64,000 nucleotides of DNA from NCBI GenBank assembly GCA_017510825.1, contig JAFWMA010000016.1:62001-126000 (forward strand), written 5' to 3'. Below the pieces are notes generated by a model, which had not been told where the DNA came from, ran no database searches, and saw nothing but the letters and a program-made list of their open reading frames with translations. Made by a program: the position numbers and the translations under genes. Source of the stretch: Clostridia bacterium. GTDB taxonomy: Bacteria; Bacillota; Clostridia; TANB77; CAG-508. Of the stretch, positions 1-64,000 are shown in pieces; within the stretch, counting starts at the first letter, position 1, and every line of letters starts with the position of its first letter.

Positions 1-189
1 AACTATATGTATGGGCAAAGTTATGTACCAATACAGTATATTAACGAAATATTTAAACCAGAAGTTGGATTGAAAATGGGTACAATTTTTCCAGAACTAG
101 TTAGTCCTTATATGCCAGGTCAAAGTATGGAAGAAGATAAGTATTTAAGGAGAATGACTGGTAGAGAAGGACAATGTCCATTAGAATAA
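1..189 (+). CDS. cotJA: Spore coat-associated protein CotJA, 5' end outside window
   Basis: Small spore-coat protein of the cotJABC operon, which acts in the mother cell during coat assembly. The visible part carries the family signature YVPIQ followed by a GTIFPEL block and an MPGQ segment, which are typical of CotJA. The reading frame is open to the first base of the window (N-Y-M), so the ATG at 7 is probably internal and the true start lies upstream. CotJB follows after an 83-bp gap with its own GAGGAGG ribosome site, and cotJC comes next, giving the conserved operon order. Family assignment is confident; the start is not visible. Confidence 0.85.
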   Translation, partial: NYMYGQSYVPIQYINEIFKPEVGLKMGTIFPELVSPYMPGQSMEEDKYLRRMTGREGQCPLE

Positions 190-272
190 TATAATAACTG
201 AAAAGTTGATTATCAAAGAAATTTAGCCAAAATATAATAATAAGTTAAAAAGATTTTTTATGAGGAGGAAAT

Positions 273-560
273 ATGTATAATAATTGCGTAATAAATGATA
301 AAAGTGATAACACTTTATCAAAAAAAGAATTACTAACGAAAGTTCAATCATTAGCTTTTTCAATCAATGATTTAGCACTATATTTAGATACACATAAAGA
401 TGACGAAAAAGCCTTAAGTCTTCATAAGCAGTATACAAAGCAATATAGAAATGCATATGAAGAATATCAAAGAAAATATGGACCACTTTCAATATTCTGT
501 CCATGTAATTCATGGAGATGGATTGCAAGTCCATGGCCTTGGGAAGGAGGAATGAATTAA
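273..560 (+). CDS. cotJB: Spore coat protein CotJB
   Basis: 95-residue coat protein of the CotJ complex. Visible family features are the N-terminal LLTKVQSLAFSINDLALYLD segment followed by THKDD, the conserved GPLS motif near residue 71 and the C-terminal tryptophan-rich SPWPWEGG tail. The length matches the family. The ATG at 273 has GAGGAGG a few bases upstream. Its stop codon overlaps the cotJC start by one base (TAATG at 558-562), so the two are translationally coupled. In Bacillus the operon is controlled by the mother-cell sigma factor E; no such promoter is visible here because the operon start is off the window. Confidence 0.9.
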   Translation: MYNNCVINDKSDNTLSKKELLTKVQSLAFSINDLALYLDTHKDDEKALSLHKQYTKQYRNAYEEYQRKYGPLSIFCPCNSWRWIASPWPWEGGMN

Positions 561-1169
561 TGTGGAATTACAGTAAAATGCTACAATATCCAATTGATAT
601 AAAACAAAAAGACCCAAAACTAGCTCGTTGGATAATTAGTCAATATGGTGGACCAGACGGAGAACTTGGTGCATCACTTAGATATTTATCTCAAAGATTT
701 GCAATGCCAGATCAAAGGTCTAAAGCAATTTTAAATGATATTGGAACTGAAGAACTTCGGACATCTAGAAATGGTTGGAACAATAGTGAACCAATTAACA
801 AAAGGACTAACAGCAGAGGAAATTGAAAAAGCAGGATTACAAGCATATTATACAGATCATGGTTTAGATGTATATCCTGTAAATGCAGCTGGAGTTCCAT
901 TTAATGCAACAGCAATAGCAGCTAAAGGAGACCCTATAGCGAATTTGCAGGAAGATTTAGCAGCAGAGCAAAAAGCACGAGCAACATATGAAAAACTAAT
1001 TAACTTATCAAGAGACAATAAAGATGTTGTTGATGTGTTAAGATTTTTAAGAGAAAGAGAAGTAGTTCATTTTCAAAGGTTTGGAGAAGCATTAAGAGAT
1101 GTGCAAGAATTATTAATGCAAAAAAGATGTTTTTCAATGAATGGAATGAAAAAGGAAGATAAATTATAA
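560..1169 (+). pseudogene. cotJC: CotJC manganese-catalase-like coat protein, one-base frameshift
   Basis: CotJC is a spore-coat member of the manganese catalase family. Frame 2 from ATG 560 (ribosome site GGAGG at 546-550) reads MWNYSKMLQYPIDI through QYGGPDGELGASLRYL to GTEEL. The homology then continues one frame over as GHLEMVGTIVNQLTKG, through GDPIANLQEDLAAEQKARAT and FLREREVVHFQRFGEALRD to 1169. Removing the single C at 758 restores one full-length family member of about 202 residues. As written, translation would stop at 826 after about 88 residues. This is either a real inactivating mutation, a sequence error, or less likely a programmed shift. The rest of the gene shows no decay. 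Confidence 0.9.
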
Positions 1170-1192
1170 ACTAAAAAATATAATTTCAAATA

Positions 1193-1222
1193 TTGACTTT
1201 TAATAAAAGAATGATGTATAAT
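1193..1222 (+). promoter_or_regulatory. Promoter of putative antitoxin RNA
   Basis: A -35 box TTGACT (1193-1198), 18-bp spacer and perfect -10 TATAAT (1217-1222). It points into a stretch without a plus-strand gene that ends in a hairpin at 1273-1305, so it predicts a short non-coding transcript. Confidence 0.65.
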
Positions 1223-1228
1223 AAACAT

Positions 1229-1316
1229 AGGAAACAAGAAACACAAAGTGTGTTGCCGAGAGAATTTTTTAATAAACCATTCGCCTGGCAAAAGCAGAAT
1301 GGTTTATATTTTATTG
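1229..1316 (+). ncRNA. Putative antisense antitoxin RNA of a type I toxin-antitoxin pair
   Basis: Predicted from a good promoter (1193-1222) and a downstream stem (TAAACCATTC at 1273-1282 with GAATGGTTTA at 1296-1305) followed by a T-rich run. The roughly 90-nt transcript would be antisense to the 3' untranslated part of the minus-strand toxin message (toxin stop at 1311). It also contains GTGTGTTGCC (1248-1257), identical to a block in the 5' leader of the toxin message. This arrangement resembles convergent pairs such as txpA/RatA and bsrG/SR4. No transcript evidence is available; the ends are estimates. Confidence 0.55.
1273..1316 (+). terminator. Hairpin terminator of the antitoxin RNA
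   Basis: Ten-base-pair stem TAAACCATTC / GAATGGTTTA with a 13-base loop, followed on the plus strand by TATTTTATT. On the minus strand the trailing sequence is A-rich, so the toxin message is expected to read further. Confidence 0.55.
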
Positions 1317-1430
1317 TTGCTTATGTATAATAACTACTAAAGTAATTATTAAGGCAACGTTTACGATAGTTACACTTACTAATCCGAAGAAAAGCAAGTA
1401 GACAATATATAATAATGCTGATTCTATCAT
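1311..1430 (-). CDS. Small hydrophobic protein, putative type I toxin
   Basis: 39-residue peptide starting MIESALLYIVYLLFFGLVSV and ending in IIHKQQ: a single membrane helix with a short polar tail, the shape of Fst/TxpA/BsrG-type toxins. The ATG at 1428-1430 is preceded by GGAGGTGGT at the right distance. A longer in-frame start at 1499 lacks a ribosome site. A perfect hairpin CACAGC-AAAA-GCTGTG (1449-1464, plus-strand reading) lies in the leader just upstream of the ribosome site. A promoter is visible at 1514-1542 and a convergent antisense RNA candidate overlaps the 3' end. No sequence family is recognised; the assignment rests on size, hydrophobicity and locus layout. Confidence 0.6.
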   Translation of the reverse strand: MIESALLYIVYLLFFGLVSVTIVNVALIITLVVIIHKQQ

Positions 1431-1513
1431 AAGCACCACCTCCAATCTCACAGCAAAAGCTGTGGAAGTATGATGGCAACACACTCTGCTTATTCTCATT
1501 TCCTATGAATAAT

Positions 1514-1542
1514 AATATACTATATTTGACGAAAAAATACAA
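1514..1542 (-). promoter_or_regulatory. Promoter of the putative toxin message
   Basis: On the minus strand: -35 TTGTAT (1542-1537), 17-bp spacer, -10 TATATT (1519-1514). Predicted start near 1507 gives a leader of about 75 nt that contains the GTGTGTTGCC block and the hairpin next to the ribosome site. Confidence 0.55.
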
Positions 1543-1713
1543 GAGAAACTAACAATTATTTTATTAAAAATTTAAAGAAATTGTTGACGCAGAAATCAAA
1601 GTTATATAAAGATTTTTAATAAGTGACTGTAACAAGTTGCTTATTTTTGTTTGCAAAAAAAGTTAAAACTTAAGACATTATCATAAATTAATAGTTAAAG
1701 TTTCAATAATACA

Positions 1714-1742
1714 TTTACAATGAATGGTATATGTTGTATAAT
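1714..1742 (+). promoter_or_regulatory. Promoter before the recombinase remnant
   Basis: TTTACA (1714-1719), 17-bp spacer, TATAAT (1737-1742), followed by a CAGGAGGAAGAG ribosome site ahead of the ATG at 1798. It could drive the remnant and the two genes downstream. Between the toxin promoter and here, 1543-1713 holds only an AATAAG...CTTATT hairpin near 1618-1645. Confidence 0.55.
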
Positions 1743-1797
1743 AAAGCATATATTGATTCATTTTACAATTTCTTAATTCTACAGGAGGAAGAGTAGA

Positions 1798-1908
1798 ATG
1801 AATAGTGCAGAAAGAATACTTGCTGTCGACAAAAAAGAAGAAAATAAATCGAAAGTTGCTATTTATTGTAAGCTTTCAGAAGAAGAGAGAGACAAAGAAA
1901 TAGTATAA
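1798..1908 (+). pseudogene. Truncated N-terminus of a serine recombinase
   Basis: 36 codons starting MNSAERILAVDKKEENKSK and continuing VAIYCKLSEEERDKEIV before a stop. VAIYCKLS-EEERD is the catalytic N-terminal motif of resolvase/large serine recombinases (Y-x-R/K-x-S, where the serine is the nucleophile). Nothing recognisable of the family follows, so this is the 5' stub of a deleted integrase gene. It keeps a strong promoter and ribosome site. It suggests that the surrounding island once had its own integration gene. Confidence 0.7.
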
Positions 1909-1952
1909 ATCATAAAATTCTAATGACTTTTGATGAACAAAGGAGAGTATTA

Positions 1953-2891
1953 ATGGATAATAAAATTGTTAATAAGCAAATATCTATAAATCAAATTGTA
2001 GAAGTAGCGAAATATTTGGAACGATATAAAGAATGGTACCAAAATATGTTTATGAAAGAGCAACAAATAAATCAGCAAACTGGAAATCTTCACAAACAAT
2101 TTGGAGAAACTGAATTAATGTATTCTATACAGTTTCAAGATGGAAAAACAATTAAAGAGAATGGATTTAATTGGTTCATTAGTAATCTTAATCAGCCTAA
2201 AATAATAAGTGAGATAATTATTTCATTACATGTAACTTTTTTTACAAAACAAGCAAATAGTCAAGCATATAATGTATATAACAATATAAATGTAAGAGTA
2301 GATTTTAGAGAAGCTGGTACGAAGATTATTAAAAATTCAGATACTTCAATAGACATTACTACAACCCATCAAGAACAAGTAGCTTATAAAATTGAATCTG
2401 ATATATTAAATATTTTACAGTCGAATGAAGATAGATATAACAGCACAATAAAAAATAAGAAAGTAAGAATGCAATGTTTTTGTATAAGTGTTGGTTTAAT
2501 TTTGTCATACATATTATATTTAATAATAAAACTAAATATTAGCAATTTGCCAGCAACAATAATAAATTTCTTTAACAATAAATATATACTAATAATAGGA
2601 CAATGGTTTGTAGCAATATTATTAGGAAACTTGTGCTCTTACTGGTATATATTTTCAATCTATAAACCAATATTACCTTGGGCAAAATATGCAGGAAGAA
2701 GCACAATGTCTAATCAAAGTGTATATGAAGATGATGTAAATGATTATACTAGTCATTCAGAAGTTCAATTTGGACAATATTGGGATGCGAAAAAGAGAAG
2801 AGATAAAATTGAAAAAATTTTTAAGATAAGTAAAATAATACTATTAGTACAAACAGTTATTAGTGTGATTTTATTTTTAATTCTAAAATAA
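1953..2891 (+). CDS. Uncharacterised membrane protein with three predicted helices
   Basis: 312 residues from ATG 1953, chosen over 1923 because AGGAGAG sits at 1941-1947. The first ~170 residues are soluble and polar; hydrophobic segments lie near residues 175-193, 211-236 and 294-311, with a charged stretch between the second and third. No family is recognised. The kinase-like gene at 2903 follows after 11 bp with its own GGAGA site, so the two form an operon and probably act together, for instance as membrane partner and cytoplasmic effector. The composition is as AT-rich as the neighbours. Function unknown. Confidence 0.7.
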   Translation: MDNKIVNKQISINQIVEVAKYLERYKEWYQNMFMKEQQINQQTGNLHKQFGETELMYSIQFQDGKTIKENGFNWFISNLNQPKIISEIIISLHVTFFTKQANSQAYNVYNNINVRVDFREAGTKIIKNSDTSIDITTTHQEQVAYKIESDILNILQSNEDRYNSTIKNKKVRMQCFCISVGLILSYILYLIIKLNISNLPATIINFFNNKYILIIGQWFVAILLGNLCSYWYIFSIYKPILPWAKYAGRSTMSNQSVYEDDVNDYTSHSEVQFGQYWDAKKRRDKIEKIFKISKIILLVQTVISVILFLILK

Positions 2892-2902
2892 TTGGAGAAA
2901 AA

Positions 2903-4102
2903 ATGAGTAGAACAATAAGTGTAAATAGAGTGAAAAATCTACCTAGTCTTGGAGAAGGAGCATGTGCAACTGTATATAGATATAATAATGAAGCATTTAA
3001 AATTTTTAAAGAAACAGGAGAAATACCTAGCTATGAAGAACTAATGCAAATTATAGGAATAAATAATGAAGCATGTGTTTTTCCTAAGGATGTTTTAGTA
3101 GATGAAAAAGGCCAAATGGTTGGCTATGTGATGGAATATATTGAAGGAACTAGATTAGCAGATAACATAGGGCAAATCAATATACAAAGTCTACAATTAG
3201 CAATATCAAAATTAGAACAAGAATTACAATTACTAGCTAATGATAAAGTACTTTTTAATGATTTTAATATTGGTAATGTTATGTGGGAAGATAAAACACA
3301 AACAATAAAAATAATAGATACAGATTTTTTTCAAAGAAACCAACAATTAACTTCAGAACAAGTTTTTCATCATAATTTAGGAGATTTTAATACTCAAGTA
3401 GAAACAATGATGGGGGTTATGCAAGGGGAATTTGCCAATTATTTAAGAAATAGTGAAAGCTTTAATGAGATTTACAATAAATATATGCAAAGACAATTTA
3501 GAGGTGATAATGTATCTATAAATGAATTAATATCAGCTATTAAAAGCGTTACTGAAAAAGATTTTGGAAAAAAGTTTTCAACATTAGGTGAAATGAAGCA
3601 AGAAGTACAGGGAAGAATGAAAACAACACAAGCTCAAATACAACAAACCGAAATACCAGTATTTCAACCACCTGAACAAGAGACACCATCATTTTATCCA
3701 CCAAGTCAAAAGAAACCAACAGTATCTAATACACAAAAAGAGTTTACTATAAATGAGTTCGGAGAAATAATAAGACCACATGTACTAGAACAACAGCCAG
3801 CAATAAAAAATACAGAACCAGAAAAAACAACGCTTAGACAGAAACTAAAACAATTATTATCTAGAGTTCCTCTAGTAAGAAATCTTGTTAATAGCCAGGA
3901 AAAAGCATTACCTGAACCTAGTAAACAGTTGGAAATGGTTTCAGGCAATGAAGAAACAAAAAAAGACTTTTTAAATAACTTAACTGGACATGGTGAATTT
4001 TTGAAACCTGAATATTCTCAAATTGCTGAAACAGAAAAAACAGTTAAAGAAATGGAAGAAAAATTGTTGAAAGAAAATAAAAAACGGTCACGAAGAAATT
4101 GA
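2903..4102 (+). CDS. Degenerate protein-kinase-like protein
   Basis: 399 residues. The N-terminal ~230 residues resemble a eukaryotic-type kinase fold: glycine loop LGEGACATVY (about residues 15-24), a lysine in AFKIF, a hinge-like VMEYIEG, a catalytic-loop-like LFNDFNIGNVMW and a metal-binding-like IKIIDTDFF. The usual HRD and DFG triplets are replaced (FND, DTD), but Asp and Asn remain at plausible catalytic and metal positions, so activity is possible. A proline- and glutamine-rich linker follows (about 245-310), then a charged C-terminus. It is cotranscribed with the membrane protein upstream. No signal peptide. A kinase role is inferred from motifs only. Confidence 0.6.
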   Translation: MSRTISVNRVKNLPSLGEGACATVYRYNNEAFKIFKETGEIPSYEELMQIIGINNEACVFPKDVLVDEKGQMVGYVMEYIEGTRLADNIGQINIQSLQLAISKLEQELQLLANDKVLFNDFNIGNVMWEDKTQTIKIIDTDFFQRNQQLTSEQVFHHNLGDFNTQVETMMGVMQGEFANYLRNSESFNEIYNKYMQRQFRGDNVSINELISAIKSVTEKDFGKKFSTLGEMKQEVQGRMKTTQAQIQQTEIPVFQPPEQETPSFYPPSQKKPTVSNTQKEFTINEFGEIIRPHVLEQQPAIKNTEPEKTTLRQKLKQLLSRVPLVRNLVNSQEKALPEPSKQLEMVSGNEETKKDFLNNLTGHGEFLKPEYSQIAETEKTVKEMEEKLLKENKKRSRRN

Positions 4103-4115
4103 ATTATGATATATA

Positions 4116-4143
4116 AAAAGAGCAAGATTTTCTTGCTTTTTTT
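4116..4143 (+). terminator. Terminator after the kinase-like gene
   Basis: AAAAAGAGCAAGA-TTT-TCTTGCTTTTTTT: a stem of about eight pairs followed by a T run, 14 bp after the stop codon. Confidence 0.8.
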
Positions 4144-4155
4144 ATATTTAGAGAT

Positions 4156-4296
4156 GTGTCCAAAATTATACAGAGGGAATAGATTAATGTCCTTGGACAC
4201 TTGTTTTTGGCAGATGCCAAAAAAGCATTAGAATTTTTAGCAAACTGTTACTTTATTCATTCCCCAAAACGAGAAAAAACTTGAGTTTGGGGAATG
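4156..4296. other. Three consecutive hairpins, possible structured RNA or insertion scar
   Basis: Three perfect inverted repeats follow one another in 141 bp: GTGTCCAA (4156-4163) with TTGGACAC (4193-4200); TTTTTGGCA-GA-TGCCAAAAA (4204-4223); CATTCCCCAAA (4258-4268) with TTTGGGGAATG (4286-4296). There is no open frame of note. The ATPase remnant begins 12 bp later without a start codon, so this may be the end of an element that removed its 5' part. Confidence 0.5.
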
Positions 4297-4308
4297 AAAG
4301 TGGTCTAA

Positions 4309-4941
4309 TTAAATGAAGTTGATAATGCACTAATTGCTAGAGACATAGTTGATAGATATAAAATAAAGAATATAGATTTACTAGACAATGTAAATATTTA
4401 TTTAATGGATAATATATCAAATATAACTACTACTAGAAGCATAGAGAATGTATTAAACAATAATAAAACTCCACTTGACCACAAGACTATAGGAAACTAT
4501 TTACAGTATTTATGCAATGCTTTTTTATATTATAAAGTAAAGAGATATGACATTCAAGGGAAACAATATTTAACTAGACAAGATAAATATTATTTAGTTG
4601 ACCATGGATTTAAATATGCAAAACTTGGAATGAAAAATATAAACTATGGAAGAGTATATGAAAATATTGTAGCAATGGAACTACTTAGAAGCGGATATGA
4701 AATATATGTAGGAACATTATATAATAATGAAACAGATTTTGTTGCAATGAAGCAAAATGAGAAAATACATATTCAAGTATCAGATGACATTAGCAATGAA
4801 GAAACTGTTAAAAGAGAAGTTGATTCGCTATTAAAAATAAGAGATGCATATCCTAAAAAACTAATTGCAAGAACAAAGCATGATACATATACGTATGAAG
4901 GTGTGGAAATAATTGATATAGCTAAATGGTTAGCAAATTAA
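4309..4941 (+). pseudogene. C-terminal half of an AAA/DUF4143-type ATPase
   Basis: An open frame enters after a stop at 4306-4308 and runs to 4941. It begins LNEVDNALIARDIVDRYKIK and includes TPLDHKTIGNYLQYLCNAFL, then YYLVDHGFKYAKLG, GRVYENIVAMELLRSGYEIY and an ETDFVA site, ending in IIDIAKWLAN. This is the winged-helix and nuclease-like C-terminal part (DUF4143) of the stand-alone ATPases common in gut anaerobes. The N-terminal AAA domain with Walker motifs is absent, and the first ATG (4405) lies inside the conserved region, so the gene is truncated. The remaining frame is intact, which points to a recent loss. Confidence 0.75.
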
Positions 4942-4957
4942 TGTTGTTCTTTTCAAG

Positions 4958-4989
4958 TAGCAACAGAGCAAAAAGCACGAGCAACATAT
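4958..4989 (+). repeat. Second copy of a 32-bp cotJC segment
   Basis: TAGCAACAGAGCAAAAAGCA at 4958 and on to 4989 repeats 958-989 of cotJC with one mismatch (A for G at 4963). In the matching frame it still reads ATEQKARATY as in CotJC before diverging to a stop. It may be the scar of a duplicated catalase gene, or the right boundary of the island 990-4957. Confidence 0.75.
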
Positions 4990-5034
4990 CTAGTATTAGG
5001 TAAGTTTTAAAGAGAGAATTGAATAACAAGAAAT

Positions 5035-5074
5035 AAAAAAGACTTACTTAATACACATTTAAGTAGGTCTTTTT
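5035..5074. terminator. Strong symmetric hairpin terminator
   Basis: AAAAAAGACTTACTTAA (5035-5051) pairs with TTAAGTAGGTCTTTTT (5059-5074), with A and T runs on both sides, so it could stop transcription from either strand. Confidence 0.8.
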
Positions 5075-5122
5075 GTATGCAAAAAAAAGAAACTAAAAAG
5101 CGGATAAGCAAGGAGAAAAATA

Positions 5123-5360
5123 ATGAATACCGATTTAGATCTATACAGAATATTTTGTATAGTTGTAAAACAAAAAATATTTCTAAATCAGCTAAGAGTA
5201 TGTATATTTCACAATCTGCAATTACTCAATCAATTCAAAAATTGGAAGGATATTTAGGATTTAAGGTCTTTTATAGAAAAGAATGGTGTTAAATTAACTG
5301 AAGAAGGTAAAAATTTGTATGAAGCTGATAAAGCTTTCATAACAGCCTTGAGCTCGTTCA
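5123..5360 (+). pseudogene. LysR-family regulator fragment with two frameshifts
   Basis: From ATG 5123 (ribosome site AAGGAGA) the frame reads MNTDLDLYRIFCIVVKQK. It then continues in a second frame as NISKSAKSMYISQSAITQSI and QKLEGYLGFKVFYRK, and in a third as NGVKLTEEGKNLYEADKAFI. This is the winged helix-turn-helix of a LysR-type regulator. The breaks are at an A run (5172-5177) and near the G at 5281. Similarity ends near 5360, where the sequence becomes antisense to a nitroreductase gene. The effector-binding domain is missing, so the gene is dead. Confidence 0.75.
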
Positions 5361-5751
5361 TATTAAATGGACGGGATCTTATTTCTTTTTCTTCTAATTC
5401 ACATGGCACTTCAGATTTTTTATATGTTAGCCCAACCCAACAACTATTAAGACCAAGGGATTGAGCTTTTAATACAACAACTTCTCCATAGTAGCCAGCT
5501 TTTTCATCCAATTGTGAATCATTTTTATTACCAATAATGACAATATAATTTTTACAATTATTAAAATTACCATAGTGAGATTTACCAAAAACGTTTGATT
5601 CATCAAGTACAAGCTTAATATTTAGTCCGGATTTTTCATTACATTCTTTAATAGTTTTATTTAATTCTTTCACAACTGAATTAACAATAGTTTTATCTGT
5701 AAAACTCCTTACGGAATGTCTTGATTTAATGATTTTTTCAATATTTTCCAT
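5254..5751 (-). pseudogene. Truncated nitroreductase-family protein
   Basis: ATG at 5749-5751 with GGAGG upstream; the protein starts MENIEKIIKSRHSVRSFTDK and has the family's FMN-binding start (SRHSVRSF), YIVIIGNKND and the later AQSLGLNSCWVGLTYKKSEV block, as in the nitroreductase families of Clostridia. After about residue 125 (ELEEKEI) the sequence stops matching and runs through antisense LysR codons to a stop at 5254. The C-terminal third is therefore replaced by the neighbouring regulator fragment. The pair probably derives from a divergent or convergent regulator-enzyme unit joined by a deletion. Confidence 0.65.
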
Positions 5752-5937
5752 TAAAAAAACCTCCAATAAAAATACTAGTAATAATATATCATAATAAGTA
5801 TAATTATTCAAACATGACAATAAAAATAATATTTATTTTTCATCTCCAGCTAAATCGTGAAAATTGAAAATAAAATAAGTCCCTATTTTCATTCACTTTT
5901 ATTTGCTCACAAAATAATATAATTTATAAACAAAAAC

Positions 5938-5966
5938 TTGCATATTATAACAAAATTTTATATAAT
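5938..5966 (+). promoter_or_regulatory. Sigma-A-type promoter
   Basis: TTGCAT (5938-5943), 17-bp spacer, perfect TATAAT (5961-5966), about 30 bp before the ATG at 5998. Confidence 0.75.
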
Positions 5967-5997
5967 AAGTGTAAGTAAAATTGAAAGGAGAAAAAAT

Positions 5998-7098
5998 ATG
6001 GATAAAAAGGTAGTAGGAATTATTGCAGTTATTGTTGCAGTTATTGCCGCAATAGTAATTTTAGTACTATGTATGGGAGGACAAAAACTTGAAGAAACTA
6101 AACTATCATTAGAAATTGATGCGTTAGAAAGAACAGTATCAGCTTCTATTGCTTATCCAAAGGATAAGGGAATTACAGTTGAAGAATCAGAATTGAAAAG
6201 TGAGAAAACTATTAAAAACGAAAAAAATAATTATAGCTTAGATATGAGCTTATTTGAAGACACAACTTATTCAGCAAATAAAGAAGGAGCAAAAGATGAA
6301 GAGGGATATGAGGAAGTAAAATTCGGTGAATATTCAGGATTCATTGAAAAAGGAACTTATGATATTGAGGGGAAAATTCTTTTTGAAGATTTACCAAACA
6401 CTTCCATATACTTGTCGTTTGTCTTAGAGGCAATTGAAGATACAGTGAATGATAAAGAAGTAGATCCAAAATCATTATATGACTTAGAAGAAGTACAAAA
6501 AATATTAAAATCTATTAAATACGATAAAGGTGAAAACACAAAACAAGAAACAAAGGAAAAAATAGAAGAGAAAGAAGAAGAAGAAAAAACATCAAACTAT
6601 GGAGAATTTAAAGATAGAACTAGAACAGAAGGAACATCAGATAAAGATGGATTAATCTTTATTCCAAGCTATCAATCTCCAGAGCCAGAAACATTAAAAG
6701 CAGAACAAAGAAACGACAATGTAGGTATAGACAATTATTTATGGTATACAGATGAAAAAAGTGCCTATACAGACTCAAGTATAGAAGTTAGAATTTTCCC
6801 TAAAACAGGAACATATCAGAATATGGAAGAATACATAGCTAAAAAAGGTGATATGTATCACTGGACAAAATCAACTATAGCTGGAAAAGAATATGACACA
6901 TTTGAATTTGGAACAAACCCAAAAAAAGCAGAAAAATTCTCAGACTACTATAATGGGGCATTTATGGTAGGAAATAGAGTAGTAGAATTTTCATATAATA
7001 TGTTTGCTGAAATACCAAAACAAGAATTAGGGCCACAGTTTTTTAAACAAATAATTGAAAGTATTGAATACTCTAAAGAGTTTACCGAAGGGAAATAA
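5998..7098 (+). CDS. Membrane-anchored extracellular protein of unknown function
   Basis: 366 residues from ATG 5998 (AAAGGAG just upstream; the longer start at 5938 falls in the promoter). One hydrophobic segment at residues 5-25 ends in VLCMGG, so it could be a signal anchor or an atypical lipoprotein (the residue before Cys is Leu, which is unusual for a lipobox). The rest is soluble: two similar-sized domains separated by a Lys/Glu-rich linker near 180-200 with repeated EEKEEEEK. No family recognised. It is a single-gene unit. A surface location is inferred. Confidence 0.7.
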   Translation: MDKKVVGIIAVIVAVIAAIVILVLCMGGQKLEETKLSLEIDALERTVSASIAYPKDKGITVEESELKSEKTIKNEKNNYSLDMSLFEDTTYSANKEGAKDEEGYEEVKFGEYSGFIEKGTYDIEGKILFEDLPNTSIYLSFVLEAIEDTVNDKEVDPKSLYDLEEVQKILKSIKYDKGENTKQETKEKIEEKEEEEKTSNYGEFKDRTRTEGTSDKDGLIFIPSYQSPEPETLKAEQRNDNVGIDNYLWYTDEKSAYTDSSIEVRIFPKTGTYQNMEEYIAKKGDMYHWTKSTIAGKEYDTFEFGTNPKKAEKFSDYYNGAFMVGNRVVEFSYNMFAEIPKQELGPQFFKQIIESIEYSKEFTEGK

Positions 7099-7122
7099 AC
7101 AGTTTTCAACTGTATAATATAC

Positions 7123-7151
7123 TTGAAAATTTACATAAAAAATGATATAAT
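7123..7151 (+). promoter_or_regulatory. Promoter with structured leader
   Basis: TTGAAA (7123-7128), 17-bp spacer, TATAAT (7146-7151). The leader to the ATG at 7254 contains two small perfect hairpins, TCTGG-TATTATA-CCAGA and CTCC-TTTT-GGAG, before the GAAGGAGAG site. Confidence 0.65.
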
Positions 7152-7253
7152 ACTTAAAGTTTCTGGTATTATACCAGACTTAATTTTATAATCTCCTTTT
7201 GGAGTTTACATATATAACAATAATACATCATGACTAAGAGAAGGAGAGACATT

Positions 7254-7619
7254 ATGCCGGCAGTTGTAATCACAGGGAAGAAACAGGTTGAAGCTGAATA
7301 TAAGGCTATTCAAGAGCTCCAACAAAAATGTGAAAACTGTAGAGTTTTTAAAGGAAAAGAGGCAGACGAGACTTTTATTTACAAAGTTTTAGAATACCAG
7401 TCTGAAGAAGGATATGTTCCAACAGTTGCAATTGCAAGATATGGTAATATCTATGCGATTCAACCACCTGATTATTTAAAAGGAAAACAATGGACAGTTC
7501 TTGAGTTTGTCTTGCGAGAATTAAAGAATAGTCTATTAGTAGTGTTTTCCCCAGAAACTTATAAGTACCTTGGAAAATACAGTTACGGCAAACCATTGAA
7601 CGTTCAGTTGTTCGTTTGA
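7254..7619 (+). CDS. Small hypothetical protein with atypical composition
   Basis: 121 residues from ATG 7254, chosen for the GAAGGAGAG site; 7230 lacks one. The sequence begins MPAVVITGKKQVEAEYKAIQ and contains a C-x2-C pair (ENCRVF area) and a YVPTVAIARYGNIYAIQPPD segment. No family recognised. No signal peptide or membrane helix. Codon use is less AT-biased than in the neighbours (GCC, CCG, CAG, CTC appear often), as in the genes at 9337 and 17008, which suggests a different origin. It has its own promoter and a strong terminator, so it is expressed alone. Confidence 0.65.
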   Translation: MPAVVITGKKQVEAEYKAIQELQQKCENCRVFKGKEADETFIYKVLEYQSEEGYVPTVAIARYGNIYAIQPPDYLKGKQWTVLEFVLRELKNSLLVVFSPETYKYLGKYSYGKPLNVQLFV

Positions 7620-7620
7620 T

Positions 7621-7668
7621 AAAAGTAACCCACCAATAACTTTATAGTTTATTGGTGGGTTACTTTTA
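7621..7668. terminator. Long perfect hairpin terminator
   Basis: AAAAGTAACCCACCAATAA pairs with TTATTGGTGGGTTACTTTT, a 19-bp stem with flanking A and T runs; works in either direction. Confidence 0.85.
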
Positions 7669-7718
7669 TATAGTAAACAAATAGTAATGTTACAGAAGAG
7701 GAAATTTACATAAATATA

Positions 7719-7748
7719 TTGATATTTTCGTTATATATGTGATATAAT
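7719..7748 (+). promoter_or_regulatory. Promoter of the TM-helix protein
   Basis: TTGATA (7719-7724), 18-bp spacer, TATAAT (7743-7748), 72 bp before the ATG at 7820. Confidence 0.65.
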
Positions 7749-7819
7749 GAAAATATGGTATACTACTATTAAAGACAAGTATACCAGAAAAATTATATTA
7801 TTAAATAAGGAGGAGCATT

Positions 7820-9025
7820 ATGGATTACATAGCTCATATATGGATAGACTTCTTAAATGGAGTTCCAGATGTTGTAGCAGCATTGATTATACTAATTTTA
7901 GCTTTTGCAACAGCAACATTAGTCAAATATCTAATTTCTAAATTAATGAAAACTGTTAAGATAGATTTTTTATTTAGCAAAGCAAAAATTGAAGAAGAAA
8001 GAAGAGAAAAAACCAAAGATTTTATTGCTAAATTATTTTACTTTATAACATTTATTCTTTGGATGCCTGGATTTTTCGAAAGACTTGGAATGAATGGTGT
8101 AGCATCACCAATTATAAACATGATGAACATAGTTTTAGCATACCTACCAAACATAATAGGAGCAATTCTATTATTAATAGTTGGGCTATTTATTGCCAAA
8201 ACAGTTAAAGAACTACTAATACCACTATTCAAAAAACTAAAAATAGATCAATATTTGAAAAAAGTAGGAGTTGATTCGAAAAATGAAATATCAGTAGCTG
8301 AAGTTTTTGCAAACACAGTATATGTATTAATTTTAATTCCAATAGTAATTGGAGCATTAAATGTTTTACATATTGATGCAATTTCAAATCCAGCTATTTC
8401 AATGCTAGATACAATATTAGCATATATACCAAAAATAATACTTGCACTAGTAATATTCTTTGTAGGAAAATTCATAGCAAAAATAGTTTTTGCATTACTT
8501 GAAAAACTATTTGAATCAATTGGACTTGATAAAATTTCAGACAAAGTATTTACTACAACAGGAACTAACGTAAATAAAAATGTTTCTCTATCAAAAATAT
8601 TAGCATACATAGTTCAATATGTTATATTAATACTATTCACAGTACAAGCATTAAATGTAATTGAACTAGAAGTATTAACAAAAATAGGAAGTACTATAAT
8701 TGCATATTTACCATATGCAGTAAGTGGAATATTAATGCTAGGAATAGCTATACTACTTGCTAATTATGTACAAAAAATAGTATTAAAATCATTCCCAAAT
8801 AGCAAAGCTACAGCAATACTACTTAAGGTTTTAATAATAATTTTAGGTGTATTTGTTACATTGTATCAATTAGGAGTAGCAACAGATTTAGTAAATTCTG
8901 CATTTATAATTATATTAGGTTCAATAGCGGTTGCTTTGGCTATAGCATTTGGTGTAGGAGGAAGAGAATTTGCTTCACATATGCTTGCTAAAGCTGAGAA
9001 AAAGCTTGATGAAAAGAAAAAATAA
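7820..9025 (+). CDS. Conserved TM-helix (mechanosensitive channel-like) membrane protein
   Basis: 401 residues with about ten hydrophobic segments arranged in repeats. Similar modules recur, such as IDFLNGVPDVVAALIILILA, then INMMNIVLAYLPNIIGAILL, ISMLDTILAYIPKIILALVI and TIIAYLPYAVSGILMLGIAI. This is the repeated conserved TM helix found beside or within MscS-like proteins. The end, VALAIAFGVGGREFASHM, resembles the pore helix and start of the MscS beta domain, but that cytoplasmic domain is missing (tail of about 20 charged residues). Start supported by AGGAGGAG. A role in osmotic or mechanical response is inferred from the family. Confidence 0.75.
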   Translation: MDYIAHIWIDFLNGVPDVVAALIILILAFATATLVKYLISKLMKTVKIDFLFSKAKIEEERREKTKDFIAKLFYFITFILWMPGFFERLGMNGVASPIINMMNIVLAYLPNIIGAILLLIVGLFIAKTVKELLIPLFKKLKIDQYLKKVGVDSKNEISVAEVFANTVYVLILIPIVIGALNVLHIDAISNPAISMLDTILAYIPKIILALVIFFVGKFIAKIVFALLEKLFESIGLDKISDKVFTTTGTNVNKNVSLSKILAYIVQYVILILFTVQALNVIELEVLTKIGSTIIAYLPYAVSGILMLGIAILLANYVQKIVLKSFPNSKATAILLKVLIIILGVFVTLYQLGVATDLVNSAFIIILGSIAVALAIAFGVGGREFASHMLAKAEKKLDEKKK

Positions 9026-9081
9026 AAGTAATATTATAGAACAATAGTGGACACTAATAAAGTTGAAAAAAGCAAATATTC

Positions 9082-9149
9082 TCTGCAAAGTCCGCATTTG
9101 ATTGTTCACCGCGTTAAATTTTATTTCATAAAATTTAGTCGCATTATAT
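9082..9149 (-). repeat. Dispersed repeat family C, copy 1
   Basis: The reverse complement of this 68-bp stretch closely matches 28421-28483: both contain TATAATGCGACTAAATTTTA, then a palindromic middle, then GCGGACTTTGCAG. It fills the gap after the TM-helix gene. The two copies lie in opposite orientation. Apart from this repeat and the terminator, 9026-9336 shows only a TATAAT-like box near 9213 and an ATATGAAT-TCATTCATAT palindrome. Confidence 0.75.
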
Positions 9150-9150
9150 A

Positions 9151-9176
9151 AAAAAGACGACAGAGTCGTCTTTTTT
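9151..9176. terminator. Hairpin terminator
   Basis: AAAAAGACGAC-AGA-GTCGTCTTTTTT: an 11-bp stem with T run, probably ending the transcript of the gene at 7820. Confidence 0.85.
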
Positions 9177-9336
9177 AGTGCTTTAATATAGAAAAAATAC
9201 GTAATTTATGGTATAATAATAACTAGATATATGAATTCATTCATATGTATTGCACTATACTTTTATATTCAAATCTTTGGTTAGGAGGTTTTTTTATAGT
9301 AGATTTATTATCCAATAAAAATGGAATGGAGGAAAA

Positions 9337-10494
9337 ATGGATTACATTATTGTAACGACCATATGCGCCTTATCGCTTTTAATCGGTATACTATCTCTTG
9401 CGGAAAACGAGTTGTTTTCGCAAAAAAAGAAAAACCGGTTTATTGCAATTGCATTGATAGTTCTTTTTGAAATTATTATTGATACAATTGCATTAGAAAT
9501 AGATGGAAAAGCTATAAACTATATTGAATTGTATCGAGGCTTAAAGATTATTGAGTTTATAGTTGCACCATTAATTCCAACGATACTAGGTAGGCTAGTA
9601 GCTCATAAAGTATACTGGAAAAAAATACAAAAGTACTTTTATATAATAATAGTACTTAACACGACAGCACAACTATTAACTTTTTCTATTCCATTAATGT
9701 TTAACATTGATGAGAATGCAGTTTACTCAAGGACCATATTTACTTATTTTTATGTTGCAAGTTTAGTTATATGTTTTATAATGCTAATAATTGCATCTAA
9801 AAAAACATATATACAAAATAATGCAGCTACAGAATTCTCTTTAATTTCTGTAAATGTTTTGTTTTTTATTGGAATGGTCATTAGAGGATTCTTGCCACAA
9901 TCAAATACGGATTGGCTGTGTTTAACACTAGGATATTTCATTTTCATAGTGTATTACTCCAATAGCTATTTGAAGATTGACCCAATAACGTTACTTTCTA
10001 ACCGTAGAGCATTTAATAGCAAGATATCGAATGTTAATTATAGCACAGCGATAATTGTTATTGATGCGAATAACTTTAAAAACATCAATGATGCCTATGG
10101 TCACCAATGTGGTGATTTAGCTCTTTCAAAAATTGCTGAAGCAATTTTTGAGACTTACAGTAAAGTAGGTTATTGCTATCGCACAGGTGGAGATGAGTTT
10201 ACAGTTATTCTAAAAAAGGGTATGCTAACAAAGCTTACCACTGAGACGGAAAACTATGATACCTATAGGATGATTTATAATTTGATGACAGCTCTTAATG
10301 AAAGAGTTAAGGAGATGTCAAAGAAATATTTCATGCTTAGGTACGGCGTTTCTCAGGGGTTTGGAATATACTGGACACCATCTAAGAGGCCTACAGTTGA
10401 AGAGCATATGACCATTGATGAAGTAATAAAAGTTGCAGATGAAAGGATGTATCAGGATAAGTTAAAATTCAAGAAGAGAAATATGGCCTACTAG
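9337..10494 (+). CDS. Membrane-bound diguanylate cyclase (GGDEF domain)
   Basis: 385 residues. Six or so hydrophobic segments in residues 1-205 form a membrane sensor part. A GGDEF domain follows from about 215 (DPITLLSNRRAF), with DANNFKNINDAYGHQCGD and the intact signature RTGGDEF near 283-289, so c-di-GMP synthesis is expected. The RxxD inhibitory site normally just upstream is not seen (YCYRTGGDEF). GGAGG precedes the ATG. Codon use is richer in G and C than in the neighbours. Single-gene unit with a strong terminator; no EAL partner in this window. Confidence 0.9.
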   Translation: MDYIIVTTICALSLLIGILSLAENELFSQKKKNRFIAIALIVLFEIIIDTIALEIDGKAINYIELYRGLKIIEFIVAPLIPTILGRLVAHKVYWKKIQKYFYIIIVLNTTAQLLTFSIPLMFNIDENAVYSRTIFTYFYVASLVICFIMLIIASKKTYIQNNAATEFSLISVNVLFFIGMVIRGFLPQSNTDWLCLTLGYFIFIVYYSNSYLKIDPITLLSNRRAFNSKISNVNYSTAIIVIDANNFKNINDAYGHQCGDLALSKIAEAIFETYSKVGYCYRTGGDEFTVILKKGMLTKLTTETENYDTYRMIYNLMTALNERVKEMSKKYFMLRYGVSQGFGIYWTPSKRPTVEEHMTIDEVIKVADERMYQDKLKFKKRNMAY

Positions 10495-10523
10495 GTCTTC
10501 TAATAGAGAGGATATAAAGGTAG

Positions 10524-10564
10524 CACACAATCCAGGCATAAATGCCTGGATTGTGTGTTTTTTT
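10524..10564. terminator. Strong terminator after the GGDEF gene
   Basis: CACACAATCCAGGCA pairs with TGCCTGGATTGTGTG (15 bp, four-base loop) followed by a long T run. Confidence 0.9.
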
Positions 10565-10609
10565 ATATAATTATTAATGTCTGCTATTGTTCTGTAAGTT
10601 GGCAGATTG

Positions 10610-10662
10610 TGTGCAATTACGAACAGGCACTTTCTGCACACAAACGCCTTTATCTAATTGCA
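10610..10662. repeat. Inverted-repeat element family B, copy 1
   Basis: Starts TGTGCAATTA and ends TAATTGCA, and carries ACAGGCACTTTCTGCACA. The same ends and core occur at 43162-43258 and, more diverged, at 50796-50983. This copy is short, with only the left half of the inner palindrome. Confidence 0.7.
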
Positions 10663-10736
10663 TTAAATTATTGTAAATAAAATTTATATATGATAGAATT
10701 GCATTATAAAAATTAATATAAGATGGAGGAATACTT

Positions 10737-11477
10737 ATGAATAAATATTATAAAAGAATAATCACAGTTGTTGTTATAGTAGTATTGGCATTGATAATAC
10801 AGCATTTTTATCCAGATGTTATAAAAATAGGAGAACAAGATAATACAGTAAAAACATCACAGAGTCAAACATTACATTCATATGAAATAGCGGATATACC
10901 AGAATATAAAAACGAACCTTTTGTGTATATAAATGATAATAATCCCAATTTTACTGAAGAAGATTATACAACAGAAAGTTTTGAAAAATACTCTGAGCTT
11001 GATAGTTTAGGAAGATGCGGTGTGGCATATGCAAATGTTTGCAGAGCAATAATGCCTCCAGAAGGAGATAAAAGAGGCGAAATTAGCTCTGTTCGTCCAT
11101 CAGGGTGGAAGCAAAAAAAATATGATGGAGAGTACTTATATAATAGATGTCACTTAATTGGATACCAACTTTCAGATGAGGATGCCAACAAACAAAATTT
11201 AATTACTGGGACAAGGTATTTTAATGTAACAGGAATGCTACCTTTTGAAAATCAAGTTGCTGATTACATTAAACATCAAGCTAAAGGAGAGGATAAACAT
11301 ATATTGTATAGGGTTACTCCTATTTATAAAGACAATAATTTAGTTGCAAATGGTGTTGAAATGGAAGCATATTCTGTAGAAGACAATGGAGAAGGTGTAA
11401 AATTTAATGTATTTGTTTATAATGTTCAACCAGGAATAAAAATTAATTATGAAACAGGTGAAAGCAACAAAGAATAA
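10737..11477 (+). CDS. DNA/RNA non-specific endonuclease, secreted or membrane-anchored
   Basis: 246 residues. Residues 7-25 form a signal anchor. The mature part matches the non-specific endonuclease fold of streptococcal EndA type: VYINDNNPNF, then LDSLGRCGVAYANVC, RPSGWKQKKYDGEYLYNRCH with the catalytic His at about 139, LIGYQLSDEDANKQNLITGT, and RYFNVTGMLPFENQV with the metal-binding Asn. Acts outside the membrane on nucleic acids, for nutrition or uptake. ATG preceded by GGAGG. Stand-alone unit. Function from clear family motifs. Confidence 0.88.
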   Translation: MNKYYKRIITVVVIVVLALIIQHFYPDVIKIGEQDNTVKTSQSQTLHSYEIADIPEYKNEPFVYINDNNPNFTEEDYTTESFEKYSELDSLGRCGVAYANVCRAIMPPEGDKRGEISSVRPSGWKQKKYDGEYLYNRCHLIGYQLSDEDANKQNLITGTRYFNVTGMLPFENQVADYIKHQAKGEDKHILYRVTPIYKDNNLVANGVEMEAYSVEDNGEGVKFNVFVYNVQPGIKINYETGESNKE

Positions 11478-11549
11478 AAATGTTAATTTTAAAATTTTAA
11501 TATGAAGTCATTTTTGAATAATTGACAGTAAAAAAAGATATGGAAAATA

Positions 11550-11578
11550 TTGACAAAGCAAACAAAAAGATATATAAT
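11550..11578 (+). promoter_or_regulatory. Near-consensus sigma-A promoter
   Basis: TTGACA (11550-11555), 17-bp spacer, TATAAT (11573-11578): both boxes perfect. Drives the gene at 11655. Confidence 0.85.
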
Positions 11579-11654
11579 ACTATCAGTTAATTCTATAAAT
11601 TTAATTCTTTAGATAATTCCAAGAGTATATAATAGTATTAAAGGAGGAATGCTG

Positions 11655-12329
11655 ATGGATTTAAACATTTTAAATAATATGAAAATTGGAACAAAAGGAA
11701 ACGACTTTATTTTTTCATTTATTGATGAACTTACACAAGCAATAAATAATAGAAAAGAAAAGGAGAATAACATGAACCTACAAAATAATGAAGATTTATC
11801 AACCAAAAGCCGAGATGAATTTGTAATAAAAAGAAATGAAATACTAACAGAATACGCAAACGAAACATCTAATAAAGGAATAATGTATTATATATACGAT
11901 AAAAACTCAAATAATGAAAATATATTTAATGCAACAATATGTGAAAATGGAAAAAGTCACGAAATAGTAGAACTAGATAAAAATCAACTTCCAAATGAAG
12001 TTGAAATTGGAAGTGTGTTAAGAAATAATAATAACAATTATTACATAGATGAACAAGCAACAGTCAAAATAAAAAACAGATTAGATAATATAAAAAACAA
12101 TTTAATAAAAAAGCAAAACTTAGAATTAGAAAATAACCGTATAGAAGGACACATATATGAAGTTAGTGAGGTTGGAAGTGATCGAGTGTATTTATTTGAC
12201 ATATCTATAGATGACAGCAACGGAGTAGACGAAATTGAAGAAAGAAATATTAGTGAAGAATTGTTAAGTGCATTAAATGAAGGAGATACATTAATATATG
12301 AAAATGGTGAATATAGATTAAACAGTTAA
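11655..12329 (+). CDS. Hypothetical protein with DUF3006-like segments
   Basis: 224 residues from ATG 11655; AAGGAGG ends at 11647, seven bases away, whereas the ATG at 11649 is too close. The N-terminus is charged (NRKEKENNMN). The middle contains a segment (LPNEVEIGSVL, then YYIDEQATVKIKNRL) that resembles the end of DUF3006 proteins, and RIEGHIYEVSEVGSDRVYLF looks like a second, related beta-rich repeat. No signal peptide or catalytic motif. It is preceded by a near-perfect promoter and followed by a terminator, so probably well expressed and monocistronic. Function unknown. Confidence 0.65.
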   Translation: MDLNILNNMKIGTKGNDFIFSFIDELTQAINNRKEKENNMNLQNNEDLSTKSRDEFVIKRNEILTEYANETSNKGIMYYIYDKNSNNENIFNATICENGKSHEIVELDKNQLPNEVEIGSVLRNNNNNYYIDEQATVKIKNRLDNIKNNLIKKQNLELENNRIEGHIYEVSEVGSDRVYLFDISIDDSNGVDEIEERNISEELLSALNEGDTLIYENGEYRLNS

Positions 12330-12344
12330 AATAGTAAAGGATTT

Positions 12345-12379
12345 AAAGCAAGATGGTCTACATAAACATCTTGCTTTTT
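12345..12379. terminator. Hairpin terminator
   Basis: AAAGCAAGATG pairs with CATCTTGCTTT and is followed by T residues. Confidence 0.85.
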
Positions 12380-12428
12380 GCAAGTTTATATAGTAAAATA
12401 TAAGTATAATTTGTTTGGAGGAATAGCA

Positions 12429-13889
12429 ATGAATAGCATTGGTTTTGACAGTGAAAAGTATTTAAAAATACAAAGTGAAAAAATATCTGAAAGAATAAAA
12501 ATGTTTGACAATAAATTATATTTAGAATTTGGAGGTAAAATATTTGATGATTATCATGCAGCAAGAGTTTTACCGGGATTTAAACCAGATAATAAGATAA
12601 GATTATTACAACAATTTAAGGATGATTTAGAAGTTATTTTTTGTATTAACTCAGCCGATATTGAAAAAAGTAAAATTAGAGCAGATTATGGAATAAGCTA
12701 TGAACTAGAGCTAATTAGACTTATAGAAAAATTACAAGGGTTAGAAATATTAATTAACAGTGTTGTTGTAACAATGTATAATGGTGAAAATAGTGTTGAG
12801 CGTTTAAAAAAAATCCTAGATGACAAAAAAATAAAAATGTACATACATAAACCAACAGAAGGATACCCAGACAATGTAGATTTGATTGCTAGTGAAAGTG
12901 GATATGGTAAAAATCCATACATTAAAACAACGAAAAAACTAGTTGTAGTAACTGCACCAGGACCTAACAGTGGAAAACTAGGAACATGTTTATCACAGCT
13001 TTATCATGAATATAAAAACGGTATAAAAGCCGGATACGCAAAATTTGAAACTTTCCCAGTGTGGAATTTAAGTTTATTGGACCCAGTAAATATTGCATAT
13101 GAATCTGCAACTGCTGATTTAAAAGATGTAAATATGATTGATCCATTTCACCTTGAAGCTTATGGAGAGTATGCAGTAAATTATAACAGAGATATTTCAA
13201 CATTTCCAATTTTAAAGAATATTTTGTATAAAATAACAGGAAAAGAAATATACAAATCTCCTACTGACATGGGAGTTAATATGATAAAACAATGCATAAT
13301 AGATGAAGAAATAGTAAAAAAAGCAGCAACGGAAGAAATAATTAGAAGACACTATATTACATTATGTGATTATAAGCAAAAGATTTGTGAAAAAGATGTA
13401 GTAGAACAATCTAAATCTTTAATGGATAAACTTGAATTATCATTATCAGATAGAGAAGTAGCTAGAGTAGCAAATGATACATCTAAAATAAAAGGCACAA
13501 ATGTATTAGCTATAAAATTAAATAATGGAAAAATAATAACAGGAAAAGAAACAAAAATTTTAAGTTGTACAAGTGCTGCTTTCCTAAATGCAATTAAAGA
13601 ATTAACAAATATTCCAGATCAGGAGTATTTGCTTTCTCCTGCAGTTTTAGATGGAATATATAAAATGAAACAAAAAACATCATACAATACTTCATATTTT
13701 TTAAACTTGCCAGAAGTACTAATTGCTCTAAGTATTTGTTCAGTTACAAATCCAATAATAGAAAAAGCAATTAATGAGCTTGAAAAACTTAGAGGGTGTG
13801 ATGCTCATGCTAGCTATATGATTGAAAAAGGAGAATTAAATGCAATAAAAAATCTCGGCATTAGTTTGACCTGTGAACCAATAATGTAG
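12429..13889 (+). CDS. DUF1846 family protein
   Basis: 486 residues from ATG 12429 (GGAGG 10 bp upstream; the start at 12378 lies inside the terminator). The sequence begins MNSIGFDSEKYLKIQSEKIS and carries the family's EFGGKIFDDYHAARVLPGF, then CINSADIEKSK, the TAPGPNSGKLGTCLSQLYHE block and KFETFPVWNLSLLDPVNIAY. The conserved GPNSGKLGT segment suggests nucleotide or phosphate binding, but no reaction is established for the family. Length matches. Cytoplasmic, monocistronic. Family call confident, function unknown. Confidence 0.88.
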   Translation: MNSIGFDSEKYLKIQSEKISERIKMFDNKLYLEFGGKIFDDYHAARVLPGFKPDNKIRLLQQFKDDLEVIFCINSADIEKSKIRADYGISYELELIRLIEKLQGLEILINSVVVTMYNGENSVERLKKILDDKKIKMYIHKPTEGYPDNVDLIASESGYGKNPYIKTTKKLVVVTAPGPNSGKLGTCLSQLYHEYKNGIKAGYAKFETFPVWNLSLLDPVNIAYESATADLKDVNMIDPFHLEAYGEYAVNYNRDISTFPILKNILYKITGKEIYKSPTDMGVNMIKQCIIDEEIVKKAATEEIIRRHYITLCDYKQKICEKDVVEQSKSLMDKLELSLSDREVARVANDTSKIKGTNVLAIKLNNGKIITGKETKILSCTSAAFLNAIKELTNIPDQEYLLSPAVLDGIYKMKQKTSYNTSYFLNLPEVLIALSICSVTNPIIEKAINELEKLRGCDAHASYMIEKGELNAIKNLGISLTCEPIM

Positions 13890-13996
13890 CTTTGGAGTTA
13901 ATACTACAAAAAAGTCACATAAGAATGGAATATTTAGAAATAGAAAATAAAAAATATATTTAAGCGGTATATAAAATATTTATAATAAAAAGTTTC

Positions 13997-14035
13997 AGCA
14001 ATGGAAATTGTTTAAAATAACAATTTTTTATTGCT
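13997..14035 (+). terminator. AT-rich hairpin terminator
   Basis: AGCAAT-GGAAATTG with CAATTTTTTATTGCT forms a two-part stem with T residues, about 110 bp after the DUF1846 gene. Confidence 0.55.
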
Positions 14036-14115
14036 ATTTTTATGCAATTTTATTCTCATAAAGTTAATGAATTTGAATAATATATAACAACTAAAAAGAG
14101 AAAGGAATTTAATTT

Positions 14116-15516
14116 ATGAAAAAGTTTTTGTTTAGTTTAATAGCATTATGTATTTTTCTATTTAGTACAATAACAATAGCATATGGTACTGAATTAGAAA
14201 TACCAGTATGGAACCAAAAAATAATAAATGAAGAAACTAATAAGGCAATAGGTAATGAAATAAAAAAAACATCTGACAAAAATATCAATGATTTAAAAAT
14301 AAAAGAGAATAGTGAAAATAATTCAAATGAACTGATAACTGATAAAATTGAGGACAACTCAAATATAATAAAAACAAGCACTGACAATATAAATAATCAA
14401 CATAGTCTTAAACCTATAAAAACTACAGAAACGAATAATTCATTAAACTTAACATCAGGAGGAGCTATTTTAATAGAACAAAATTCTGGGAAGATATTAT
14501 ATGACTATAATATGCATGAAAAACTAAGACCTGCTTCAGTTACTAAAGTAATGACAATTTTATTAATTATGGAAGCACTAGATTCAGGGCAAATTTCATT
14601 ATCAGACAAAGTACCATGTACAGAAGATTCGGCTAAAATGGGAGGATCACAAATATGGCTTAATACAACAGAAGAATTAACAGTAGATGAAATGCTAAAA
14701 GCAATTTGTGTTGTCAGTGCAAATGACTGTACAGTTGCAATGGCAAATTATTTAGCAGGTTCTCAAGAAGCCTTTGTTGAAAAAATGAATCAAAGAGCTA
14801 AAGACCTAGGAATGAATGATACAACATTTAAAAACTGCCATGGAATAGATGAAGACGGACATGTAACATCTGCATATGATATAGCTGTAATGTCAAGAGA
14901 GCTTTTAATGAACCATCCAAAAATAACAGAGTATACAACAATTTATATGGATTCACTAAGAGATGGTAAATCTCAATTAGTAAATACAAATAAATTAGTA
15001 AGAAATTATGAAGGATGTACAGGATTAAAAACTGGTTCAACCTCAATAGCATTATTTAATTTGTCAGCAAGTGCAACAAGAAATGGGCTAGATTTAATAG
15101 CTGTAATAATGAGAGCAGAAACTAGTAAGATAAGATTTAGCGAAGCTAGTAAATTATTAAATTATGGGTTTGGAAACTATCAATACAAACAAATTGCAAA
15201 AAAGGGAGAAATAGTTGGAGAATGTACAGTAAATAAAGGACTAAAACCAACAACGAACGCAATCATAGAAAGTGATTTTGGATTCATAACAAATAAAAAT
15301 GACAAAGAAGAAATAGAACAAAATGTTGAAATTTATAGCAATGTATTTGCACCAATTCAAACAGGTCAAAAAGTTGGAGAAATAATATACAAAACAAAAG
15401 CTGGAGAAGAAATAGGCAAGGTAAATTTAATAACGACAGAAGAAATAGATAAATATGGATTTGGAACAATGACAAGAGATTTATATAAAAAATGGTTTAC
15501 ATTACTAAGAAATTAG
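14116..15516 (+). CDS. D-alanyl-D-alanine carboxypeptidase (PBP5/DacF type)
   Basis: 466 residues. Signal peptide at 1-24 (FSLIALCIFLFSTITIAYG), then a low-complexity Asn/Lys-rich linker to about 110. The serine peptidase S11 domain has all three active-site motifs: SVTK at 141-144 (nucleophile Ser141), SAN at 201-203 and KTG at 305-307. The C-terminal beta domain (GEIVGECTVNKGLKPTTNAI onward) follows. It trims the terminal D-Ala from peptidoglycan stem peptides outside the membrane. A C-terminal amphipathic anchor may be the last 20 residues. The long linker is unusual. Sporulation-specific DacF or general DacA cannot be decided. Confidence 0.9.
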   Translation: MKKFLFSLIALCIFLFSTITIAYGTELEIPVWNQKIINEETNKAIGNEIKKTSDKNINDLKIKENSENNSNELITDKIEDNSNIIKTSTDNINNQHSLKPIKTTETNNSLNLTSGGAILIEQNSGKILYDYNMHEKLRPASVTKVMTILLIMEALDSGQISLSDKVPCTEDSAKMGGSQIWLNTTEELTVDEMLKAICVVSANDCTVAMANYLAGSQEAFVEKMNQRAKDLGMNDTTFKNCHGIDEDGHVTSAYDIAVMSRELLMNHPKITEYTTIYMDSLRDGKSQLVNTNKLVRNYEGCTGLKTGSTSIALFNLSASATRNGLDLIAVIMRAETSKIRFSEASKLLNYGFGNYQYKQIAKKGEIVGECTVNKGLKPTTNAIIESDFGFITNKNDKEEIEQNVEIYSNVFAPIQTGQKVGEIIYKTKAGEEIGKVNLITTEEIDKYGFGTMTRDLYKKWFTLLRN

Positions 15517-15587
15517 AGTTGGTTTTCTTCCGTCGAAGTTAATGCAATAATGGTATGTAACCAACAACTAATAGTGATTTGTAACAA

Positions 15588-15622
15588 AAAAATATCAATT
15601 GAAATAATTATTGATATTTTGT
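15588..15622 (+). terminator. Terminator after the carboxypeptidase gene
   Basis: AAAAATATCAATT pairs with AATTATTGATATTTT, followed by GTTTTTTT; its right arm overlaps the next promoter. Confidence 0.7.
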
Positions 15623-15639
15623 TTTTTTATTGGTATAAT
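15611..15639 (+). promoter_or_regulatory. Promoter of dtd, overlapping a terminator
   Basis: TTGATA (15611-15616), 17-bp spacer, TATAAT (15634-15639). The -35 box is inside the right arm of the preceding terminator, a compact arrangement. Confidence 0.7.
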
Positions 15640-15707
15640 GAAATCATGAATGAAAAATGTAGGAATATAAGTTATTTAACAGTTTAAAAACGGTAAAGGA
15701 GTGCATA

Positions 15708-16142
15708 ATGAAAGTTTTAGTACAGAGAGTTAAACATGCAAGTGTAGAAGTTGATGGAAAAATAGTTGGAAAAATCGAAAAAGGACTGTTGTTACTTGTT
15801 GGAGTAACTCATGATGATGATGAATCAAAGGCGGATTTTCTAGCAAAAAAAGTATGTAATTTGAGAATCTTTAGAGATGAAGAGGACAAAATGAACTTAA
15901 GTGTAAAAGATATAGATGGAGAACTGTTAATAATATCTCAATTTACACTGTATGGAGATGCCAGAAAGGGAAATAGACCATCTTTTATAGAAGCTGCAAA
16001 AACTGAACAAGCAAATGAACTTTATGAATATTTTTGTGAAAAATGTTCTGAAGAAGTAGAAATTCAGAAAGGAATTTTTGGAGCTGATATGAAGGTTGAG
16101 CTTTTAAATGATGGACCAGTAACAATGTTGCTTGAAAAATAA
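15708..16142 (+). CDS. dtd: D-aminoacyl-tRNA deacylase
   Basis: 144 residues, the full length of the family. It hydrolyses D-amino acids mischarged on tRNA in the cytoplasm. Visible motifs: N-terminal [18 protein letters not shown], the catalytic [17 protein letters not shown] block near 78-94 (SQFTLYG is the active-site signature) and the C-terminal DGPVT motif near 135-139 that recognises the chirality of the substrate. The ATG has GGAG at the correct spacing. The MBL-fold gene at 16181 follows 38 bp later and is probably cotranscribed. Confidence 0.95.
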
Positions 16143-16180
16143 AACAGAATAGATAAAAAAATAAGAAAGGAGTAAGAAAT

Positions 16181-16813
16181 ATGTTAAAGAATATTGAAGT
16201 TTTATATCATAGTAGTATAAGAATAGAAGAAGGAAATGTTATTTACATTGATCCATTTAAAATTGAATCAAGCTATAGTGATGCAGATATTATTTTCATA
16301 ACACACGACCACTATGATCACTTTTCGGAGGATGATATTGATGTAATTAGAAAAAATAGTACAGTAATAATTGTTCCACAAGGGATGAAAGATAAAGCGT
16401 TAAGAAGCGGATTTAAAGAAGATTATATAATAGCTGTAGAACCTGGAAAAAGCTATAATATCGGAGATATTATGTTTGAAACTGTACCAGCATATAATAT
16501 CAATAAAGTTTTTCATCCAAAGGAAAATGGATGGGTAGGATATGTTCTTGAAATAAAGGGAGTTAGGTACTATATAGCAGGAGATACAGACAAGAATGAA
16601 GAAAATAGTAAAGTGGAATGTGATGTGGCATTTGTTCCTGTTGGTGGAACTTATACAATGGATGCGAAAGAAGCAGCAGAACTTGTTAATGAAATAAAAC
16701 CAAAAATAGCAGTACCAATTCATTATGGAAGTATAGTTGGAACAAAAAAAGATGCAATTGATTTTGTTGATTTATTAAGTAAGGATATTGAAGGAAGAAT
16801 ATTAATGAAATAG
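16181..16813 (+). CDS. MBL-fold metal-dependent hydrolase
   Basis: 210 residues of the small UPF0173-like metallo-beta-lactamase group. Metal site THDHYDHF at about 40-47, then IAGDTDKNEE (second His/Asp region, about 131-140) and a late PIHYGS histidine near 181. Substrate not predictable from sequence. AAGGAG precedes the ATG. It follows dtd in an apparent two-gene operon. The 194 bp after it (16814-17007) hold no gene; a TATAAT-like box near 16950 may serve the next gene. Confidence 0.85.
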   Translation: MLKNIEVLYHSSIRIEEGNVIYIDPFKIESSYSDADIIFITHDHYDHFSEDDIDVIRKNSTVIIVPQGMKDKALRSGFKEDYIIAVEPGKSYNIGDIMFETVPAYNINKVFHPKENGWVGYVLEIKGVRYYIAGDTDKNEENSKVECDVAFVPVGGTYTMDAKEAAELVNEIKPKIAVPIHYGSIVGTKKDAIDFVDLLSKDIEGRILMK

Positions 16814-17007
16814 GAATTTAACAAGTTCTACTAATCATAGATGCGCGAACTAATTTTCCTGCACCTTAATCAAAGTTCTTGTCTGGAACGATACAAAACT
16901 AAAAAACAGTAAACATAGAAAATACTGGAAAAATAATTGTATTTATGATATAATATAGTTAAGTTCTTTCAAAAAGTCAGAAGCTAATACAAGAGAGGAG
17001 AGAACTT

Positions 17008-17463
17008 ATGAAGTTTAAGAAAGTTGGATTAATAGCAGGACTATTGTGCCTTGCATTATGTTCCTTTCTTTTGGGGTACTTTAATGGGCAAAGCCAAAAG
17101 ATAGAAGCACAAATGTGGGATTCTCCAAAATGGATAGTTCTGGGTGAGTTCGATATTGATGGACTGAACTACACTCCCATGAAGGAGATAGCTGTTGATG
17201 GCTATGAATTTGTGGAGGTTAAGGTGGAGTATGCTGCCAAGGACGACATCTTCATGTTGGCCGAGGTTTGCTATGAAGTTGATGAAGGCTGGCCGAGAGC
17301 TCGCCTCAATCCTTTAGCTAAAGAAGGAGAGATGATTGTAAAAGCTCCAATCAAGAAAGGATCTCGTTTCCAAATTTTAACTCAGGCTTTCCAAAAAGAC
17401 TGCAGTTATGATGGAGACTATATAGTTGATAAGATAAAACTATCTTATCGGCTTACAAACTAA
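17008..17463 (+). CDS. Hypothetical secreted or anchored protein, atypical composition
   Basis: 151 residues. Residues 7-25 are hydrophobic (GLIAGLLCLALCSFLLGYFN), a signal anchor or signal peptide. The rest is a compact domain starting WDSPKWIVLGEFDIDGLNY, with no recognised family. Codon use is clearly richer in G and C than the surrounding genes (GAG, GGC, CGC, CTC), like the gene at 7254. GAGAGGAGAG precedes the ATG. Segments before and after the gene are complementary: TTCTTTC with GAAAGAA, and AGTCAGAAGC with GCTTCTGACT. Function unknown. Confidence 0.65.
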   Translation: MKFKKVGLIAGLLCLALCSFLLGYFNGQSQKIEAQMWDSPKWIVLGEFDIDGLNYTPMKEIAVDGYEFVEVKVEYAAKDDIFMLAEVCYEVDEGWPRARLNPLAKEGEMIVKAPIKKGSRFQILTQAFQKDCSYDGDYIVDKIKLSYRLTN

Positions 17464-17488
17464 CTGAAAGAACAGGCTTCTGACTTTA

Positions 17489-17522
17489 GGGAATGTGTGA
17501 TAGTTGCACATTCTCTTTTTTT
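17489..17522 (+). terminator. Hairpin terminator
   Basis: GAATGTG (17491-17497) pairs with CACATTC (17507-17513), followed by TCTTTTTTT. Confidence 0.8.
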
Positions 17523-17534
17523 ATAAATAAGAAT

Positions 17535-17592
17535 TGGGTCACTGGGGACGGAGCAAATGACCCATTTTTGGGTCACTAGGGACAGAGCAATT
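17535..17592. repeat. Dispersed repeat family A, copy 1
   Basis: Contains GGGGACGGAG, the palindrome TGACCCATTTTTGGGTCA (17558-17575) and CTAGGGACAGAG. The same order occurs at 31399-31446 inside the spoIIIA operon. Such GGGTCA/GGGACAG palindromes resemble REP-type sequences mobilised by Y1 transposases; no transposase is present in the window. The stretch 17593-17743 shows no gene. Confidence 0.75.
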
Positions 17593-17743
17593 CACTGCCC
17601 ACATGAATAAAAGTCAATGTATAGAATTAATTGAAGAAGGTGTGTATATACCTTTCTCTAGAGTTAAGTTATGGGTCAGCTGATTTGCTTGAATTTTAAT
17701 GTGTAATGGTGCATAATATAAATGAATTTATTAATAACTAATT

Positions 17744-17971
17744 TATTAGTAAAAGGAGATTTGGTCTTAATAATGATTATAGGTTTTCTAACTTTTGCAA
17801 TGATAGTGACGGTAATTATTATGAACTTCGGAACTCAGATTCACTTTTTAGATGGAAGTTTAATTCTTCAAATATATACAACAGAATAGAGGTAGGTAAG
17901 AAATATCGCTTTACTGTTGTAGGATACAGGGTGGTTTTTCTATCTATGTATGAAAACATAATTGAATTTAC
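17744..17971 (+). pseudogene. Remnant of a surface lipoprotein-like gene
   Basis: An open frame without a start codon reads ISKRRFGLNNDYRFSNFCND, later NRIEVGKKYRFTVVGYRVVF and LSMYENIIEFTKK. The GKKYRFTVVGYR-x5-MYENI pattern resembles the C-terminal domain of small clostridial lipoproteins. Both ends are missing and the 3' end runs directly into a MITE fragment at 17972. Identification is weak; the frame's conservation of a protein-like pattern is the main support. Confidence 0.4.
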
Positions 17972-18023
17972 TAAAAAGGCGCCGTCCCATTTCAACCAAC
18001 TTGACTTAGCTGTGAATTATAAC
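17972..18023 (-). mobile_element. Fragment of MITE family D
   Basis: 51 of these bases match the reverse complement of the left end of the element at 19483-19632 with seven mismatches, including the terminal AGCTGTGAATTATAAC. Only one end is present; it borders the lipoprotein remnant and lies just upstream of the SOS boxes. Confidence 0.65.
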
Positions 18024-18052
18024 TGTTTGTTTCTAAAAATAAAACAATTTTA

Positions 18053-18066
18053 CGAACAAGTGTTTA
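18053..18066. promoter_or_regulatory. LexA (SOS) box 1
   Basis: CGAACAAGTGTTTA matches the Gram-positive SOS box (CGAAC-N4-GTTCG type) except near the 3' end. Located 64 bp before the polymerase start. Confidence 0.7.
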
Positions 18067-18096
18067 CAAACGATTTAAAATATGATATACTATATA

Positions 18097-18110
18097 AGAA
18101 CATAAGTTTG
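18097..18110. promoter_or_regulatory. LexA (SOS) box 2
   Basis: AGAACATAAGTTTG keeps the GAAC-N4-GTTY core. It lies 44 bp downstream of box 1, overlapping the likely -10/start region (TATGATATACTATAT at 18081-18095), where LexA would block transcription. Confidence 0.6.
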
Positions 18111-18129
18111 TAAATAAGGGGGCATTAAC

Positions 18130-19383
18130 TTGAAAAGATATTTGTGCATAGATTTAAAAACATTTTTTGCAAGTGTAGAGTGTGTTGAACGAGGGCTAGA
18201 TCCATTTAAAACAAATTTAGTAGTTGCAGATCCAAGCAGAGGAAAAGGTGCAATATGTTTAGCGATAAGCCCTAAACTAAAAAGCATGGGAATACGAAAT
18301 AGATGCAGACTTTATGAAATTCCTCAAAATGTAAAATATATAACAGCTTTACCTAGAATGAAAAAGTATATTGAATATTCAGCTAATATATACGAAGTTT
18401 ATTTAAAATATATTTCAAAAGATGATATTCATGTTTATTCGATAGATGAAGCTTTCTTAGATGTAACCAATTATCTTAATCTTTATAAAAAAAATCCTGT
18501 AGAAATAGCTAAAATGATAATGAAAGATATATTTCAAACTTATGGGATTACTGCAACAGCAGGAGTAGGTACTAATATGTATTTAACAAAAGTAGCACTA
18601 GATATAACAGCCAAACATAGCCCAACTAATATAGGGATATTAGATGAAGAAAAATATAAAAAGAAATTGTGGCATCATAAACCATTAATAGATTTTTGGC
18701 AAGTAGGTAGAGGAATTGAAAGAAGACTTAATAAAATGAGGATTTATGATATGTATGATGTTGCTCATTGTGAGGAGAAAAGATTATATAAGGAATTTGG
18801 AATAAATGCAGAATATTTAATAGATCATGCATGGGGACGAGAGAAGTGCACAATTCAAGATATTAAAAATTATGTTCCAAAGTCGAAATCAATTTCAAAT
18901 TCACAAATATTATTTGAAGATTATCCATTTGAAAAAGCTAGAATAGTTTTGAAAGAGATGGTTGAAATGGGAAGTTTGAGGTTAATTGAAAAGGATTTAT
19001 TAACAAATACTGTACAATTAACTATAGGATATTCAAAAGATATAGTAGAGCCCACAGGAGGGACTGGAAGAACAAGAACTCCAACAAATGTGTATTCAGA
19101 ATTAGTTAAAGCTTTTTTAGAGGTCTATGACAGAACTACAAATAGAAATGCAAAAATTAGAAAAATAAGTGTGGGATTTTCAAAAGTAATAGAAACAGAA
19201 AATGTGCAATTAAGTTTATTTACAAATCAAGAAAAAATTGATAGAGAACGAAGACTAGAGCTTACAATAAATAGTTTAAAAAACAAGATGGGAAAAAATG
19301 CAGTACTTCGTGGGATGAATCTGCAAGATGGTGCAACAGCACAAATAAGAAATAAATTAATAGGAGGACATAATGGTGAATGA
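18130..19383 (+). CDS. Y-family translesion DNA polymerase (UvrX/DinB type)
   Basis: 417 residues starting at TTG 18130, the only start near the AAGGGGG site. Palm domain with KRYLCIDLKTFFASVECVER, the catalytic SIDEAFLDVT at about 104-113, and YGITATAGVGTNMYLTKVAL. It is followed by the helix-hairpin region (WQVGRGIERRLNKMRIY) and the little finger domain. This is the UvrX/UV-repair subgroup common in Firmicutes rather than canonical DinB. Copies damaged templates. Two LexA boxes upstream indicate SOS control. It overlaps the next small gene by 11 bp, as its usual partner does. Confidence 0.9.
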   Translation: MKRYLCIDLKTFFASVECVERGLDPFKTNLVVADPSRGKGAICLAISPKLKSMGIRNRCRLYEIPQNVKYITALPRMKKYIEYSANIYEVYLKYISKDDIHVYSIDEAFLDVTNYLNLYKKNPVEIAKMIMKDIFQTYGITATAGVGTNMYLTKVALDITAKHSPTNIGILDEEKYKKKLWHHKPLIDFWQVGRGIERRLNKMRIYDMYDVAHCEEKRLYKEFGINAEYLIDHAWGREKCTIQDIKNYVPKSKSISNSQILFEDYPFEKARIVLKEMVEMGSLRLIEKDLLTNTVQLTIGYSKDIVEPTGGTGRTRTPTNVYSELVKAFLEVYDRTTNRNAKIRKISVGFSKVIETENVQLSLFTNQEKIDRERRLELTINSLKNKMGKNAVLRGMNLQDGATAQIRNKLIGGHNGE

Positions 19384-19510
19384 TTATCAAGATAGAGCAA
19401 AGCAATTTATGCCATTTGATGCATTAAAAGGATTGCAAGATGAACTGAGAAAAAAAGAAGGAAATGAGGAAGAAGAAGAAATGTTACAATTCACAGCTGA
19501 GTCATGTTAG
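19373..19510 (+). CDS. Small polymerase-associated protein, C-terminus replaced by a MITE
   Basis: 45 residues beginning MVNDYQDRAKQFMPFDALKG. The pattern RAKQFMPFDALKGLQDELR is typical of the short YolD-like protein encoded after UvrX-type polymerases in Clostridia. AGGAGG at 19361-19366 precedes ATG 19373, which overlaps the polymerase gene. Residues after about 37 (LQFTAESC) are encoded by the left end of a MITE starting at 19483, which brings in the stop codon. The usual partner is about twice this length, so this copy is truncated and may be inactive. Confidence 0.65.
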   Translation: MVNDYQDRAKQFMPFDALKGLQDELRKKEGNEEEEEMLQFTAESC

Positions 19511-19632
19511 TTGAAAAGTGACGGTGCCTTTTTGGCAAACTCAAAAAGATAAAATTAAAAATAGCAGGAATAAGAATTTGCTCAAAAGACCGTCCATAAA
19601 GACCAGCAGTTAAATTGGCTGTGAATTGCAAC
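19483..19632. mobile_element. MITE-like element, family D
   Basis: 150 bp bounded by inverted repeats GTTACAATTCACAGCT (19483-19498) and GGCTGTGAATTGCAAC (19617-19632), with two mismatches between arms. No coding content. Related ends occur at 56853-56985, and part of its left interior recurs at 17972-18023. It inserted within the small gene at 19373. Confidence 0.75.
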
Positions 19633-19692
19633 TAAAAAAAGAAAAATAATATAAAACTACTGCACAAAATGTAAAAATATGGTAAAATATTA

Positions 19693-19722
19693 ACTGCCGC
19701 CAAATTTTGGAAGGCAGTCTTT
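19693..19722 (+). terminator. Hairpin with T run in the leader of a micro-ORF
   Basis: ACTGCC and GGCAGT pair, with a CCAAA/TTTTGG inner stem, followed by CTTTT. A TATGGTAAAATATT box lies just upstream and the micro-ORF at 19750 just downstream, so it may act as an attenuator. Confidence 0.5.
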
Positions 19723-19749
19723 TATTGAAGACGGAAAGGAGGGATTAAA

Positions 19750-19866
19750 ATGAATGTTTCAGAGGTGATTTTGATTTTAGTTGACAAACTAATAGAAGAG
19801 CATGACCTAAATAATCAGATTAAATCAGATCAAGCAAAAGAAGAGACTACAACTAGTAATACATAA
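19750..19866 (+). CDS. Micro-ORF of 38 residues
   Basis: Starts MNVSEVILILVDKLIEEHDL and ends in a polar Lys/Glu/Thr tail. The AAGGAGG site is ideally spaced and the ORF is bracketed by a leader hairpin and a strong terminator (19871-19910), so it is likely expressed. An amphipathic helix seems probable; no family recognised. It could be a small regulatory peptide. Confidence 0.55.
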   Translation: MNVSEVILILVDKLIEEHDLNNQIKSDQAKEETTTSNT

Positions 19867-19870
19867 TAAC

Positions 19871-19910
19871 AAAGAAAAAGGAAAGCATGCAGGCTTTCCT
19901 TTTTCTTTTA
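19871..19910. terminator. Strong symmetric terminator
   Basis: AAAGAAAAAGGAAAGC pairs with GCTTTCCTTTTTCTTT (16 bp) with A and T rich flanks. The remaining gap to 20127 shows no gene or known riboswitch. Confidence 0.85.
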
Positions 19911-20127
19911 AAATTTTTTATTTGAATATTTCAGAAGCTTTATTCAATATAATAATAACATATTTGGAAGAAGATGTCAATTAATTTTAAAAAATTTACT
20001 TAGCAAAAACGAAAAAATATAAATAATTTTACAGGAAATATAGACATTAAATGCAAAATATTGTAAAATAAATATTATAATAAATTTTATCATAAAAGTC
20101 AATAATTTTACGAAAGGATTTTTTACA

Positions 20128-21501
20128 ATGAAGGTTAAATTTGTTACATTAGGATGTAAAACAAATAAATATGAATCTAATGCAATGGAACAAAGCTTTA
20201 TTAAGCATGGTTATGAAATAAGCAGTGAAAAAGAAGACACTTCAGATATATATATAGTAAACACTTGTAGTGTAACAAATGTTGCTGAAAGAAAATCAAG
20301 GCAAATGCTAAGAAAAGTAAAGAGCAAAAATCCGAATGCAATTGTAGTTGCATGTGGTTGTTATGCTCAGGTTGCTAAACAAGAAATCGAAGAAATTCCG
20401 GAAGTGAATTTAATATTGGGTGTAAATGAAAAAAATAACATAGTAGAAATTGTAGAAGAATATATAAAAAATCATAAAAAGGTAATAAAAGTTACAGATG
20501 TAATGCATGAATGTGAGTTTCAAGATTTTGGAACAACAACATTTACAGAACAGACAAGAGCAGTAGTAAAGATTCAAGATGGGTGTGATAGATTTTGTAC
20601 ATACTGTATAATTCCTTATGCAAGAGGTCGTGTGAGAAGTAGAAATCCACAAAACATAATAGAAGAAATATCTAAAATTGCAGAAAAGGGATTAAAAGAA
20701 GTAGTACTAACAGGAATACATATAGCTTCATATGGGAAAGATTTTAACAATGAAACAGCATTGAAGTATAGAGAGTTATTTGGATATAATGAAGAGTATC
20801 AAAAATATAATCCGAATGATGATCTTCACTCAGGTGGATTCAGATTTATCGAGCTATTAGAGCAAATTAATAAAATTGATGGAATTGAAAGAATTAGACT
20901 AGGTTCAATAGAACCAAAACTAATAACAGAAGAGTGGGTTGCAAGACTATCACAAATAGAAAAAGTTTGTAAACACTTTCATCTATCATTGCAAAGTGGA
21001 TGTAATGAAACTTTAAAAAGAATGAATAGAAGATATACAATAGAAGAATTTGAACAAGCAGTTAAAGTATTAAGAAATACATGGAAGGATGCATGTTTAA
21101 CTACAGATATAATAGTTGGATTTCCAGGAGAAACAGAAGAAGAATTTAAGCAAACTTATGAATTTTTGAAAAAAATAAAATTTTATAAAATGCATATTTT
21201 TAAATACTCACAAAGGCGTGGAACAAAGGCAGAATCTATGCCAAACCAAATAGATGGAAAGATAAAAGAAGAAAGAAGCAAAAAGCTAATAGAATTATCA
21301 AGCAAAAATCAAAGATATTATAATGAAGAATATATTGGAAAAATGGTTAAGGTTTTATTTGAAGAAAAAGACGGTGAGTATTATAAAGGCCATACTGAAA
21401 ATTACGCATTAGTAATGAAAAAAAGTGATAGCGACTTGATAAATAAAATAGTTGATGTTAAAATAGAAAGAGCAGAAAATGACTGTATTTTTGGACTATA
21501 G
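20128..21501 (+). CDS. mtaB: tRNA t6A37 methylthiotransferase MtaB
   Basis: 457 residues. Radical-SAM methylthiotransferase that converts t6A to ms2t6A at position 37 of tRNAs reading ANN codons. The N-terminal UPF0004 domain has its cysteines in TLGCKTNKYES, NTCSVTN and CGCYAQ; the radical-SAM triad is CDRFCTYC (about 152-159); the TRAM domain ends the protein. GCKTNKYES and SVTNVAERKSRQ mark it as MtaB rather than MiaB or RimO. AAAGGA precedes the ATG. metK, which makes its cosubstrate SAM, follows after 24 bp, a functionally sensible pairing. Confidence 0.93.
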   Translation: MKVKFVTLGCKTNKYESNAMEQSFIKHGYEISSEKEDTSDIYIVNTCSVTNVAERKSRQMLRKVKSKNPNAIVVACGCYAQVAKQEIEEIPEVNLILGVNEKNNIVEIVEEYIKNHKKVIKVTDVMHECEFQDFGTTTFTEQTRAVVKIQDGCDRFCTYCIIPYARGRVRSRNPQNIIEEISKIAEKGLKEVVLTGIHIASYGKDFNNETALKYRELFGYNEEYQKYNPNDDLHSGGFRFIELLEQINKIDGIERIRLGSIEPKLITEEWVARLSQIEKVCKHFHLSLQSGCNETLKRMNRRYTIEEFEQAVKVLRNTWKDACLTTDIIVGFPGETEEEFKQTYEFLKKIKFYKMHIFKYSQRRGTKAESMPNQIDGKIKEERSKKLIELSSKNQRYYNEEYIGKMVKVLFEEKDGEYYKGHTENYALVMKKSDSDLINKIVDVKIERAENDCIFGL

Positions 21502-21525
21502 TATGTAGTATAAAAGGAGGATTTG

Positions 21526-22668
21526 ATGAAACAATTATTTACATCTGAAAGTGTAACAGAAGGACATCCAGACAAATTATGTGATTATATTTCAGATAGT
21601 GTACTAGACGCATGTTTAGAACAAGACAAATATTCAAGAGTAGCATGTGAAGCAATGGCTGGAAAAGGAAAAATTTTTGTTACAGGAGAAATAACAACAA
21701 ACGCAAAAATAGATATAGAAGAGATAGTAAGAGATACTCTTAAAGAGATAGGTTATGATAATGCAAAAACAGATATTGATTATAAAACTTGTGAAGTTAT
21801 AGTTAATATATCAAAACAGTCATCAGATATTGCACTAGGAGTAGACAAATCATATGAAGAGAAAAAAGGACAAAAAGTTAAATCTGGAGGAGCTGGAGAC
21901 CAAGGATTAATGTTTGGCTATGCAACAAATGAAACCGAAGATTATATGCCAATGCCAATTCACCTAGCACATAAATTATCAAAAAGATTAAGTGAAGTAA
22001 GAAAAAATGGAGAACTAAAATATATAAGACCAGATGGAAAAACTCAAGTAACAGTTGAGTATAAAAAAAATAAACCAATTAGGATTGATACAATAGTAGT
22101 ATCTACTCAACATCTAGAAGATATAGATTTAGACACTTTAAAAAAAGACATTATGGAGAAAGTAATAAGAGAAAAAATTGCAGAAGAACTACTAGATGAT
22201 GAAACAAAATATTATATTAACCCAACAGGAAGATTCGTTATAGGTGGACCTTTAGGAGATAGTGGATTAACAGGAAGAAAGATAATTGTAGATACGTATG
22301 GCGGATTTGCAAGACACGGAGGAGGTGCATTTTCAGGTAAGGATCCAACAAAGGTAGATAGGTCTGCTGCATATATGGCAAGATATATTGCAAAAAATAT
22401 AGTTGCAAATGGATACGCTGAAAAATGTGAAATTCAATTATCTTATGCAATAGGAGTTGCAAAGCCAGTATCAATATTAGTTGAAACATTTGGAACTGGA
22501 AAAATAAACGATAAAGAAATTGCAGAATTAGTATATAAAGAATTTGATTTAACTCCAGATGGAATTATGAAGACATTGGACTTAAGAAGGCCAATTTATA
22601 AACAAACAACAAACTATGGTCACTTTGGAAAAAATGATTTACCATGGGAAAAAATTATAAAAATATAA
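21526..22668 (+). CDS. metK: S-adenosylmethionine synthetase
   Basis: 380 residues from ATG 21526 (AAAGGAGG upstream; a TTG directly before it is in frame but closer to the site). Makes SAM from methionine and ATP. Signatures: [16 protein letters not shown] (His14 and magnesium-binding Asp), the [12 protein letters not shown] hexapeptide region near 123-134 and [20 protein letters not shown] near 261-280 (phosphate-binding loop and Lys). Length matches the family. No S-box riboswitch is visible before metK or before mtaB. Confidence 0.97.
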
Positions 22669-22710
22669 AAATTGATTATTATATTTTTATTATGAGAGGA
22701 GACAATAATT

Positions 22711-23346
22711 ATGAAAAAATTAATTTTTGCAACACAAAATGATGGAAAATTAAACCAAGTAAGAGAATTATTAAAATTAAACAATGTAGAAGGATTTGAA
22801 ATAACCTCTGCAAAAGAAGTGGGATTTTTTGATGATGTTGAAGAAACAGGAAAAACATTTGAGGAAAATGCATACATTAAAGCCGAAGCATTAAATAATT
22901 ATTGCAAGAAGAATAATATTAATGATGTAATTATTTTTGCAGATGACTCTGGCTTATGTGTAGATAAATTAGATGGAGCTCCTGGACTATATTCAGCTAG
23001 ATTTGCTGGAGAAGGAGCAACAGATGAAGAAAAAAGAGAAAAAATAATGGAATATATGAAAGAATACCAAGAAGATAAAGATAGAACAGCAAGTTTTATT
23101 ACAGTAATGGTGGCTATTTTACCAAATAAAGAAAAAATAATAGGTAAAGGAGTTTGTGAAGGAAGAATTACAAAGAAAATTGGAGAAACACCAAGTAAAC
23201 TAACCTATAATCAAGTCCTAATACCAAGTGGATTTAACAAGCCTATTTCAGAACTAACTGAAGATGAATTTAAAAGAGTTCATCACCACAGAGAGGAAGC
23301 ACTATTGCAATTGATAAAACAATTACAAGAAATAAAATGTGGATAA
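22711..23346 (+). CDS. rdgB: XTP/dITP diphosphatase (RdgB/HAM1 family)
   Basis: 211 residues. Removes non-canonical purine triphosphates such as ITP and XTP from the nucleotide pool. Motifs: FATQNDGKLNQVRELL at the N-terminus (substrate loop, normally S/T-x-N-x-x-K), ETGKTFEENAYIKAEA, ADDSGLCVDKLDGAPGLYSA (metal-binding DD, near 72-91) and the C-terminal HHHREEAL. GAGAGGAG precedes the ATG. It is 42 bp after metK in the same direction and may be cotranscribed. Confidence 0.93.
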   Translation: MKKLIFATQNDGKLNQVRELLKLNNVEGFEITSAKEVGFFDDVEETGKTFEENAYIKAEALNNYCKKNNINDVIIFADDSGLCVDKLDGAPGLYSARFAGEGATDEEKREKIMEYMKEYQEDKDRTASFITVMVAILPNKEKIIGKGVCEGRITKKIGETPSKLTYNQVLIPSGFNKPISELTEDEFKRVHHHREEALLQLIKQLQEIKCG

Positions 23347-23381
23347 AAATAATTTGAATTTTAAGAAATAAAAAACAAAAT

Positions 23382-23493
23382 AAAAGGGAATAGTTTGATT
23401 AAAATGGTACCTATAAAATAGCCATTGTATAAAAAATACTCTTTTTATACTGTCTATTATATTGGTACTATTTCACACAAAGCATTCCCTTTT
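23382..23493. repeat. Long imperfect palindrome between convergent genes
   Basis: A 112-bp stretch starting AAAAGGGAAT and ending ATTCCCTTTT, with nested inner complementarities (AAATGGTACC with GGTACTATTT; GTATAAAAA with TTTTTATAC). It would fold into one long hairpin. It sits between the convergent rdgB and XRE genes and can serve as a bidirectional terminator, or it is a small MITE. Confidence 0.65.
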
Positions 23494-23496
23494 TAA

Positions 23497-23796
23497 TTAT
23501 TCTACATCTTCAATCATTAGATTTTTTTTGCTTTTTGGATCTTCATCCCAATCATCAACTAAATTTTCGAAAGTTTCATCTTCAAAAAACTTTTTCATTG
23601 TTATTCCAAATCCATCACAAATTCTATAAAGAGTTGATATTGAGATGCTTGAACATCTACCATTTAAAAAACTGCTTAATGTAGAGTATGGTACTCCACA
23701 GCGAATAGCAAATTTATTCATTGAATATCCTCGACTGTGTGCTAAATTTTTAATTCTTCTTCTTAGCGCATAGGCTAATGTAACTTTTTTTTTCAT
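23497..23796 (-). CDS. XRE-family helix-turn-helix regulator
   Basis: 99 residues on the minus strand. Helix-turn-helix at about 12-70: LRRRIKNLAHSRGYSMNKFA, IRCGVPYSTLSSFLNG (recognition helix) and TLYRICDGFGITMKKFF, the classical HTH_3 pattern. The C-terminal 25 residues are acidic. ATG preceded by GGAGAAC. It is alone and faces away from the transketolase genes; the regulated gene is not evident. Confidence 0.85.
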   Translation of the reverse strand: MKKKVTLAYALRRRIKNLAHSRGYSMNKFAIRCGVPYSTLSSFLNGRCSSISISTLYRICDGFGITMKKFFEDETFENLVDDWDEDPKSKKNLMIEDVE

Positions 23797-24164
23797 AATA
23801 GTTCTCCAAATTTTTTTATATTATAACAGAAAAAAATAAAAATGTTAATACATTTTAACGAAAAAATACAAAACATTGGGCCATGTATTAAATAGTGTGT
23901 AGATTTTGAAAGTAAAATCAAAATTTATGCACTGATTTTTGGTGCAAGAAAAGGAATAAGAAATGGAACAATTTACAATGTCAATATACACAATAACAAA
24001 AAAATCAAAACAAAGAATGTGTTTAAATTCCAAAGTACGGGAGTTTAAACACACTCTTTGTCTATAAGAAAATAAATAAATCGTAAATTGAAACCTAAAA
24101 ATCTCTAGACAAAAAAATAATCTTATGATAGCATAATACTATAAAATGAAAGGAATAGAGATTT
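23797..24164. other. Intergenic region with a large hairpin
   Basis: No gene seen. A 17-bp near-perfect inverted repeat, CAAAGAATGTGTTTAAA (24010-24026) with TTTAAACACACTCTTTG (24044-24060), would form a strong RNA stem; a smaller TGCAC/GTGCA stem lies near 23926-23944. The promoter of the transketolase pair should lie at about 24070-24150; a TATGATAGCATAATACT stretch is the best candidate. Confidence 0.45.
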
Positions 24165-24998
24165 ATGAAAATTACAAAAGTTGAGGCACTTGAAAAAACT
24201 GCTAATAAAATTAGAATGGGGCTACTTCAATCAATATATTACGCAAAGTCAGGACATCCAGGAGGATCATTATCATGTGTAGATATTTTAACGGTTTTAT
24301 ATTTTAATGAAATGAACATAAATCCAGAAAAACCAAATGATAGTTTAAGAGATAGATTTATACTATCAAAAGGACATGCTTCAGCAGCACTATACGCAAC
24401 TTTAGCAGAAAGAGGATATTTTCCAAAAGAAGATTTGATAACATTAAGAAATATAAAAAGTAAATTACAAGGACATCCAGATATGAACAAAGTACCTGGT
24501 GTAGATATGACGACAGGGTCATTAGGACAAGGTTTATCTGTCGCAAATGGGATGGCACTTGCATCCAAAATGAATAAGGACGGATATAGAGTGTATTGTC
24601 TTATAGGAGATGGAGAATTACAAGAAGGGCAAATTTGGGAAGCAATGATGACATCAAGCAAATATAATTTAGACAATTTATGTGTGATAGTTGATTGCAA
24701 TAATTTACAACTAACAGGAGAGACAAGCCAAATTAAAAATTTAAATTATGAATCAATTGAAAGTAGATTTAGGAGTTTTGGTTTTAATACTTTAGTAATA
24801 GACGGAAATAATATAGAATCACTGGTGGAAGCATTTAATAAAGCAGAGCATACAAAAAATCTTCCGACAGCAATAATTGCAAGAACCGTTAAAGGCAAAG
24901 GAGTATCTTTTATGGAAAACCAAGCAGATTGGCATGGAAAACAATTAAATGATGAGGAATATGCAAAAGCAATTGAAGAGTTAACAAAAAAAAGATAA
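24165..24998 (+). CDS. Transketolase, N-terminal subunit
   Basis: 277 residues: the thiamine-diphosphate-binding half of a split transketolase, as in many Clostridia. Motifs: KSGHPGGSLSCVDILTVLYF, LSKGHASAALYATLAERGYF, GSLGQGLSVANGMALA, and the ThDP/magnesium motif GDGELQEGQIWEAMMTSSKY-N. It transfers two-carbon units in the non-oxidative pentose phosphate pathway and works with the C-terminal subunit at 25159. AAAGGA precedes the ATG. Confidence 0.93.
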   Translation: MKITKVEALEKTANKIRMGLLQSIYYAKSGHPGGSLSCVDILTVLYFNEMNINPEKPNDSLRDRFILSKGHASAALYATLAERGYFPKEDLITLRNIKSKLQGHPDMNKVPGVDMTTGSLGQGLSVANGMALASKMNKDGYRVYCLIGDGELQEGQIWEAMMTSSKYNLDNLCVIVDCNNLQLTGETSQIKNLNYESIESRFRSFGFNTLVIDGNNIESLVEAFNKAEHTKNLPTAIIARTVKGKGVSFMENQADWHGKQLNDEEYAKAIEELTKKR

Positions 24999-25101
24999 AG
25001 TATAAATGTATTTACAGTAAATTTTTGAAACAATAGTCAGAGATTTTAAGGCAAATGGACAAAGGTTTTGAAATAAAAGAATTTTGTAGTTCAACTATAA
25101 A

Positions 25102-25150
25102 GGTTTATAGGTAAATCCTTATTAAAAAATCTAAATATATTATATAAGGA
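25102..25150 (+). promoter_or_regulatory. GTTTATAGGT leader motif, copy 1
   Basis: GGTTTATAGGT, variable loop, then ATCTAAATATATTATATAAG overlapping the AAGGA ribosome site. TAGGT can pair with ATCTA (one G-T pair). Copies at 26610 and 33213 have the same layout. Sits 9 bp before the transketolase C-subunit start. Confidence 0.6.
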
Positions 25151-25158
25151 AATAATAA

Positions 25159-26082
25159 ATGGAAAATGTTAAACAAATTTCAACCAGAGAAAGTTTTGGA
25201 GAGGCTTTAGCTGAATTAGAAGACGAAAGAATAGTGGTACTAGACGCAGACTTAGCAAGCTCAACAAAAACAAATTTATTTAGAGAGAAGCATCCCGTTA
25301 GATTTATAGAAAATGGAATTGCAGAAGCAGATATGATTGGAACAGCAGCTGGATTAGCAACTTGCGGTAAAATTCCCTTTGCAGCAACATTTGCAGCATT
25401 TGCAACAGGCAGATGCTATGACCAAATAAGAGTAAGTATAGCATATCCTAAACTGAATGTGAAAATATGCGGAACACATAGTGGAGTTACAGTTGGAGAA
25501 GATGGTGCAACACATCAAATGATTGAAGATATTAGTTTAATGAGAACTCTACCAAACATGACAGTCTTGTCTCCATCAGATGACATCCAAACAAAACAAT
25601 TAGTTAAGCAAATTGCAGAATATAAAGGACCAGTATATCTAAGATTAGGCAGAATAAAAACACCAGTTATATATGATGAAGATGAAAAATTTGAAATTGG
25701 AAAATCAAAACAATTTGGAGATGGAAAAGATGCAACAGTCTTTGCAACAGGGGATGTTGTTGTGGAAGCCCTTAAAGCACAACAATTACTAAAAGAAGAT
25801 GGAATAGATATTAGAGTTATTGATATGTATTCAATAAAACCAATAGATAGAGAAATAATAATAAAGTCTGCAAAAGAAACAAAGCAATTATTATCAATAG
25901 AAGACCACAATATAATTGGAGGATTAGGTTCGGCTATTGCAGAAGTATTATGTGATGAGTATCCAAGCAATTTAATTCGACTAGGAATAAAAGATAAGTT
26001 TGGAAAATCAGGAAAGCCAGAAGCTTTACTAAAATATTACAATATAGATTCTAGAGCAATTATTGAAGCACTTGAAGGGTAA
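25159..26082 (+). CDS. Transketolase, C-terminal subunit
   Basis: 307 residues: pyrimidine-binding and C-terminal domains of split transketolase. Begins with STRESFGEALAELEDERIVV and DADLASSTKTNLF; the catalytic Glu is in FIENGIAEADMIGTAAGLAT (about 54-73); FAAFATGRCYDQIRVSIAYP follows. Forms the active enzyme with the product of 24165. The 160-bp gap between the two subunit genes is longer than usual and contains the leader motif at 25102-25150, so this subunit could be separately controlled. Confidence 0.93.
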   Translation: MENVKQISTRESFGEALAELEDERIVVLDADLASSTKTNLFREKHPVRFIENGIAEADMIGTAAGLATCGKIPFAATFAAFATGRCYDQIRVSIAYPKLNVKICGTHSGVTVGEDGATHQMIEDISLMRTLPNMTVLSPSDDIQTKQLVKQIAEYKGPVYLRLGRIKTPVIYDEDEKFEIGKSKQFGDGKDATVFATGDVVVEALKAQQLLKEDGIDIRVIDMYSIKPIDREIIIKSAKETKQLLSIEDHNIIGGLGSAIAEVLCDEYPSNLIRLGIKDKFGKSGKPEALLKYYNIDSRAIIEALEG

Positions 26083-26256
26083 TTTGCAAATTCATTTTTT
26101 AACCAATCTTTGAACTCGAATAATGCTTAAAAAAATTTGAAAATATAAAAAATAAAGTAATAATAAAATGAAAAAAAATCCAATAAAAATCGACAAAATT
26201 TTGAATATATTTTTTGAAAAATTACATACTAATACTAGAAAAAAATGAAAGGAGTA

Positions 26257-26273
26257 AAGTAGTATATCTACTT
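26257..26273 (+). promoter_or_regulatory. Hairpin between ribosome site and start codon
   Basis: AAGTAG-TATAT-CTACTT lies between AAAGGAG (ending near 26253) and the ATG at 26287. The 33-nt spacing is too long for normal initiation unless this stem folds and brings the site close. Confidence 0.45.
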
Positions 26274-26286
26274 GTAATATATAATT

Positions 26287-26484
26287 ATGAAAACTTTAGA
26301 CATTATTGCCCTAGTATTAGTAATAGTTGGTGCAGCCAACTGGGGATTAATAGGAATATTTAATTTTGACTTAGTCGCTACACTATTTGGTGCAATGAGC
26401 TTAGTTTCAAGAATAGTATACATTTTGGTTGGAATAGCTGGACTTTGGTCAATAAGAATGATTGCAAGAGTAAGCGAAGATTAA
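26287..26484 (+). CDS. DUF378 small membrane protein
   Basis: 65 residues with two membrane helices. The pattern KTLDIIALVLVIVGAANWGL, then IGIFNFDLVATLFG and IVYILVGIAGLW, is diagnostic of DUF378. Function of the family is unknown. The only good ribosome site is 33 nt upstream with an intervening hairpin. The gene's last codons form the left arm of its own terminator (26472-26497). Confidence 0.88.
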   Translation: MKTLDIIALVLVIVGAANWGLIGIFNFDLVATLFGAMSLVSRIVYILVGIAGLWSIRMIARVSED

Positions 26485-26502
26485 GAAATCTTCGCTTATT
26501 TT
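26472..26502 (+). terminator. Terminator overlapping the DUF378 stop codon
   Basis: AAGCGAAGATT pairs with AATCTTCGCTT, followed by ATTTTCTT; the stop codon lies within the loop side. Confidence 0.8.
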
Positions 26503-26609
26503 CTTATTAAACTATTTATATTTTTGATTATTTGTGATACAATACAAAATAGAAAAGATACTTATATAATAAATTTAAAAATAATATAAAGAAATAAAAC
26601 TTAATTAAT

Positions 26610-26656
26610 GGTTTATAGGTAAATCCAATAAAAACCTAAATATATTATACAAGGAA
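26610..26656 (+). promoter_or_regulatory. GTTTATAGGT leader motif, copy 2
   Basis: GGTTTATAGGT, loop, ACCTAAATATATTATACAAG and GAA, overlapping the ribosome site; TAGGT pairs perfectly with ACCTA. Located 11 bp before the acyl-CoA-synthetase-like gene. Confidence 0.6.
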
Positions 26657-26666
26657 TAATAATATC

Positions 26667-28349
26667 ATGAAAAGCGAAAACTTAAACTATTATAATGTAA
26701 CAAAAATAACTAATATCAAAGACATAATTGATACTGCAGTAAAAGAAGATGGAGACAAAAATGCATTTGAGTATAGAAATAATATTACCAAAAAAGTTGA
26801 AAAAGTTACATACAAAGAATTTCAAAATGACATAAATAAATTAGGTACAGCATTAGATACAATTAATATGACAGACAAACATATAGCTGTAATTGGAGAA
26901 AATAGTTATAATTGGGTGACCGTCTATTTAACAGTAATTCAAAGTAATGGAGTTTTTGTTCCAATAGACAAAGAACTGTCATACGAAGAAATATTATATT
27001 TATTAAAAAACAGCGATAGTGAAACTGTATTTTTTGCAAAAAAATACACACAATACATAGAGAAACTAAAAAAAGATGCTCCTAAAATAAAATATTATAT
27101 AGGATTTGATATAGAAAAAGACGATGATAATATTTTATCATACAAAAAATTCATGGAAAAAGGTAATAGGGAATTAAAAAAAGGAAACACAAACTATACT
27201 AGTATTTTAAATAAAGACACAAATAAACTAAGGATGCTTGTTTATACATCAGGAACAACAGGAATCGCAAAAGGAGTTATGTTATCTGAACATAACTTAG
27301 TAAGTAGTGTATATTATGGACTTCAAGTATCAACAGTATATACAAAATGTCTATCCGTACTACCATATCATCATACATATGAGGCTGTTTCAGGACTTTT
27401 AGTTGCATTACATAAACATGTAACAATTTGCATAAATGACAGTTTAAAAAATGTATTAAAAAATCTACAATTATATAAACCAGATTATATTTACTTGGTT
27501 CCAGCATTTGCGGAAGTGTTCTATAAAAATATATGGAGCAATGCAGAAAAAGAAGGAAAAGCAAGTGGCCTTAAGTTTTTAATTAAAGTAAGTAATGCAC
27601 TAAGAAAGATTGGAATTGATAAAAGAAAAACATTTTTTAAAACTATACATCAAGCCTTTGGAGGAAACTTAAGAAAAATAGTAGCAGGAGGGGCCCCAAT
27701 TAGAACTGAAATTGGAGAATTTTTTAATAGTATTGGAATGCCTCTTATTGCAGGATATGGAATAACAGAATGTTCACCTCTTGTTAGTGTAAACATGGAT
27801 GATTTTAATGATCCATCTACTGCGGGAATTGTACTTCCATGTTGTGAAATAAAATTTGAAAATGTAAATGAAAATGGAGATGGAGAAATCTGTGTAAAAG
27901 GCGACATTGTAATGATGGGATATTACAAAGACAAAGAGAGAACAGAAAGAGTATTAAAAGACGGATGGTTTAACACTGAAGACTATGGAAGATTTAATAA
28001 CAAAAAACAACTAATAATTAACGGAAGAAAGAAAAACATTATAGTTCTAAAAAATGGCAAAAACATTTATCCAGAAGAAATTGAAAATTATATTTATAGC
28101 ATTCCATATATTACAGATGCAATTGTTAAATCAAACAAAAATGATATAGGAGAAGAAGTATCACTATCTGCAGAAGTATTTTTAAATAAAGAAAAAGTTG
28201 AGGAACTTAAATTTGATAATATCGAAGAACAAGTTAGAAAGGATATTTCAAAAGTGACAAGAGATTTGCCTTCATACAAACATATTGCAAATATTGAAAT
28301 TAGAAAAAAGGAATTTGAAAAAACAACAACCAACAAAATAAAACGATAA
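26667..28349 (+). CDS. AMP-dependent acyl-CoA synthetase/ligase
   Basis: 560 residues of the ANL superfamily, closest in style to long-chain fatty acyl-CoA ligases. Motifs: YTSGTTGIAKGVMLSEHNL (P-loop, about 192-210), GYGITECSPLVS, and DGWFNTEDYGRF with RKKNIIVLKNGKNIYPEEIE in the C-terminal swivel domain. The catalytic Lys near the end is probably in TTTNKIKR, as in FadD-type enzymes (ends K-I-K-R). It activates a carboxylic acid with ATP; the acid is not predictable. Single-gene unit with a conserved hairpin leader. Confidence 0.88.
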   Translation: MKSENLNYYNVTKITNIKDIIDTAVKEDGDKNAFEYRNNITKKVEKVTYKEFQNDINKLGTALDTINMTDKHIAVIGENSYNWVTVYLTVIQSNGVFVPIDKELSYEEILYLLKNSDSETVFFAKKYTQYIEKLKKDAPKIKYYIGFDIEKDDDNILSYKKFMEKGNRELKKGNTNYTSILNKDTNKLRMLVYTSGTTGIAKGVMLSEHNLVSSVYYGLQVSTVYTKCLSVLPYHHTYEAVSGLLVALHKHVTICINDSLKNVLKNLQLYKPDYIYLVPAFAEVFYKNIWSNAEKEGKASGLKFLIKVSNALRKIGIDKRKTFFKTIHQAFGGNLRKIVAGGAPIRTEIGEFFNSIGMPLIAGYGITECSPLVSVNMDDFNDPSTAGIVLPCCEIKFENVNENGDGEICVKGDIVMMGYYKDKERTERVLKDGWFNTEDYGRFNNKKQLIINGRKKNIIVLKNGKNIYPEEIENYIYSIPYITDAIVKSNKNDIGEEVSLSAEVFLNKEKVEELKFDNIEEQVRKDISKVTRDLPSYKHIANIEIRKKEFEKTTTNKIKR

Positions 28350-28354
28350 TTTTG

Positions 28355-28380
28355 AAAAATAGTATGGATCGCTATTTTTT
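28355..28380 (+). terminator. Terminator after the ligase gene
   Basis: AAAAATAG-N9-CTATTTTTT, directly after the stop codon. Confidence 0.75.
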
Positions 28381-28381
28381 A

Positions 28382-28414
28382 TATAATAGGAAAGATCTAC
28401 TTTCCTATTATATA
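28382..28414. terminator. Second, perfect palindromic hairpin
   Basis: TATAATAGGAAA-GATCTAC-TTTCCTATTATA, a 12-bp stem two bases after the first terminator; lacks a T run, so it may belong to the adjacent repeat. Confidence 0.55.
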
Positions 28415-28420
28415 AAAGTA

Positions 28421-28483
28421 TAATGCGACTAAATTTTATTTCATAAATTTAGCGCGAAGAACAATTAAACGCGGACTTTGCAG
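28421..28483 (+). repeat. Dispersed repeat family C, copy 2
   Basis: 63 bp matching the reverse complement of 9082-9149. It abuts the membrane-protein remnant at 28483, apparently having replaced that gene's 5' part. Confidence 0.75.
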
Positions 28484-28668
28484 AAGGAAAGATAGTTGAA
28501 GCATTTAATACAAACTATACAGTGTTTTTATGGCTACCATTAATTGTTTTATTATTTATTAATAGATATGTACATAAGATAAAGTTTGTTTATGCATTTT
28601 TTATAACTACTTGTATTATAACATTAGTAAGATACATATATAATTTTTTACAAGCCACTATCCAGTAA
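28483..28668 (+). pseudogene. 3' remnant of a small membrane protein, possibly DUF2752
   Basis: An open frame with no start codon reads EGKIVEAFNTNYTVFLWLPL, IVLLFINRYVHKIKFVYAFF and ITLVRYIYNFLQATIQ to a stop at 28666. Two hydrophobic segments follow an EAFNTNY-like segment, reminiscent of the C-terminal part of DUF2752 proteins. The front is replaced by repeat C. Assignment tentative. The rest of the gap to 28790 contains a TTATAATATT box near 28717, likely the yebC promoter. Confidence 0.4.
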
Positions 28669-28790
28669 ATTTTTTTATAATATTCTAAAAAAACTATTAT
28701 TATTGCTGATTTTATGTTATAATATTAAAGTGTGTACTTTTAAAAATTTATATTTTAAGAGTAAAAAGAGATAAAGAGGAGGAAAGAAAT

Positions 28791-29516
28791 ATGTCAGGAC
28801 ACAGTAAATGGCACAACATTCAAGCAAAGAAAAGCAAAACAGATGCAGCAAGAGGAAAAGTATTTACAAAGTTAGGAAGAGAAATTTTAGTTGCAGTAAA
28901 AGCTGGTGGACCTGATCCGGCAGGTAACTCAAAACTAAAAGATGTTATAGCTAAATGTAAAGCTAATAATATGCCTAATGATACAATAAAAAATGCGATA
29001 AAAAAAGCATCAGGTGAAGGAAGTAATAAAACTTACGAAGATGTTATATATGAAGGTTATGGACCAAATGGAGTGGCAGTTATTGTAGAAGCAAATACAG
29101 ATAATAGAAATAGAACGGCAGCAGATGTTAGACATGCTTTTGATAAATCAGGAGGAAATCTTGGAACAACAGGTTGTGTTTCATATATGTTTAGTAAAAA
29201 AGGAATTATAGTAATAGATAGAACAAAAACTGATATGACAGAAGACGACTTAATGATGATTGCTTTAGATAATGGAGCAGAAGATTTTAAAGCCGATGAT
29301 GAATGTTTTGAAATTACAACAGAACCAAGTGATTTTTCTGCAGTTAGAGAAGCATTAGAAAATGAAGGACTTGAATTTGCAGAAGCTGAAGTTCAACAAG
29401 TTCCAGCAAACACTGTTGATTTAGATGAAAAAGGTGCAGAAAAAATGCAAAGACTTGTTGATATGCTAGAGGATTTAGATGATGTGATGAATGTATATCA
29501 TAACTGGGATGAATAA
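28791..29516 (+). CDS. YebC/PmpR family regulator or translation factor
   Basis: 241 residues, full family length. Starts with the invariant [20 protein letters not shown] and [12 protein letters not shown]; later [18 protein letters not shown] and the final [12 protein letters not shown]. Members have been described as DNA-binding regulators and more recently as ribosome-associated factors that relieve stalling. GAGGAGG precedes the ATG. Its terminator lies directly before spoIIIAA. Confidence 0.93.
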
Positions 29517-29575
29517 TCTTTTTATAACATATAGTATAAGCAGAAAATATTAAAATTATAAAAAAAATAAGAAAT

Positions 29576-29604
29576 AAAAAGACGGAATAATTCCGTCTTT
29601 TTTT
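29576..29604. terminator. Strong terminator between yebC and spoIIIAA
   Basis: AAAAAGACGGAAT-A-ATTCCGTCTTTTTTT; ends 14 bp before the spoIIIAA start codon, separating the two transcription units. Confidence 0.88.
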
Positions 29605-29618
29605 CATATACTTAAAAT

Positions 29619-30515
29619 ATGGAAGTAAAAAAAATATACAGGATATTACCAAGAAAAATTAGCTCGATTATAGAGCAAGAGAAAATTGAAGATTTACAAG
29701 AAATTAGAATTAGAACAAATAGACAGGCAATTTTAAAATATAATAGAGAAGAAAGAATTACTGATTTTATTCCACAAGAAAGAGAAATGATTGAAATTTT
29801 GCAAATGCTTTGCGAGAATTCAATATACTCTTATCAAACTCAATTAACTCAAGGATTTATTACATTATATGGAGGACATAGAGTTGGAGTAACAGGAAAC
29901 ATTGCAATGAAAGATGGAAAAATATCAAATATTAATTACATATCTTCACTTAATTTTAGAATATCAAAAGAAATAATAGGAACAAGCGAAAAAATAATAG
30001 GACAAGTGATGAATTTTGGAGAAGTCAATAATACACTAATTATTTCAAAACCAGGTTGTGGAAAAACAACATTATTAAGAGATTTGGTCAGAAGCATAAG
30101 TAACAACGGAAAAACAGTTTCACTTATAGATGAAAGAGGTGAAATAGCGGGAATGTATAAAGGTGTTCCACAAAATGATGTTGGATTAAGAACAGATGTT
30201 ATGGATAATATTACAAAAAGTTTAGGTATGAAAATTGCTGTTAGAACAATGTCCCCAGATGTTATTGTAGCAGACGAAATAGGTACATCTGAAGACATAG
30301 ATGCAATTAACTATGGAGTATGTTCAGGAGTAAAATGTATTTTTTCAGCACACGCAAGCGATATAAATGAACTAAAATTAAATAAAAACTTAAAAAAACT
30401 ATATGAACAAAGATTATTTAAAAAGTTGATATTTCTCGAAAAAATGGGAATTATAAAAAATATTTACACATTAGAAAATAATATGTATAAATCAGTAGAT
30501 GAAAACTTTGAATAA
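29619..30515 (+). CDS. spoIIIAA: Stage III sporulation protein AA, ATPase
   Basis: 298 residues. Secretion-type ATPase that powers the SpoIIIA-SpoIIQ channel in the mother cell. Walker A KPGCGKTTLLRD (about 144-155), Walker B VIVADEIG (about 215-222), preceded by the family's LQEIRIRTNRQAIL and GGHRVGVTGNIA. The ATG at 29619 has no ribosome site and lies 14 bp after a terminator, so the message may be nearly leaderless. A CATATACT box at 29605 resembles the -10 of sigma-E promoters and would give a start very near the ATG. First gene of an eight-gene operon. Confidence 0.92.
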   Translation: MEVKKIYRILPRKISSIIEQEKIEDLQEIRIRTNRQAILKYNREERITDFIPQEREMIEILQMLCENSIYSYQTQLTQGFITLYGGHRVGVTGNIAMKDGKISNINYISSLNFRISKEIIGTSEKIIGQVMNFGEVNNTLIISKPGCGKTTLLRDLVRSISNNGKTVSLIDERGEIAGMYKGVPQNDVGLRTDVMDNITKSLGMKIAVRTMSPDVIVADEIGTSEDIDAINYGVCSGVKCIFSAHASDINELKLNKNLKKLYEQRLFKKLIFLEKMGIIKNIYTLENNMYKSVDENFE

Positions 30516-30643
30516 ATCAGTGATAATTGAATATATTTATAAAAAGAGGAAATTAGACAAGTTACTAATAAATAAAAAACTACCAATTCAATTAATATAA
30601 AAAATCAAAAAATAAATATTAAGAAATAAAAGAAAGGAAAAAA

Positions 30644-31153
30644 ATGATAATTATAAAATACATATTATTATTAATACTTTTTTCAATCTCAAGTATTATT
30701 GGAATATCAATAGCTAAAAAATATGGGACAAGAGTTAAAGAACTAAAGGAAGTACAAAGAGCCTTACACATATTTGAAGAAAAAATAAAATTTACATACG
30801 AACCAATACCGGATGTATTTGAAGAAATATCAAAAAAATGTAGAGAGAACATAGGAAACATATTTTATGAAGCATCAAAAAGTATGAATATAATGTCTGC
30901 TGGAGAAGCTTGGGAAAAAGCATTAGATAATTCAAATACAAAGCTTACAAAAGAAGACCTTGATACATTAAAAGGAATGGCGAAATTGCTTGGGAAAACA
31001 GACTTAGATGGACAAGTCAGTGAAATAAAACTTACAGAAAAATTTATCGATACGAAAATTGAAGAAGCGGAAATAGAGAAAACAAAAAACGAAAAACTAT
31101 TTAAGACATTAGGAATTACAACAGGTTTAACAATAGTAGTAATTCTTATCTAA
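30644..31153 (+). CDS. spoIIIAB: Stage III sporulation protein AB
   Basis: 169 residues with an N-terminal membrane helix (YILLLILFSISSIIGISIAK) and a C-terminal one (LGITTGLTIVVILI), the GspF-like layout of SpoIIIAB. The middle is helical with RVKELKEVQRALHIFEEKIK typical of the family. Part of the channel platform. AAAGGA precedes the ATG. Separated from spoIIIAA by 128 bp of AT-rich sequence without a visible gene or terminator. Confidence 0.9.
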   Translation: MIIIKYILLLILFSISSIIGISIAKKYGTRVKELKEVQRALHIFEEKIKFTYEPIPDVFEEISKKCRENIGNIFYEASKSMNIMSAGEAWEKALDNSNTKLTKEDLDTLKGMAKLLGKTDLDGQVSEIKLTEKFIDTKIEEAEIEKTKNEKLFKTLGITTGLTIVVILI

Positions 31154-31202
31154 AATGAAAAAAAGAAACTCAAATTTGATAAGATAAATAGAGGATATTA
31201 GT

Positions 31203-31397
31203 ATGAATATAGATTTATTATTTAAGATAGCGGCAATTGGAATATTAGTAGCCGTTTTACATCAAGTTTTAGTAAGAGCTGGAAGAGAGGATCAAGCAAT
31301 GATGACAACACTTGCGGGATTAATAATAGTTTTAACTTTGGTAATAAAGGAAGTTAGTGGATTGTTCTCAACAGTAAGAACAATGTTTAATTTGTAA
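31203..31397 (+). CDS. spoIIIAC: Stage III sporulation protein AC
   Basis: 64 residues with two membrane helices: LLFKIAAIGILVAVLHQVLV, then RAGREDQAMMTTLAGLIIVL. The VLVRAGREDQAMM segment is the family signature. Required for assembly of the forespore channel; exact role unclear. Ends directly before repeat A, copy 2. Confidence 0.93.
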   Translation: MNIDLLFKIAAIGILVAVLHQVLVRAGREDQAMMTTLAGLIIVLTLVIKEVSGLFSTVRTMFNL

Positions 31398-31398
31398 G

Positions 31399-31446
31399 AG
31401 GGGACGGAGATATTGACCCATTTTTGGGTCACTAGGGACAGAGGCT
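31399..31446. repeat. Dispersed repeat family A, copy 2, inside the spoIIIA operon
   Basis: GGGGACGGAG, the palindrome TGACCCATTTTTGGGTCA (31414-31431) and CTAGGGACAGAG, as at 17535-17592. It enlarges the spoIIIAC-spoIIIAD gap to 122 bp, where these genes are normally nearly contiguous. The palindrome could form a stem in the operon mRNA. Confidence 0.78.
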
Positions 31447-31519
31447 AATTAAAAATTAAATAAATGGTTTAAAACCACCTGTTCCTACTGACAAACTACA
31501 TACCAAAGGAGATAGTTAA

Positions 31520-31906
31520 ATGGACATTGTAAAGATAATTGGAGTTGGACTAATTGCATTAATAATAATTATTATTTTAAAACAATATCGACCTGAATTT
31601 ACAATGTATGTTTCTATACTGGCAGGTGTTATTATACTTATTATGCTTGTTAATCCAATATCAGGGATTATTAACTTGATTAATAGTATTGCAAGTAGAG
31701 CTAACATTAACATTCAATTTATTAAAATTTTGATAAAAATTACTGGAATTGCTATATTAACTGAATTTGCTGTTAGTATATGTAATGATTCAGGTGAGAC
31801 TGCGATTGCTAGTAAAATAGATGTTGGTGGCAAAATTATTATTATAGGTTTATCTATTCCAATAATACAAACCTTAATGGAAACAATATTAAAAGTATTA
31901 CCATAA
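31520..31906 (+). CDS. spoIIIAD: Stage III sporulation protein AD
   Basis: 128 residues, three or four membrane helices: IIGVGLIALIIIIILKQYRP, EFTMYVSILAGVIILIMLVN, then LIKITGIAILTEFAVSICND and GGKIIIIGLSIPIIQTLMET. ICNDSGETAIASKI is conserved in the family. Paralogue-like to SpoIIIAC in its N-terminal half. Part of the mother-cell membrane platform. AAAGGAG precedes the ATG. Confidence 0.92.
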   Translation: MDIVKIIGVGLIALIIIIILKQYRPEFTMYVSILAGVIILIMLVNPISGIINLINSIASRANINIQFIKILIKITGIAILTEFAVSICNDSGETAIASKIDVGGKIIIIGLSIPIIQTLMETILKVLP

Positions 31907-32020
31907 GAATTTCATAATAATAATAAAGTTAAAAAAGATTGTTGACATTATGAGAACATCACAATTCAATATTTAACGAGTAAGAAATTTTAAATTAAAA
32001 CAAAATAAAGAGGAATACTA

Positions 32021-33163
32021 ATGAAAAAGATTCTTATAATTCTTTTAATAGCAATAATGAATTTATTAATATCACATAATATAACATTTGCTAGCCAAAC
32101 AAATGAAACTGGTATAGAGGAAACTACAATACAAGAGCAAGAAGAGCAATATGGAATATCAGAGTTTATTGAACAATCTAAAAAATATACTGAAAATATA
32201 GATTTATCACAAATCTATAATGATAGCATAACAGGGAAATTTGATAATAACTTGATAATGGATATACTGCTAACATTATTAGGTGATAATTTTAAGAACA
32301 GTTTATTAACCATATCTTCTATAGCGATAGTAGTAATTATTAATAGTATACTAAAAGCAATAAGTGAGAATCTTGGAAATCAATCAGTATCAAAAATAGC
32401 TTTTTTCATACAATACATAATAATTGTAACCTTACTAATGAAAAACTTTTCAGATATTTTAGAGAGTATAAAAATAGCAGTTCAAAATCTATCATCATTT
32501 TCAACGATATTAATTCCACTTTTAACAATGTTGATAACAGCAACTGGAAATTTAACAACATCCAGCCTAATAGAACCAATATTATTATCTATGGTAACAT
32601 TTATAAGTAGTTTAATAACTAATATTATAATTCCGATTATATTAGTTTCGACAGCATTAGGTATAATATCAAAATTTTCAGAACAAGTTAAAGTTGAAAG
32701 ATTATCTAAACTATTAAACAAGGGAACAGTATGGATTCTAACAACAGTTTTAGGGATATTTATTGGAATAGCTTCACTTGAAAGTGGACTCACGGGCAAT
32801 GTAGACAATTTAACGAAAAAAGCTGGAAAATCAATTATATCTACAGCTGTACCAGTAGTTGGAGGAATATTAGGCGATGCCATAGACACAATTATAGGAT
32901 ATACAAATGTTATAAAAAGTGCTACTGGAATTATAGGAATTGTAGTAATAATAAGCATATGTTTAAAACCAATTATTAATTTAGCAACACTAACTATCTT
33001 ATACAAACTCAGTGCATCATTATGTGAGCCAATAGCAGATAAAAAAATAGTTGAGCTAATAGAAATAATGTCAAATACTTTCAAAACAATGCTTGCAGTA
33101 ATGTTTTCTATTACTGCAATGATAGTTATTGGTATAGCACTTATTATAAAAATATCAAGTTGA
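32021..33163 (+). CDS. spoIIIAE: Stage III sporulation protein AE
   Basis: 380 residues. Signal peptide (1-24), then about seven membrane helices. The family pattern TGNVDNLTKKAGKSIISTAV and PVVGGILGDAIDTIIGYTNV is visible in the second half. Large multi-pass component of the feeding channel. AGAGGA lies before the ATG. About 114 bp of AT-rich spacer separate it from spoIIIAD. Confidence 0.93.
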   Translation: MKKILIILLIAIMNLLISHNITFASQTNETGIEETTIQEQEEQYGISEFIEQSKKYTENIDLSQIYNDSITGKFDNNLIMDILLTLLGDNFKNSLLTISSIAIVVIINSILKAISENLGNQSVSKIAFFIQYIIIVTLLMKNFSDILESIKIAVQNLSSFSTILIPLLTMLITATGNLTTSSLIEPILLSMVTFISSLITNIIIPIILVSTALGIISKFSEQVKVERLSKLLNKGTVWILTTVLGIFIGIASLESGLTGNVDNLTKKAGKSIISTAVPVVGGILGDAIDTIIGYTNVIKSATGIIGIVVIISICLKPIINLATLTILYKLSASLCEPIADKKIVELIEIMSNTFKTMLAVMFSITAMIVIGIALIIKISS

Positions 33164-33212
33164 TAAATCAAGATTAAAAAGAAATTTAGGATAGAAAAAA
33201 ATTACAATAAAG

Positions 33213-33254
33213 AGTTTATAGGTGTACTTGAAAAACCTAAATCTATTTTAAGGA
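33213..33254 (+). promoter_or_regulatory. GTTTATAGGT leader motif, copy 3
   Basis: AGTTTATAGGT, a shorter loop, ACCTAAATCTATTTTAAGGA overlapping the ribosome site. TAGGT pairs with ACCTA. It lies in the spoIIIAE-spoIIIAF gap, 8 bp before the spoIIIAF start. Confidence 0.6.
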
Positions 33255-33261
33255 ATAGTAA

Positions 33262-33807
33262 ATGATAAACAGTATTAGTACATGGGCGCAGGGAATAATA
33301 ATTGCAGTTATACTAGGAACAATTTTACAAATTATTATTCCAAATAATAAAAATAAAAAGTATATAAAAGTAGTAATTGGAATATTTGTACTATTTTGTA
33401 TTATTAATCCAGTAATAGGAAACAGTTTTGATTTGGAAGACTTTGATATAGAAAAATACATAACATTGAATGAAAAAAGTAACAATAATTCAATTTTTTA
33501 TGAAAAAAATGTTAGAAATATGTTTGAAGAAAAAATAAAAAAAACAATACAAAAACAATTAAATGATGATGGATACGAAAGTGCGAATATAGAGATAATA
33601 ACTGATGATGATTATGTAATAAAATCAATAAAAATATCTGGTATAAAAGAGTCTAAAAAAAAGTCTAATATTTCTATAAACAAAATAGATATAGGGAAAA
33701 ATAATGATTCAAAAAAAGAAATTAATATAATAGATATTTTAAAAATAAAAAAGAAAATTGCAGAATTATATGATATTGAAGAAAACAAAATAGAAGTGAG
33801 TGAATAA
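33262..33807 (+). CDS. spoIIIAF: Stage III sporulation protein AF
   Basis: 181 residues. Two N-terminal membrane helices (WAQGIIIAVILGTILQIIIP and YIKVVIGIFVLFCIINPVIG), with the family's IINPVIG end, followed by a soluble, lysine-rich domain predicted as a ring-building motif in this family. AAGGA precedes the ATG within the conserved leader motif. The gene for AG follows after 9 bp. Confidence 0.9.
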   Translation: MINSISTWAQGIIIAVILGTILQIIIPNNKNKKYIKVVIGIFVLFCIINPVIGNSFDLEDFDIEKYITLNEKSNNNSIFYEKNVRNMFEEKIKKTIQKQLNDDGYESANIEIITDDDYVIKSIKISGIKESKKKSNISINKIDIGKNNDSKKEINIIDILKIKKKIAELYDIEENKIEVSE

Positions 33808-33816
33808 GGAGAGTTG

Positions 33817-34422
33817 ATGGATAAAAACAAATTAATTCAAATGTTTAGAGGAAAACAGAAAACAGAAAACCTAATAGTTTTATCAATTTTAATTATTGTA
33901 GTTGTAGTAGCCATAAATTATATATGGAATGATAAATCACCTCAAAAAAATAAAAATAATATTCCATATAACAACGATAATATGATTGGAACTAATATGG
34001 TACAACAATCCACTAGTAATTTACAAGAAAATGACATAGAAAAAAAGTTAGAAAATATTTTATCAAATATTTCTGGAGCAGGAAAAGTTAAAGTTATGCT
34101 TACATATTCAGAAAGTAGTACTACACAGCCAATATACGACGAAAACCATAAAGAAAGTAATACAGTTGAATCAGACGAAAATGGTGGAACTAGAAGCATT
34201 TCCGAAACCGATAGTCAAAAACAAATTATATATAAACAAAACGCTGATGGTTCAAAAGAACCAATAACGAAAAGTATATTAAGTCCTAAAATTGAAGGAG
34301 CTATTATTACTGCCCAAGGAGCTAATAATGCAGATGTTAAAACTAACATAATACAAGCAGTTGAAGCAGCAACAGGTTTAGCAACACATAAAATTCAAGT
34401 ATTTGAGATGGAGGCTAAATAA
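33817..34422 (+). CDS. spoIIIAG: Stage III sporulation protein AG
   Basis: 201 residues from ATG 33817 (AAGGAG upstream; the in-frame TTG at 33814 is too close). One membrane helix near 18-35, a variable linker, then a YscJ/FliF-like ring-building domain: IEKKLENILSNISGAGKVKV, later ITKSILSPKIEGAIITAQGA and VKTNIIQAVEAATGLATHKI. In B. subtilis SpoIIIAG forms a large ring in the intermembrane space. Length and motifs fit. Stop codon directly abuts the spoIIIAH start. Confidence 0.93.
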   Translation: MDKNKLIQMFRGKQKTENLIVLSILIIVVVVAINYIWNDKSPQKNKNNIPYNNDNMIGTNMVQQSTSNLQENDIEKKLENILSNISGAGKVKVMLTYSESSTTQPIYDENHKESNTVESDENGGTRSISETDSQKQIIYKQNADGSKEPITKSILSPKIEGAIITAQGANNADVKTNIIQAVEAATGLATHKIQVFEMEAK

Positions 34423-35262
34423 TTGAAAGTTACATATATAAAACTTTTTAAAAAGAAAAATGAAAAAGTGTTAATGAAACACTTAAGAGATAAAGAAAAT
34501 CAAAGTGATTTCAACATCAAAAAGTTAAGTTACAGTATTACAAATCAAATTAAAAACAATGTTAAGAAACTATTTGATAAAAATGGAGTATCAAGAAAAA
34601 TAGTTAGAAAAAATCAAGTTGTATTAGTTGCAACAGCTTTAATGCTTGTAACGGCCGGATATCTAAACTATACCAATAATATTAAAATGTCAGCACTGGG
34701 AGATGCTCAACTTGTAAATACAAATATAACAATAAACGAAGAGAATAAATTAGTAAACAATTTACCAGTGGAAGATGAAGTGATTGAAACATCAATTACT
34801 AATGAAAAAATTAATTTGCCAGAATCAGAAATTATTGAGGATAATACTAAAGAAAACACACAAAAAGAAGAAAACTCAGATACGATACCAACAATAACCA
34901 AAACAAATGAAAATGAGTATTTTACAAAAACAAAACTTGAAAGGGAAAAAATGTATTCACAAATGCTAGAAACATATCAAAAAATCATAGAGAATCCTAA
35001 TATACCAAATGACCAAAAATCAATTGCATCAAATGAAATAAAAAATATAAATTCAAAAAAAGGAGCAATAGCGACTATTGAAAACTTAATGAAAGCAAAA
35101 GGATTTGAAGATGTTGCGGTTTTAGTAAATGATAATAGTATTAACATAGTAGTAAAATCATCTAATAATTTAGAAACAACACAAGTTGCTCAAATCCAAA
35201 ATATTGTTTCAAGAGAATTTCAATCTGATATAGAAGATATACATATAACAACACATGATTAA
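34423..35262 (+). CDS. spoIIIAH: Stage III sporulation protein AH
   Basis: 279 residues starting at TTG 34423, immediately after the spoIIIAG stop; GATGGAGG upstream supports it. One membrane helix at about 65-83 (KNQVVLVATALMLVTAGYLN), an acidic Asn/Thr/Glu-rich linker, then the YscJ/FliF-like domain (ETYQKIIENPNIPNDQKSIA, AIATIENLMKAKGFEDVAVL). This domain binds SpoIIQ from the forespore. The N-terminal cytoplasmic part (about 60 residues) is longer than in B. subtilis. Confidence 0.92.
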   Translation: MKVTYIKLFKKKNEKVLMKHLRDKENQSDFNIKKLSYSITNQIKNNVKKLFDKNGVSRKIVRKNQVVLVATALMLVTAGYLNYTNNIKMSALGDAQLVNTNITINEENKLVNNLPVEDEVIETSITNEKINLPESEIIEDNTKENTQKEENSDTIPTITKTNENEYFTKTKLEREKMYSQMLETYQKIIENPNIPNDQKSIASNEIKNINSKKGAIATIENLMKAKGFEDVAVLVNDNSINIVVKSSNNLETTQVAQIQNIVSREFQSDIEDIHITTHD

Positions 35263-35273
35263 AATGAAAAAGG

Positions 35274-35321
35274 GCCATAATTAAATTCAAAAGCTTTTAA
35301 GCTCTAAAATTTAATTATGGC
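35274..35321 (+). terminator. Hairpin ending the spoIIIA operon
   Basis: GCCATAATTAAATT pairs with AATTTAATTATGGC (14 bp). The T run is weak, so efficiency is uncertain. Confidence 0.55.
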
Positions 35322-35478
35322 TATGTTTCACAAAAATGTGAACTAACTGAAATTTGTAGATAAAATTAAAAAATATTGTTTCTTTCTTGACTTTTTTTTA
35401 ATAATAATATAAGATTATTTTGTGTAATATTAAATGTTGAAAAAATGTAAAAAATAAATAACAAACGAGGAGGAAGCA

Positions 35479-37977
35479 ATGGCTAAAAGAGGTAGACCGC
35501 CTAAGAAAAAAACTGCAACGAAAGCAACAGGGACAACGAATAGCAGAGATAATGTTAACGGAAGAGTAATTCTATTAATAATTTTAGCTGTAATTTTAGG
35601 AATAGTCATATATACCAGACAGGGATATTTAGGGCAAACATTATCTCCAGCACTTGGAGGATTAGTTGGATACATAAAATACTTCATACCAATAGGAATA
35701 GGTATATTCGCTATTATCATAGCTCATGACAAAAGTAAAAAATATTTTTCAAGCAAATTATTTATGTTTTTAGTTGTGCTAATACTAATAGATTGTGTAT
35801 TAGCTAGTTATCAATTTTCCAAAGGAAACATTGATAACACAAACGATATGGATGTGATTTTATCAAAAGCATATGATTTAGGAAGTAAAGACATTGGAGG
35901 AGGAGTTTTAGGAACAGCAGTAGCTACATTCTTAACAAGAATGATTGGAATACCTGGAACAATAGTTGCATCAATAATAATCTCAACAATTCTAACGATT
36001 GTAATATTTGGACTTAAACCAGCTGATGCTATTTCAAGATCGGTTGATAGACTAGAAGAAAGAAGGATGAGAAAAGCTCAGGAAAGAAAAGAACATGAAG
36101 AAAGTGTTCCTATAGAACCACCAAAAGATGTAAACAATACAAGGAAAACTAGAGGAAGAAAAGAAAAAGTGATACAAGCAAATCCAATTGATGAACAGAT
36201 AACAATTAATTTAAACGAAAATCAACAATACGAAAATGCAGAAAAGGGAGTTGAAGTTCCAAACTTTTCTTCAAATAATCCAATAAAAAGAAAATTTGGA
36301 AAAGCTAAAGACTATAAAGTTACAAGAGAAGAACAACTTGAAAGTAAAGAGTTAGCAACAAACCTAGAAACAAATAACAATGAAAACAGTGATAGCAATT
36401 TGTTTGCACAAGAAGAAATTGAAAAAGAAACAAAAACAAAAGAGGTCTTACAACTTGAGCATGCACTAGCAGAAGAAGATATGAATTATGAATTTCCACC
36501 AATAGAACTACTTAACATAGCAGAGCAAAACGATGAAGGAAATAGTAGAAAAGCCTTACTAGCTACTGCAGAAAAACTAAAAAGAACGTTGTACAGTTTT
36601 GGAGTGTCAGCAAAAGTTGAAAATGTATCAGTTGGACCATCAATTACTAGATATGAGTTAGCACCAGCAGCAGGAGTTAGAGTAAGCAAAATTGCAAAAT
36701 TATCAGATGACATAGCATTAAGCCTAGAAGCAGAAACGATAAGAATAGAAGCTCCAATTCCAGGAAAACACACAGTTGGTATAGAAGTACCAAATAAGTC
36801 AAAATCTTTAGTTGGAATTAGAGAAATAATAGAGTCAGTTAATTTTTCAGATATGGATGGGAAACTAGCATTTGCTCTTGGAAAAGATATTGCTGGAGAA
36901 GCAGTTGTAACTGATATAGCTAAGATGCCACACTTATTGATTGCTGGTAGTACTGGTTCAGGGAAATCAGTATGTATTAATACCATGATAACAAGTTTAA
37001 TATATAAAGCAAAACCAAGTGAAGTCAAACTACTTATGGTTGATCCAAAAGTAGTAGAATTATCAATTTACAATGGTATACCACACCTGTTAATTCCAGT
37101 TGTAACAGATCCTAAAAAAGCAGCAGGAGCACTAGCATGGGCTGTTCAAGAAATGGAAAATAGATATGCGTTATTTGCAGAACACAAGGTAAGAGATTTA
37201 AAAGGATATAATAAAGTAGCCGAGAGTGATGGAAGACCAACACTTCCACAAATTGTAATTATAATAGACGAGCTTGCAGACTTAATGATGGTTGCTGCTA
37301 AGGATGTTGAAGATGCTATTTGTAGATTAGCACAAAAAGCTAGAGCTGCAGGAATGCATTTAGTAATAGCAACACAAAGACCATCAGTTGATGTAATCAC
37401 AGGTATAATTAAAGCAAATATTCCATCAAGAATTGCTTTTGCTGTATCATCACAAATTGACTCAAGGACAATACTAGATGGAGCTGGTGCGGAGAAACTA
37501 CTAGGCAAAGGAGACATGCTATTCTATCCTACAGGATATCCTAAACCAGTTAGACTACAAGGAGCATTTATATCAGATGGAGAAGTTGAAAATATAGTAA
37601 AATTTATAAAAAAAGACGGTGATGGAATATATGATGAAAGTATTATAGAAACCATCGACAGAGCCAACGAGCCAGAACAGGTAAATAGTAGCAAAGACGA
37701 GGAGGATGATGGAACAGATCCACTACTTGAAGAAGCAATTGAATTAGTTGTGGATACACAAAAAGCATCTACTTCATATATACAAAGAAGATTTAAAGTT
37801 GGATATGCAAGAGCAGGAAGGATAATTGACCAAATGGAAGAAAGAGGTATCATATCAGGATACCAAGGAAGTAAACCAAGACAAGTATTAATGCCAAAAG
37901 AGAGATGGGAAGAACTTAAATTGGCACCCGCAATGGATGTTCAAGTAGAAGAAGATATGACTGAATCAGCAGAATAA
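35479..37977 (+). CDS. DNA translocase FtsK/SpoIIIE
   Basis: 832 residues. Four membrane helices in residues 25-175, a charged linker to about 340, then the hexameric motor: Walker [17 protein letters not shown] (about 490-505), Walker [21 protein letters not shown] (about 593-612), and the DNA-reading gamma winged helix at the end ([20 protein letters not shown] onward). It pumps chromosomal DNA during division and, in spore formers, into the forespore. Position next to spoIIIA does not by itself separate FtsK from SpoIIIE. GAGGAGG precedes the ATG. Confidence 0.95.
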
Positions 37978-38065
37978 TTAAAAAATGCATAAAAAGAAAT
38001 AAAATTATATATAATAACTGTAACTAAAACTAAAGAATTATATTAGTATAACAAAAGGAGAAAAA

Positions 38066-39517
38066 TTGAGAAATAGGTTTTTATCAAGAGATTATAAAGA
38101 GGAATTAGCAAATATTGCAGAAACAAAAGGTTTTTCAAATAATGCTGAAAACCTATTGTTAAGTATGGCTTATAAACTTGAAGATGGTTATGACAACTAT
38201 CAAATAGTGAAAAGAGAAGTTCCTAATAAATATGATTTTATAGATAGAATAGTAAAAATAGTAAGAGAAGACTGCGACTATATAGAAATTGCTGAACCAA
38301 ATAGTGAATTAGAAAAAGAGCTAAAAAAGAATAAATGCAGGGTAATGACTGAAAAAGACACCAGGTCAAAACAAAGAAATGTAATTACTTATCCTAATGA
38401 AAAAACACTATTGTATGGACTAACAAAAGTCTCATTGCCACCAATGAGAGATAATTTATCAATAGAAGAACAGGCAATTTTTACAGCAGTAAATATAGGA
38501 AGATGTATTTCAACATCGGAAGCTATTAGAGATTTTAGTGGATGGACATGGTCTATTTTAGAGAGTGAAATAGAAAGTACAGAATGTAATATTATTTATA
38601 TTTTTCTTTCACTACTTCTTGGGCATGAATTCCTTGAAAACTGTGATGTAAAAAAAATAGAAAAAAATCTTCCAACTCAATTATTTTATGAAATAAAAAA
38701 AGTTGCTACACAATTCTATATGTCATATGATCAAAAACAAAATGAACAATTATTAAAAACACTATATAAAGATAAGAAAACACTAGAAAAAATGAAAAAA
38801 CAGTCAGAATATATTATTGAAATAGCTGAAAAGAAAAAAAGAAAGTTATTAGAAATTAAACAATTAGACGAGATACTAAGTAACCCTAGATACATGAAGC
38901 AAGAGTATATTGAATACAACAGTAAAATGCCTAATGAGAAGAAAGTATTTAGTGTTAGCCACTATGAAGAAATGTTACAAAAAAGAAGAATAAAAATGTT
39001 AAATCAGATAGAAAAATATAACAAAATGCAAAATCCAGTTGAATATGTTAGAGAAAAAGAAAGGTTAGAATATAAAATAAAATTTTATGAGGAAAAAACG
39101 GATATTACAAAACTACAAAAAGAATTCTTAAAATGTTTCGAACAGAGAATTAATGCTACAAACGACAGAAGAGGAATTTTAGATATAATATATGAGATAA
39201 GATATCTACATTTCATACCAAACTGTAAAATGAAATTAACTCATTTAGAACAACTAATTCTTCCTAAAGCAATACAAACAAATGTTATTGCTCCAATATC
39301 AAATAACAATACAATTGACTATAGAATTTTAAAAGGTATATTTAAATCACAGGTTATGTCATTAGAAAACTTGACAATTAGACTTAGTTCAGTTAATAGC
39401 AAAATACATGTTGAAATATTTGATGGTGAAATGATTGATTCAGAATACGATGTTGCTTTGCCAGAGGGAAGTACAATAGAGATAAGAAGAACCAAAAAAA
39501 TGAAAATTTTTGGCTAA
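38066..39517 (+). CDS. Uncharacterised protein with central coiled coil
   Basis: 483 residues starting at TTG 38066 (AAAGGAG at 38055-38060; no ATG fits). N-terminal region MRNRFLSRDYKEELANIAET is folded-looking; residues ~230-370 are strongly charged and helical (KKTLEKMKKQSEYIIEIAEK), likely coiled coil; the C-terminus (about 420-480) appears beta-rich, ending in EIRRTKKMKIFG. No membrane helix, no signal, no recognised motif. The beta-CASP nuclease gene begins 18 bp later, so the two are probably cotranscribed. Function unknown. Confidence 0.7.
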   Translation: MRNRFLSRDYKEELANIAETKGFSNNAENLLLSMAYKLEDGYDNYQIVKREVPNKYDFIDRIVKIVREDCDYIEIAEPNSELEKELKKNKCRVMTEKDTRSKQRNVITYPNEKTLLYGLTKVSLPPMRDNLSIEEQAIFTAVNIGRCISTSEAIRDFSGWTWSILESEIESTECNIIYIFLSLLLGHEFLENCDVKKIEKNLPTQLFYEIKKVATQFYMSYDQKQNEQLLKTLYKDKKTLEKMKKQSEYIIEIAEKKKRKLLEIKQLDEILSNPRYMKQEYIEYNSKMPNEKKVFSVSHYEEMLQKRRIKMLNQIEKYNKMQNPVEYVREKERLEYKIKFYEEKTDITKLQKEFLKCFEQRINATNDRRGILDIIYEIRYLHFIPNCKMKLTHLEQLILPKAIQTNVIAPISNNNTIDYRILKGIFKSQVMSLENLTIRLSSVNSKIHVEIFDGEMIDSEYDVALPEGSTIEIRRTKKMKIFG

Positions 39518-39535
39518 AAAGAAAGGATAAAGTTT

Positions 39536-41197
39536 ATGAAAATTACTTTTTTAGGTGCAACTAAATCAGTTACTGGATCTAATTATTTAGTAGAAGGTGC
39601 TGGGAAAAAATTCTTAGTAGACTGTGGTTTGCACCAAGGAAATATGGAAGAAGAATTACTAAATGACAAGCCATTTGATTTTGATGTAAAAACAATTGAT
39701 TTTATGTTATTAACACACGCACATATAGATCATTCGGGAAGAATACCTAAATTATATAAAGACGGATATTCTAACCCAATATATGCTACAAAAGCTACCT
39801 GTGATTTATGTTCAATTATGTTACCAGACAGTGGTCATATTCAAGAAACTGAAATTGCCTTTAAGAATAAAAAAAGAAAAAGAGCTGGAAAGAAAGAGCT
39901 ATTAGAGCCATTGTATACTGCCAAAGATGCAATAGATTGTATGGAAATATTTCAACCAAAAGATTATGACGAAATAATAGAAATAACAGATGAAATATCA
40001 ATTAGATTCAATGATGCAGGACATATGCTTGGTTCAGCTATTATAGAAATATGGATTACTGAAGAAGGAAAACAACAAAAAATAGTATTTAGTGGAGATT
40101 TAGGAAATAATGACATACCACTATTATCAAGTCCAACAATGATTGGAAGTGCAGATTATTTAGTAATGGAATCTACATATGGTGATAGACTCCATATGAA
40201 AAACAATCAAAAAGCAATAGACTTTTTGAGAATTGTTTCAGAAACAATAAACAATGGAGGAACTGTAGTAATTCCATCATTTGCTGTAGGAAGAACACAA
40301 GAAATACTTTATGAAATAAACAAAATAAAAGATCAACACAATGATGATATAGAATTCCAAAAAGAATATGAAACCTTAATGAAGGTGCCAGTCTATGTTG
40401 ACAGTCCTCTTGCTGTTTCAGCAACTCAAATATTTAAAAAGAATATGAACTTATTTTCAGATGAAATACAAGAGTTTATTAAAAGAGGAGATAATCCACT
40501 AGAATTTCATGACTTACACTTTACACAAACAGTAGAAGATTCTAAAGCATTAAATGAATCAGATGAACCTTGTATAGTTATATCAGCTAGTGGAATGTGC
40601 GATGTTGGAAGGATAAAACATCATTTAAAACACAACATTTGGAATCCTAAAAGTACAATATTATTTGTTGGATATCAAGCTTATGGAACTTTAGGAAGAA
40701 GAATTGTAGATGGAGAAAAGAAAGTAAAGATTTTAGGAGAGGAATTTTCAGTAGATGCTCGTATTGAGTATATAGAAGGATTTTCAGGACACGCAGACCA
40801 ACAAGGGTTAATAAACTTTGTGGGATCATTTAATGAAAAAATGCCTAAACATATATTTTTAATACATGGTGAAACTGAAGCAAAACATACACTTAAACAA
40901 AAATTAACTGATGAGCTACAACAAGTAGATATTTCAATACCAAAATATGGGGAAGAATATAGCTTGAATGAAAATTGTGAAGTTACACAAAGATTTATTA
41001 ATCCTACTAAAAAGGATATTGACAAAATTGAATTAATTGAAAAAATGAGAAAATTGGAAAGTGAAATTGAAGATATGAAACACATTTTACAAGAAGACAT
41101 TATTGTTTCAACTAGTTCAGATGAAGATATGGCAAAATTAAATAATAAAGTTAATGATTTAAGAAAACAGATTATTGATATTATGAATAAAAAATAG
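39536..41197 (+). CDS. MBL-fold beta-CASP RNase-like protein
   Basis: 553 residues of the RNA-processing metallo-beta-lactamase group (YSH1/CPSF-73 like). MKITFLGATKSVTGSNYLVE at the N-terminus, metal site LLTHAHIDHSGRIP near 59-72, FSGDLGNND, then the beta-CASP domain with VVIPSFAVGRTQEILYEINK and the late EGFSGHADQQGLINF and HGETEA motifs. Expected to cut or trim RNA. The C-terminal 60 residues form a charged helix. AAAGGA precedes the ATG; the GH15 gene follows with a 16-bp gap. Confidence 0.9.
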   Translation: MKITFLGATKSVTGSNYLVEGAGKKFLVDCGLHQGNMEEELLNDKPFDFDVKTIDFMLLTHAHIDHSGRIPKLYKDGYSNPIYATKATCDLCSIMLPDSGHIQETEIAFKNKKRKRAGKKELLEPLYTAKDAIDCMEIFQPKDYDEIIEITDEISIRFNDAGHMLGSAIIEIWITEEGKQQKIVFSGDLGNNDIPLLSSPTMIGSADYLVMESTYGDRLHMKNNQKAIDFLRIVSETINNGGTVVIPSFAVGRTQEILYEINKIKDQHNDDIEFQKEYETLMKVPVYVDSPLAVSATQIFKKNMNLFSDEIQEFIKRGDNPLEFHDLHFTQTVEDSKALNESDEPCIVISASGMCDVGRIKHHLKHNIWNPKSTILFVGYQAYGTLGRRIVDGEKKVKILGEEFSVDARIEYIEGFSGHADQQGLINFVGSFNEKMPKHIFLIHGETEAKHTLKQKLTDELQQVDISIPKYGEEYSLNENCEVTQRFINPTKKDIDKIELIEKMRKLESEIEDMKHILQEDIIVSTSSDEDMAKLNNKVNDLRKQIIDIMNKK

Positions 41198-41213
41198 AAT
41201 GGGGAGAATTCAA

Positions 41214-43172
41214 ATGAAAAAGAAATATTATAATGATGCATTTATTGGAAACAATAATATAACAGCAAGTTTTAGTAGATATGGAGAACTATTAAGATTA
41301 TACTATCCACTTCCAGATTACAGGCAATACTCAGATTTTTTTCATATAGGAGTAAAAATTAATGACTCGAATATTGTTTACTTACATAATGATATAAACA
41401 ATAAGTATAACCAATACTACACTGAGAATACAAATATATTAAACACAGAAATAGAAAATGGATACTTTAACTTACATATCTTACAAACAGATTGTGTTAT
41501 GATAAACAAAGATGTTATTTTAAAAAAATATGTTTTTAAAAATAATAATACTATTGATTTAAATTTAAATTTTATAGCATACTCAAAAGTTGTTTCATCA
41601 TTTAATAATATGGCTGGAGGATTGATGATAGATGATTCATTAATTCAATATAGCCACAACTTTACTTGTGCAATTTTTTCAAATCAAAAAGTTTTATCTC
41701 ATCAACTTAATGAGTGTGAAAGAAACATAACTTCTGGAACATTATATGACAAAGATTATATAGGAATGTCACCAGAATCTGCAGTAAGCTATGATTTAGG
41801 AACACTCAAACCGGGGCAAAGTAAAGAATTCTCACTAATTGTTTATATGAAATATGATGAAAAAAACATGAACAATATTGAAAACGAAATAATAGAATTA
41901 AAGAAACTAAATGTGAATAAGGAAATAACGAAAATAAAGAACTTTTGGAAAAAATTTCTGGAAAGACATAATAAATTAAATCTAAAAAATAATGGTTCTG
42001 AATACATGAATAAACTAATAAACATATATAAAAGAACAATTTTATATATGCCACTATTAATAAATGAAAAAACCGGAGGAGTTGCAGCATCACTAGAAGT
42101 TGATGAAGAAAGAGATAAGTGCGGAAGATATGCATATTGCTGGCCAAGAGATGCAGTAATGATATATAGAGGAATAGATAATTTAGATTTTTTAGACTAT
42201 AGCAAAAAACTATATCAAATATTCTTAAAAAATACACAAAGTAAAAATGGAATGTGGGAACAAAGATTTTATACAGATGGTAGATTGGCTCCATGTTGGG
42301 GATATCAAATTGATGAAACTGCAATAGTAGTATGGGGATTATATAAAAGGTTTAAAATAGAAGAAAAATTAAAGAATAAGAAAAATATAACATTTTTAAA
42401 AACAAACCTTAGGATGGTTGAAAAGGCATGTGATTTCCTAGAAAAATATATAAATAATTTGCTTGGAAAAGAAGAAAAAGAAGATCTAGTAAGAATTCAA
42501 ATGGAAAAGGAATATCATTATAAAGAAAGGGATGAAATTTATAAACATCCATCATATGACTTATGGGAAATGAACGAAGGAGTTCACCTATATTCACTAT
42601 CAGCAATTTATGGTGCATTCAAAGCTATGATTGAGATTTATAATGAACTATCTGAAACATTTGCAAATAATAGATTAAAACAAGATGATATTATCTTAAA
42701 CAAAGCAAAATATGAAGGACTAATGTATGATATAAAAAACTACATTATGACAAATCTATATGACAAACAAAAAAAGGTATTAGTAAGAAATACAAATGAC
42801 CGATTAACAGATATAAGCATAATAGGAGCAATAGTACCATTTGAAGTATTTGAACCAACAGAAAAAGTTGTAAAAAATACAGTTGAGCAAATAAATATGA
42901 CACTAAGAACATATCTGGGAGGTTACTTAAGATATCAAAATGACAGTTATATTGGAGGAACTTGTCCATGGATTATTTCAACAGGTTGGATGGGACTTTA
43001 TTATAAAAAAATAGGTGATAGAAAAGCATATAATGAATGCTTGAAATTTATTGTAAACAGTGCAACTCCTTTAGGCTTACTAGCAGAACAGGCAGACATC
43101 GATCAGAACGAACGTTGGGTAATAGGCTTAGGATGGTCTCATGCAATTTTCATTAATCTCTTGTGCAATTAA
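41214..43172 (+). CDS. Glycoside hydrolase family 15 (glucoamylase-like)
   Basis: 652 residues from ATG 41214 (GGGGAG before it; the ATG at 41199 has none). N-terminal beta-sandwich to about 270, then the (alpha/alpha)6 barrel with the GH15 signature RYAYCWPRDAVMIYRGIDNL (about 304-323), WGYQIDETAIVVWGLYKR and a late LAEQADIDQNERWVIGLGWS containing the second catalytic carboxylate region. No signal peptide, so likely cytoplasmic hydrolysis of glucan or trehalose. The final codons (Cys-Asn-stop) lie inside inverted-repeat element B, which supplies the stop. Confidence 0.88.
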   Translation: MKKKYYNDAFIGNNNITASFSRYGELLRLYYPLPDYRQYSDFFHIGVKINDSNIVYLHNDINNKYNQYYTENTNILNTEIENGYFNLHILQTDCVMINKDVILKKYVFKNNNTIDLNLNFIAYSKVVSSFNNMAGGLMIDDSLIQYSHNFTCAIFSNQKVLSHQLNECERNITSGTLYDKDYIGMSPESAVSYDLGTLKPGQSKEFSLIVYMKYDEKNMNNIENEIIELKKLNVNKEITKIKNFWKKFLERHNKLNLKNNGSEYMNKLINIYKRTILYMPLLINEKTGGVAASLEVDEERDKCGRYAYCWPRDAVMIYRGIDNLDFLDYSKKLYQIFLKNTQSKNGMWEQRFYTDGRLAPCWGYQIDETAIVVWGLYKRFKIEEKLKNKKNITFLKTNLRMVEKACDFLEKYINNLLGKEEKEDLVRIQMEKEYHYKERDEIYKHPSYDLWEMNEGVHLYSLSAIYGAFKAMIEIYNELSETFANNRLKQDDIILNKAKYEGLMYDIKNYIMTNLYDKQKKVLVRNTNDRLTDISIIGAIVPFEVFEPTEKVVKNTVEQINMTLRTYLGGYLRYQNDSYIGGTCPWIISTGWMGLYYKKIGDRKAYNECLKFIVNSATPLGLLAEQADIDQNERWVIGLGWSHAIFINLLCN

Positions 43173-43258
43173 GGACAGGCACTTTCTGTACATTTGTGCA
43201 GAAAGTGCCTGTCCCAAACTGCCCAAATGTGCAAAAATGACACTTCTCTAATTGTATA
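43162..43258. repeat. Inverted-repeat element family B, copy 2
   Basis: Left end TGTGCAATTA (43162-43171), right end TAATTGTATA (from 43249). The core GGACAGGCACTTTCTG (43173-43188) and CAGAAAGTGCCTGTCC (43199-43214) form a perfect 16-bp stem. It covers the whole gap between the GH15 gene and radA and encodes the GH15 stop codon. Confidence 0.78.
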
Positions 43259-43275
43259 AAGAAAGGAATGATAAG

Positions 43276-44643
43276 ATGGCTAAAGCTAAGACAGTTTTTG
43301 TATGTAGTGATTGTGGTTACGAATCACCCAAATGGCTTGGAAAGTGCCCTGCTTGTAACAGTTGGAACACTTTTTATGAGGAGAAAATTCAAAACACTTC
43401 TCAAAATGGCAGAAATACTAAACCAAAGGAAACTACAAAACCACTCAAGTTAAATAGTGTTATTGGCAAAGAAGAAATAAGAACTAAATCAAAAGTAAGT
43501 GAATTAGATAGAGTTCTTGGAGGAGGATTAGTAAAGGGATCTCTTATTTTAATTGGAGGAGAACCTGGTATTGGAAAATCTACTCTTATTTTACAACTTT
43601 GCGATAAAATTGCAGATGAAAAAGGAATAGTTCTGTACATATCAGGTGAAGAGTCTGCAGAGCAAGTTAAATTAAGAGCAGATAGACTTAATATCAAAAA
43701 TGACAATATAATGTTTTTAGGAGAAACAGATATAGATTCTATTGAAATTGAAATACAAAACATTAATCCAAAACTTGTCGTAATTGACTCAATCCAAACA
43801 ATGTATTCAAGCGAGATAACTTCAGCAGCAGGAACAGTAAGCCAAGTTAGAGAAATTACTGCTAGAGTAATGAAATGTTGTAAACAAAATAAAATTACTA
43901 CAGTACTAATTGGACATGTTACAAAAGACGGAAACATTGCTGGGCCAAGAGTATTAGAACATATGGTTGATACGGTGTTGTATTTAGAAGGTGAAAGATA
44001 TTTTTCATATAGAATACTAAGAAGTGTTAAAAATAGGTTTGGATCGACAAATGAAATTGGAATGTTTGAAATGAGAAATGAAGGAATGTGTGAAGTTACA
44101 AACCCATCAGAAGTGTTAATATCAGAAGATGCAGAACAAGTACCAGGTGCTGGAATAGTTTGTAGTCTCGAAGGAACTAGACCACTATTAGTCGAATTAC
44201 AAGCTTTAACAACTCCTAGTGTATATGGAATTCCAAAAAGAACAGGAAATGGAATTGACTATAACAAAATTACATTATTAATAGCAGTTTTAGAAAAAAG
44301 AGCTAGAATGTCATTAGGAAATCAAGATGTGTACTTAAACGTAGTAAGTGGTATGAAAATAAACGAACCAGCTATAGACCTAGGAATAGCTTTAGTAATT
44401 GCATCAAGCTTTAAAAATCTTTACATTTCGAAAGACACTGCAATTATAGGAGAAGTTGGCCTAACAGGTGAAATAAGAGCTGTAAATATGATTGATAAAA
44501 GATTAAAAGAAGCAGAAAGATTAGGTATAAAAAAATGCATAATTCCTCAAAATAACAAAAAACACTTGAAAGATAAATATAAATTAGATATAATGGGTGT
44601 TAGAAATATTAACGAAGCATTACGTTCAATTGGTATTGGATAA
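43276..44643 (+). CDS. radA: DNA repair protein RadA (Sms)
   Basis: 455 residues from ATG 43276 (AAAGGAA upstream; the ATG at 43252 overlaps the repeat). N-terminal C4 zinc finger (C10, C13, C24, C27 in VCSDCGYESPKWLGKCPACN), RecA-like ATPase with Walker A GGEPGIGKSTL (about 94-104), the RadA-specific KNRFG motif near 252, and a Lon-like C-terminal domain with DVYLNVVSGMKINEPAIDLG. Helps branch migration in recombination. disA follows 102 bp downstream, the usual Firmicute order. Part of its 3' end is duplicated after disA. Confidence 0.96.
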   Translation: MAKAKTVFVCSDCGYESPKWLGKCPACNSWNTFYEEKIQNTSQNGRNTKPKETTKPLKLNSVIGKEEIRTKSKVSELDRVLGGGLVKGSLILIGGEPGIGKSTLILQLCDKIADEKGIVLYISGEESAEQVKLRADRLNIKNDNIMFLGETDIDSIEIEIQNINPKLVVIDSIQTMYSSEITSAAGTVSQVREITARVMKCCKQNKITTVLIGHVTKDGNIAGPRVLEHMVDTVLYLEGERYFSYRILRSVKNRFGSTNEIGMFEMRNEGMCEVTNPSEVLISEDAEQVPGAGIVCSLEGTRPLLVELQALTTPSVYGIPKRTGNGIDYNKITLLIAVLEKRARMSLGNQDVYLNVVSGMKINEPAIDLGIALVIASSFKNLYISKDTAIIGEVGLTGEIRAVNMIDKRLKEAERLGIKKCIIPQNNKKHLKDKYKLDIMGVRNINEALRSIGIG

Positions 44644-44745
44644 AGTATAAAAATACATAAGCCAAAAGAGTATATATTCTCATTATAAACAAAAGCCAAT
44701 ATTTTAATAAGAAAAGAGAAATATACAAGAAAGGATGTAAGCAAA

Positions 44746-45795
44746 ATGGAATTAGTTAATATTTTGAAAATGATTGCGCCAGGTACTGAGATAAGAGAAG
44801 GGATTGACAATATATTAAAAGCAAAAACGGGAGCACTTATTGTAATTGGTGATGGCAAAGAAGTAGAACAACTGATAGATGGAGGATTCAACATTAGTGT
44901 CGATTTTACTTCCGCAAGACTATATGAACTTGCTAAAATGGATGGAGCTATCGTACTAAGCGAAGATCTAAAACAAATACTATATGCAAATGTTCAACTA
45001 ATTCCTGATTTTAGTATTCCCACAGTTGAAACAGGAACAAGACATAGGACTGCAGAACGTGTATCAAAGCAAACTGGAAAGATAGTAATTTCAATATCTC
45101 AAAGAAGAGAGATAATAACAATTTACAATAACAATTTAAGATATGTACTTCAAGATACTGACAGAGTTACATCAAAATCCAACCAAGCACTTCAAACAGC
45201 TGAAAAATATAGAAATGTATTTGATAACAAAATAAATATGCTTACAGAATATGAATTTAATGACATAGCAACACTAAACATGGTAATAGAATCAATACAA
45301 AGAGCAGAAATGGTAATGAGAATTGCTGATGAAGTTCAAAAATCTATTTTTGAACTTGGAACAGAGGGAAGACTATTAAAGATGCAACTAGATGAGTTAA
45401 CAACAGGAATAGAAAAAGAAGAAAAGTTAATTATAAAAGATTATGTAGAAAGCAAGAAGGCACAAAATGCATTTGAAGAAATAAGAAAACTAAGCTATGA
45501 TGATTTATTAAAAGAACAAATTGTTGCCAGAACACTAGGAATAAATGAACAAGACAATTATAATGAACTAACAGTATACACTAGAGGATACAGAATTTTA
45601 AACAAAGTTCCAAGGATGCCAAGCAACATTGTAGAAAACATAGTAAAAAAGTTTAAATCATTCCAAAAACTATTATCAGCAAATATAGAAGAACTTGATG
45701 AAGTAGATGGAATAGGAGAGGTTAGAGCAAAAACAATTGTACAATCATTAAAAAGAATGCAAGAACAATTTGTTTTTGATAGATTATTATTATAA
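44746..45795 (+). CDS. disA: DNA integrity scanning diadenylate cyclase DisA
   Basis: 349 residues. Makes c-di-AMP and scans DNA for branched structures. DAC domain with DGA (MDGAIVLSEDLKQ, about 66-78) and GTRHRTAERVSKQTGKIVIS (about 97-116), a helical spine, and a C-terminal helix-hairpin-helix domain including IEELDEVDGIGEVRAKTIVQ. AAAGGA precedes the ATG. In B. subtilis RadA binds DisA and limits its activity; the gene order here fits that partnership. Confidence 0.96.
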   Translation: MELVNILKMIAPGTEIREGIDNILKAKTGALIVIGDGKEVEQLIDGGFNISVDFTSARLYELAKMDGAIVLSEDLKQILYANVQLIPDFSIPTVETGTRHRTAERVSKQTGKIVISISQRREIITIYNNNLRYVLQDTDRVTSKSNQALQTAEKYRNVFDNKINMLTEYEFNDIATLNMVIESIQRAEMVMRIADEVQKSIFELGTEGRLLKMQLDELTTGIEKEEKLIIKDYVESKKAQNAFEEIRKLSYDDLLKEQIVARTLGINEQDNYNELTVYTRGYRILNKVPRMPSNIVENIVKKFKSFQKLLSANIEELDEVDGIGEVRAKTIVQSLKRMQEQFVFDRLLL

Positions 45796-45838
45796 ATAAC
45801 AAAAAACACTTGAAAGATAGATATAAATTAGATATAAT
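45795..45838 (+). repeat. 44-bp copy of the radA 3' end downstream of disA
   Basis: Matches 44551-44594 (codons for NNKKHLKDKYKLDI of RadA) with one mismatch. The copy starts at the disA stop codon and is 1244 bp from the original. It now lies in untranslated sequence between disA and the cyclophilin gene. Confidence 0.85.
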
Positions 45839-45912
45839 AAATGACAGAAAAAATAACATAGTATTGAAAACACAAATCTAACTTGATTTGTACACAAAGA
45901 AAGGAAAGAAAA

Positions 45913-46905
45913 ATGAAAGAAGAATCAAACAAAAAAAATGAAACAAAAGTAGAAGGAAGCTCATCAAAAATAGCAATATGTGCTTCAATAATTGCAATAT
46001 TTATTGTATTAGGATTAATAGCTTATGTAGCAAACACTATGATACAAAAAGCAAATTATAAAAAAGAAAATCCAGAAGTAACTATTGAAATTGAAAATTT
46101 CGGAACAATAAAAGCAGAATTATATCCAGAATATGCACCGAACACTGTAACAAACTTTATTGCACTAGCAAATAAAGGGTTTTATAATGGATTAACATTT
46201 CACAGAACAATACCTGATTTTATGATACAAGGTGGAGATAAAAAGGGTGATGGATCTGGAAGTGCAGCTCTTTCCGATTTAGGAATTGAAAAACAAGAAG
46301 ACTCAAATACAAATACAACTACTAATTCTATAGTAGGCGAAACAGAAAACAAAGACGATTATTCTATAAAAGGTGAATTTATACTAAATGGATTTACTCA
46401 AAACAATTTAAAGCACAGAAAAGGTGTTTTATCTATGGCAAGATCAGATTATAGTGCACAAGGTTCAACTACTATAACAAAAAAAGGATATGACTCAGCA
46501 TCATCACAATTCTTTATTATGACAGCTGATAATACAAGCTTAGATGGTTCATATGCTGCTTTTGGAATGGTAACAGAAGGAATGGATGTAGTTGAAAAAA
46601 TAGCCAATGTTGAAGTTGAAACAAGAGAAGAAAGCACAGGAGAGGATGGAGCAGATACAACTAAAACAAAGGATAGACCAGTAAATCCACCAGTAATCAA
46701 ATCAATAACAGTTGATACCAAGGGTGTAGATTACGGTATGCCAGAAACATTAGAACCATTTGATTACTATTCATACATGATGAAACAATACTATGGTGGA
46801 CAATCTGGAATGAATGGTATGGGAGGAATGTCAGGAACATCAAGTACACCACTTACAACTGAAACAACAGAAGAAACAGAAACTATAGGAACAACTGAAG
46901 AATAA
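45913..46905 (+). CDS. Membrane-anchored cyclophilin-type peptidyl-prolyl isomerase
   Basis: 330 residues from ATG 45913 (AAAGGAAAG upstream). One membrane helix at about 17-40, then a cyclophilin domain on the outside: FGTIKAELYPEYAPNTVTNF, FHRTIPDFMIQGGDKKGDGS (catalytic Arg in FHRT), KHRKGVLSMARSDYSAQGST and SSQFFIMTADNTSLDGSYAA with the conserved Gln-Phe-Phe-Ile. An insertion rich in Asn/Thr (about 135-155) and a Gly/Met then Thr/Glu-rich tail are unusual. Likely helps folding of exported proteins. Confidence 0.9.
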   Translation: MKEESNKKNETKVEGSSSKIAICASIIAIFIVLGLIAYVANTMIQKANYKKENPEVTIEIENFGTIKAELYPEYAPNTVTNFIALANKGFYNGLTFHRTIPDFMIQGGDKKGDGSGSAALSDLGIEKQEDSNTNTTTNSIVGETENKDDYSIKGEFILNGFTQNNLKHRKGVLSMARSDYSAQGSTTITKKGYDSASSQFFIMTADNTSLDGSYAAFGMVTEGMDVVEKIANVEVETREESTGEDGADTTKTKDRPVNPPVIKSITVDTKGVDYGMPETLEPFDYYSYMMKQYYGGQSGMNGMGGMSGTSSTPLTTETTEETETIGTTEE

Positions 46906-46918
46906 TTAGTCACTTATA

Positions 46919-46970
46919 GACGAAAAATTTTGACACAAGCAATAGTTACGTCAAAATTTTTCGTCATTTT
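46919..46970. terminator. Long hairpin terminator
   Basis: GACGAAAAATTTTGAC (46919-46934) pairs with GTCAAAATTTTTCGTC (46950-46965), followed by ATTTTT. Between it and hrcA, 47037-47049 repeats the end of MITE family D (GTTACAATTCACA). Confidence 0.85.
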
Positions 46971-47116
46971 TGATAAAAGTGAATTATAATACAATACAAA
47001 TAACTATTCAATATTAAGATACTAGTTAATTCACAGTTACAATTCACAAAAATTTCACAATAAAAATTAGCAAACTCTATTGACTTTTGCTAAAAATGGT
47101 TATAATATATAGTAAG

Positions 47117-47143
47117 TTAGCAATCAAACAACAAGAGTGCTAA
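47117..47143. promoter_or_regulatory. CIRCE operator of HrcA
   Basis: TTAGCAATC (47117-47125), 9-bp spacer, GAGTGCTAA (47135-47143): one mismatch from the consensus TTAGCACTC-N9-GAGTGCTAA. A TATAATATA box lies at 47101-47109, so HrcA bound here would block transcription of hrcA-grpE-dnaK-dnaJ. Confidence 0.93.
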
Positions 47144-47169
47144 TATAAGATTATGAACGGAGGCCCAAT

Positions 47170-48171
47170 TTGGAATTAGATAATCGTAAAAAACGAATAT
47201 TACAAGCAATCGTAAACGAATATGTAAATACAATTGAGCCAGTAAGTTCAAATAGTATAATAAAAAAATATAATTTAGAGTGTAGTAGTGCAACAGTAAG
47301 AAACGAAATGGCTGAATTAGAAAAAAAAGGGCTACTAGAAAAAACACATACTTCAAGTGGAAGAGTACCATCAAATAAAGGATATAGATTTTATGTTGAT
47401 GAATTGCTAAATGATAATGATTTAGATGTAAATGAAATAAAATATATTAATTCAAAATTACAAAATAAAGTGGATGAAATGGAAGAACTAACAAAAATAG
47501 CGACAAACACTATATCAGAAATAACACATTACACTACAATTGCAATAGAACCAAGTGCCTTAAAACAAAAAATTGAAGAAATAAAATTTGTACTACTTGG
47601 CAATCGAATGCTTATGGCTATAATACTAACAGAAACTGGGACAATTAAAGAAACGATAATTAAGTTTGATAAGGACATTAACCAAGAGCAAGTCGATACA
47701 TTATCATTAATGTTTAATAACAAACTAAAAGGTAAATTATTATCATCTATAAATCTACCTATGGAGCAATATATAATGCAAGAAATGAACTATAGATTAG
47801 ATGTTATTAAGCCAATAATAAAGCAGATAACAAGAGTATTAAAAGATGAATCAAACATATATTTAAAAGGAACAGGTCAAGCATTAGATAATCCGGAATT
47901 TAGAAGCAATGAAATAGCAAAAAAATTCCTAGGATTACTAGACGAAAGAAACTTAATATTCAACTTACTAGATGCAGATGATGACTTCAAAATATATATA
48001 GGGAATGAAATAACAGGACTAAATGAATTCAGTTTAATAACATACAAAAATAAAGTCGGAGGAAAAGATTTAGGTACGATAGGAATACTTGGACCAACTA
48101 GAATGGACTACTCAAAAGTAATATCTGTACTTAAGTATATTAGTAAGGAACTCAATAAAGGGCTAATTTGA
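47170..48171 (+). CDS. hrcA: Heat-inducible transcription repressor HrcA
   Basis: 333 residues starting at TTG 47170 (CGGAGG upstream). N-terminal winged helix: LDNRKKRILQAIVNEYVNTI, then SSATVRNEMAELEKKGLLEK and THTSSGRVPSNKGYRFYVDE, all family hallmarks. The C-terminal part ends with the GTIGILGPTRMDYSKVISVL signature. Represses the heat-shock operon through the CIRCE site at 47117, including its own gene, and is stabilised by GroEL in known cases. Confidence 0.96.
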   Translation: MELDNRKKRILQAIVNEYVNTIEPVSSNSIIKKYNLECSSATVRNEMAELEKKGLLEKTHTSSGRVPSNKGYRFYVDELLNDNDLDVNEIKYINSKLQNKVDEMEELTKIATNTISEITHYTTIAIEPSALKQKIEEIKFVLLGNRMLMAIILTETGTIKETIIKFDKDINQEQVDTLSLMFNNKLKGKLLSSINLPMEQYIMQEMNYRLDVIKPIIKQITRVLKDESNIYLKGTGQALDNPEFRSNEIAKKFLGLLDERNLIFNLLDADDDFKIYIGNEITGLNEFSLITYKNKVGGKDLGTIGILGPTRMDYSKVISVLKYISKELNKGLI

Positions 48172-48274
48172 AAAAATAAAAAATTTTACTTACATTGATA
48201 AAAGAATTTTAATTATGCTAAAATCAACAAAATGAAAATTAAAAATTAGAATTTTAATATAGAAAGGAGAAAAA

Positions 48275-48799
48275 ATGGAAGAGGAAAAAAAAGAACAACC
48301 TAAAATGGAAATTGAAAATGAGCCTCAAACAGCTGAAGAAAAGAAACTCAAAAAATTACAGAATAAGATTCAGGAGCAAATAAAAGAAATTGCAGACTTT
48401 GATGATAGAAATAAGAGGTTAATTGCTGAATTTGATAATTTCAAAAAAAGAAGTAATAAAGAGAGAACAGAATTACATAACTCAGTAATGGGAGATGTCG
48501 TAACATCGCTTTTACCTGTTATTGATAATCTTGAAAAAGCAGTTGCATCCGAAACGTCTGACGAACAATATAAAAACGGAGTTGAAATGGTTTTAAATCA
48601 ATTCAAAGACGTTCTAAAAGCTAACGGTGTAAAAGAAATAAATGCAGTTGGGCAATCATTTGATCCATCACTACATGAAGCAGTAAGTACTATTGAAGAC
48701 CCAGAATTAGGAACTCAGGTAGTAAAAGAAGAATTTAGAAAAGGCTATATGATTGGTGATAGAGTATTACGTCATTCATTGGTAGTAGTAGCTAACTAA
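48275..48799 (+). CDS. grpE: Nucleotide exchange factor GrpE
   Basis: 174 residues. Charged N-terminal tail, long coiled coil (KKLQNKIQEQIKEIADFDDR), then the family core LIAEFDNFKKRSNKERTELH and the beta wing with SFDPSLHEAVSTIEDPELGT and GYMIGDRVLRHSLVVVA. Exchanges ADP for ATP on DnaK. AAAGGAG precedes the ATG; second gene of the heat-shock operon. Confidence 0.96.
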   Translation: MEEEKKEQPKMEIENEPQTAEEKKLKKLQNKIQEQIKEIADFDDRNKRLIAEFDNFKKRSNKERTELHNSVMGDVVTSLLPVIDNLEKAVASETSDEQYKNGVEMVLNQFKDVLKANGVKEINAVGQSFDPSLHEAVSTIEDPELGTQVVKEEFRKGYMIGDRVLRHSLVVVAN

Positions 48800-48918
48800 A
48801 TTGATGCTTTATACTAATCAAAATTGTTATTAATTTTATTTAATATATATAAACATAAGATAATAAAATCAGAGAGATAATGAAATTTGCTAATCTCATA
48901 AGCAAAAATATATATTAG

Positions 48919-50781
<1,863 letters not shown>

Positions 50782-50795
50782 AATTTTAAACACTC

Positions 50796-50983
50796 TGTGC
50801 AATTAGTAACGGGTCTATTCTGCACGTTTGTGCAGAACAGACCAAACCCACTTTTTGACAGAGTGTTTATGTTAAATATTTTGCAAAACAATGTCTTACA
50901 TTCATTGTTCTTAATTATTAAGTCAATTAAAGGGCTGGTATTTTTTTGTACAAATGTGCAGAAAAAATGTCCATAATTGCACA
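50796..50983. repeat. Inverted-repeat element family B, copy 3, between dnaK and dnaJ
   Basis: Outer ends TGTGCAATTA (50796-50805) and TAATTGCACA (50974-50983) are exact complements. Inside are GGGTCTATTCTGCAC with GTGCAGAACAGACC, a further GTACAAATGTGCAGAAAA half-palindrome, and AAACACTCTGT (50788) with ACAGAGTGTTT (50858-50868). The element splits the operon and could terminate or stabilise the dnaK message. Confidence 0.72.
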
Positions 50984-51000
50984 GAAAGGATGAAACATCA

Positions 51001-52178
51001 TGGCAAAAGATTACTACGAAACATTAGGTGTATCAAAAGATGCATCTGATGATGAAATAAAAAGAGCCTACAGAAAATTAGCTAAAAAATGGCACCCAGA
51101 TGCTAACCCAGACAATAGAAAAGAAGCTGAAGAAAAGTTTAAAGAAGTAGGAGAAGCATACGAGGTACTATCAAATCCACAAAAAAAGAAAATGTATGAT
51201 CAATTTGGATCTGCAGATGGACCACAGGGATTTAATGGAGCTAGTGGATTTGATGGATTTAGCGGATTTGGTGGTTTCGATGGATTTAGAAATGGATCCT
51301 ATACATACTCAAGTAGCGGATTTGGATTTAACGATGTTGTAGACGATTTTGTATCATCAATCTTTGGTGGAGGGGCAAGAAGAACAGCAAGGAGACCAGA
51401 TTCACCACAAAGAGGTGCTGATTTAAGAACAAATCTTAACATTTCTTTTGAAGAATCTTTTACAGGTGTAAAAAAAGAATTTTCAATTAATAAAAGAATT
51501 AAGTGTGAACACTGTGATGGAAAAGGTGCTAAGCCAGGAACAAAGATTGAAACATGCAACGAATGTCATGGAACTGGTCAAGTTAGAAAAAATCAATCTA
51601 TTGGTGGATTTGCAACATTTCAAACTGTTGGAACATGTGAAACATGTAGAGGCACAGGTAAAATAATTAAAGAGCCGTGTGACTACTGCAATGGAAAAGG
51701 TACAATAAGGAAAAATGTTAGCATTGAGGTTGAAATTCCAGCTGGAATTCAAGACGGACATACTCTTAGGTTAAGTCACAAAGGAGAGCCCGGAATTAAC
51801 GGTGGAGAAAATGGAGACATATATTTAGATATAAAAGTAAAAAAGAGTAAAGTGTTTACTAGAAATGGATACAATGTTGAATGTACCATTCCAATTACAA
51901 TAACTCAAGCGACCTTAGGTGCTGAACTAAAAATTCCAACTGTAACAGGTAAAGATGAATTGTATAAAATAGCAGAGGGGACTCAAACAGGAACAAGTTT
52001 TGCAATTAGAGGAAAAGGGTTTAAAAGGCTTAACAGTAATGCTACAGGAGATTTAGTATTTACAGTTCAAGTTCAAATCCCAAAAAGATTAAATAAGAAA
52101 CAAAGAGATTTGTTTAATCAACTTGCTGAAACAATGAATGAACAACCACCAATTAGAAAAAGAGGAATATTTGGATAA
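51001..52178 (+). CDS. dnaJ: Chaperone protein DnaJ
   Basis: 392 residues. J domain at 1-66 with the HPD motif in [10 protein letters not shown], a Gly/Phe-rich region (about 75-115), four CxxCxGxG zinc repeats ([32 protein letters not shown]) and C-terminal substrate-binding domains. Type I DnaJ. AAAGGATG precedes the start; the coding triplets begin ATGGCAAAAGATTACTAC at 51000-51001 depending on the counted base. Last gene of the heat-shock operon. Confidence 0.96.
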
Positions 52179-52210
52179 AAACATCCCCATGAAGTGAGGA
52201 TGTTTTTTTT
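52177..52210 (+). terminator. Terminator of the heat-shock operon
   Basis: AAAACATCC-N12-GGATGTTTTTTTT, overlapping the dnaJ stop codon region. Confidence 0.9.
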
Positions 52211-52469
52211 CGATTGATAGAAAAATATTCATTCAAAAATATAGTTGGAACAGTAATGGAACACCAAATTTCGGTAGCCCAACTGCACCAGGGACAACTT
52301 TAAATGGCCCAAGTAATAATTCATAAATGTAAATAAAAGTCAATGGATTTTATGTAAATCAATAAAAATCATTGACTTTTTTACAATAATTTTATATAAT
52401 AAAGTTTAAGAGCTTTTATTTATAAATATAATTAAAATAACTTCATATTTTTTTATAGGGGTGAAGATA
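52211..52469. other. Intergenic region with a possible protein remnant
   Basis: One frame reads KYSWNSNGTPNFGSPTAPGT then TLNGPSNNS before a stop at about 52325, with no start codon; the Ser/Asn/Gly/Pro-rich tail looks protein-like but no family is evident. Nearby is a GTCAATGGATTTTATG / ATAAAAATCATTGAC inverted repeat (about 52342-52378) that may act as a terminator. A TATAATAAAG box at 52395 could be the promoter for the sugar transferase. Confidence 0.35.
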
Positions 52470-53171
52470 GTGGAAAAAGTTAAAAATATTGAAAGCATTA
52501 AAGTAAAAACATCAATTGAAAGTAAAGAATTGATGGTGATAAAGAACAAAAAAATTCTATACCCTGTTATTAAAAGAACAGTAGATATAATGGGAGGGAT
52601 AGTTGGGGTATTAATTTTAATACCAGTATTAATAGTTGTTTGGATAATGAGAAAGAAGAACAAAGAAGATGGACCATTGTTTTATGACCAACTAAGAATA
52701 GGGAAAAACGGAAAAGTATTTAAACTATATAAATTTCGTTCAATGGTTATAGGAGCAGACGATGCTTTAAAAAAATATTTAGAAGAAAATCCAAAAGCAA
52801 AAAAGGAATATACCAAATATAAAAAATTAAGATATGACCCAAGAATAACCAAAAGTGGAAAATTTTTAAGGAAAACTTCACTCGATGAATGGCCACAATT
52901 TATAAACATTTTAAAAGGAGATATGAGTTTAGTTGGACCTAGACCATATTTACCTAGAGAAAAGGAAGATATGGGGATATATTATGACTACATAATAAAG
53001 GTAAAACCAGGATTATCTGGACCATGGCAAATTGGAGGAAGATCAAAAGTTTCTTTTGAAGATAGAATGCAAATTGATAGAGAATACATACAAAATCTTA
53101 GTTTGAAAACAGATTTAAAAATATTATTTACTACGTTTGTGAAGGTGTTTAAAAAGGATGGCGCAGGATAA
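52470..53171 (+). CDS. Undecaprenyl-phosphate sugar phosphotransferase
   Basis: 233 residues from GTG 52470 (AGGGGTGA eight bases upstream; GTG 52461 is the alternative). One membrane helix near 36-58 (DIMGGIVGVLILIPVLIVVW), then the bacterial sugar transferase domain: GPLFYDQLRIGKNGKVFKLY and KFRSM, KFLRKTSLDEWPQFINILKG and DMSLVGPRPYLPRE. It loads the first sugar-1-phosphate on undecaprenyl phosphate to start a polysaccharide repeat. It probably serves the exopolysaccharide genes at 55686 onward although separated by the sortase locus. Confidence 0.93.
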   Translation: MEKVKNIESIKVKTSIESKELMVIKNKKILYPVIKRTVDIMGGIVGVLILIPVLIVVWIMRKKNKEDGPLFYDQLRIGKNGKVFKLYKFRSMVIGADDALKKYLEENPKAKKEYTKYKKLRYDPRITKSGKFLRKTSLDEWPQFINILKGDMSLVGPRPYLPREKEDMGIYYDYIIKVKPGLSGPWQIGGRSKVSFEDRMQIDREYIQNLSLKTDLKILFTTFVKVFKKDGAG

Positions 53172-53225
53172 AGAAGTACTGAGAGACAAGTTTTAAAATA
53201 AAAATAAAAAAAATCAAAAAAAGTA

Positions 53226-53254
53226 TTGCATAAAAAATAGTACTATGGTATAAT
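53226..53254 (+). promoter_or_regulatory. Promoter of the sortase locus
   Basis: TTGCAT (53226-53231), 17-bp spacer, TATAAT (53249-53254), 35 bp before the ATG at 53290. Confidence 0.75.
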
Positions 53255-53289
53255 ACATACTGTAGATTAGTTAAAGGGAGGAAATTAAT

Positions 53290-53826
53290 ATGAGAAATTT
53301 ACAAAAGGTAGCTATATTGGTAACAATTTTATTGGTAGTTTTATCAGTAAGGGTATTTGCAATGACACAAAGTGATTTTGTTGCTTATGTTACTAAAGAA
53401 CATACTTACAACGGTATAACTTACCAAATGAGCTCAACACACAAGAGAGAATTGGAAAATTATTTAAAAGATAATCCTATAACTGAAGCTCAAGCAGATG
53501 AAATGAAAACAAAATTTGATAGTTTATTAGCATATGCTGGTGCAAATGGAATAAAAGATCCAACAAAAGCAACTTATGAGCAAAAACAAACTCTACTTGC
53601 AAAAGCAAACGAAATTGCTGCAGTAATAGGTTTAACTGTAAAATACAATTCTACAGATAAGGCACTTGAGTTCTACAAAGACGGAAAATTAATTTTAGCA
53701 ACTGGTTTAGAAAATGGATATGTGTTAACTCAAACTGGTAGCTCAAATTACATCTATTTAGCTATACCTGCTGTAGCTGGCGTATTAGCATTAGCTGGAA
53801 TAGTAGTATTCAAAAAAAGAGCATAA
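53290..53826 (+). CDS. Predicted sortase substrate with LTQTG motif
   Basis: 178 residues. Signal peptide at 1-24 (VAILVTILLVVLSVRVFA), a helical soluble middle of about 120 residues, then a sorting-signal-like C-terminus: LTQTG at 146-150, a hydrophobic helix (IYLAIPAVAGVLALAGIVVF) and the basic tail KKRA. Pro of the usual LPxTG is replaced by Thr. The class D sortase encoded 31 bp downstream is the likely processing enzyme. GGGAGG precedes the ATG. The middle domain is not recognised. Confidence 0.75.
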   Translation: MRNLQKVAILVTILLVVLSVRVFAMTQSDFVAYVTKEHTYNGITYQMSSTHKRELENYLKDNPITEAQADEMKTKFDSLLAYAGANGIKDPTKATYEQKQTLLAKANEIAAVIGLTVKYNSTDKALEFYKDGKLILATGLENGYVLTQTGSSNYIYLAIPAVAGVLALAGIVVFKKRA

Positions 53827-53857
53827 AATAAAATGTTTATGTAAAGAAAGGCATAAT

Positions 53858-54508
53858 ATGGGAAGTAATAGTAATCAAAACAATATTGTGCTAAAAATAA
53901 CAAAAGCAACTATTAGGAACATAATAGTTGCTTTATTATTAGCTACAGTATTTTTAATTATAATATACGGATTAACTAGAGAGGAAGTAAATACAACAGT
54001 TTCACTATTAAAAACAATTTCTATTGAAACGAACAAACAAATTGCATCAAATATTGTATTTAATAAAGAAGAAAAAACAGTAAGAAATCGCCCAGAATTT
54101 GGTACACAATATGCACAAATAAAAATCGAAAGTTTAGGAATAGATATACCTTTATACCATGGTGATTCACTATCACTTTTAAGAAACGGTGCTGGTCAAA
54201 TGTCAAGTGCTTATTTCCCTGGTGAAGGTGGAACTGTAGTCTGCATGGCACACAATACAGACAAAATGTTTAAGAGATTACCTGAAATAGAAAATGGTGC
54301 AAAAATTGTTATTGAAACTTCATACGGAATTTTTGAATATGAAGTATATAATACAAAAATAATAGATATGCACGATGTAGACGAAATTGAAATTCAAGAT
54401 AAAGAAGAAATACTTGACGTTTTTACATGTTATCCAGTAAATGGGATAGGTCATAAAACACAGAGATTTGTAGCATATTCAAAATTAGTTAATTATATAG
54501 AACCATAA
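53858..54508 (+). CDS. Class D sortase
   Basis: 216 residues. One membrane helix (about 22-42), stem, then the sortase barrel: ESLGIDIPLYHGDSLSLLRN, GTVVCMAHNTD with the catalytic His (about 129), and VFTCYPVNGIGHKTQRFVAY with catalytic Cys and Arg. The TCYPV box and small size fit class D. Cleaves the sorting motif and links the protein to the wall, or to a lipid or pilus acceptor. AAAGGCA lies before the ATG. Confidence 0.9.
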   Translation: MGSNSNQNNIVLKITKATIRNIIVALLLATVFLIIIYGLTREEVNTTVSLLKTISIETNKQIASNIVFNKEEKTVRNRPEFGTQYAQIKIESLGIDIPLYHGDSLSLLRNGAGQMSSAYFPGEGGTVVCMAHNTDKMFKRLPEIENGAKIVIETSYGIFEYEVYNTKIIDMHDVDEIEIQDKEEILDVFTCYPVNGIGHKTQRFVAYSKLVNYIEP

Positions 54509-54528
54509 ACAAAGAAAGGAATGCATTA

Positions 54529-55392
54529 ATGAAAAGGAGAACTATATTAAATAGAATTATATGTGCTTTATTAACTGTTTTACTAATAATAGAATTAATT
54601 GTAAGTTTAGGAATTACATTGTTAAAAAATACAATATGTAGTAAAGAATATATAGAAAAAGAATTAGTAAAAAATAATTATTACGAAATAACTAAAAGTG
54701 AAATAGAGGATTCATTCAAATACTATGTTCTACAATCAAATTTAGATGACAACTGTGTGGAAGGATTAATAACTGTTGAGAAAGTGAAAAATGACACGTT
54801 GCTAGAACTAAATAAATACTATGATAATTCAAAGCAAGAAATTGATATTGATCCTATAAAACAAGAATTAACAAAAAGAATATATGATAAAGTTGAAAAT
54901 GAATACAATAATTCTATTTCTGAACAAGAAAAAAAAGATATAGAAACTCTAGTTAAAGTAATAGTAAAAAATTATTCAGATAATATGAAAACAATAGGAA
55001 CATGTTTTGAAACTTTAAGTACATTATCAAAAAAATTAGATAAAATTGAGAGCAGAGAAATAATAATTGCATATGGTATAACATTATTTACAGTAGTATT
55101 AATTTCAATAGTATACGTATATGGAACAAAAAATAAAAAGATAATTGTAAACAAATATCATGCTATTGCGCTTATGACTGTTGGATTAATGACAATAATA
55201 ATAATAATAGCAATGTCAATAGCAGTTAACGAACAAGCAATTCAAATATTTACAAAAGGAATAACAGCAGTAATAGTTGATATAATAAAAAATATAAAAT
55301 TAATGCTTTTATTAAGTGGAATTGTGATGTTTACTGTAGGATTAGTAATTTCAATAATTAAAAACATAATGTTAAAAAAATACTTGCGATAG
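54529..55392 (+). CDS. Membrane protein of the sortase locus
   Basis: 287 residues. N-terminal membrane helix (IICALLTVLLIIELIVSLGI), an extracellular helical domain of about 135 residues (YIEKELVKNNYYEITKSEIE onward), then three helices: IIAYGITLFTVVLISIVYVY, ALMTVGLMTIIIIIAMSIAV and LMLLLSGIVMFTVGLVISII. No family recognised, though the layout is seen in proteins next to clostridial sortases. It is 20 bp after the sortase gene with AAAGGAA before the ATG, so it is probably part of the same machine. Confidence 0.7.
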   Translation: MKRRTILNRIICALLTVLLIIELIVSLGITLLKNTICSKEYIEKELVKNNYYEITKSEIEDSFKYYVLQSNLDDNCVEGLITVEKVKNDTLLELNKYYDNSKQEIDIDPIKQELTKRIYDKVENEYNNSISEQEKKDIETLVKVIVKNYSDNMKTIGTCFETLSTLSKKLDKIESREIIIAYGITLFTVVLISIVYVYGTKNKKIIVNKYHAIALMTVGLMTIIIIIAMSIAVNEQAIQIFTKGITAVIVDIIKNIKLMLLLSGIVMFTVGLVISIIKNIMLKKYLR

Positions 55393-55515
55393 TAAGTAAA
55401 TACATTTATAAAAAAGCATATAATATGGTATATTTATTATCAGAAACTTGATAAATACTGTAAAAATTATACATGTATTAAAAGCATTAGTGACTTGCTA
55501 TTGAGGGAATAAGTT

Positions 55516-55548
55516 GGAGGCAATATTTTAATGTTGCCTCTAGTTTTA
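55516..55548 (+). terminator. Terminator after the sortase locus
   Basis: GAGGCAA-N10-TTGCCTC followed by TAGTTTTATT. The remainder of 55393-55685 holds only the promoter at 55606. Confidence 0.75.
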
Positions 55549-55605
55549 TTAAAAGGTTTAAAAAAATGAAAGTGAAAAAAGTGGAAAAATAAATAATAAA
55601 AATTA

Positions 55606-55634
55606 TTGCATAGATTTATTAAATATGATATTAT
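55606..55634 (+). promoter_or_regulatory. Promoter of the epimerase gene
   Basis: TTGCAT (55606-55611), 17-bp spacer, TATTAT (55629-55634). Confidence 0.65.
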
Positions 55635-55685
55635 TGCAAAGTAAAACTAAAATATAAAAAATAGATAAAAGAAAGGAATATTAAA

Positions 55686-56735
55686 ATGAACAAAATAGAA
55701 TTAACAAACAAAAAAATTCTAGTAACAGGTTCAGCAGGTTTTATAGGCTCAAATGTAGTAGAACAATTATTAAAAAAATTTGATGTAAAAAAAATAATAG
55801 GCTTAGATAGCGTAAACGACTATTATGATATAAAATTAAAAGAATATAGAATGAATAAATTAGCACAATTTGAAAAATATGAATTCATAAAAGGAAATTT
55901 ATCAGATAAGGAATTAATAAATAAAATTTTCCAAGAGGAAAAGCCAGAAATAGTAGTAAATTTAGCAGCACAAGCTGGAGTAAGATATAGCATAACAAAT
56001 CCAGACACATATATAGAATCAAACATAATTGGATTTTATAACATATTAGAAGCTTGTAGAAACAACCCAGTAGAGCATCTAGTATATGCATCAAGTTCAT
56101 CTGTTTATGGTTCAAACAAAAAAGTACCATACGCAACAAAGGACAAAGTAGATAATCCAGTATCACTTTATGCAGCAACCAAAAAATCAAATGAACTGCT
56201 TGCACATGCTTACTCGAAACTATACAACATACCATCAACAGGGTTAAGATTTTTTACAGTATATGGACCAGCGGGAAGACCAGATATGGCGTACTTTGGT
56301 TTTACAAACAAATTAATAAACGGTGAAACTATAAAAATATTCAACTATGGAAATTGTAAAAGAGATTTTACTTATGTAGATGATATAGTTGAAGGTGTAA
56401 TAAGAGTAATGCAAGGTGCACCAGAAAAGAAAAACGGAGAGGATGGTTTACCACTTCCACCATACAAAGTTTACAACATAGGAAATAATAATCCTGAAAA
56501 TCTATTGGACTTTGTACAAATATTACAAGATGAACTAATAAAAGCAAAGGTATTACCAGAAAACTATGACTTTGAAGCTCATAAAGAACTAGTGCCAATG
56601 CAACCTGGAGATGTACCAATAACTTATGCAGACACATCAGAATTAGAAAAAGACTTTGGATACAAACCAAGCACAAGCCTAAGAGAAGGACTAAGAAAAT
56701 TTGCAGAATGGTACAAGGATTTTTACAAAATATAA
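55686..56735 (+). CDS. UDP-glucuronate 4-epimerase-like NAD-dependent epimerase
   Basis: 349 residues of the extended short-chain dehydrogenase family. NAD loop GSAGFIGSNVVEQLL (about 15-29), catalytic VYASSSSVYGSN and YAATKKSNE (Tyr-x3-Lys, about 160), and RPDMAYFGFTNKLINGETIK with FNYGNCKRDFTYVDDIVEGV. VNDYYDIKLKEYRMNKL is typical of UDP-glucuronate 4-epimerases (LspL/CapI type), which make UDP-galacturonate. It pairs logically with the UDP-glucose dehydrogenase at 57095. AAAGGAA precedes the ATG. Confidence 0.9.
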   Translation: MNKIELTNKKILVTGSAGFIGSNVVEQLLKKFDVKKIIGLDSVNDYYDIKLKEYRMNKLAQFEKYEFIKGNLSDKELINKIFQEEKPEIVVNLAAQAGVRYSITNPDTYIESNIIGFYNILEACRNNPVEHLVYASSSSVYGSNKKVPYATKDKVDNPVSLYAATKKSNELLAHAYSKLYNIPSTGLRFFTVYGPAGRPDMAYFGFTNKLINGETIKIFNYGNCKRDFTYVDDIVEGVIRVMQGAPEKKNGEDGLPLPPYKVYNIGNNNPENLLDFVQILQDELIKAKVLPENYDFEAHKELVPMQPGDVPITYADTSELEKDFGYKPSTSLREGLRKFAEWYKDFYKI

Positions 56736-56756
56736 TAAAGGTTTAATACTCACTAT

Positions 56757-56791
56757 AAAACAAGCAAGAAATAAAACTTGCTTGTTTTACT
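56757..56791. terminator. Terminator after the epimerase
   Basis: AAAACAAGCAAG pairs with CTTGCTTGTTTT. Confidence 0.88.
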
Positions 56792-56852
56792 TGTGTAAAA
56801 TACAGAATTATAATTAAGATTCATATAAAGAAGTATAATGTTTAAAAACACT

Positions 56853-56985
56853 GTTACAATTCACAGTTAAAAAGGGGTCACAAAAGTCGATAGTATAATC
56901 TTGTTAGCTACTACGCAGAATTGTTCTACTTTATATTATCCCCTTTTACTATTCAACAATTATAAAATCAACTGTGAATTGTAAC
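56853..56985. mobile_element. MITE-like element, family D, intact copy
   Basis: 133 bp with perfect 16-bp terminal inverted repeats GTTACAATTCACAGTT and AACTGTGAATTGTAAC, and an inner AAAAGGGG / CCCCTTTT pair. No coding content and no clear target duplication. It sits between the epimerase terminator and the ugd promoter. Confidence 0.82.
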
Positions 56986-57024
56986 AAAAAACGCCTAAAA
57001 ATGACAAAAAAAATGCATTTTTCA

Positions 57025-57053
57025 TTGCATAAAAACTTATAATATGATATAAT
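57025..57053 (+). promoter_or_regulatory. Promoter of the exopolysaccharide operon
   Basis: TTGCAT (57025-57030), 17-bp spacer, TATAAT (57048-57053). Same boxes as the promoters at 53226 and 5938. No terminator is seen between here and the window end, so it may drive all genes from 57095 on. Confidence 0.75.
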
Positions 57054-57094
57054 ATATAAGCGTATATTGATTAATAGTTAGAAAGGAAGAGAAG

Positions 57095-58267
57095 ATGAAA
57101 ATAGCAGTAGCTGGAACAGGATATGTAGGGCTATCTTTAGCAACTTTATTAAGTCAAAAAAATGAAGTGGTTGCATTAGATGTTGTCCCTGAAAAAGTAG
57201 AAAAAATAAATAAAAGGATTTCACCTATAAAAGATGAATATATAGAAAAATATTTCAAAGAAAAAAAGTTAAATCTAAAAGCAACATTAGACTACAAAGA
57301 AGCATTTGAAGGAGCAGAATTTGTAATTATTAGTACACCAACAAACTATGATGAAGAAAAAGATTTCTTTGATACATCAACAGTAGAAGATATAATAGAA
57401 AAAGTTATTTCAATGAATGATAAAAACATAACAATGGTAATAAAATCAACAATACCAGTTGGATATACAGAAAGCATAAAAGAAGAATATGTTATAAGTA
57501 ACATATTCTTTTCACCAGAGTTTTTAAGGGAAGGAAAAGCACTTTATGACAACCTATATCCATCAAGAATAATAGTTGGAGATAAAGGAGAAAAAGGAAA
57601 GAAATTTGCAGAATTATTAAAACAATCTTCGTTAAAAAAAGATGTAGAAACTTTATTTATGAAACCTACAGAAGCTGAAGCAGTTAAACTATTTGCAAAT
57701 ACATACCTAGCTTTAAGAGTGGCATATTTTAATGAATTAGATACATACGCAGAGTTAAAAAAACTAAACACAAAAGATATAATAGAAGGAGTTGGACTAG
57801 ACCCTAGAATTGGAACGCATTACAATAACCCATCATTTGGATATGGAGGATATTGTTTACCAAAAGACACTAAACAATTATTAGCAAATTATAAAAATGT
57901 TCCTCAAAACTTAATAGAAGCAATAGTAAATTCAAATAAAACAAGAAAAGAATTTATTACTGAGGAAATCATAAAAAAACAACCTAAATTTGTTGGAATA
58001 TATAGACTAACAATGAAATCAGGTTCAGACAATTTTAGATCAAGTGCTATTCAAGACATAATAAAAGGGTTAAAAGCTGATAATCAAAAAGTAATAATAT
58101 ATGAACCAACACTAGATAAAAAAGAATTTGCTGGATGTAGAGTAGTAAGTGACTTAATGGAATTCAAAGAAAAAAGTTCAGTAATAATGGCAAATAGAAT
58201 TGATGATAACTTGATTGATGTAAGAGCTAAAGTATATACAAGAGATTTGTATTCAAGGGATGATTAG
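57095..58267 (+). CDS. UDP-glucose 6-dehydrogenase
   Basis: 390 residues. Oxidises UDP-glucose to UDP-glucuronate with two NAD. Motifs: [20 protein letters not shown] (Rossmann fold), [32 protein letters not shown], the substrate loop [20 protein letters not shown] with catalytic Cys (about 255). GAAAGGAAG precedes the ATG. Product feeds the epimerase at 55686 and the polysaccharide assembled by the following genes. The short family form (about 390 residues) fits. Confidence 0.93.
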
Positions 58268-58329
58268 TTTTCAGAAACTTTCATTCATATATGACATTTG
58301 CGAGAAGTGCGAAAGGAATAAAATAAAAA

Positions 58330-58806
58330 ATGAAAAATAATAAAAGAAAGAAAATTTGCTTAATTTCTTCATCGGGTGGACACTTCGAACAACTATTATG
58401 TTTAAAGCCACTAGAAAATGATTATGATGTTTTTATTGTAACTGAAAAAACAAAATACAATAGAAAAGACAAAAAGATTAAGTATTTTGTTCAACAAGTT
58501 AATAGAAAAGAAATATTATTCATTTTTAAAATGGCAGTAATTCTATTAAAATCTTTATATATTTTTATAAAAGAAAAACCAGATGTAATTATTAGCACAG
58601 GAGTGCTATCTGCAATTCCTATGTTGTTTATTGGGCATTTATTTAAGAAGAATGTAATATTTATTGAATCGTTTGCCAAAATAAATGATCCAACAATGAC
58701 AGGAAAACTTATATATAAAAAACATATTGCAGATAGATTTTATGTTCAATGGGAAAGTATGAAAAAATACTATCCTGATGCAATTTATTTGGGAGGAATA
58801 TATTAA
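58330..58806 (+). CDS. PssD/Alg14-like membrane subunit of a glycosyltransferase
   Basis: 158 residues. KKICLISSSGGHFEQLLCLK at the start is the Alg14/PssD signature; KPDVIISTGVLSAIPMLFIG and NVIFIESFAKINDPTMTGKL follow. It anchors and helps the catalytic partner (58806) to add the second sugar to the lipid carrier. The stop overlaps the partner's start (TAATG at 58804-58808). Confidence 0.9.
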   Translation: MKNNKRKKICLISSSGGHFEQLLCLKPLENDYDVFIVTEKTKYNRKDKKIKYFVQQVNRKEILFIFKMAVILLKSLYIFIKEKPDVIISTGVLSAIPMLFIGHLFKKNVIFIESFAKINDPTMTGKLIYKKHIADRFYVQWESMKKYYPDAIYLGGIY

Positions 58807-59291
58807 TGATTTTTGTAACACTAGGCTCACAAAAGTTTCAGTTTAATAGATTATTAAAAGAGTTAGATAGGCTAGTAGAAAATGAAAAAATAGAAGAAGA
58901 GATATTTGCCCAAATCGGGTACAGTGATTACAAACCTCAAAATTACAAATACAAAGATTTTCTTGAAAGAGATGAATTCAAAAAACATATGGAAGAGAGT
59001 GACATTGTAATAACACATGGCGGGACAGGAGCAATAATTACTGCAGTTAAGCAAGAAAAGAAAGTAATTGCTATCCCAAGACTAGCTAAATATGGAGAAC
59101 ATGTAGATGACCATCAAGTGGAAATTATACATGAATTCCAAGAATTAAATTTTATCGAATCGGTATACGAAATTAATGACATATTAACAAAATTAGATTC
59201 TATAAAGGAAAAAAAGTTTAATATTTACAAATCAAATACACAAGAGATAATAAATGATATAAAAAAATATATTAATGAATCAGGAAATTAA
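58806..59291 (+). CDS. PssE/Alg13-like catalytic glycosyltransferase subunit
   Basis: 161 residues. Starts MIFVTLGSQKFQFNRLLKEL; the nucleotide-sugar site is in DIVITHGGTGAIITAVKQEK and VIAIPRLAKYGEHVDDHQVE, standard for Alg13/PssE (GT28 C-terminal fold). Works with the 58330 product. In streptococcal loci this pair adds galactose or glucuronate; the sugar here is not known. Confidence 0.92.
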   Translation: MIFVTLGSQKFQFNRLLKELDRLVENEKIEEEIFAQIGYSDYKPQNYKYKDFLERDEFKKHMEESDIVITHGGTGAIITAVKQEKKVIAIPRLAKYGEHVDDHQVEIIHEFQELNFIESVYEINDILTKLDSIKEKKFNIYKSNTQEIINDIKKYINESGN

Positions 59292-59295
59292 GATT

Positions 59296-60174
59296 ATGAA
59301 TAATTTAACAAAGAATATTATTTTAACACCATTCAACATTTTGTATAAAATCAATCCAGAGCTAGACTTAGAGATTTTATTTAGATTAAAAGTTGGATAT
59401 AAACTTAATTTAAAATCTCCAAAAACATACAATGAAAAAATACAATGGATTAAACTATATGACAAGAACGAATTAATGCCTAAATATTGCGACAAGTTTT
59501 TTGTAAGAGAATATATAGAAGAGAAAGGTTACAAAGAATTATTAAATAAGTTAATATGGCAAGGAACCAATCCAAAAGAAATACCGTTTGACAAGCTACC
59601 AGAAAAATTTGTTGTTAAAGTAACTCATGGTTCAACATTTAATATAATTTGTACTGATAAATCAAAGCTAGATAAAAAGGATGTAATTAATAAATGTAAC
59701 AAGTGGCTAAAAGCAAAATTCTTACCTTGTTATGGAGAATGGTTTTATGGAATAGAAAAACCAAGAATAATAGTTGAAGATTATATAGAATCAGAGAATG
59801 AGTATGGATTATTAGATTATAAACTTTTTTGTTTTAATGGCAAGGTTAAGTGTATTTATGTTTCAACCTCAAAAATTGGAGATGATTCATATGCTATTGA
59901 TTATTACGATGAAAAGTGGAACTACATACCATTAAAGAGAAAAGGGCACAAAAGTTTAGGAAAAATAGAAAAACCAAAGCAATTTGAAAAAATGGTTAAA
60001 ATTGCTGAAGACTTATCTTCAGATTTCTCGCATGTTAGAATTGATTTTTTCTATGAGAACAATAAAATATATTTTGGAGAAATGACATTCACAACATCAG
60101 CTGGATTTGGAAAAATCGATCCATATGAATTTGATTTAAAAATGGGAGAATGGTTAAAACTCCCAAATAAATAA
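59296..60174 (+). CDS. TupA-like ATP-grasp protein, intact copy
   Basis: 292 residues from ATG 59296 (AGGAAA upstream); ATG 59275 would overlap pssE and add seven residues. Family features: KTYNEKIQWIKLYDKNELMP, YCDKFFVREYIEEKGY, FVVKVTHGSTFNIICTDKSK, KPRIIVEDYIE, LLDYKLFCFNGKVKCIYV, VRIDFFYENNKIYFGEMTFT. This ATP-grasp group (PF14305) occurs in polysaccharide loci and is thought to attach amino acids or similar groups to the glycan. A second, frameshifted relative lies at 61309. Confidence 0.85.
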   Translation: MNNLTKNIILTPFNILYKINPELDLEILFRLKVGYKLNLKSPKTYNEKIQWIKLYDKNELMPKYCDKFFVREYIEEKGYKELLNKLIWQGTNPKEIPFDKLPEKFVVKVTHGSTFNIICTDKSKLDKKDVINKCNKWLKAKFLPCYGEWFYGIEKPRIIVEDYIESENEYGLLDYKLFCFNGKVKCIYVSTSKIGDDSYAIDYYDEKWNYIPLKRKGHKSLGKIEKPKQFEKMVKIAEDLSSDFSHVRIDFFYENNKIYFGEMTFTTSAGFGKIDPYEFDLKMGEWLKLPNK

Positions 60175-60188
60175 AGGAAATCGAAATT

Positions 60189-61307
60189 ATGATAAAGGTA
60201 TTAATGGTTATTACAGGTGGTTTGAGAAGAAATGGAATTTGTGTTTCTCAATTAGACTATGCAAAAAAAATAAGTAAAACTGACTTTCAAGTTGATTTTG
60301 CTGCTGTACATAATGATTCAAAAGAAATGATTGAAAAATATAAAGAATGTGGTTGCATAGTATATAAACTACCTGACAGAAGAAAAAATCTATTTAAGTA
60401 TATAAAAGCTTTAAAAAAATTATTAAATTCCGAAAAATATGATATTATTCATGTACATGGAAGTAGTGCACTTATGTTCATTGAACTACTTATAGCCAAA
60501 AAATGCAAAGTAAAAGTTAGAATTGCTCATAGCAGGAACACAAAATGTGATAGACCACTAATTGACAAAATATTAAGACCAATCTTTTATAGCTCTTTTA
60601 ATTATGCATTAGCATGTGGAACTGATGCCGGAAAATGGTTATTTAACAAAAAAAAATTTAATGTTTTTTTTAATGGAAAAGATTTAGAACAATATAAATT
60701 TAAAGGTGATTTAAGAAAAGAATATAGAGAAAAACTTCATTTAAAAAATGATGAAATTGCCTTTGGAAATGTTGGAACCTTTTATGAACAAAAAAATCAC
60801 TTATTTTTAATTGATGTATACAATAAAATATATGAAAACAACAAAAAATCAAAGCTTTTTTTAATGGGGGAAGGTATATTGGAAAATAAAATAAGAGAAA
60901 AGGTTTCAAAATATGGATTGGAAAATAATGTTATATTTTTAGGAAGAGTTTCTAATGTAAATGATTTTTTAAATGCTATGGATTGCATGTTATTTCCATC
61001 TTTATTCGAAGGACTTCCTAATGTTGTCCTAGAATGGCAAATCAATGGATTAACATCAATTATATCTAATACAATAACAGATGAATGTATAGTAACAGAT
61101 TTTGTTAAATCCATACCTATAAATCAAGGTACTAAAACCTGGACAGATTTTGTAAAAAAAATAAAGATTGATACTTTAAAAGAAAGAATAAATAAATCAA
61201 AAACCGGATGTGAAAAAATAATTAAAGCTGGCTTTGAAATAAACAATAATACTTTAAAATTAGAAGAGTATTACAAGGAATGTTTAAAGAAAGAAGGGAT
61301 AAATTGA
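60189..61307 (+). CDS. Glycosyltransferase family 4
   Basis: 372 residues, GT-B fold. KVLMVITGGLRRNGICVSQL at the start, YDIIHVHGSSALMFIELLIA and IAHSRNTKCDRPLIDKILRP in the acceptor domain, then FGNVGTFYEQKNHLFLIDVY and the donor-site block FLGRVSNVNDFLNAMDCMLF with PSLFEGLPNVVLEWQINGL (EX7E pattern). Resembles EpsF-type enzymes. Adds a sugar to the lipid-linked repeat. AAGGAAAT precedes the ATG. Confidence 0.92.
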   Translation: MIKVLMVITGGLRRNGICVSQLDYAKKISKTDFQVDFAAVHNDSKEMIEKYKECGCIVYKLPDRRKNLFKYIKALKKLLNSEKYDIIHVHGSSALMFIELLIAKKCKVKVRIAHSRNTKCDRPLIDKILRPIFYSSFNYALACGTDAGKWLFNKKKFNVFFNGKDLEQYKFKGDLRKEYREKLHLKNDEIAFGNVGTFYEQKNHLFLIDVYNKIYENNKKSKLFLMGEGILENKIREKVSKYGLENNVIFLGRVSNVNDFLNAMDCMLFPSLFEGLPNVVLEWQINGLTSIISNTITDECIVTDFVKSIPINQGTKTWTDFVKKIKIDTLKERINKSKTGCEKIIKAGFEINNNTLKLEEYYKECLKKEGIN

Positions 61308-61308
61308 G

Positions 61309-62182
61309 ATGATAACGAAAAAAATCTGGAAATACTTAATAGATATTGGAATGCTAAAATTTATACCGGATGAAAAGTATTTAAAAATGAAATTTAAAAA
61401 AGTTATGAAAAAAAATCTTAATTTAAATAATCCTAAAACTTTCAATGAAAAATTGCAATGGATTAAACTATATGATAGAAATCCTATTTATACAAATTAT
61501 GTTGATAAATATGAAGTAAAGAAAATAATAAAGAATACAATTGGAGATGAATATATTATTCCAACATTGGGCGTATGGGACAAATTCGATGATATAGACT
61601 TTTCTAAATTACCAAATCAATTTGTTCTAAAATGCACACATGATTCAGGGGGATTGATTATTTGTAAAGATAAGTCAAAATTAAACTTAAAAAAAGCAAG
61701 AACTAGATTTAATTTGATAATGAAAAGAAATTACTACTATAGATTTAGAGAATGGCCATATAAAAACGTTAAACCTAGAATAATAGCAGAAAAATATATA
61801 GTAGATGAAAGTCGGATATGAATTAAAAGATTATAAATTCTTTTGCTTTAATGGTAAAGTTAAGTACATTCAGGTTGATTTTGATAGATTTAATAATCAT
61901 AAAAAGAATATTTATGATATAGACTGGAAATTACAAGATTTTGAAATTAATTATCCTAGTGATAAAAGCCATAAAATAAAAAAACCAGAAAATTTAGAGA
62001 AAATGATTGAGATAGCTGAAAAACTATCAAAACATAATATATTTCTTAGGGTTGATTTATATAGTATAAAAAAACAAATTTTATTTGGAGAACTTACATT
62101 TTTTCCAGGTGGTGGATTAATGCCTTTTAAACCTGAAGTGTGGGATTTAAAATTAGGAGAAATGATTAGATTACCAAAATAA
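61309..62182 (+). pseudogene. TupA-like ATP-grasp protein, second copy, frameshifted
   Basis: Reads MITKKIWKYLIDIGMLKFIP, KTFNEKLQWIKLYDRNPIYT, NQFVLKCTHDSGGLIICKDK and KPRIIAEKYIVDES in frame 1, then a stop at 61819. The continuation GYELKDYKFFCFNGKVKYIQ and RVDLYSIKKQILFGELTFFP is one frame over to 62182. Deleting the C at 61813 joins the halves into a complete family member of about 290 residues. ATG 61309 directly follows the previous stop. Either a recent mutation or a sequence error; both halves are well conserved. Confidence 0.88.
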
Positions 62183-62204
62183 TAAAAACAAAGGAAGGTA
62201 TAAC

Positions 62205-63362
62205 ATGTTAGTATATTTAATATGTTTTATTAGTTCAATAATATTAATATATTTAGGGGAACATACTGAAAATAAAGCTAAAAGAATAATATTTATAGGA
62301 ATAGCATTATTAATACCATGTGTTTTAGCAGGAATCCGAGCAACTAGTATTGGTACAGATGTAAATGTATATTTAAAACCAATGTTTACGAAAGCAACAT
62401 CAGCAAATACATTTTCAGACTTTTTGAATTATAAAATTTATCGTTCAAGAGTTGCAAAAGACTATGAAATTGGTTTTACCTTTTTAGTATACTTAGTTAG
62501 TAAAATATTTAACAATATACATATTGTAATGTTTGTAATAGAAGCTTTAATTATTTTTCCTATATATTTTGGATTGAAAAAAATAAAATGTATGAATAAT
62601 AAAATAGGTTTAGGAATGCTAATTTATTATTTTTTATTTTTTCATCCGGGATTAAATCTTATGAGACAATATGTTGGAGTTTCTTTTGCTTTTTATGGCA
62701 TATGTTGTATTCTGGCAAAAGAAAATAAATGTATAATAAAATACATAATTTCATCTATAATAGCATTTACATTCCATAAATCTACAATAATGTCAGCAAT
62801 ACTAGTAATTATATATTATATACTATATAAGAAAAATAAAAAAGAAAGATATTTAACATTTAATTCTTATAAAATTCCAATTAATACTTTATTATCATTG
62901 TTGATATTATTTGTTGGATTATTTGCATTATTAAATTTAGGTATGTTTAATAGTTTGCTTAAGTCTGTAGATGGAATGTCTAGATATACAATGTATACTA
63001 AATCTATTTCTATTTCGGATTTTAGTTTAGTTAGAGTTTTTCCGATAATAATAATCTTTTTACTTTTATTTAAAAAATTTATTAATAAAAACGAAAATTC
63101 ATTATTTTACATATTGACCTTTTGTATGGCTTATTTAGTATTTGGACAACTATCAAATGTTTCTAAGAACGGAGTAAGGATTTCGATTTTATTTACAGTT
63201 TTTAATGTTATAACTTATCCTTTATTGGCTTCAACACCAAATACAAAAAAAGGGAAGATATTAGCCACATCCTTTATAGTAATATATGTAATAGCATATT
63301 GGGGATATATGTATGTTTATAGAGGATTTAATCAAACTGTACCATTTGTTTTAGGAATATAA
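62205..63362 (+). CDS. EpsG-type polysaccharide polymerase
   Basis: 385 residues with about ten membrane helices. The family marks GIRATSIGTDVNVYLKPMF (conserved R-x5-G-x-D near 44-54), YEIGFTFLVYLVSKIFNNIH, NLMRQYVGVSFAFYGI and FTFHKSTIMSAI (Phe-His-x-Ser/Thr) are all present. Expected to join lipid-linked repeats outside the membrane. AAGGAAGG precedes the ATG. Confidence 0.88.
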   Translation: MLVYLICFISSIILIYLGEHTENKAKRIIFIGIALLIPCVLAGIRATSIGTDVNVYLKPMFTKATSANTFSDFLNYKIYRSRVAKDYEIGFTFLVYLVSKIFNNIHIVMFVIEALIIFPIYFGLKKIKCMNNKIGLGMLIYYFLFFHPGLNLMRQYVGVSFAFYGICCILAKENKCIIKYIISSIIAFTFHKSTIMSAILVIIYYILYKKNKKERYLTFNSYKIPINTLLSLLILFVGLFALLNLGMFNSLLKSVDGMSRYTMYTKSISISDFSLVRVFPIIIIFLLLFKKFINKNENSLFYILTFCMAYLVFGQLSNVSKNGVRISILFTVFNVITYPLLASTPNTKKGKILATSFIVIYVIAYWGYMYVYRGFNQTVPFVLGI

Positions 63363-63382
63363 AAATAGAAAGTAGGTAATAG

Positions 63383-64000
63383 ATGATTGAAAATATTGTT
63401 AGCGTAATAATACCTTTATACAATGCTGAAAAATACATCAAAAGATGTATTTTGTCTATTGTAAATCAAACATATAAGCACTTAGAAATCATCATAATAA
63501 ATGATGGCTCTACAGATAAATCATTAGATATTATTAATTGTCTAAAAAACAAATACGACTATATAAAAGTATATACACAAAAAAATAAGGGAGTTAGCAG
63601 TGCAAGAAATGAAGGAATAAAAAAATCAACAGGAGAATATATTTTCTTTGCAGATGCAGATGATTTTTTAGAACCCAGTTGCATACAAATTATGTTAGAA
63701 GAAGCTATATCATTAAAAGCTGATATTATTAGATCAAATTATTATTTAAAGAATAAGAATGTATATAATTTTAAAGAAAAAAAGATTTATGACATAACAA
63801 ATAAGGAAAATAGAAAGAAAATTGAAAATCTATATTTAAATACATATTTTTTTAATAATGTATGGGGGCAATTAATAAAAAGAGAGATTATAAAAAATAT
63901 AAAATTTGACATAAAATTAAAAATGGGTGAAGACTTTAAATTCAATCTTGAAATTTTAAATAATGCAAAAAAAATTGTTGTTATAACTGATTGTCTATAT
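63383..64000 (+). CDS. Glycosyltransferase family 2, 3' end outside window
   Basis: 206 codons visible, open to the last base. GT-A fold: VSVIIPLYNAEKYIKRCILS, IIIINDGSTDKSLDIINCLK, NKGVSSARNEGIKKSTGEYI, FFADADDFLEPSCIQIMLEE with the DxD motif (ADADD). ATG 63383 follows an AGTAGG site. Another sugar-adding enzyme of the exopolysaccharide operon; donor and acceptor unknown. Confidence 0.93.
   Translation, partial: MIENIVSVIIPLYNAEKYIKRCILSIVNQTYKHLEIIIINDGSTDKSLDIINCLKNKYDYIKVYTQKNKGVSSARNEGIKKSTGEYIFFADADDFLEPSCIQIMLEEAISLKADIIRSNYYLKNKNVYNFKEKKIYDITNKENRKKIENLYLNTYFFNNVWGQLIKREIIKNIKFDIKLKMGEDFKFNLEILNNAKKIVVITDCLY

Follow-up and report, generated by a model that had tools for sequence, protein, structure and literature searches.

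A sortase, its probable substrate with a proline-free signal and a membrane protein form a conserved unit near polysaccharide genes in gut Clostridia

The three-gene locus and its surroundings

Within the window, the 64,000-nucleotide stretch of DNA analysed here, three co-directional open reading frames lie on the forward strand at 53290-53826, 53858-54508 and 54529-55392, where the original prediction had placed a three-gene class D sortase locus. We refer to their products, in gene order, as S (the putative substrate), T (the sortase) and M (a membrane protein). The features of the locus are as follows.

53290-53826, forward strand: S, a substrate of 178 residues with a signal peptide, a domain of helices and strands and a sorting signal (sequence, family and model)
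53290-53361, forward strand: predicted signal peptide of S, about residues 1-24 (by eye and from the alignment; Ala24 is nearly invariant)
53725-53739, forward strand: LTQTG sorting motif of S, residues 146-150 (sequence and family alignment)
53749-53823, forward strand: C-terminal hydrophobic helix and KKRA tail of the sorting signal of S (sequence)
53858-54508, forward strand: T, a sortase nearest class D, 216 residues, with one N-terminal membrane helix (profile matches)
54251-54253, forward strand: codon of the catalytic His132 of T (kept in 93 of 93 intact T)
54428-54466, forward strand: loop of T from Cys191 to Arg203, with the codon of residue 199 at 54452-54454 (alignment)
54529-55392, forward strand: M, a four-helix membrane protein of 287 residues with an outside helical domain (sequence and AlphaFold2 model)
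52461-53171, forward strand: neighbouring initiating undecaprenyl-phosphate sugar transferase (Bac_transf), 5' of the unit (profile matches)
within 55686-63362, forward strand: sugar-nucleotide epimerase, UDP-glucose dehydrogenase family protein, and an Alg14-like and GT28-like pair
within 55686-63362, forward strand: TupA-like ATP-grasp protein, group 1 glycosyltransferase and EpsG family protein (EpsG at 62205)
53226-53254, forward strand: promoter-like site, TTGCAT, 17 nucleotides, then TATAAT preceded by TG (by eye)

The C-terminus of S reads LTQTG-SSNYIYLAIPAVAGVLALAGIVVF-KKRA, as originally described, and fits the layout of a sorting signal, with a motif, a hydrophobic helix and a basic C-terminal tail; its scores fall below the cut-offs of PF00746 and TIGR01167. 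The location of the unit inside a polysaccharide cluster is likewise borne out, with the sugar transferase gene on the 5' side and the sugar-nucleotide and glycosyltransferase genes on the 3' side, and the CpsB gene of the window's genome lies in the same cluster, about 22 kb downstream of T. A hairpin (GAGGCAA...TTGCCTC) followed by T-rich sequence was seen by eye at about 55517-55549. The consensus scan for promoters and terminators gave no useful signal at the locus, and the promoter-like site was absent from its output, the scan demanding four of six matches in the first hexamer.

The host assembly of the window measures 1.43 Mb, is 84% complete and encodes six sortases in all. About 15 kb downstream of the unit, this genome also encodes a dockerin protein of 1092 residues (PF00404; L186:8102-12483), followed by a 270-residue protein that ends in LPQAG, lies directly before Wzz and appears cohesin-like by eye, without a Pfam match. 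In genome G000, contigs C10 and C13 carry matching open reading frames for large surface proteins (L012/L013 and L016/L017), and these are probably duplicated or unresolved contigs.

Conservation of the unit and its polysaccharide neighbourhood

The order S-T-M was identical in the 12 relative loci read first. A scan of one genome per species with a T alignment gave 195 relatives, of which the best 80 were examined, so the counts that follow are biased towards close relatives; the same scan with a single T sequence found nothing. Nearly all of these 80 come from uncultured Clostridia, many of them from guts, and one T relative belongs to Candidatus Merdicola faecigallinarum, class Clostridia. 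S lies directly upstream of T in 78 of the 80 loci and M directly downstream in all 80; where S is missing, T stands at a contig end in one case and follows a VanZ-like open reading frame in the other. The genes are tightly packed, S and T overlapping in 72 of 78 loci (median spacing -8 bases) and M following T after a median of 15 bases. Exceptions to the arrangement are L116 (T and M without S), L154 (neither neighbour) and L160 (not a triad). A VanZ-family protein recurs near the unit, at L181:2558-3049 (PF04892) and at L116:7540-8004 (by eye), the latter occupying the position of S, and two S genes in tandem precede T in L082 and L139.

A search with T of 95 related genomes identified orthologues in 13, the window's included (37 to 49% identity outside it), a longer T in four more, a broken T in one (G008) and other sortases in nine. 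S was present in all 17 of these genomes that have T. When S was searched independently in 391 genomes of the class it was found in nine, each of which also has T; the corresponding search with T gave 13 matches in the 391 genomes. S, T and M are adjacent outside the order in G207, G255, G369, G108 and G159 (in G159 as T-M-S), which indicates that the unit is older than the order. Of the other class-level genomes, G470 shows a weak M and an S that is divergent and was recognised by eye, G127 has M with the position of S lying beyond the contig end, and G256 and G347 have neither. Within the genus of 31 genomes (G000-G030) the unit is patchy, being intact in G000, G002, G006 and G024 and broken in G008. 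Judged by sequence comparison, S-T-M is a conserved unit across many gut Clostridia, more than chance would give.

Polysaccharide markers occur near the unit in 71 of the best 80 loci: Wzz, BY-kinase or CpsB in 44, failing these an initiating sugar transferase in 22, and otherwise other sugar enzymes in five. The available flanks of the remaining nine carry no such marker, and four of these nine have less than 1.1 kb of downstream sequence. Of the 69 loci that have 2.5 kb or more of downstream sequence, 39 have Wzz adjoining M, and the unit typically sits just ahead of the genes for Wzz, the tyrosine kinase and CpsB, whose identities were checked against Pfam on one locus. CpsB is encoded in 56 of the 95 related genomes, nearly always in a single copy, and of the 16 genomes that have both, 14 carry it within 35 kb of the unit on a single contig.

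The proline-free signal, the sortase and the membrane protein

The S proteins compared number 81, that is, 80 from the best 80 of 195 loci (two of which have two each) and that of the window. Thr-Gly is kept in 80 of them, 27 to 36 residues before the end, the exception being L123, which reads QNTD. Among the 80 with Thr-Gly, position 1 of the motif is Leu in 70; position 2 is Ala (39), Val (25), Lys (7), Pro (4), Thr (2, among them the window's S), Gln (2) or Ile (1); position 3 is mainly Tyr (40) or Gln (32), and position 6 mainly Asn (40) or Ser (30), giving the consensus L-[A/V]-[Q/Y]-T-G-[N/S]. Degenerate motifs beside an intact T are found in L123, L161 and L162. By contrast, proline is present in 22 of 22 other sorting signals from the same genomes and loci (Fisher p 1.3e-18 against the four of 80 in S, a descriptive value because the rows are related). 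This set was curated by hand from 19 signals of one scan and three of another, with three matches inside M proteins and five S proteins (the window's included) dropped; L104 was read as LPKAG, and the tails of L118 and L120 are identical. The other sorting signals found in the window's own genome all carry proline and are LPQTG, LPKTG, NPTTG, IPQTG, MPPTG (twice), LPQAG and an LPRTGF tail. The original prediction had read LTQTG as a local change of Pro to Thr in an LPQTGS-type signal, and a genome search does find proline-bearing LPxTG-type signals, which, taken literally, is the outcome that this prediction had named as refuting it. However, the rarity of proline throughout the S family rules out a lone outlier, and the distinct specificity that it points to is a property of the family.

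In 45 of the 81 S proteins the basic tail is followed by -ANA or -VNA, possibly a tag on the cleaved peptide; the S of the window has neither. Upstream of S, 12 of the best 80 loci (L104, L118-L120, L131-L133, L137, L140, L143, L147 and L148) encode a protein of 236-293 residues with a proline-bearing signal (LPKAG, LPKTG, LPYAG, LPHAG, LPSTG or IPKAG). These proteins could be second substrates of T or could be served by another sortase; with them in mind, to speak of one substrate may be too strict at these loci.

S was modelled from a 58-row alignment (57 of 60 proposed non-redundant rows, and the window's). The predicted model (pLDDT 77) consists of helices and three strands followed by a low-confidence tail, and its comparison with the PDB gave no Foldseek match at E <= 0.001 and no VIA match at Z >= 5, which is not to say that the fold is new. 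Pfam and NCBIfam searches with the bodies of S and M returned nothing beyond the sorting tail and scattered weak matches.

T is a sortase by profile comparison, exceeding the cut-offs of Pfam Sortase (PF04203; 2e-23, 82.9 bits against 26.6) and TIGR01076 (81 against 39.35). The original assignment to class D holds as the nearest class but not as membership, since the best class models, SrtD (NF058671; 99.4 bits) and class_D (NF033746; 90.9 bits), are matched below their cut-offs of 140 and 165; the class E model (NF033747) scores 49.7 against 160. T also has a clear PDB profile match to class D structures, namely C. perfringens SrtD (4d70) and 2ln7, which we take to be that of B. anthracis. 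His132, Cys191 and Arg203 are intact in all 93 intact T compared (the best 80 of 195 relatives, the window's, four fusions and eight class-level matches).

Residue 199 of T, within the loop from Cys191 to Arg203, varies with position 3 of the motif. All 30 loci whose motif has Gln carry His at this residue, all 39 whose motif has Tyr carry Tyr, and the two states agree in 72 of 72 rows that have both. The T columns with the highest mutual information with the motif, 199, 196 and 194, all fall in this loop. On a tree built without the loop, the pattern reduces mostly to one split and one fused lineage, with one independent pair for the Tyr/Gln switch on well-supported branches and two on all branches. 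Column 199 ranks second of 179 for co-change with the motif (three of its seven changes; p 0.006 uncorrected), which is not significant after correction, and the motif changes without a change at residue 199 in L081, L122 and the L080/L083 pair. The covariation is suggestive, a lead that comes from few independent events.

NF058671, the best NCBIfam model for T, presumably pairs with TIGR04383, the LPXTA processed acidic surface protein. T resembles the partner of that protein in this respect, whereas S differs from the protein itself in a motif that ends in Thr-Gly and lacks proline and in its neighbourhood; TIGR04383 matches two of 58 S weakly (best 8.6e-4). S also recalls the LAXTG signals of class E (S. 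coelicolor SrtE1), for which passages of PMC5148588 give Ala in place of proline, as in 39 of the 80 S. T itself is not class E by its score. The site homologous in our alignment to the SrtE1 tyrosine, which the same passages (PMC5148588) assign to the beta3/beta4 loop and the P3 site, is Ser in 66 of 93 T, Tyr in 11, Thr in six, Phe in five and other residues in the rest, with Met in the T of the window.

The third protein agrees with its description as a four-helix membrane protein with an outside domain. Four long helices and an outside helical domain of about 135 residues make up its AlphaFold2 model (68 rows, mean pLDDT 93). M belongs to no named family in Pfam or NCBIfam, and a PDB profile search gave no match better than E 0.07. 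The best VIA match of the model is the lipoprotein transacylase Lit (7b0p; Z 9.2, rmsd 4.2, 197 residues, although helical bundles reach such Z by chance), with which it would share four helices and an outside domain. The identity with Lit hinted at by the structure finds no support in profiles or catalytic residues: hhalign gives a probability of 9.5%, no His occurs among the conserved columns of M, the two invariant histidines of Lit have no conserved counterpart in it, and PF07314 was not found in 56 relatives, the window's genome included.

Fusions, sortase-less relatives and the proposed role

S and T form one polypeptide in G067, G060, G062 and G074, which represent three families of the order. 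The S profile matches the N-terminus of the fused T polypeptide, over its full length in G067 (1.9e-25), and the motifs before the membrane helix read FKSTG, FQKTG, MTYTG and MTYTG (positions by eye); G067 has no sortase match besides the fusion. The literature searched holds no description of an S-T-M module or of a sortase fused to its own substrate.

In other relatives T is absent or broken. G083, G085 and G091 encode S-domain proteins of 289 to 292 residues immediately after Wzz, the kinase and CpsB, without T, and these proteins lack a Thr-Gly motif before their helices and end in a two-helix hairpin. The S of G081 is similar, an ambiguous base splitting its open reading frame. G081, G083 and G091 gave no sortase match of any kind, and the one sortase of G085 is not T-like. 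As these four genomes belong to one family, a single event may account for them. In G008, T is split over two frames, its Cys replaced by Ser and its Arg missing; a different sortase gene separates it from S, whose motif reads APKTG. Across the 95 related genomes, Thr-Gly is kept in every S that accompanies an intact T, and the motif is lost or changed in S without one. Because S is kept at the locus in genomes without a sortase, covalent sorting is not indispensable for the retention of S. S-layer homology proteins (PF00395) follow fused or sortase-less S in L066, L069, L181 and L182, a hint of a role in the S-layer or with a wall polymer.

Sequence comparison shows that the unit is conserved and linked to polysaccharide genes, that the triad is intact, that the motif is proline-free across the family and lost in relatives without T, and that S and T are fused in some genomes. 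We conclude that T, nearest class D, is a putative sortase dedicated to one extracytoplasmic component of the polysaccharide machinery. The unit as a whole is probably a one-enzyme, one-substrate sorting module of the cell-surface polysaccharide machinery. S would be exported and then held by its C-terminal helix; T would cut it between Thr and Gly of the proline-free motif L-x-[Q/Y]-T-G and pass it from the membrane helix on to an acceptor in the envelope, the simplest candidate being lipid II, the precursor of the cell wall. There S would act outside the membrane where the polymer controlled by Wzz, the tyrosine kinase and CpsB is made or retained, and M may be a membrane partner that assists S and T. 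We infer these steps, from cleavage and transfer to the acceptor, the effect of S on the polymer and any role of M.

Two known systems frame this reading. The closest characterised relative in kind is C. perfringens SrtD, for which passages of PMC4498605 describe sortase and substrate in one operon, as in S-T-M; the unit differs from class D systems in its motif without proline, a T below the class cut-offs, the additional M, the polysaccharide locus and the natural S-T fusions. The closest functional analogy, though not a relative, is exosortase/PEP-CTERM, in which a sorting enzyme is likewise found in polysaccharide loci. According to sections of PMC1569441, exosortase (EpsH) is a multi-helix Gram-negative enzyme not homologous to sortases and is encoded with PF02706 and PF02397 neighbours. 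T differs from it in its sortase-family match, its single hydrophobic N-terminal helix and its occurrence in Clostridia. Taken further, the analogy would make the unit a Gram-positive counterpart of exosortase, in which T joins S covalently to the polymer, either nascent or still lipid-linked, or else to the complex that sets chain length, M serves as acceptor or carrier, and T in some lineages has turned into a self-processing sortase with its substrate in the same chain; we hold this to be rather unlikely.

That T joins S covalently to the polysaccharide or a lipid-linked precursor, as a protein-polymer conjugate, and not to peptidoglycan, is unlikely as well. The fixed neighbourhood of chain-length, kinase, phosphatase and initiating-transferase genes speaks for it, and the same genome-neighbourhood logic was used for exosortase/PEP-CTERM in parts of PMC1569441. 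Against it, some relatives keep S at the same locus without a sortase, and no gene of the locus names an amine-bearing sugar. This second point weighs because known sortases use amine nucleophiles. It is quite unlikely that T works chiefly as a regulator or as a protease that frees S from the membrane, thereby switching a polysaccharide factor that is bound there and needing no stable acceptor. S does remain a membrane protein without further features of a sorted substrate in the family that lacks T, and the fusions put substrate and enzyme on one chain, but sortases are normally transpeptidases, and the window encodes T and S as separate proteins, each with its own anchor. That T is a class D sortase like any other, with a commonplace substrate, as its recognisable nearness to class D and the operon substrate of SrtD in passages of PMC4498605 might suggest, with a motif that has drifted and an incidental neighbourhood, is very improbable given the contrast in proline between S and the other signals, the frequency of polysaccharide markers around the unit and the proximity of CpsB.

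Sortases are known for the display of adhesins and pili. If the sorting-module reading is true, S-T-M ties protein sorting to the assembly of capsule or exopolysaccharide in gut Clostridia. The only constant substrate of T would then belong to the polysaccharide locus itself and carry a proline-free signal. The natural enzyme-substrate fusions, together with the sortase-less relatives, are natural experiments. The association of Gln or Tyr in the motif with His or Tyr at residue 199 may in turn offer a concrete test of specificity.
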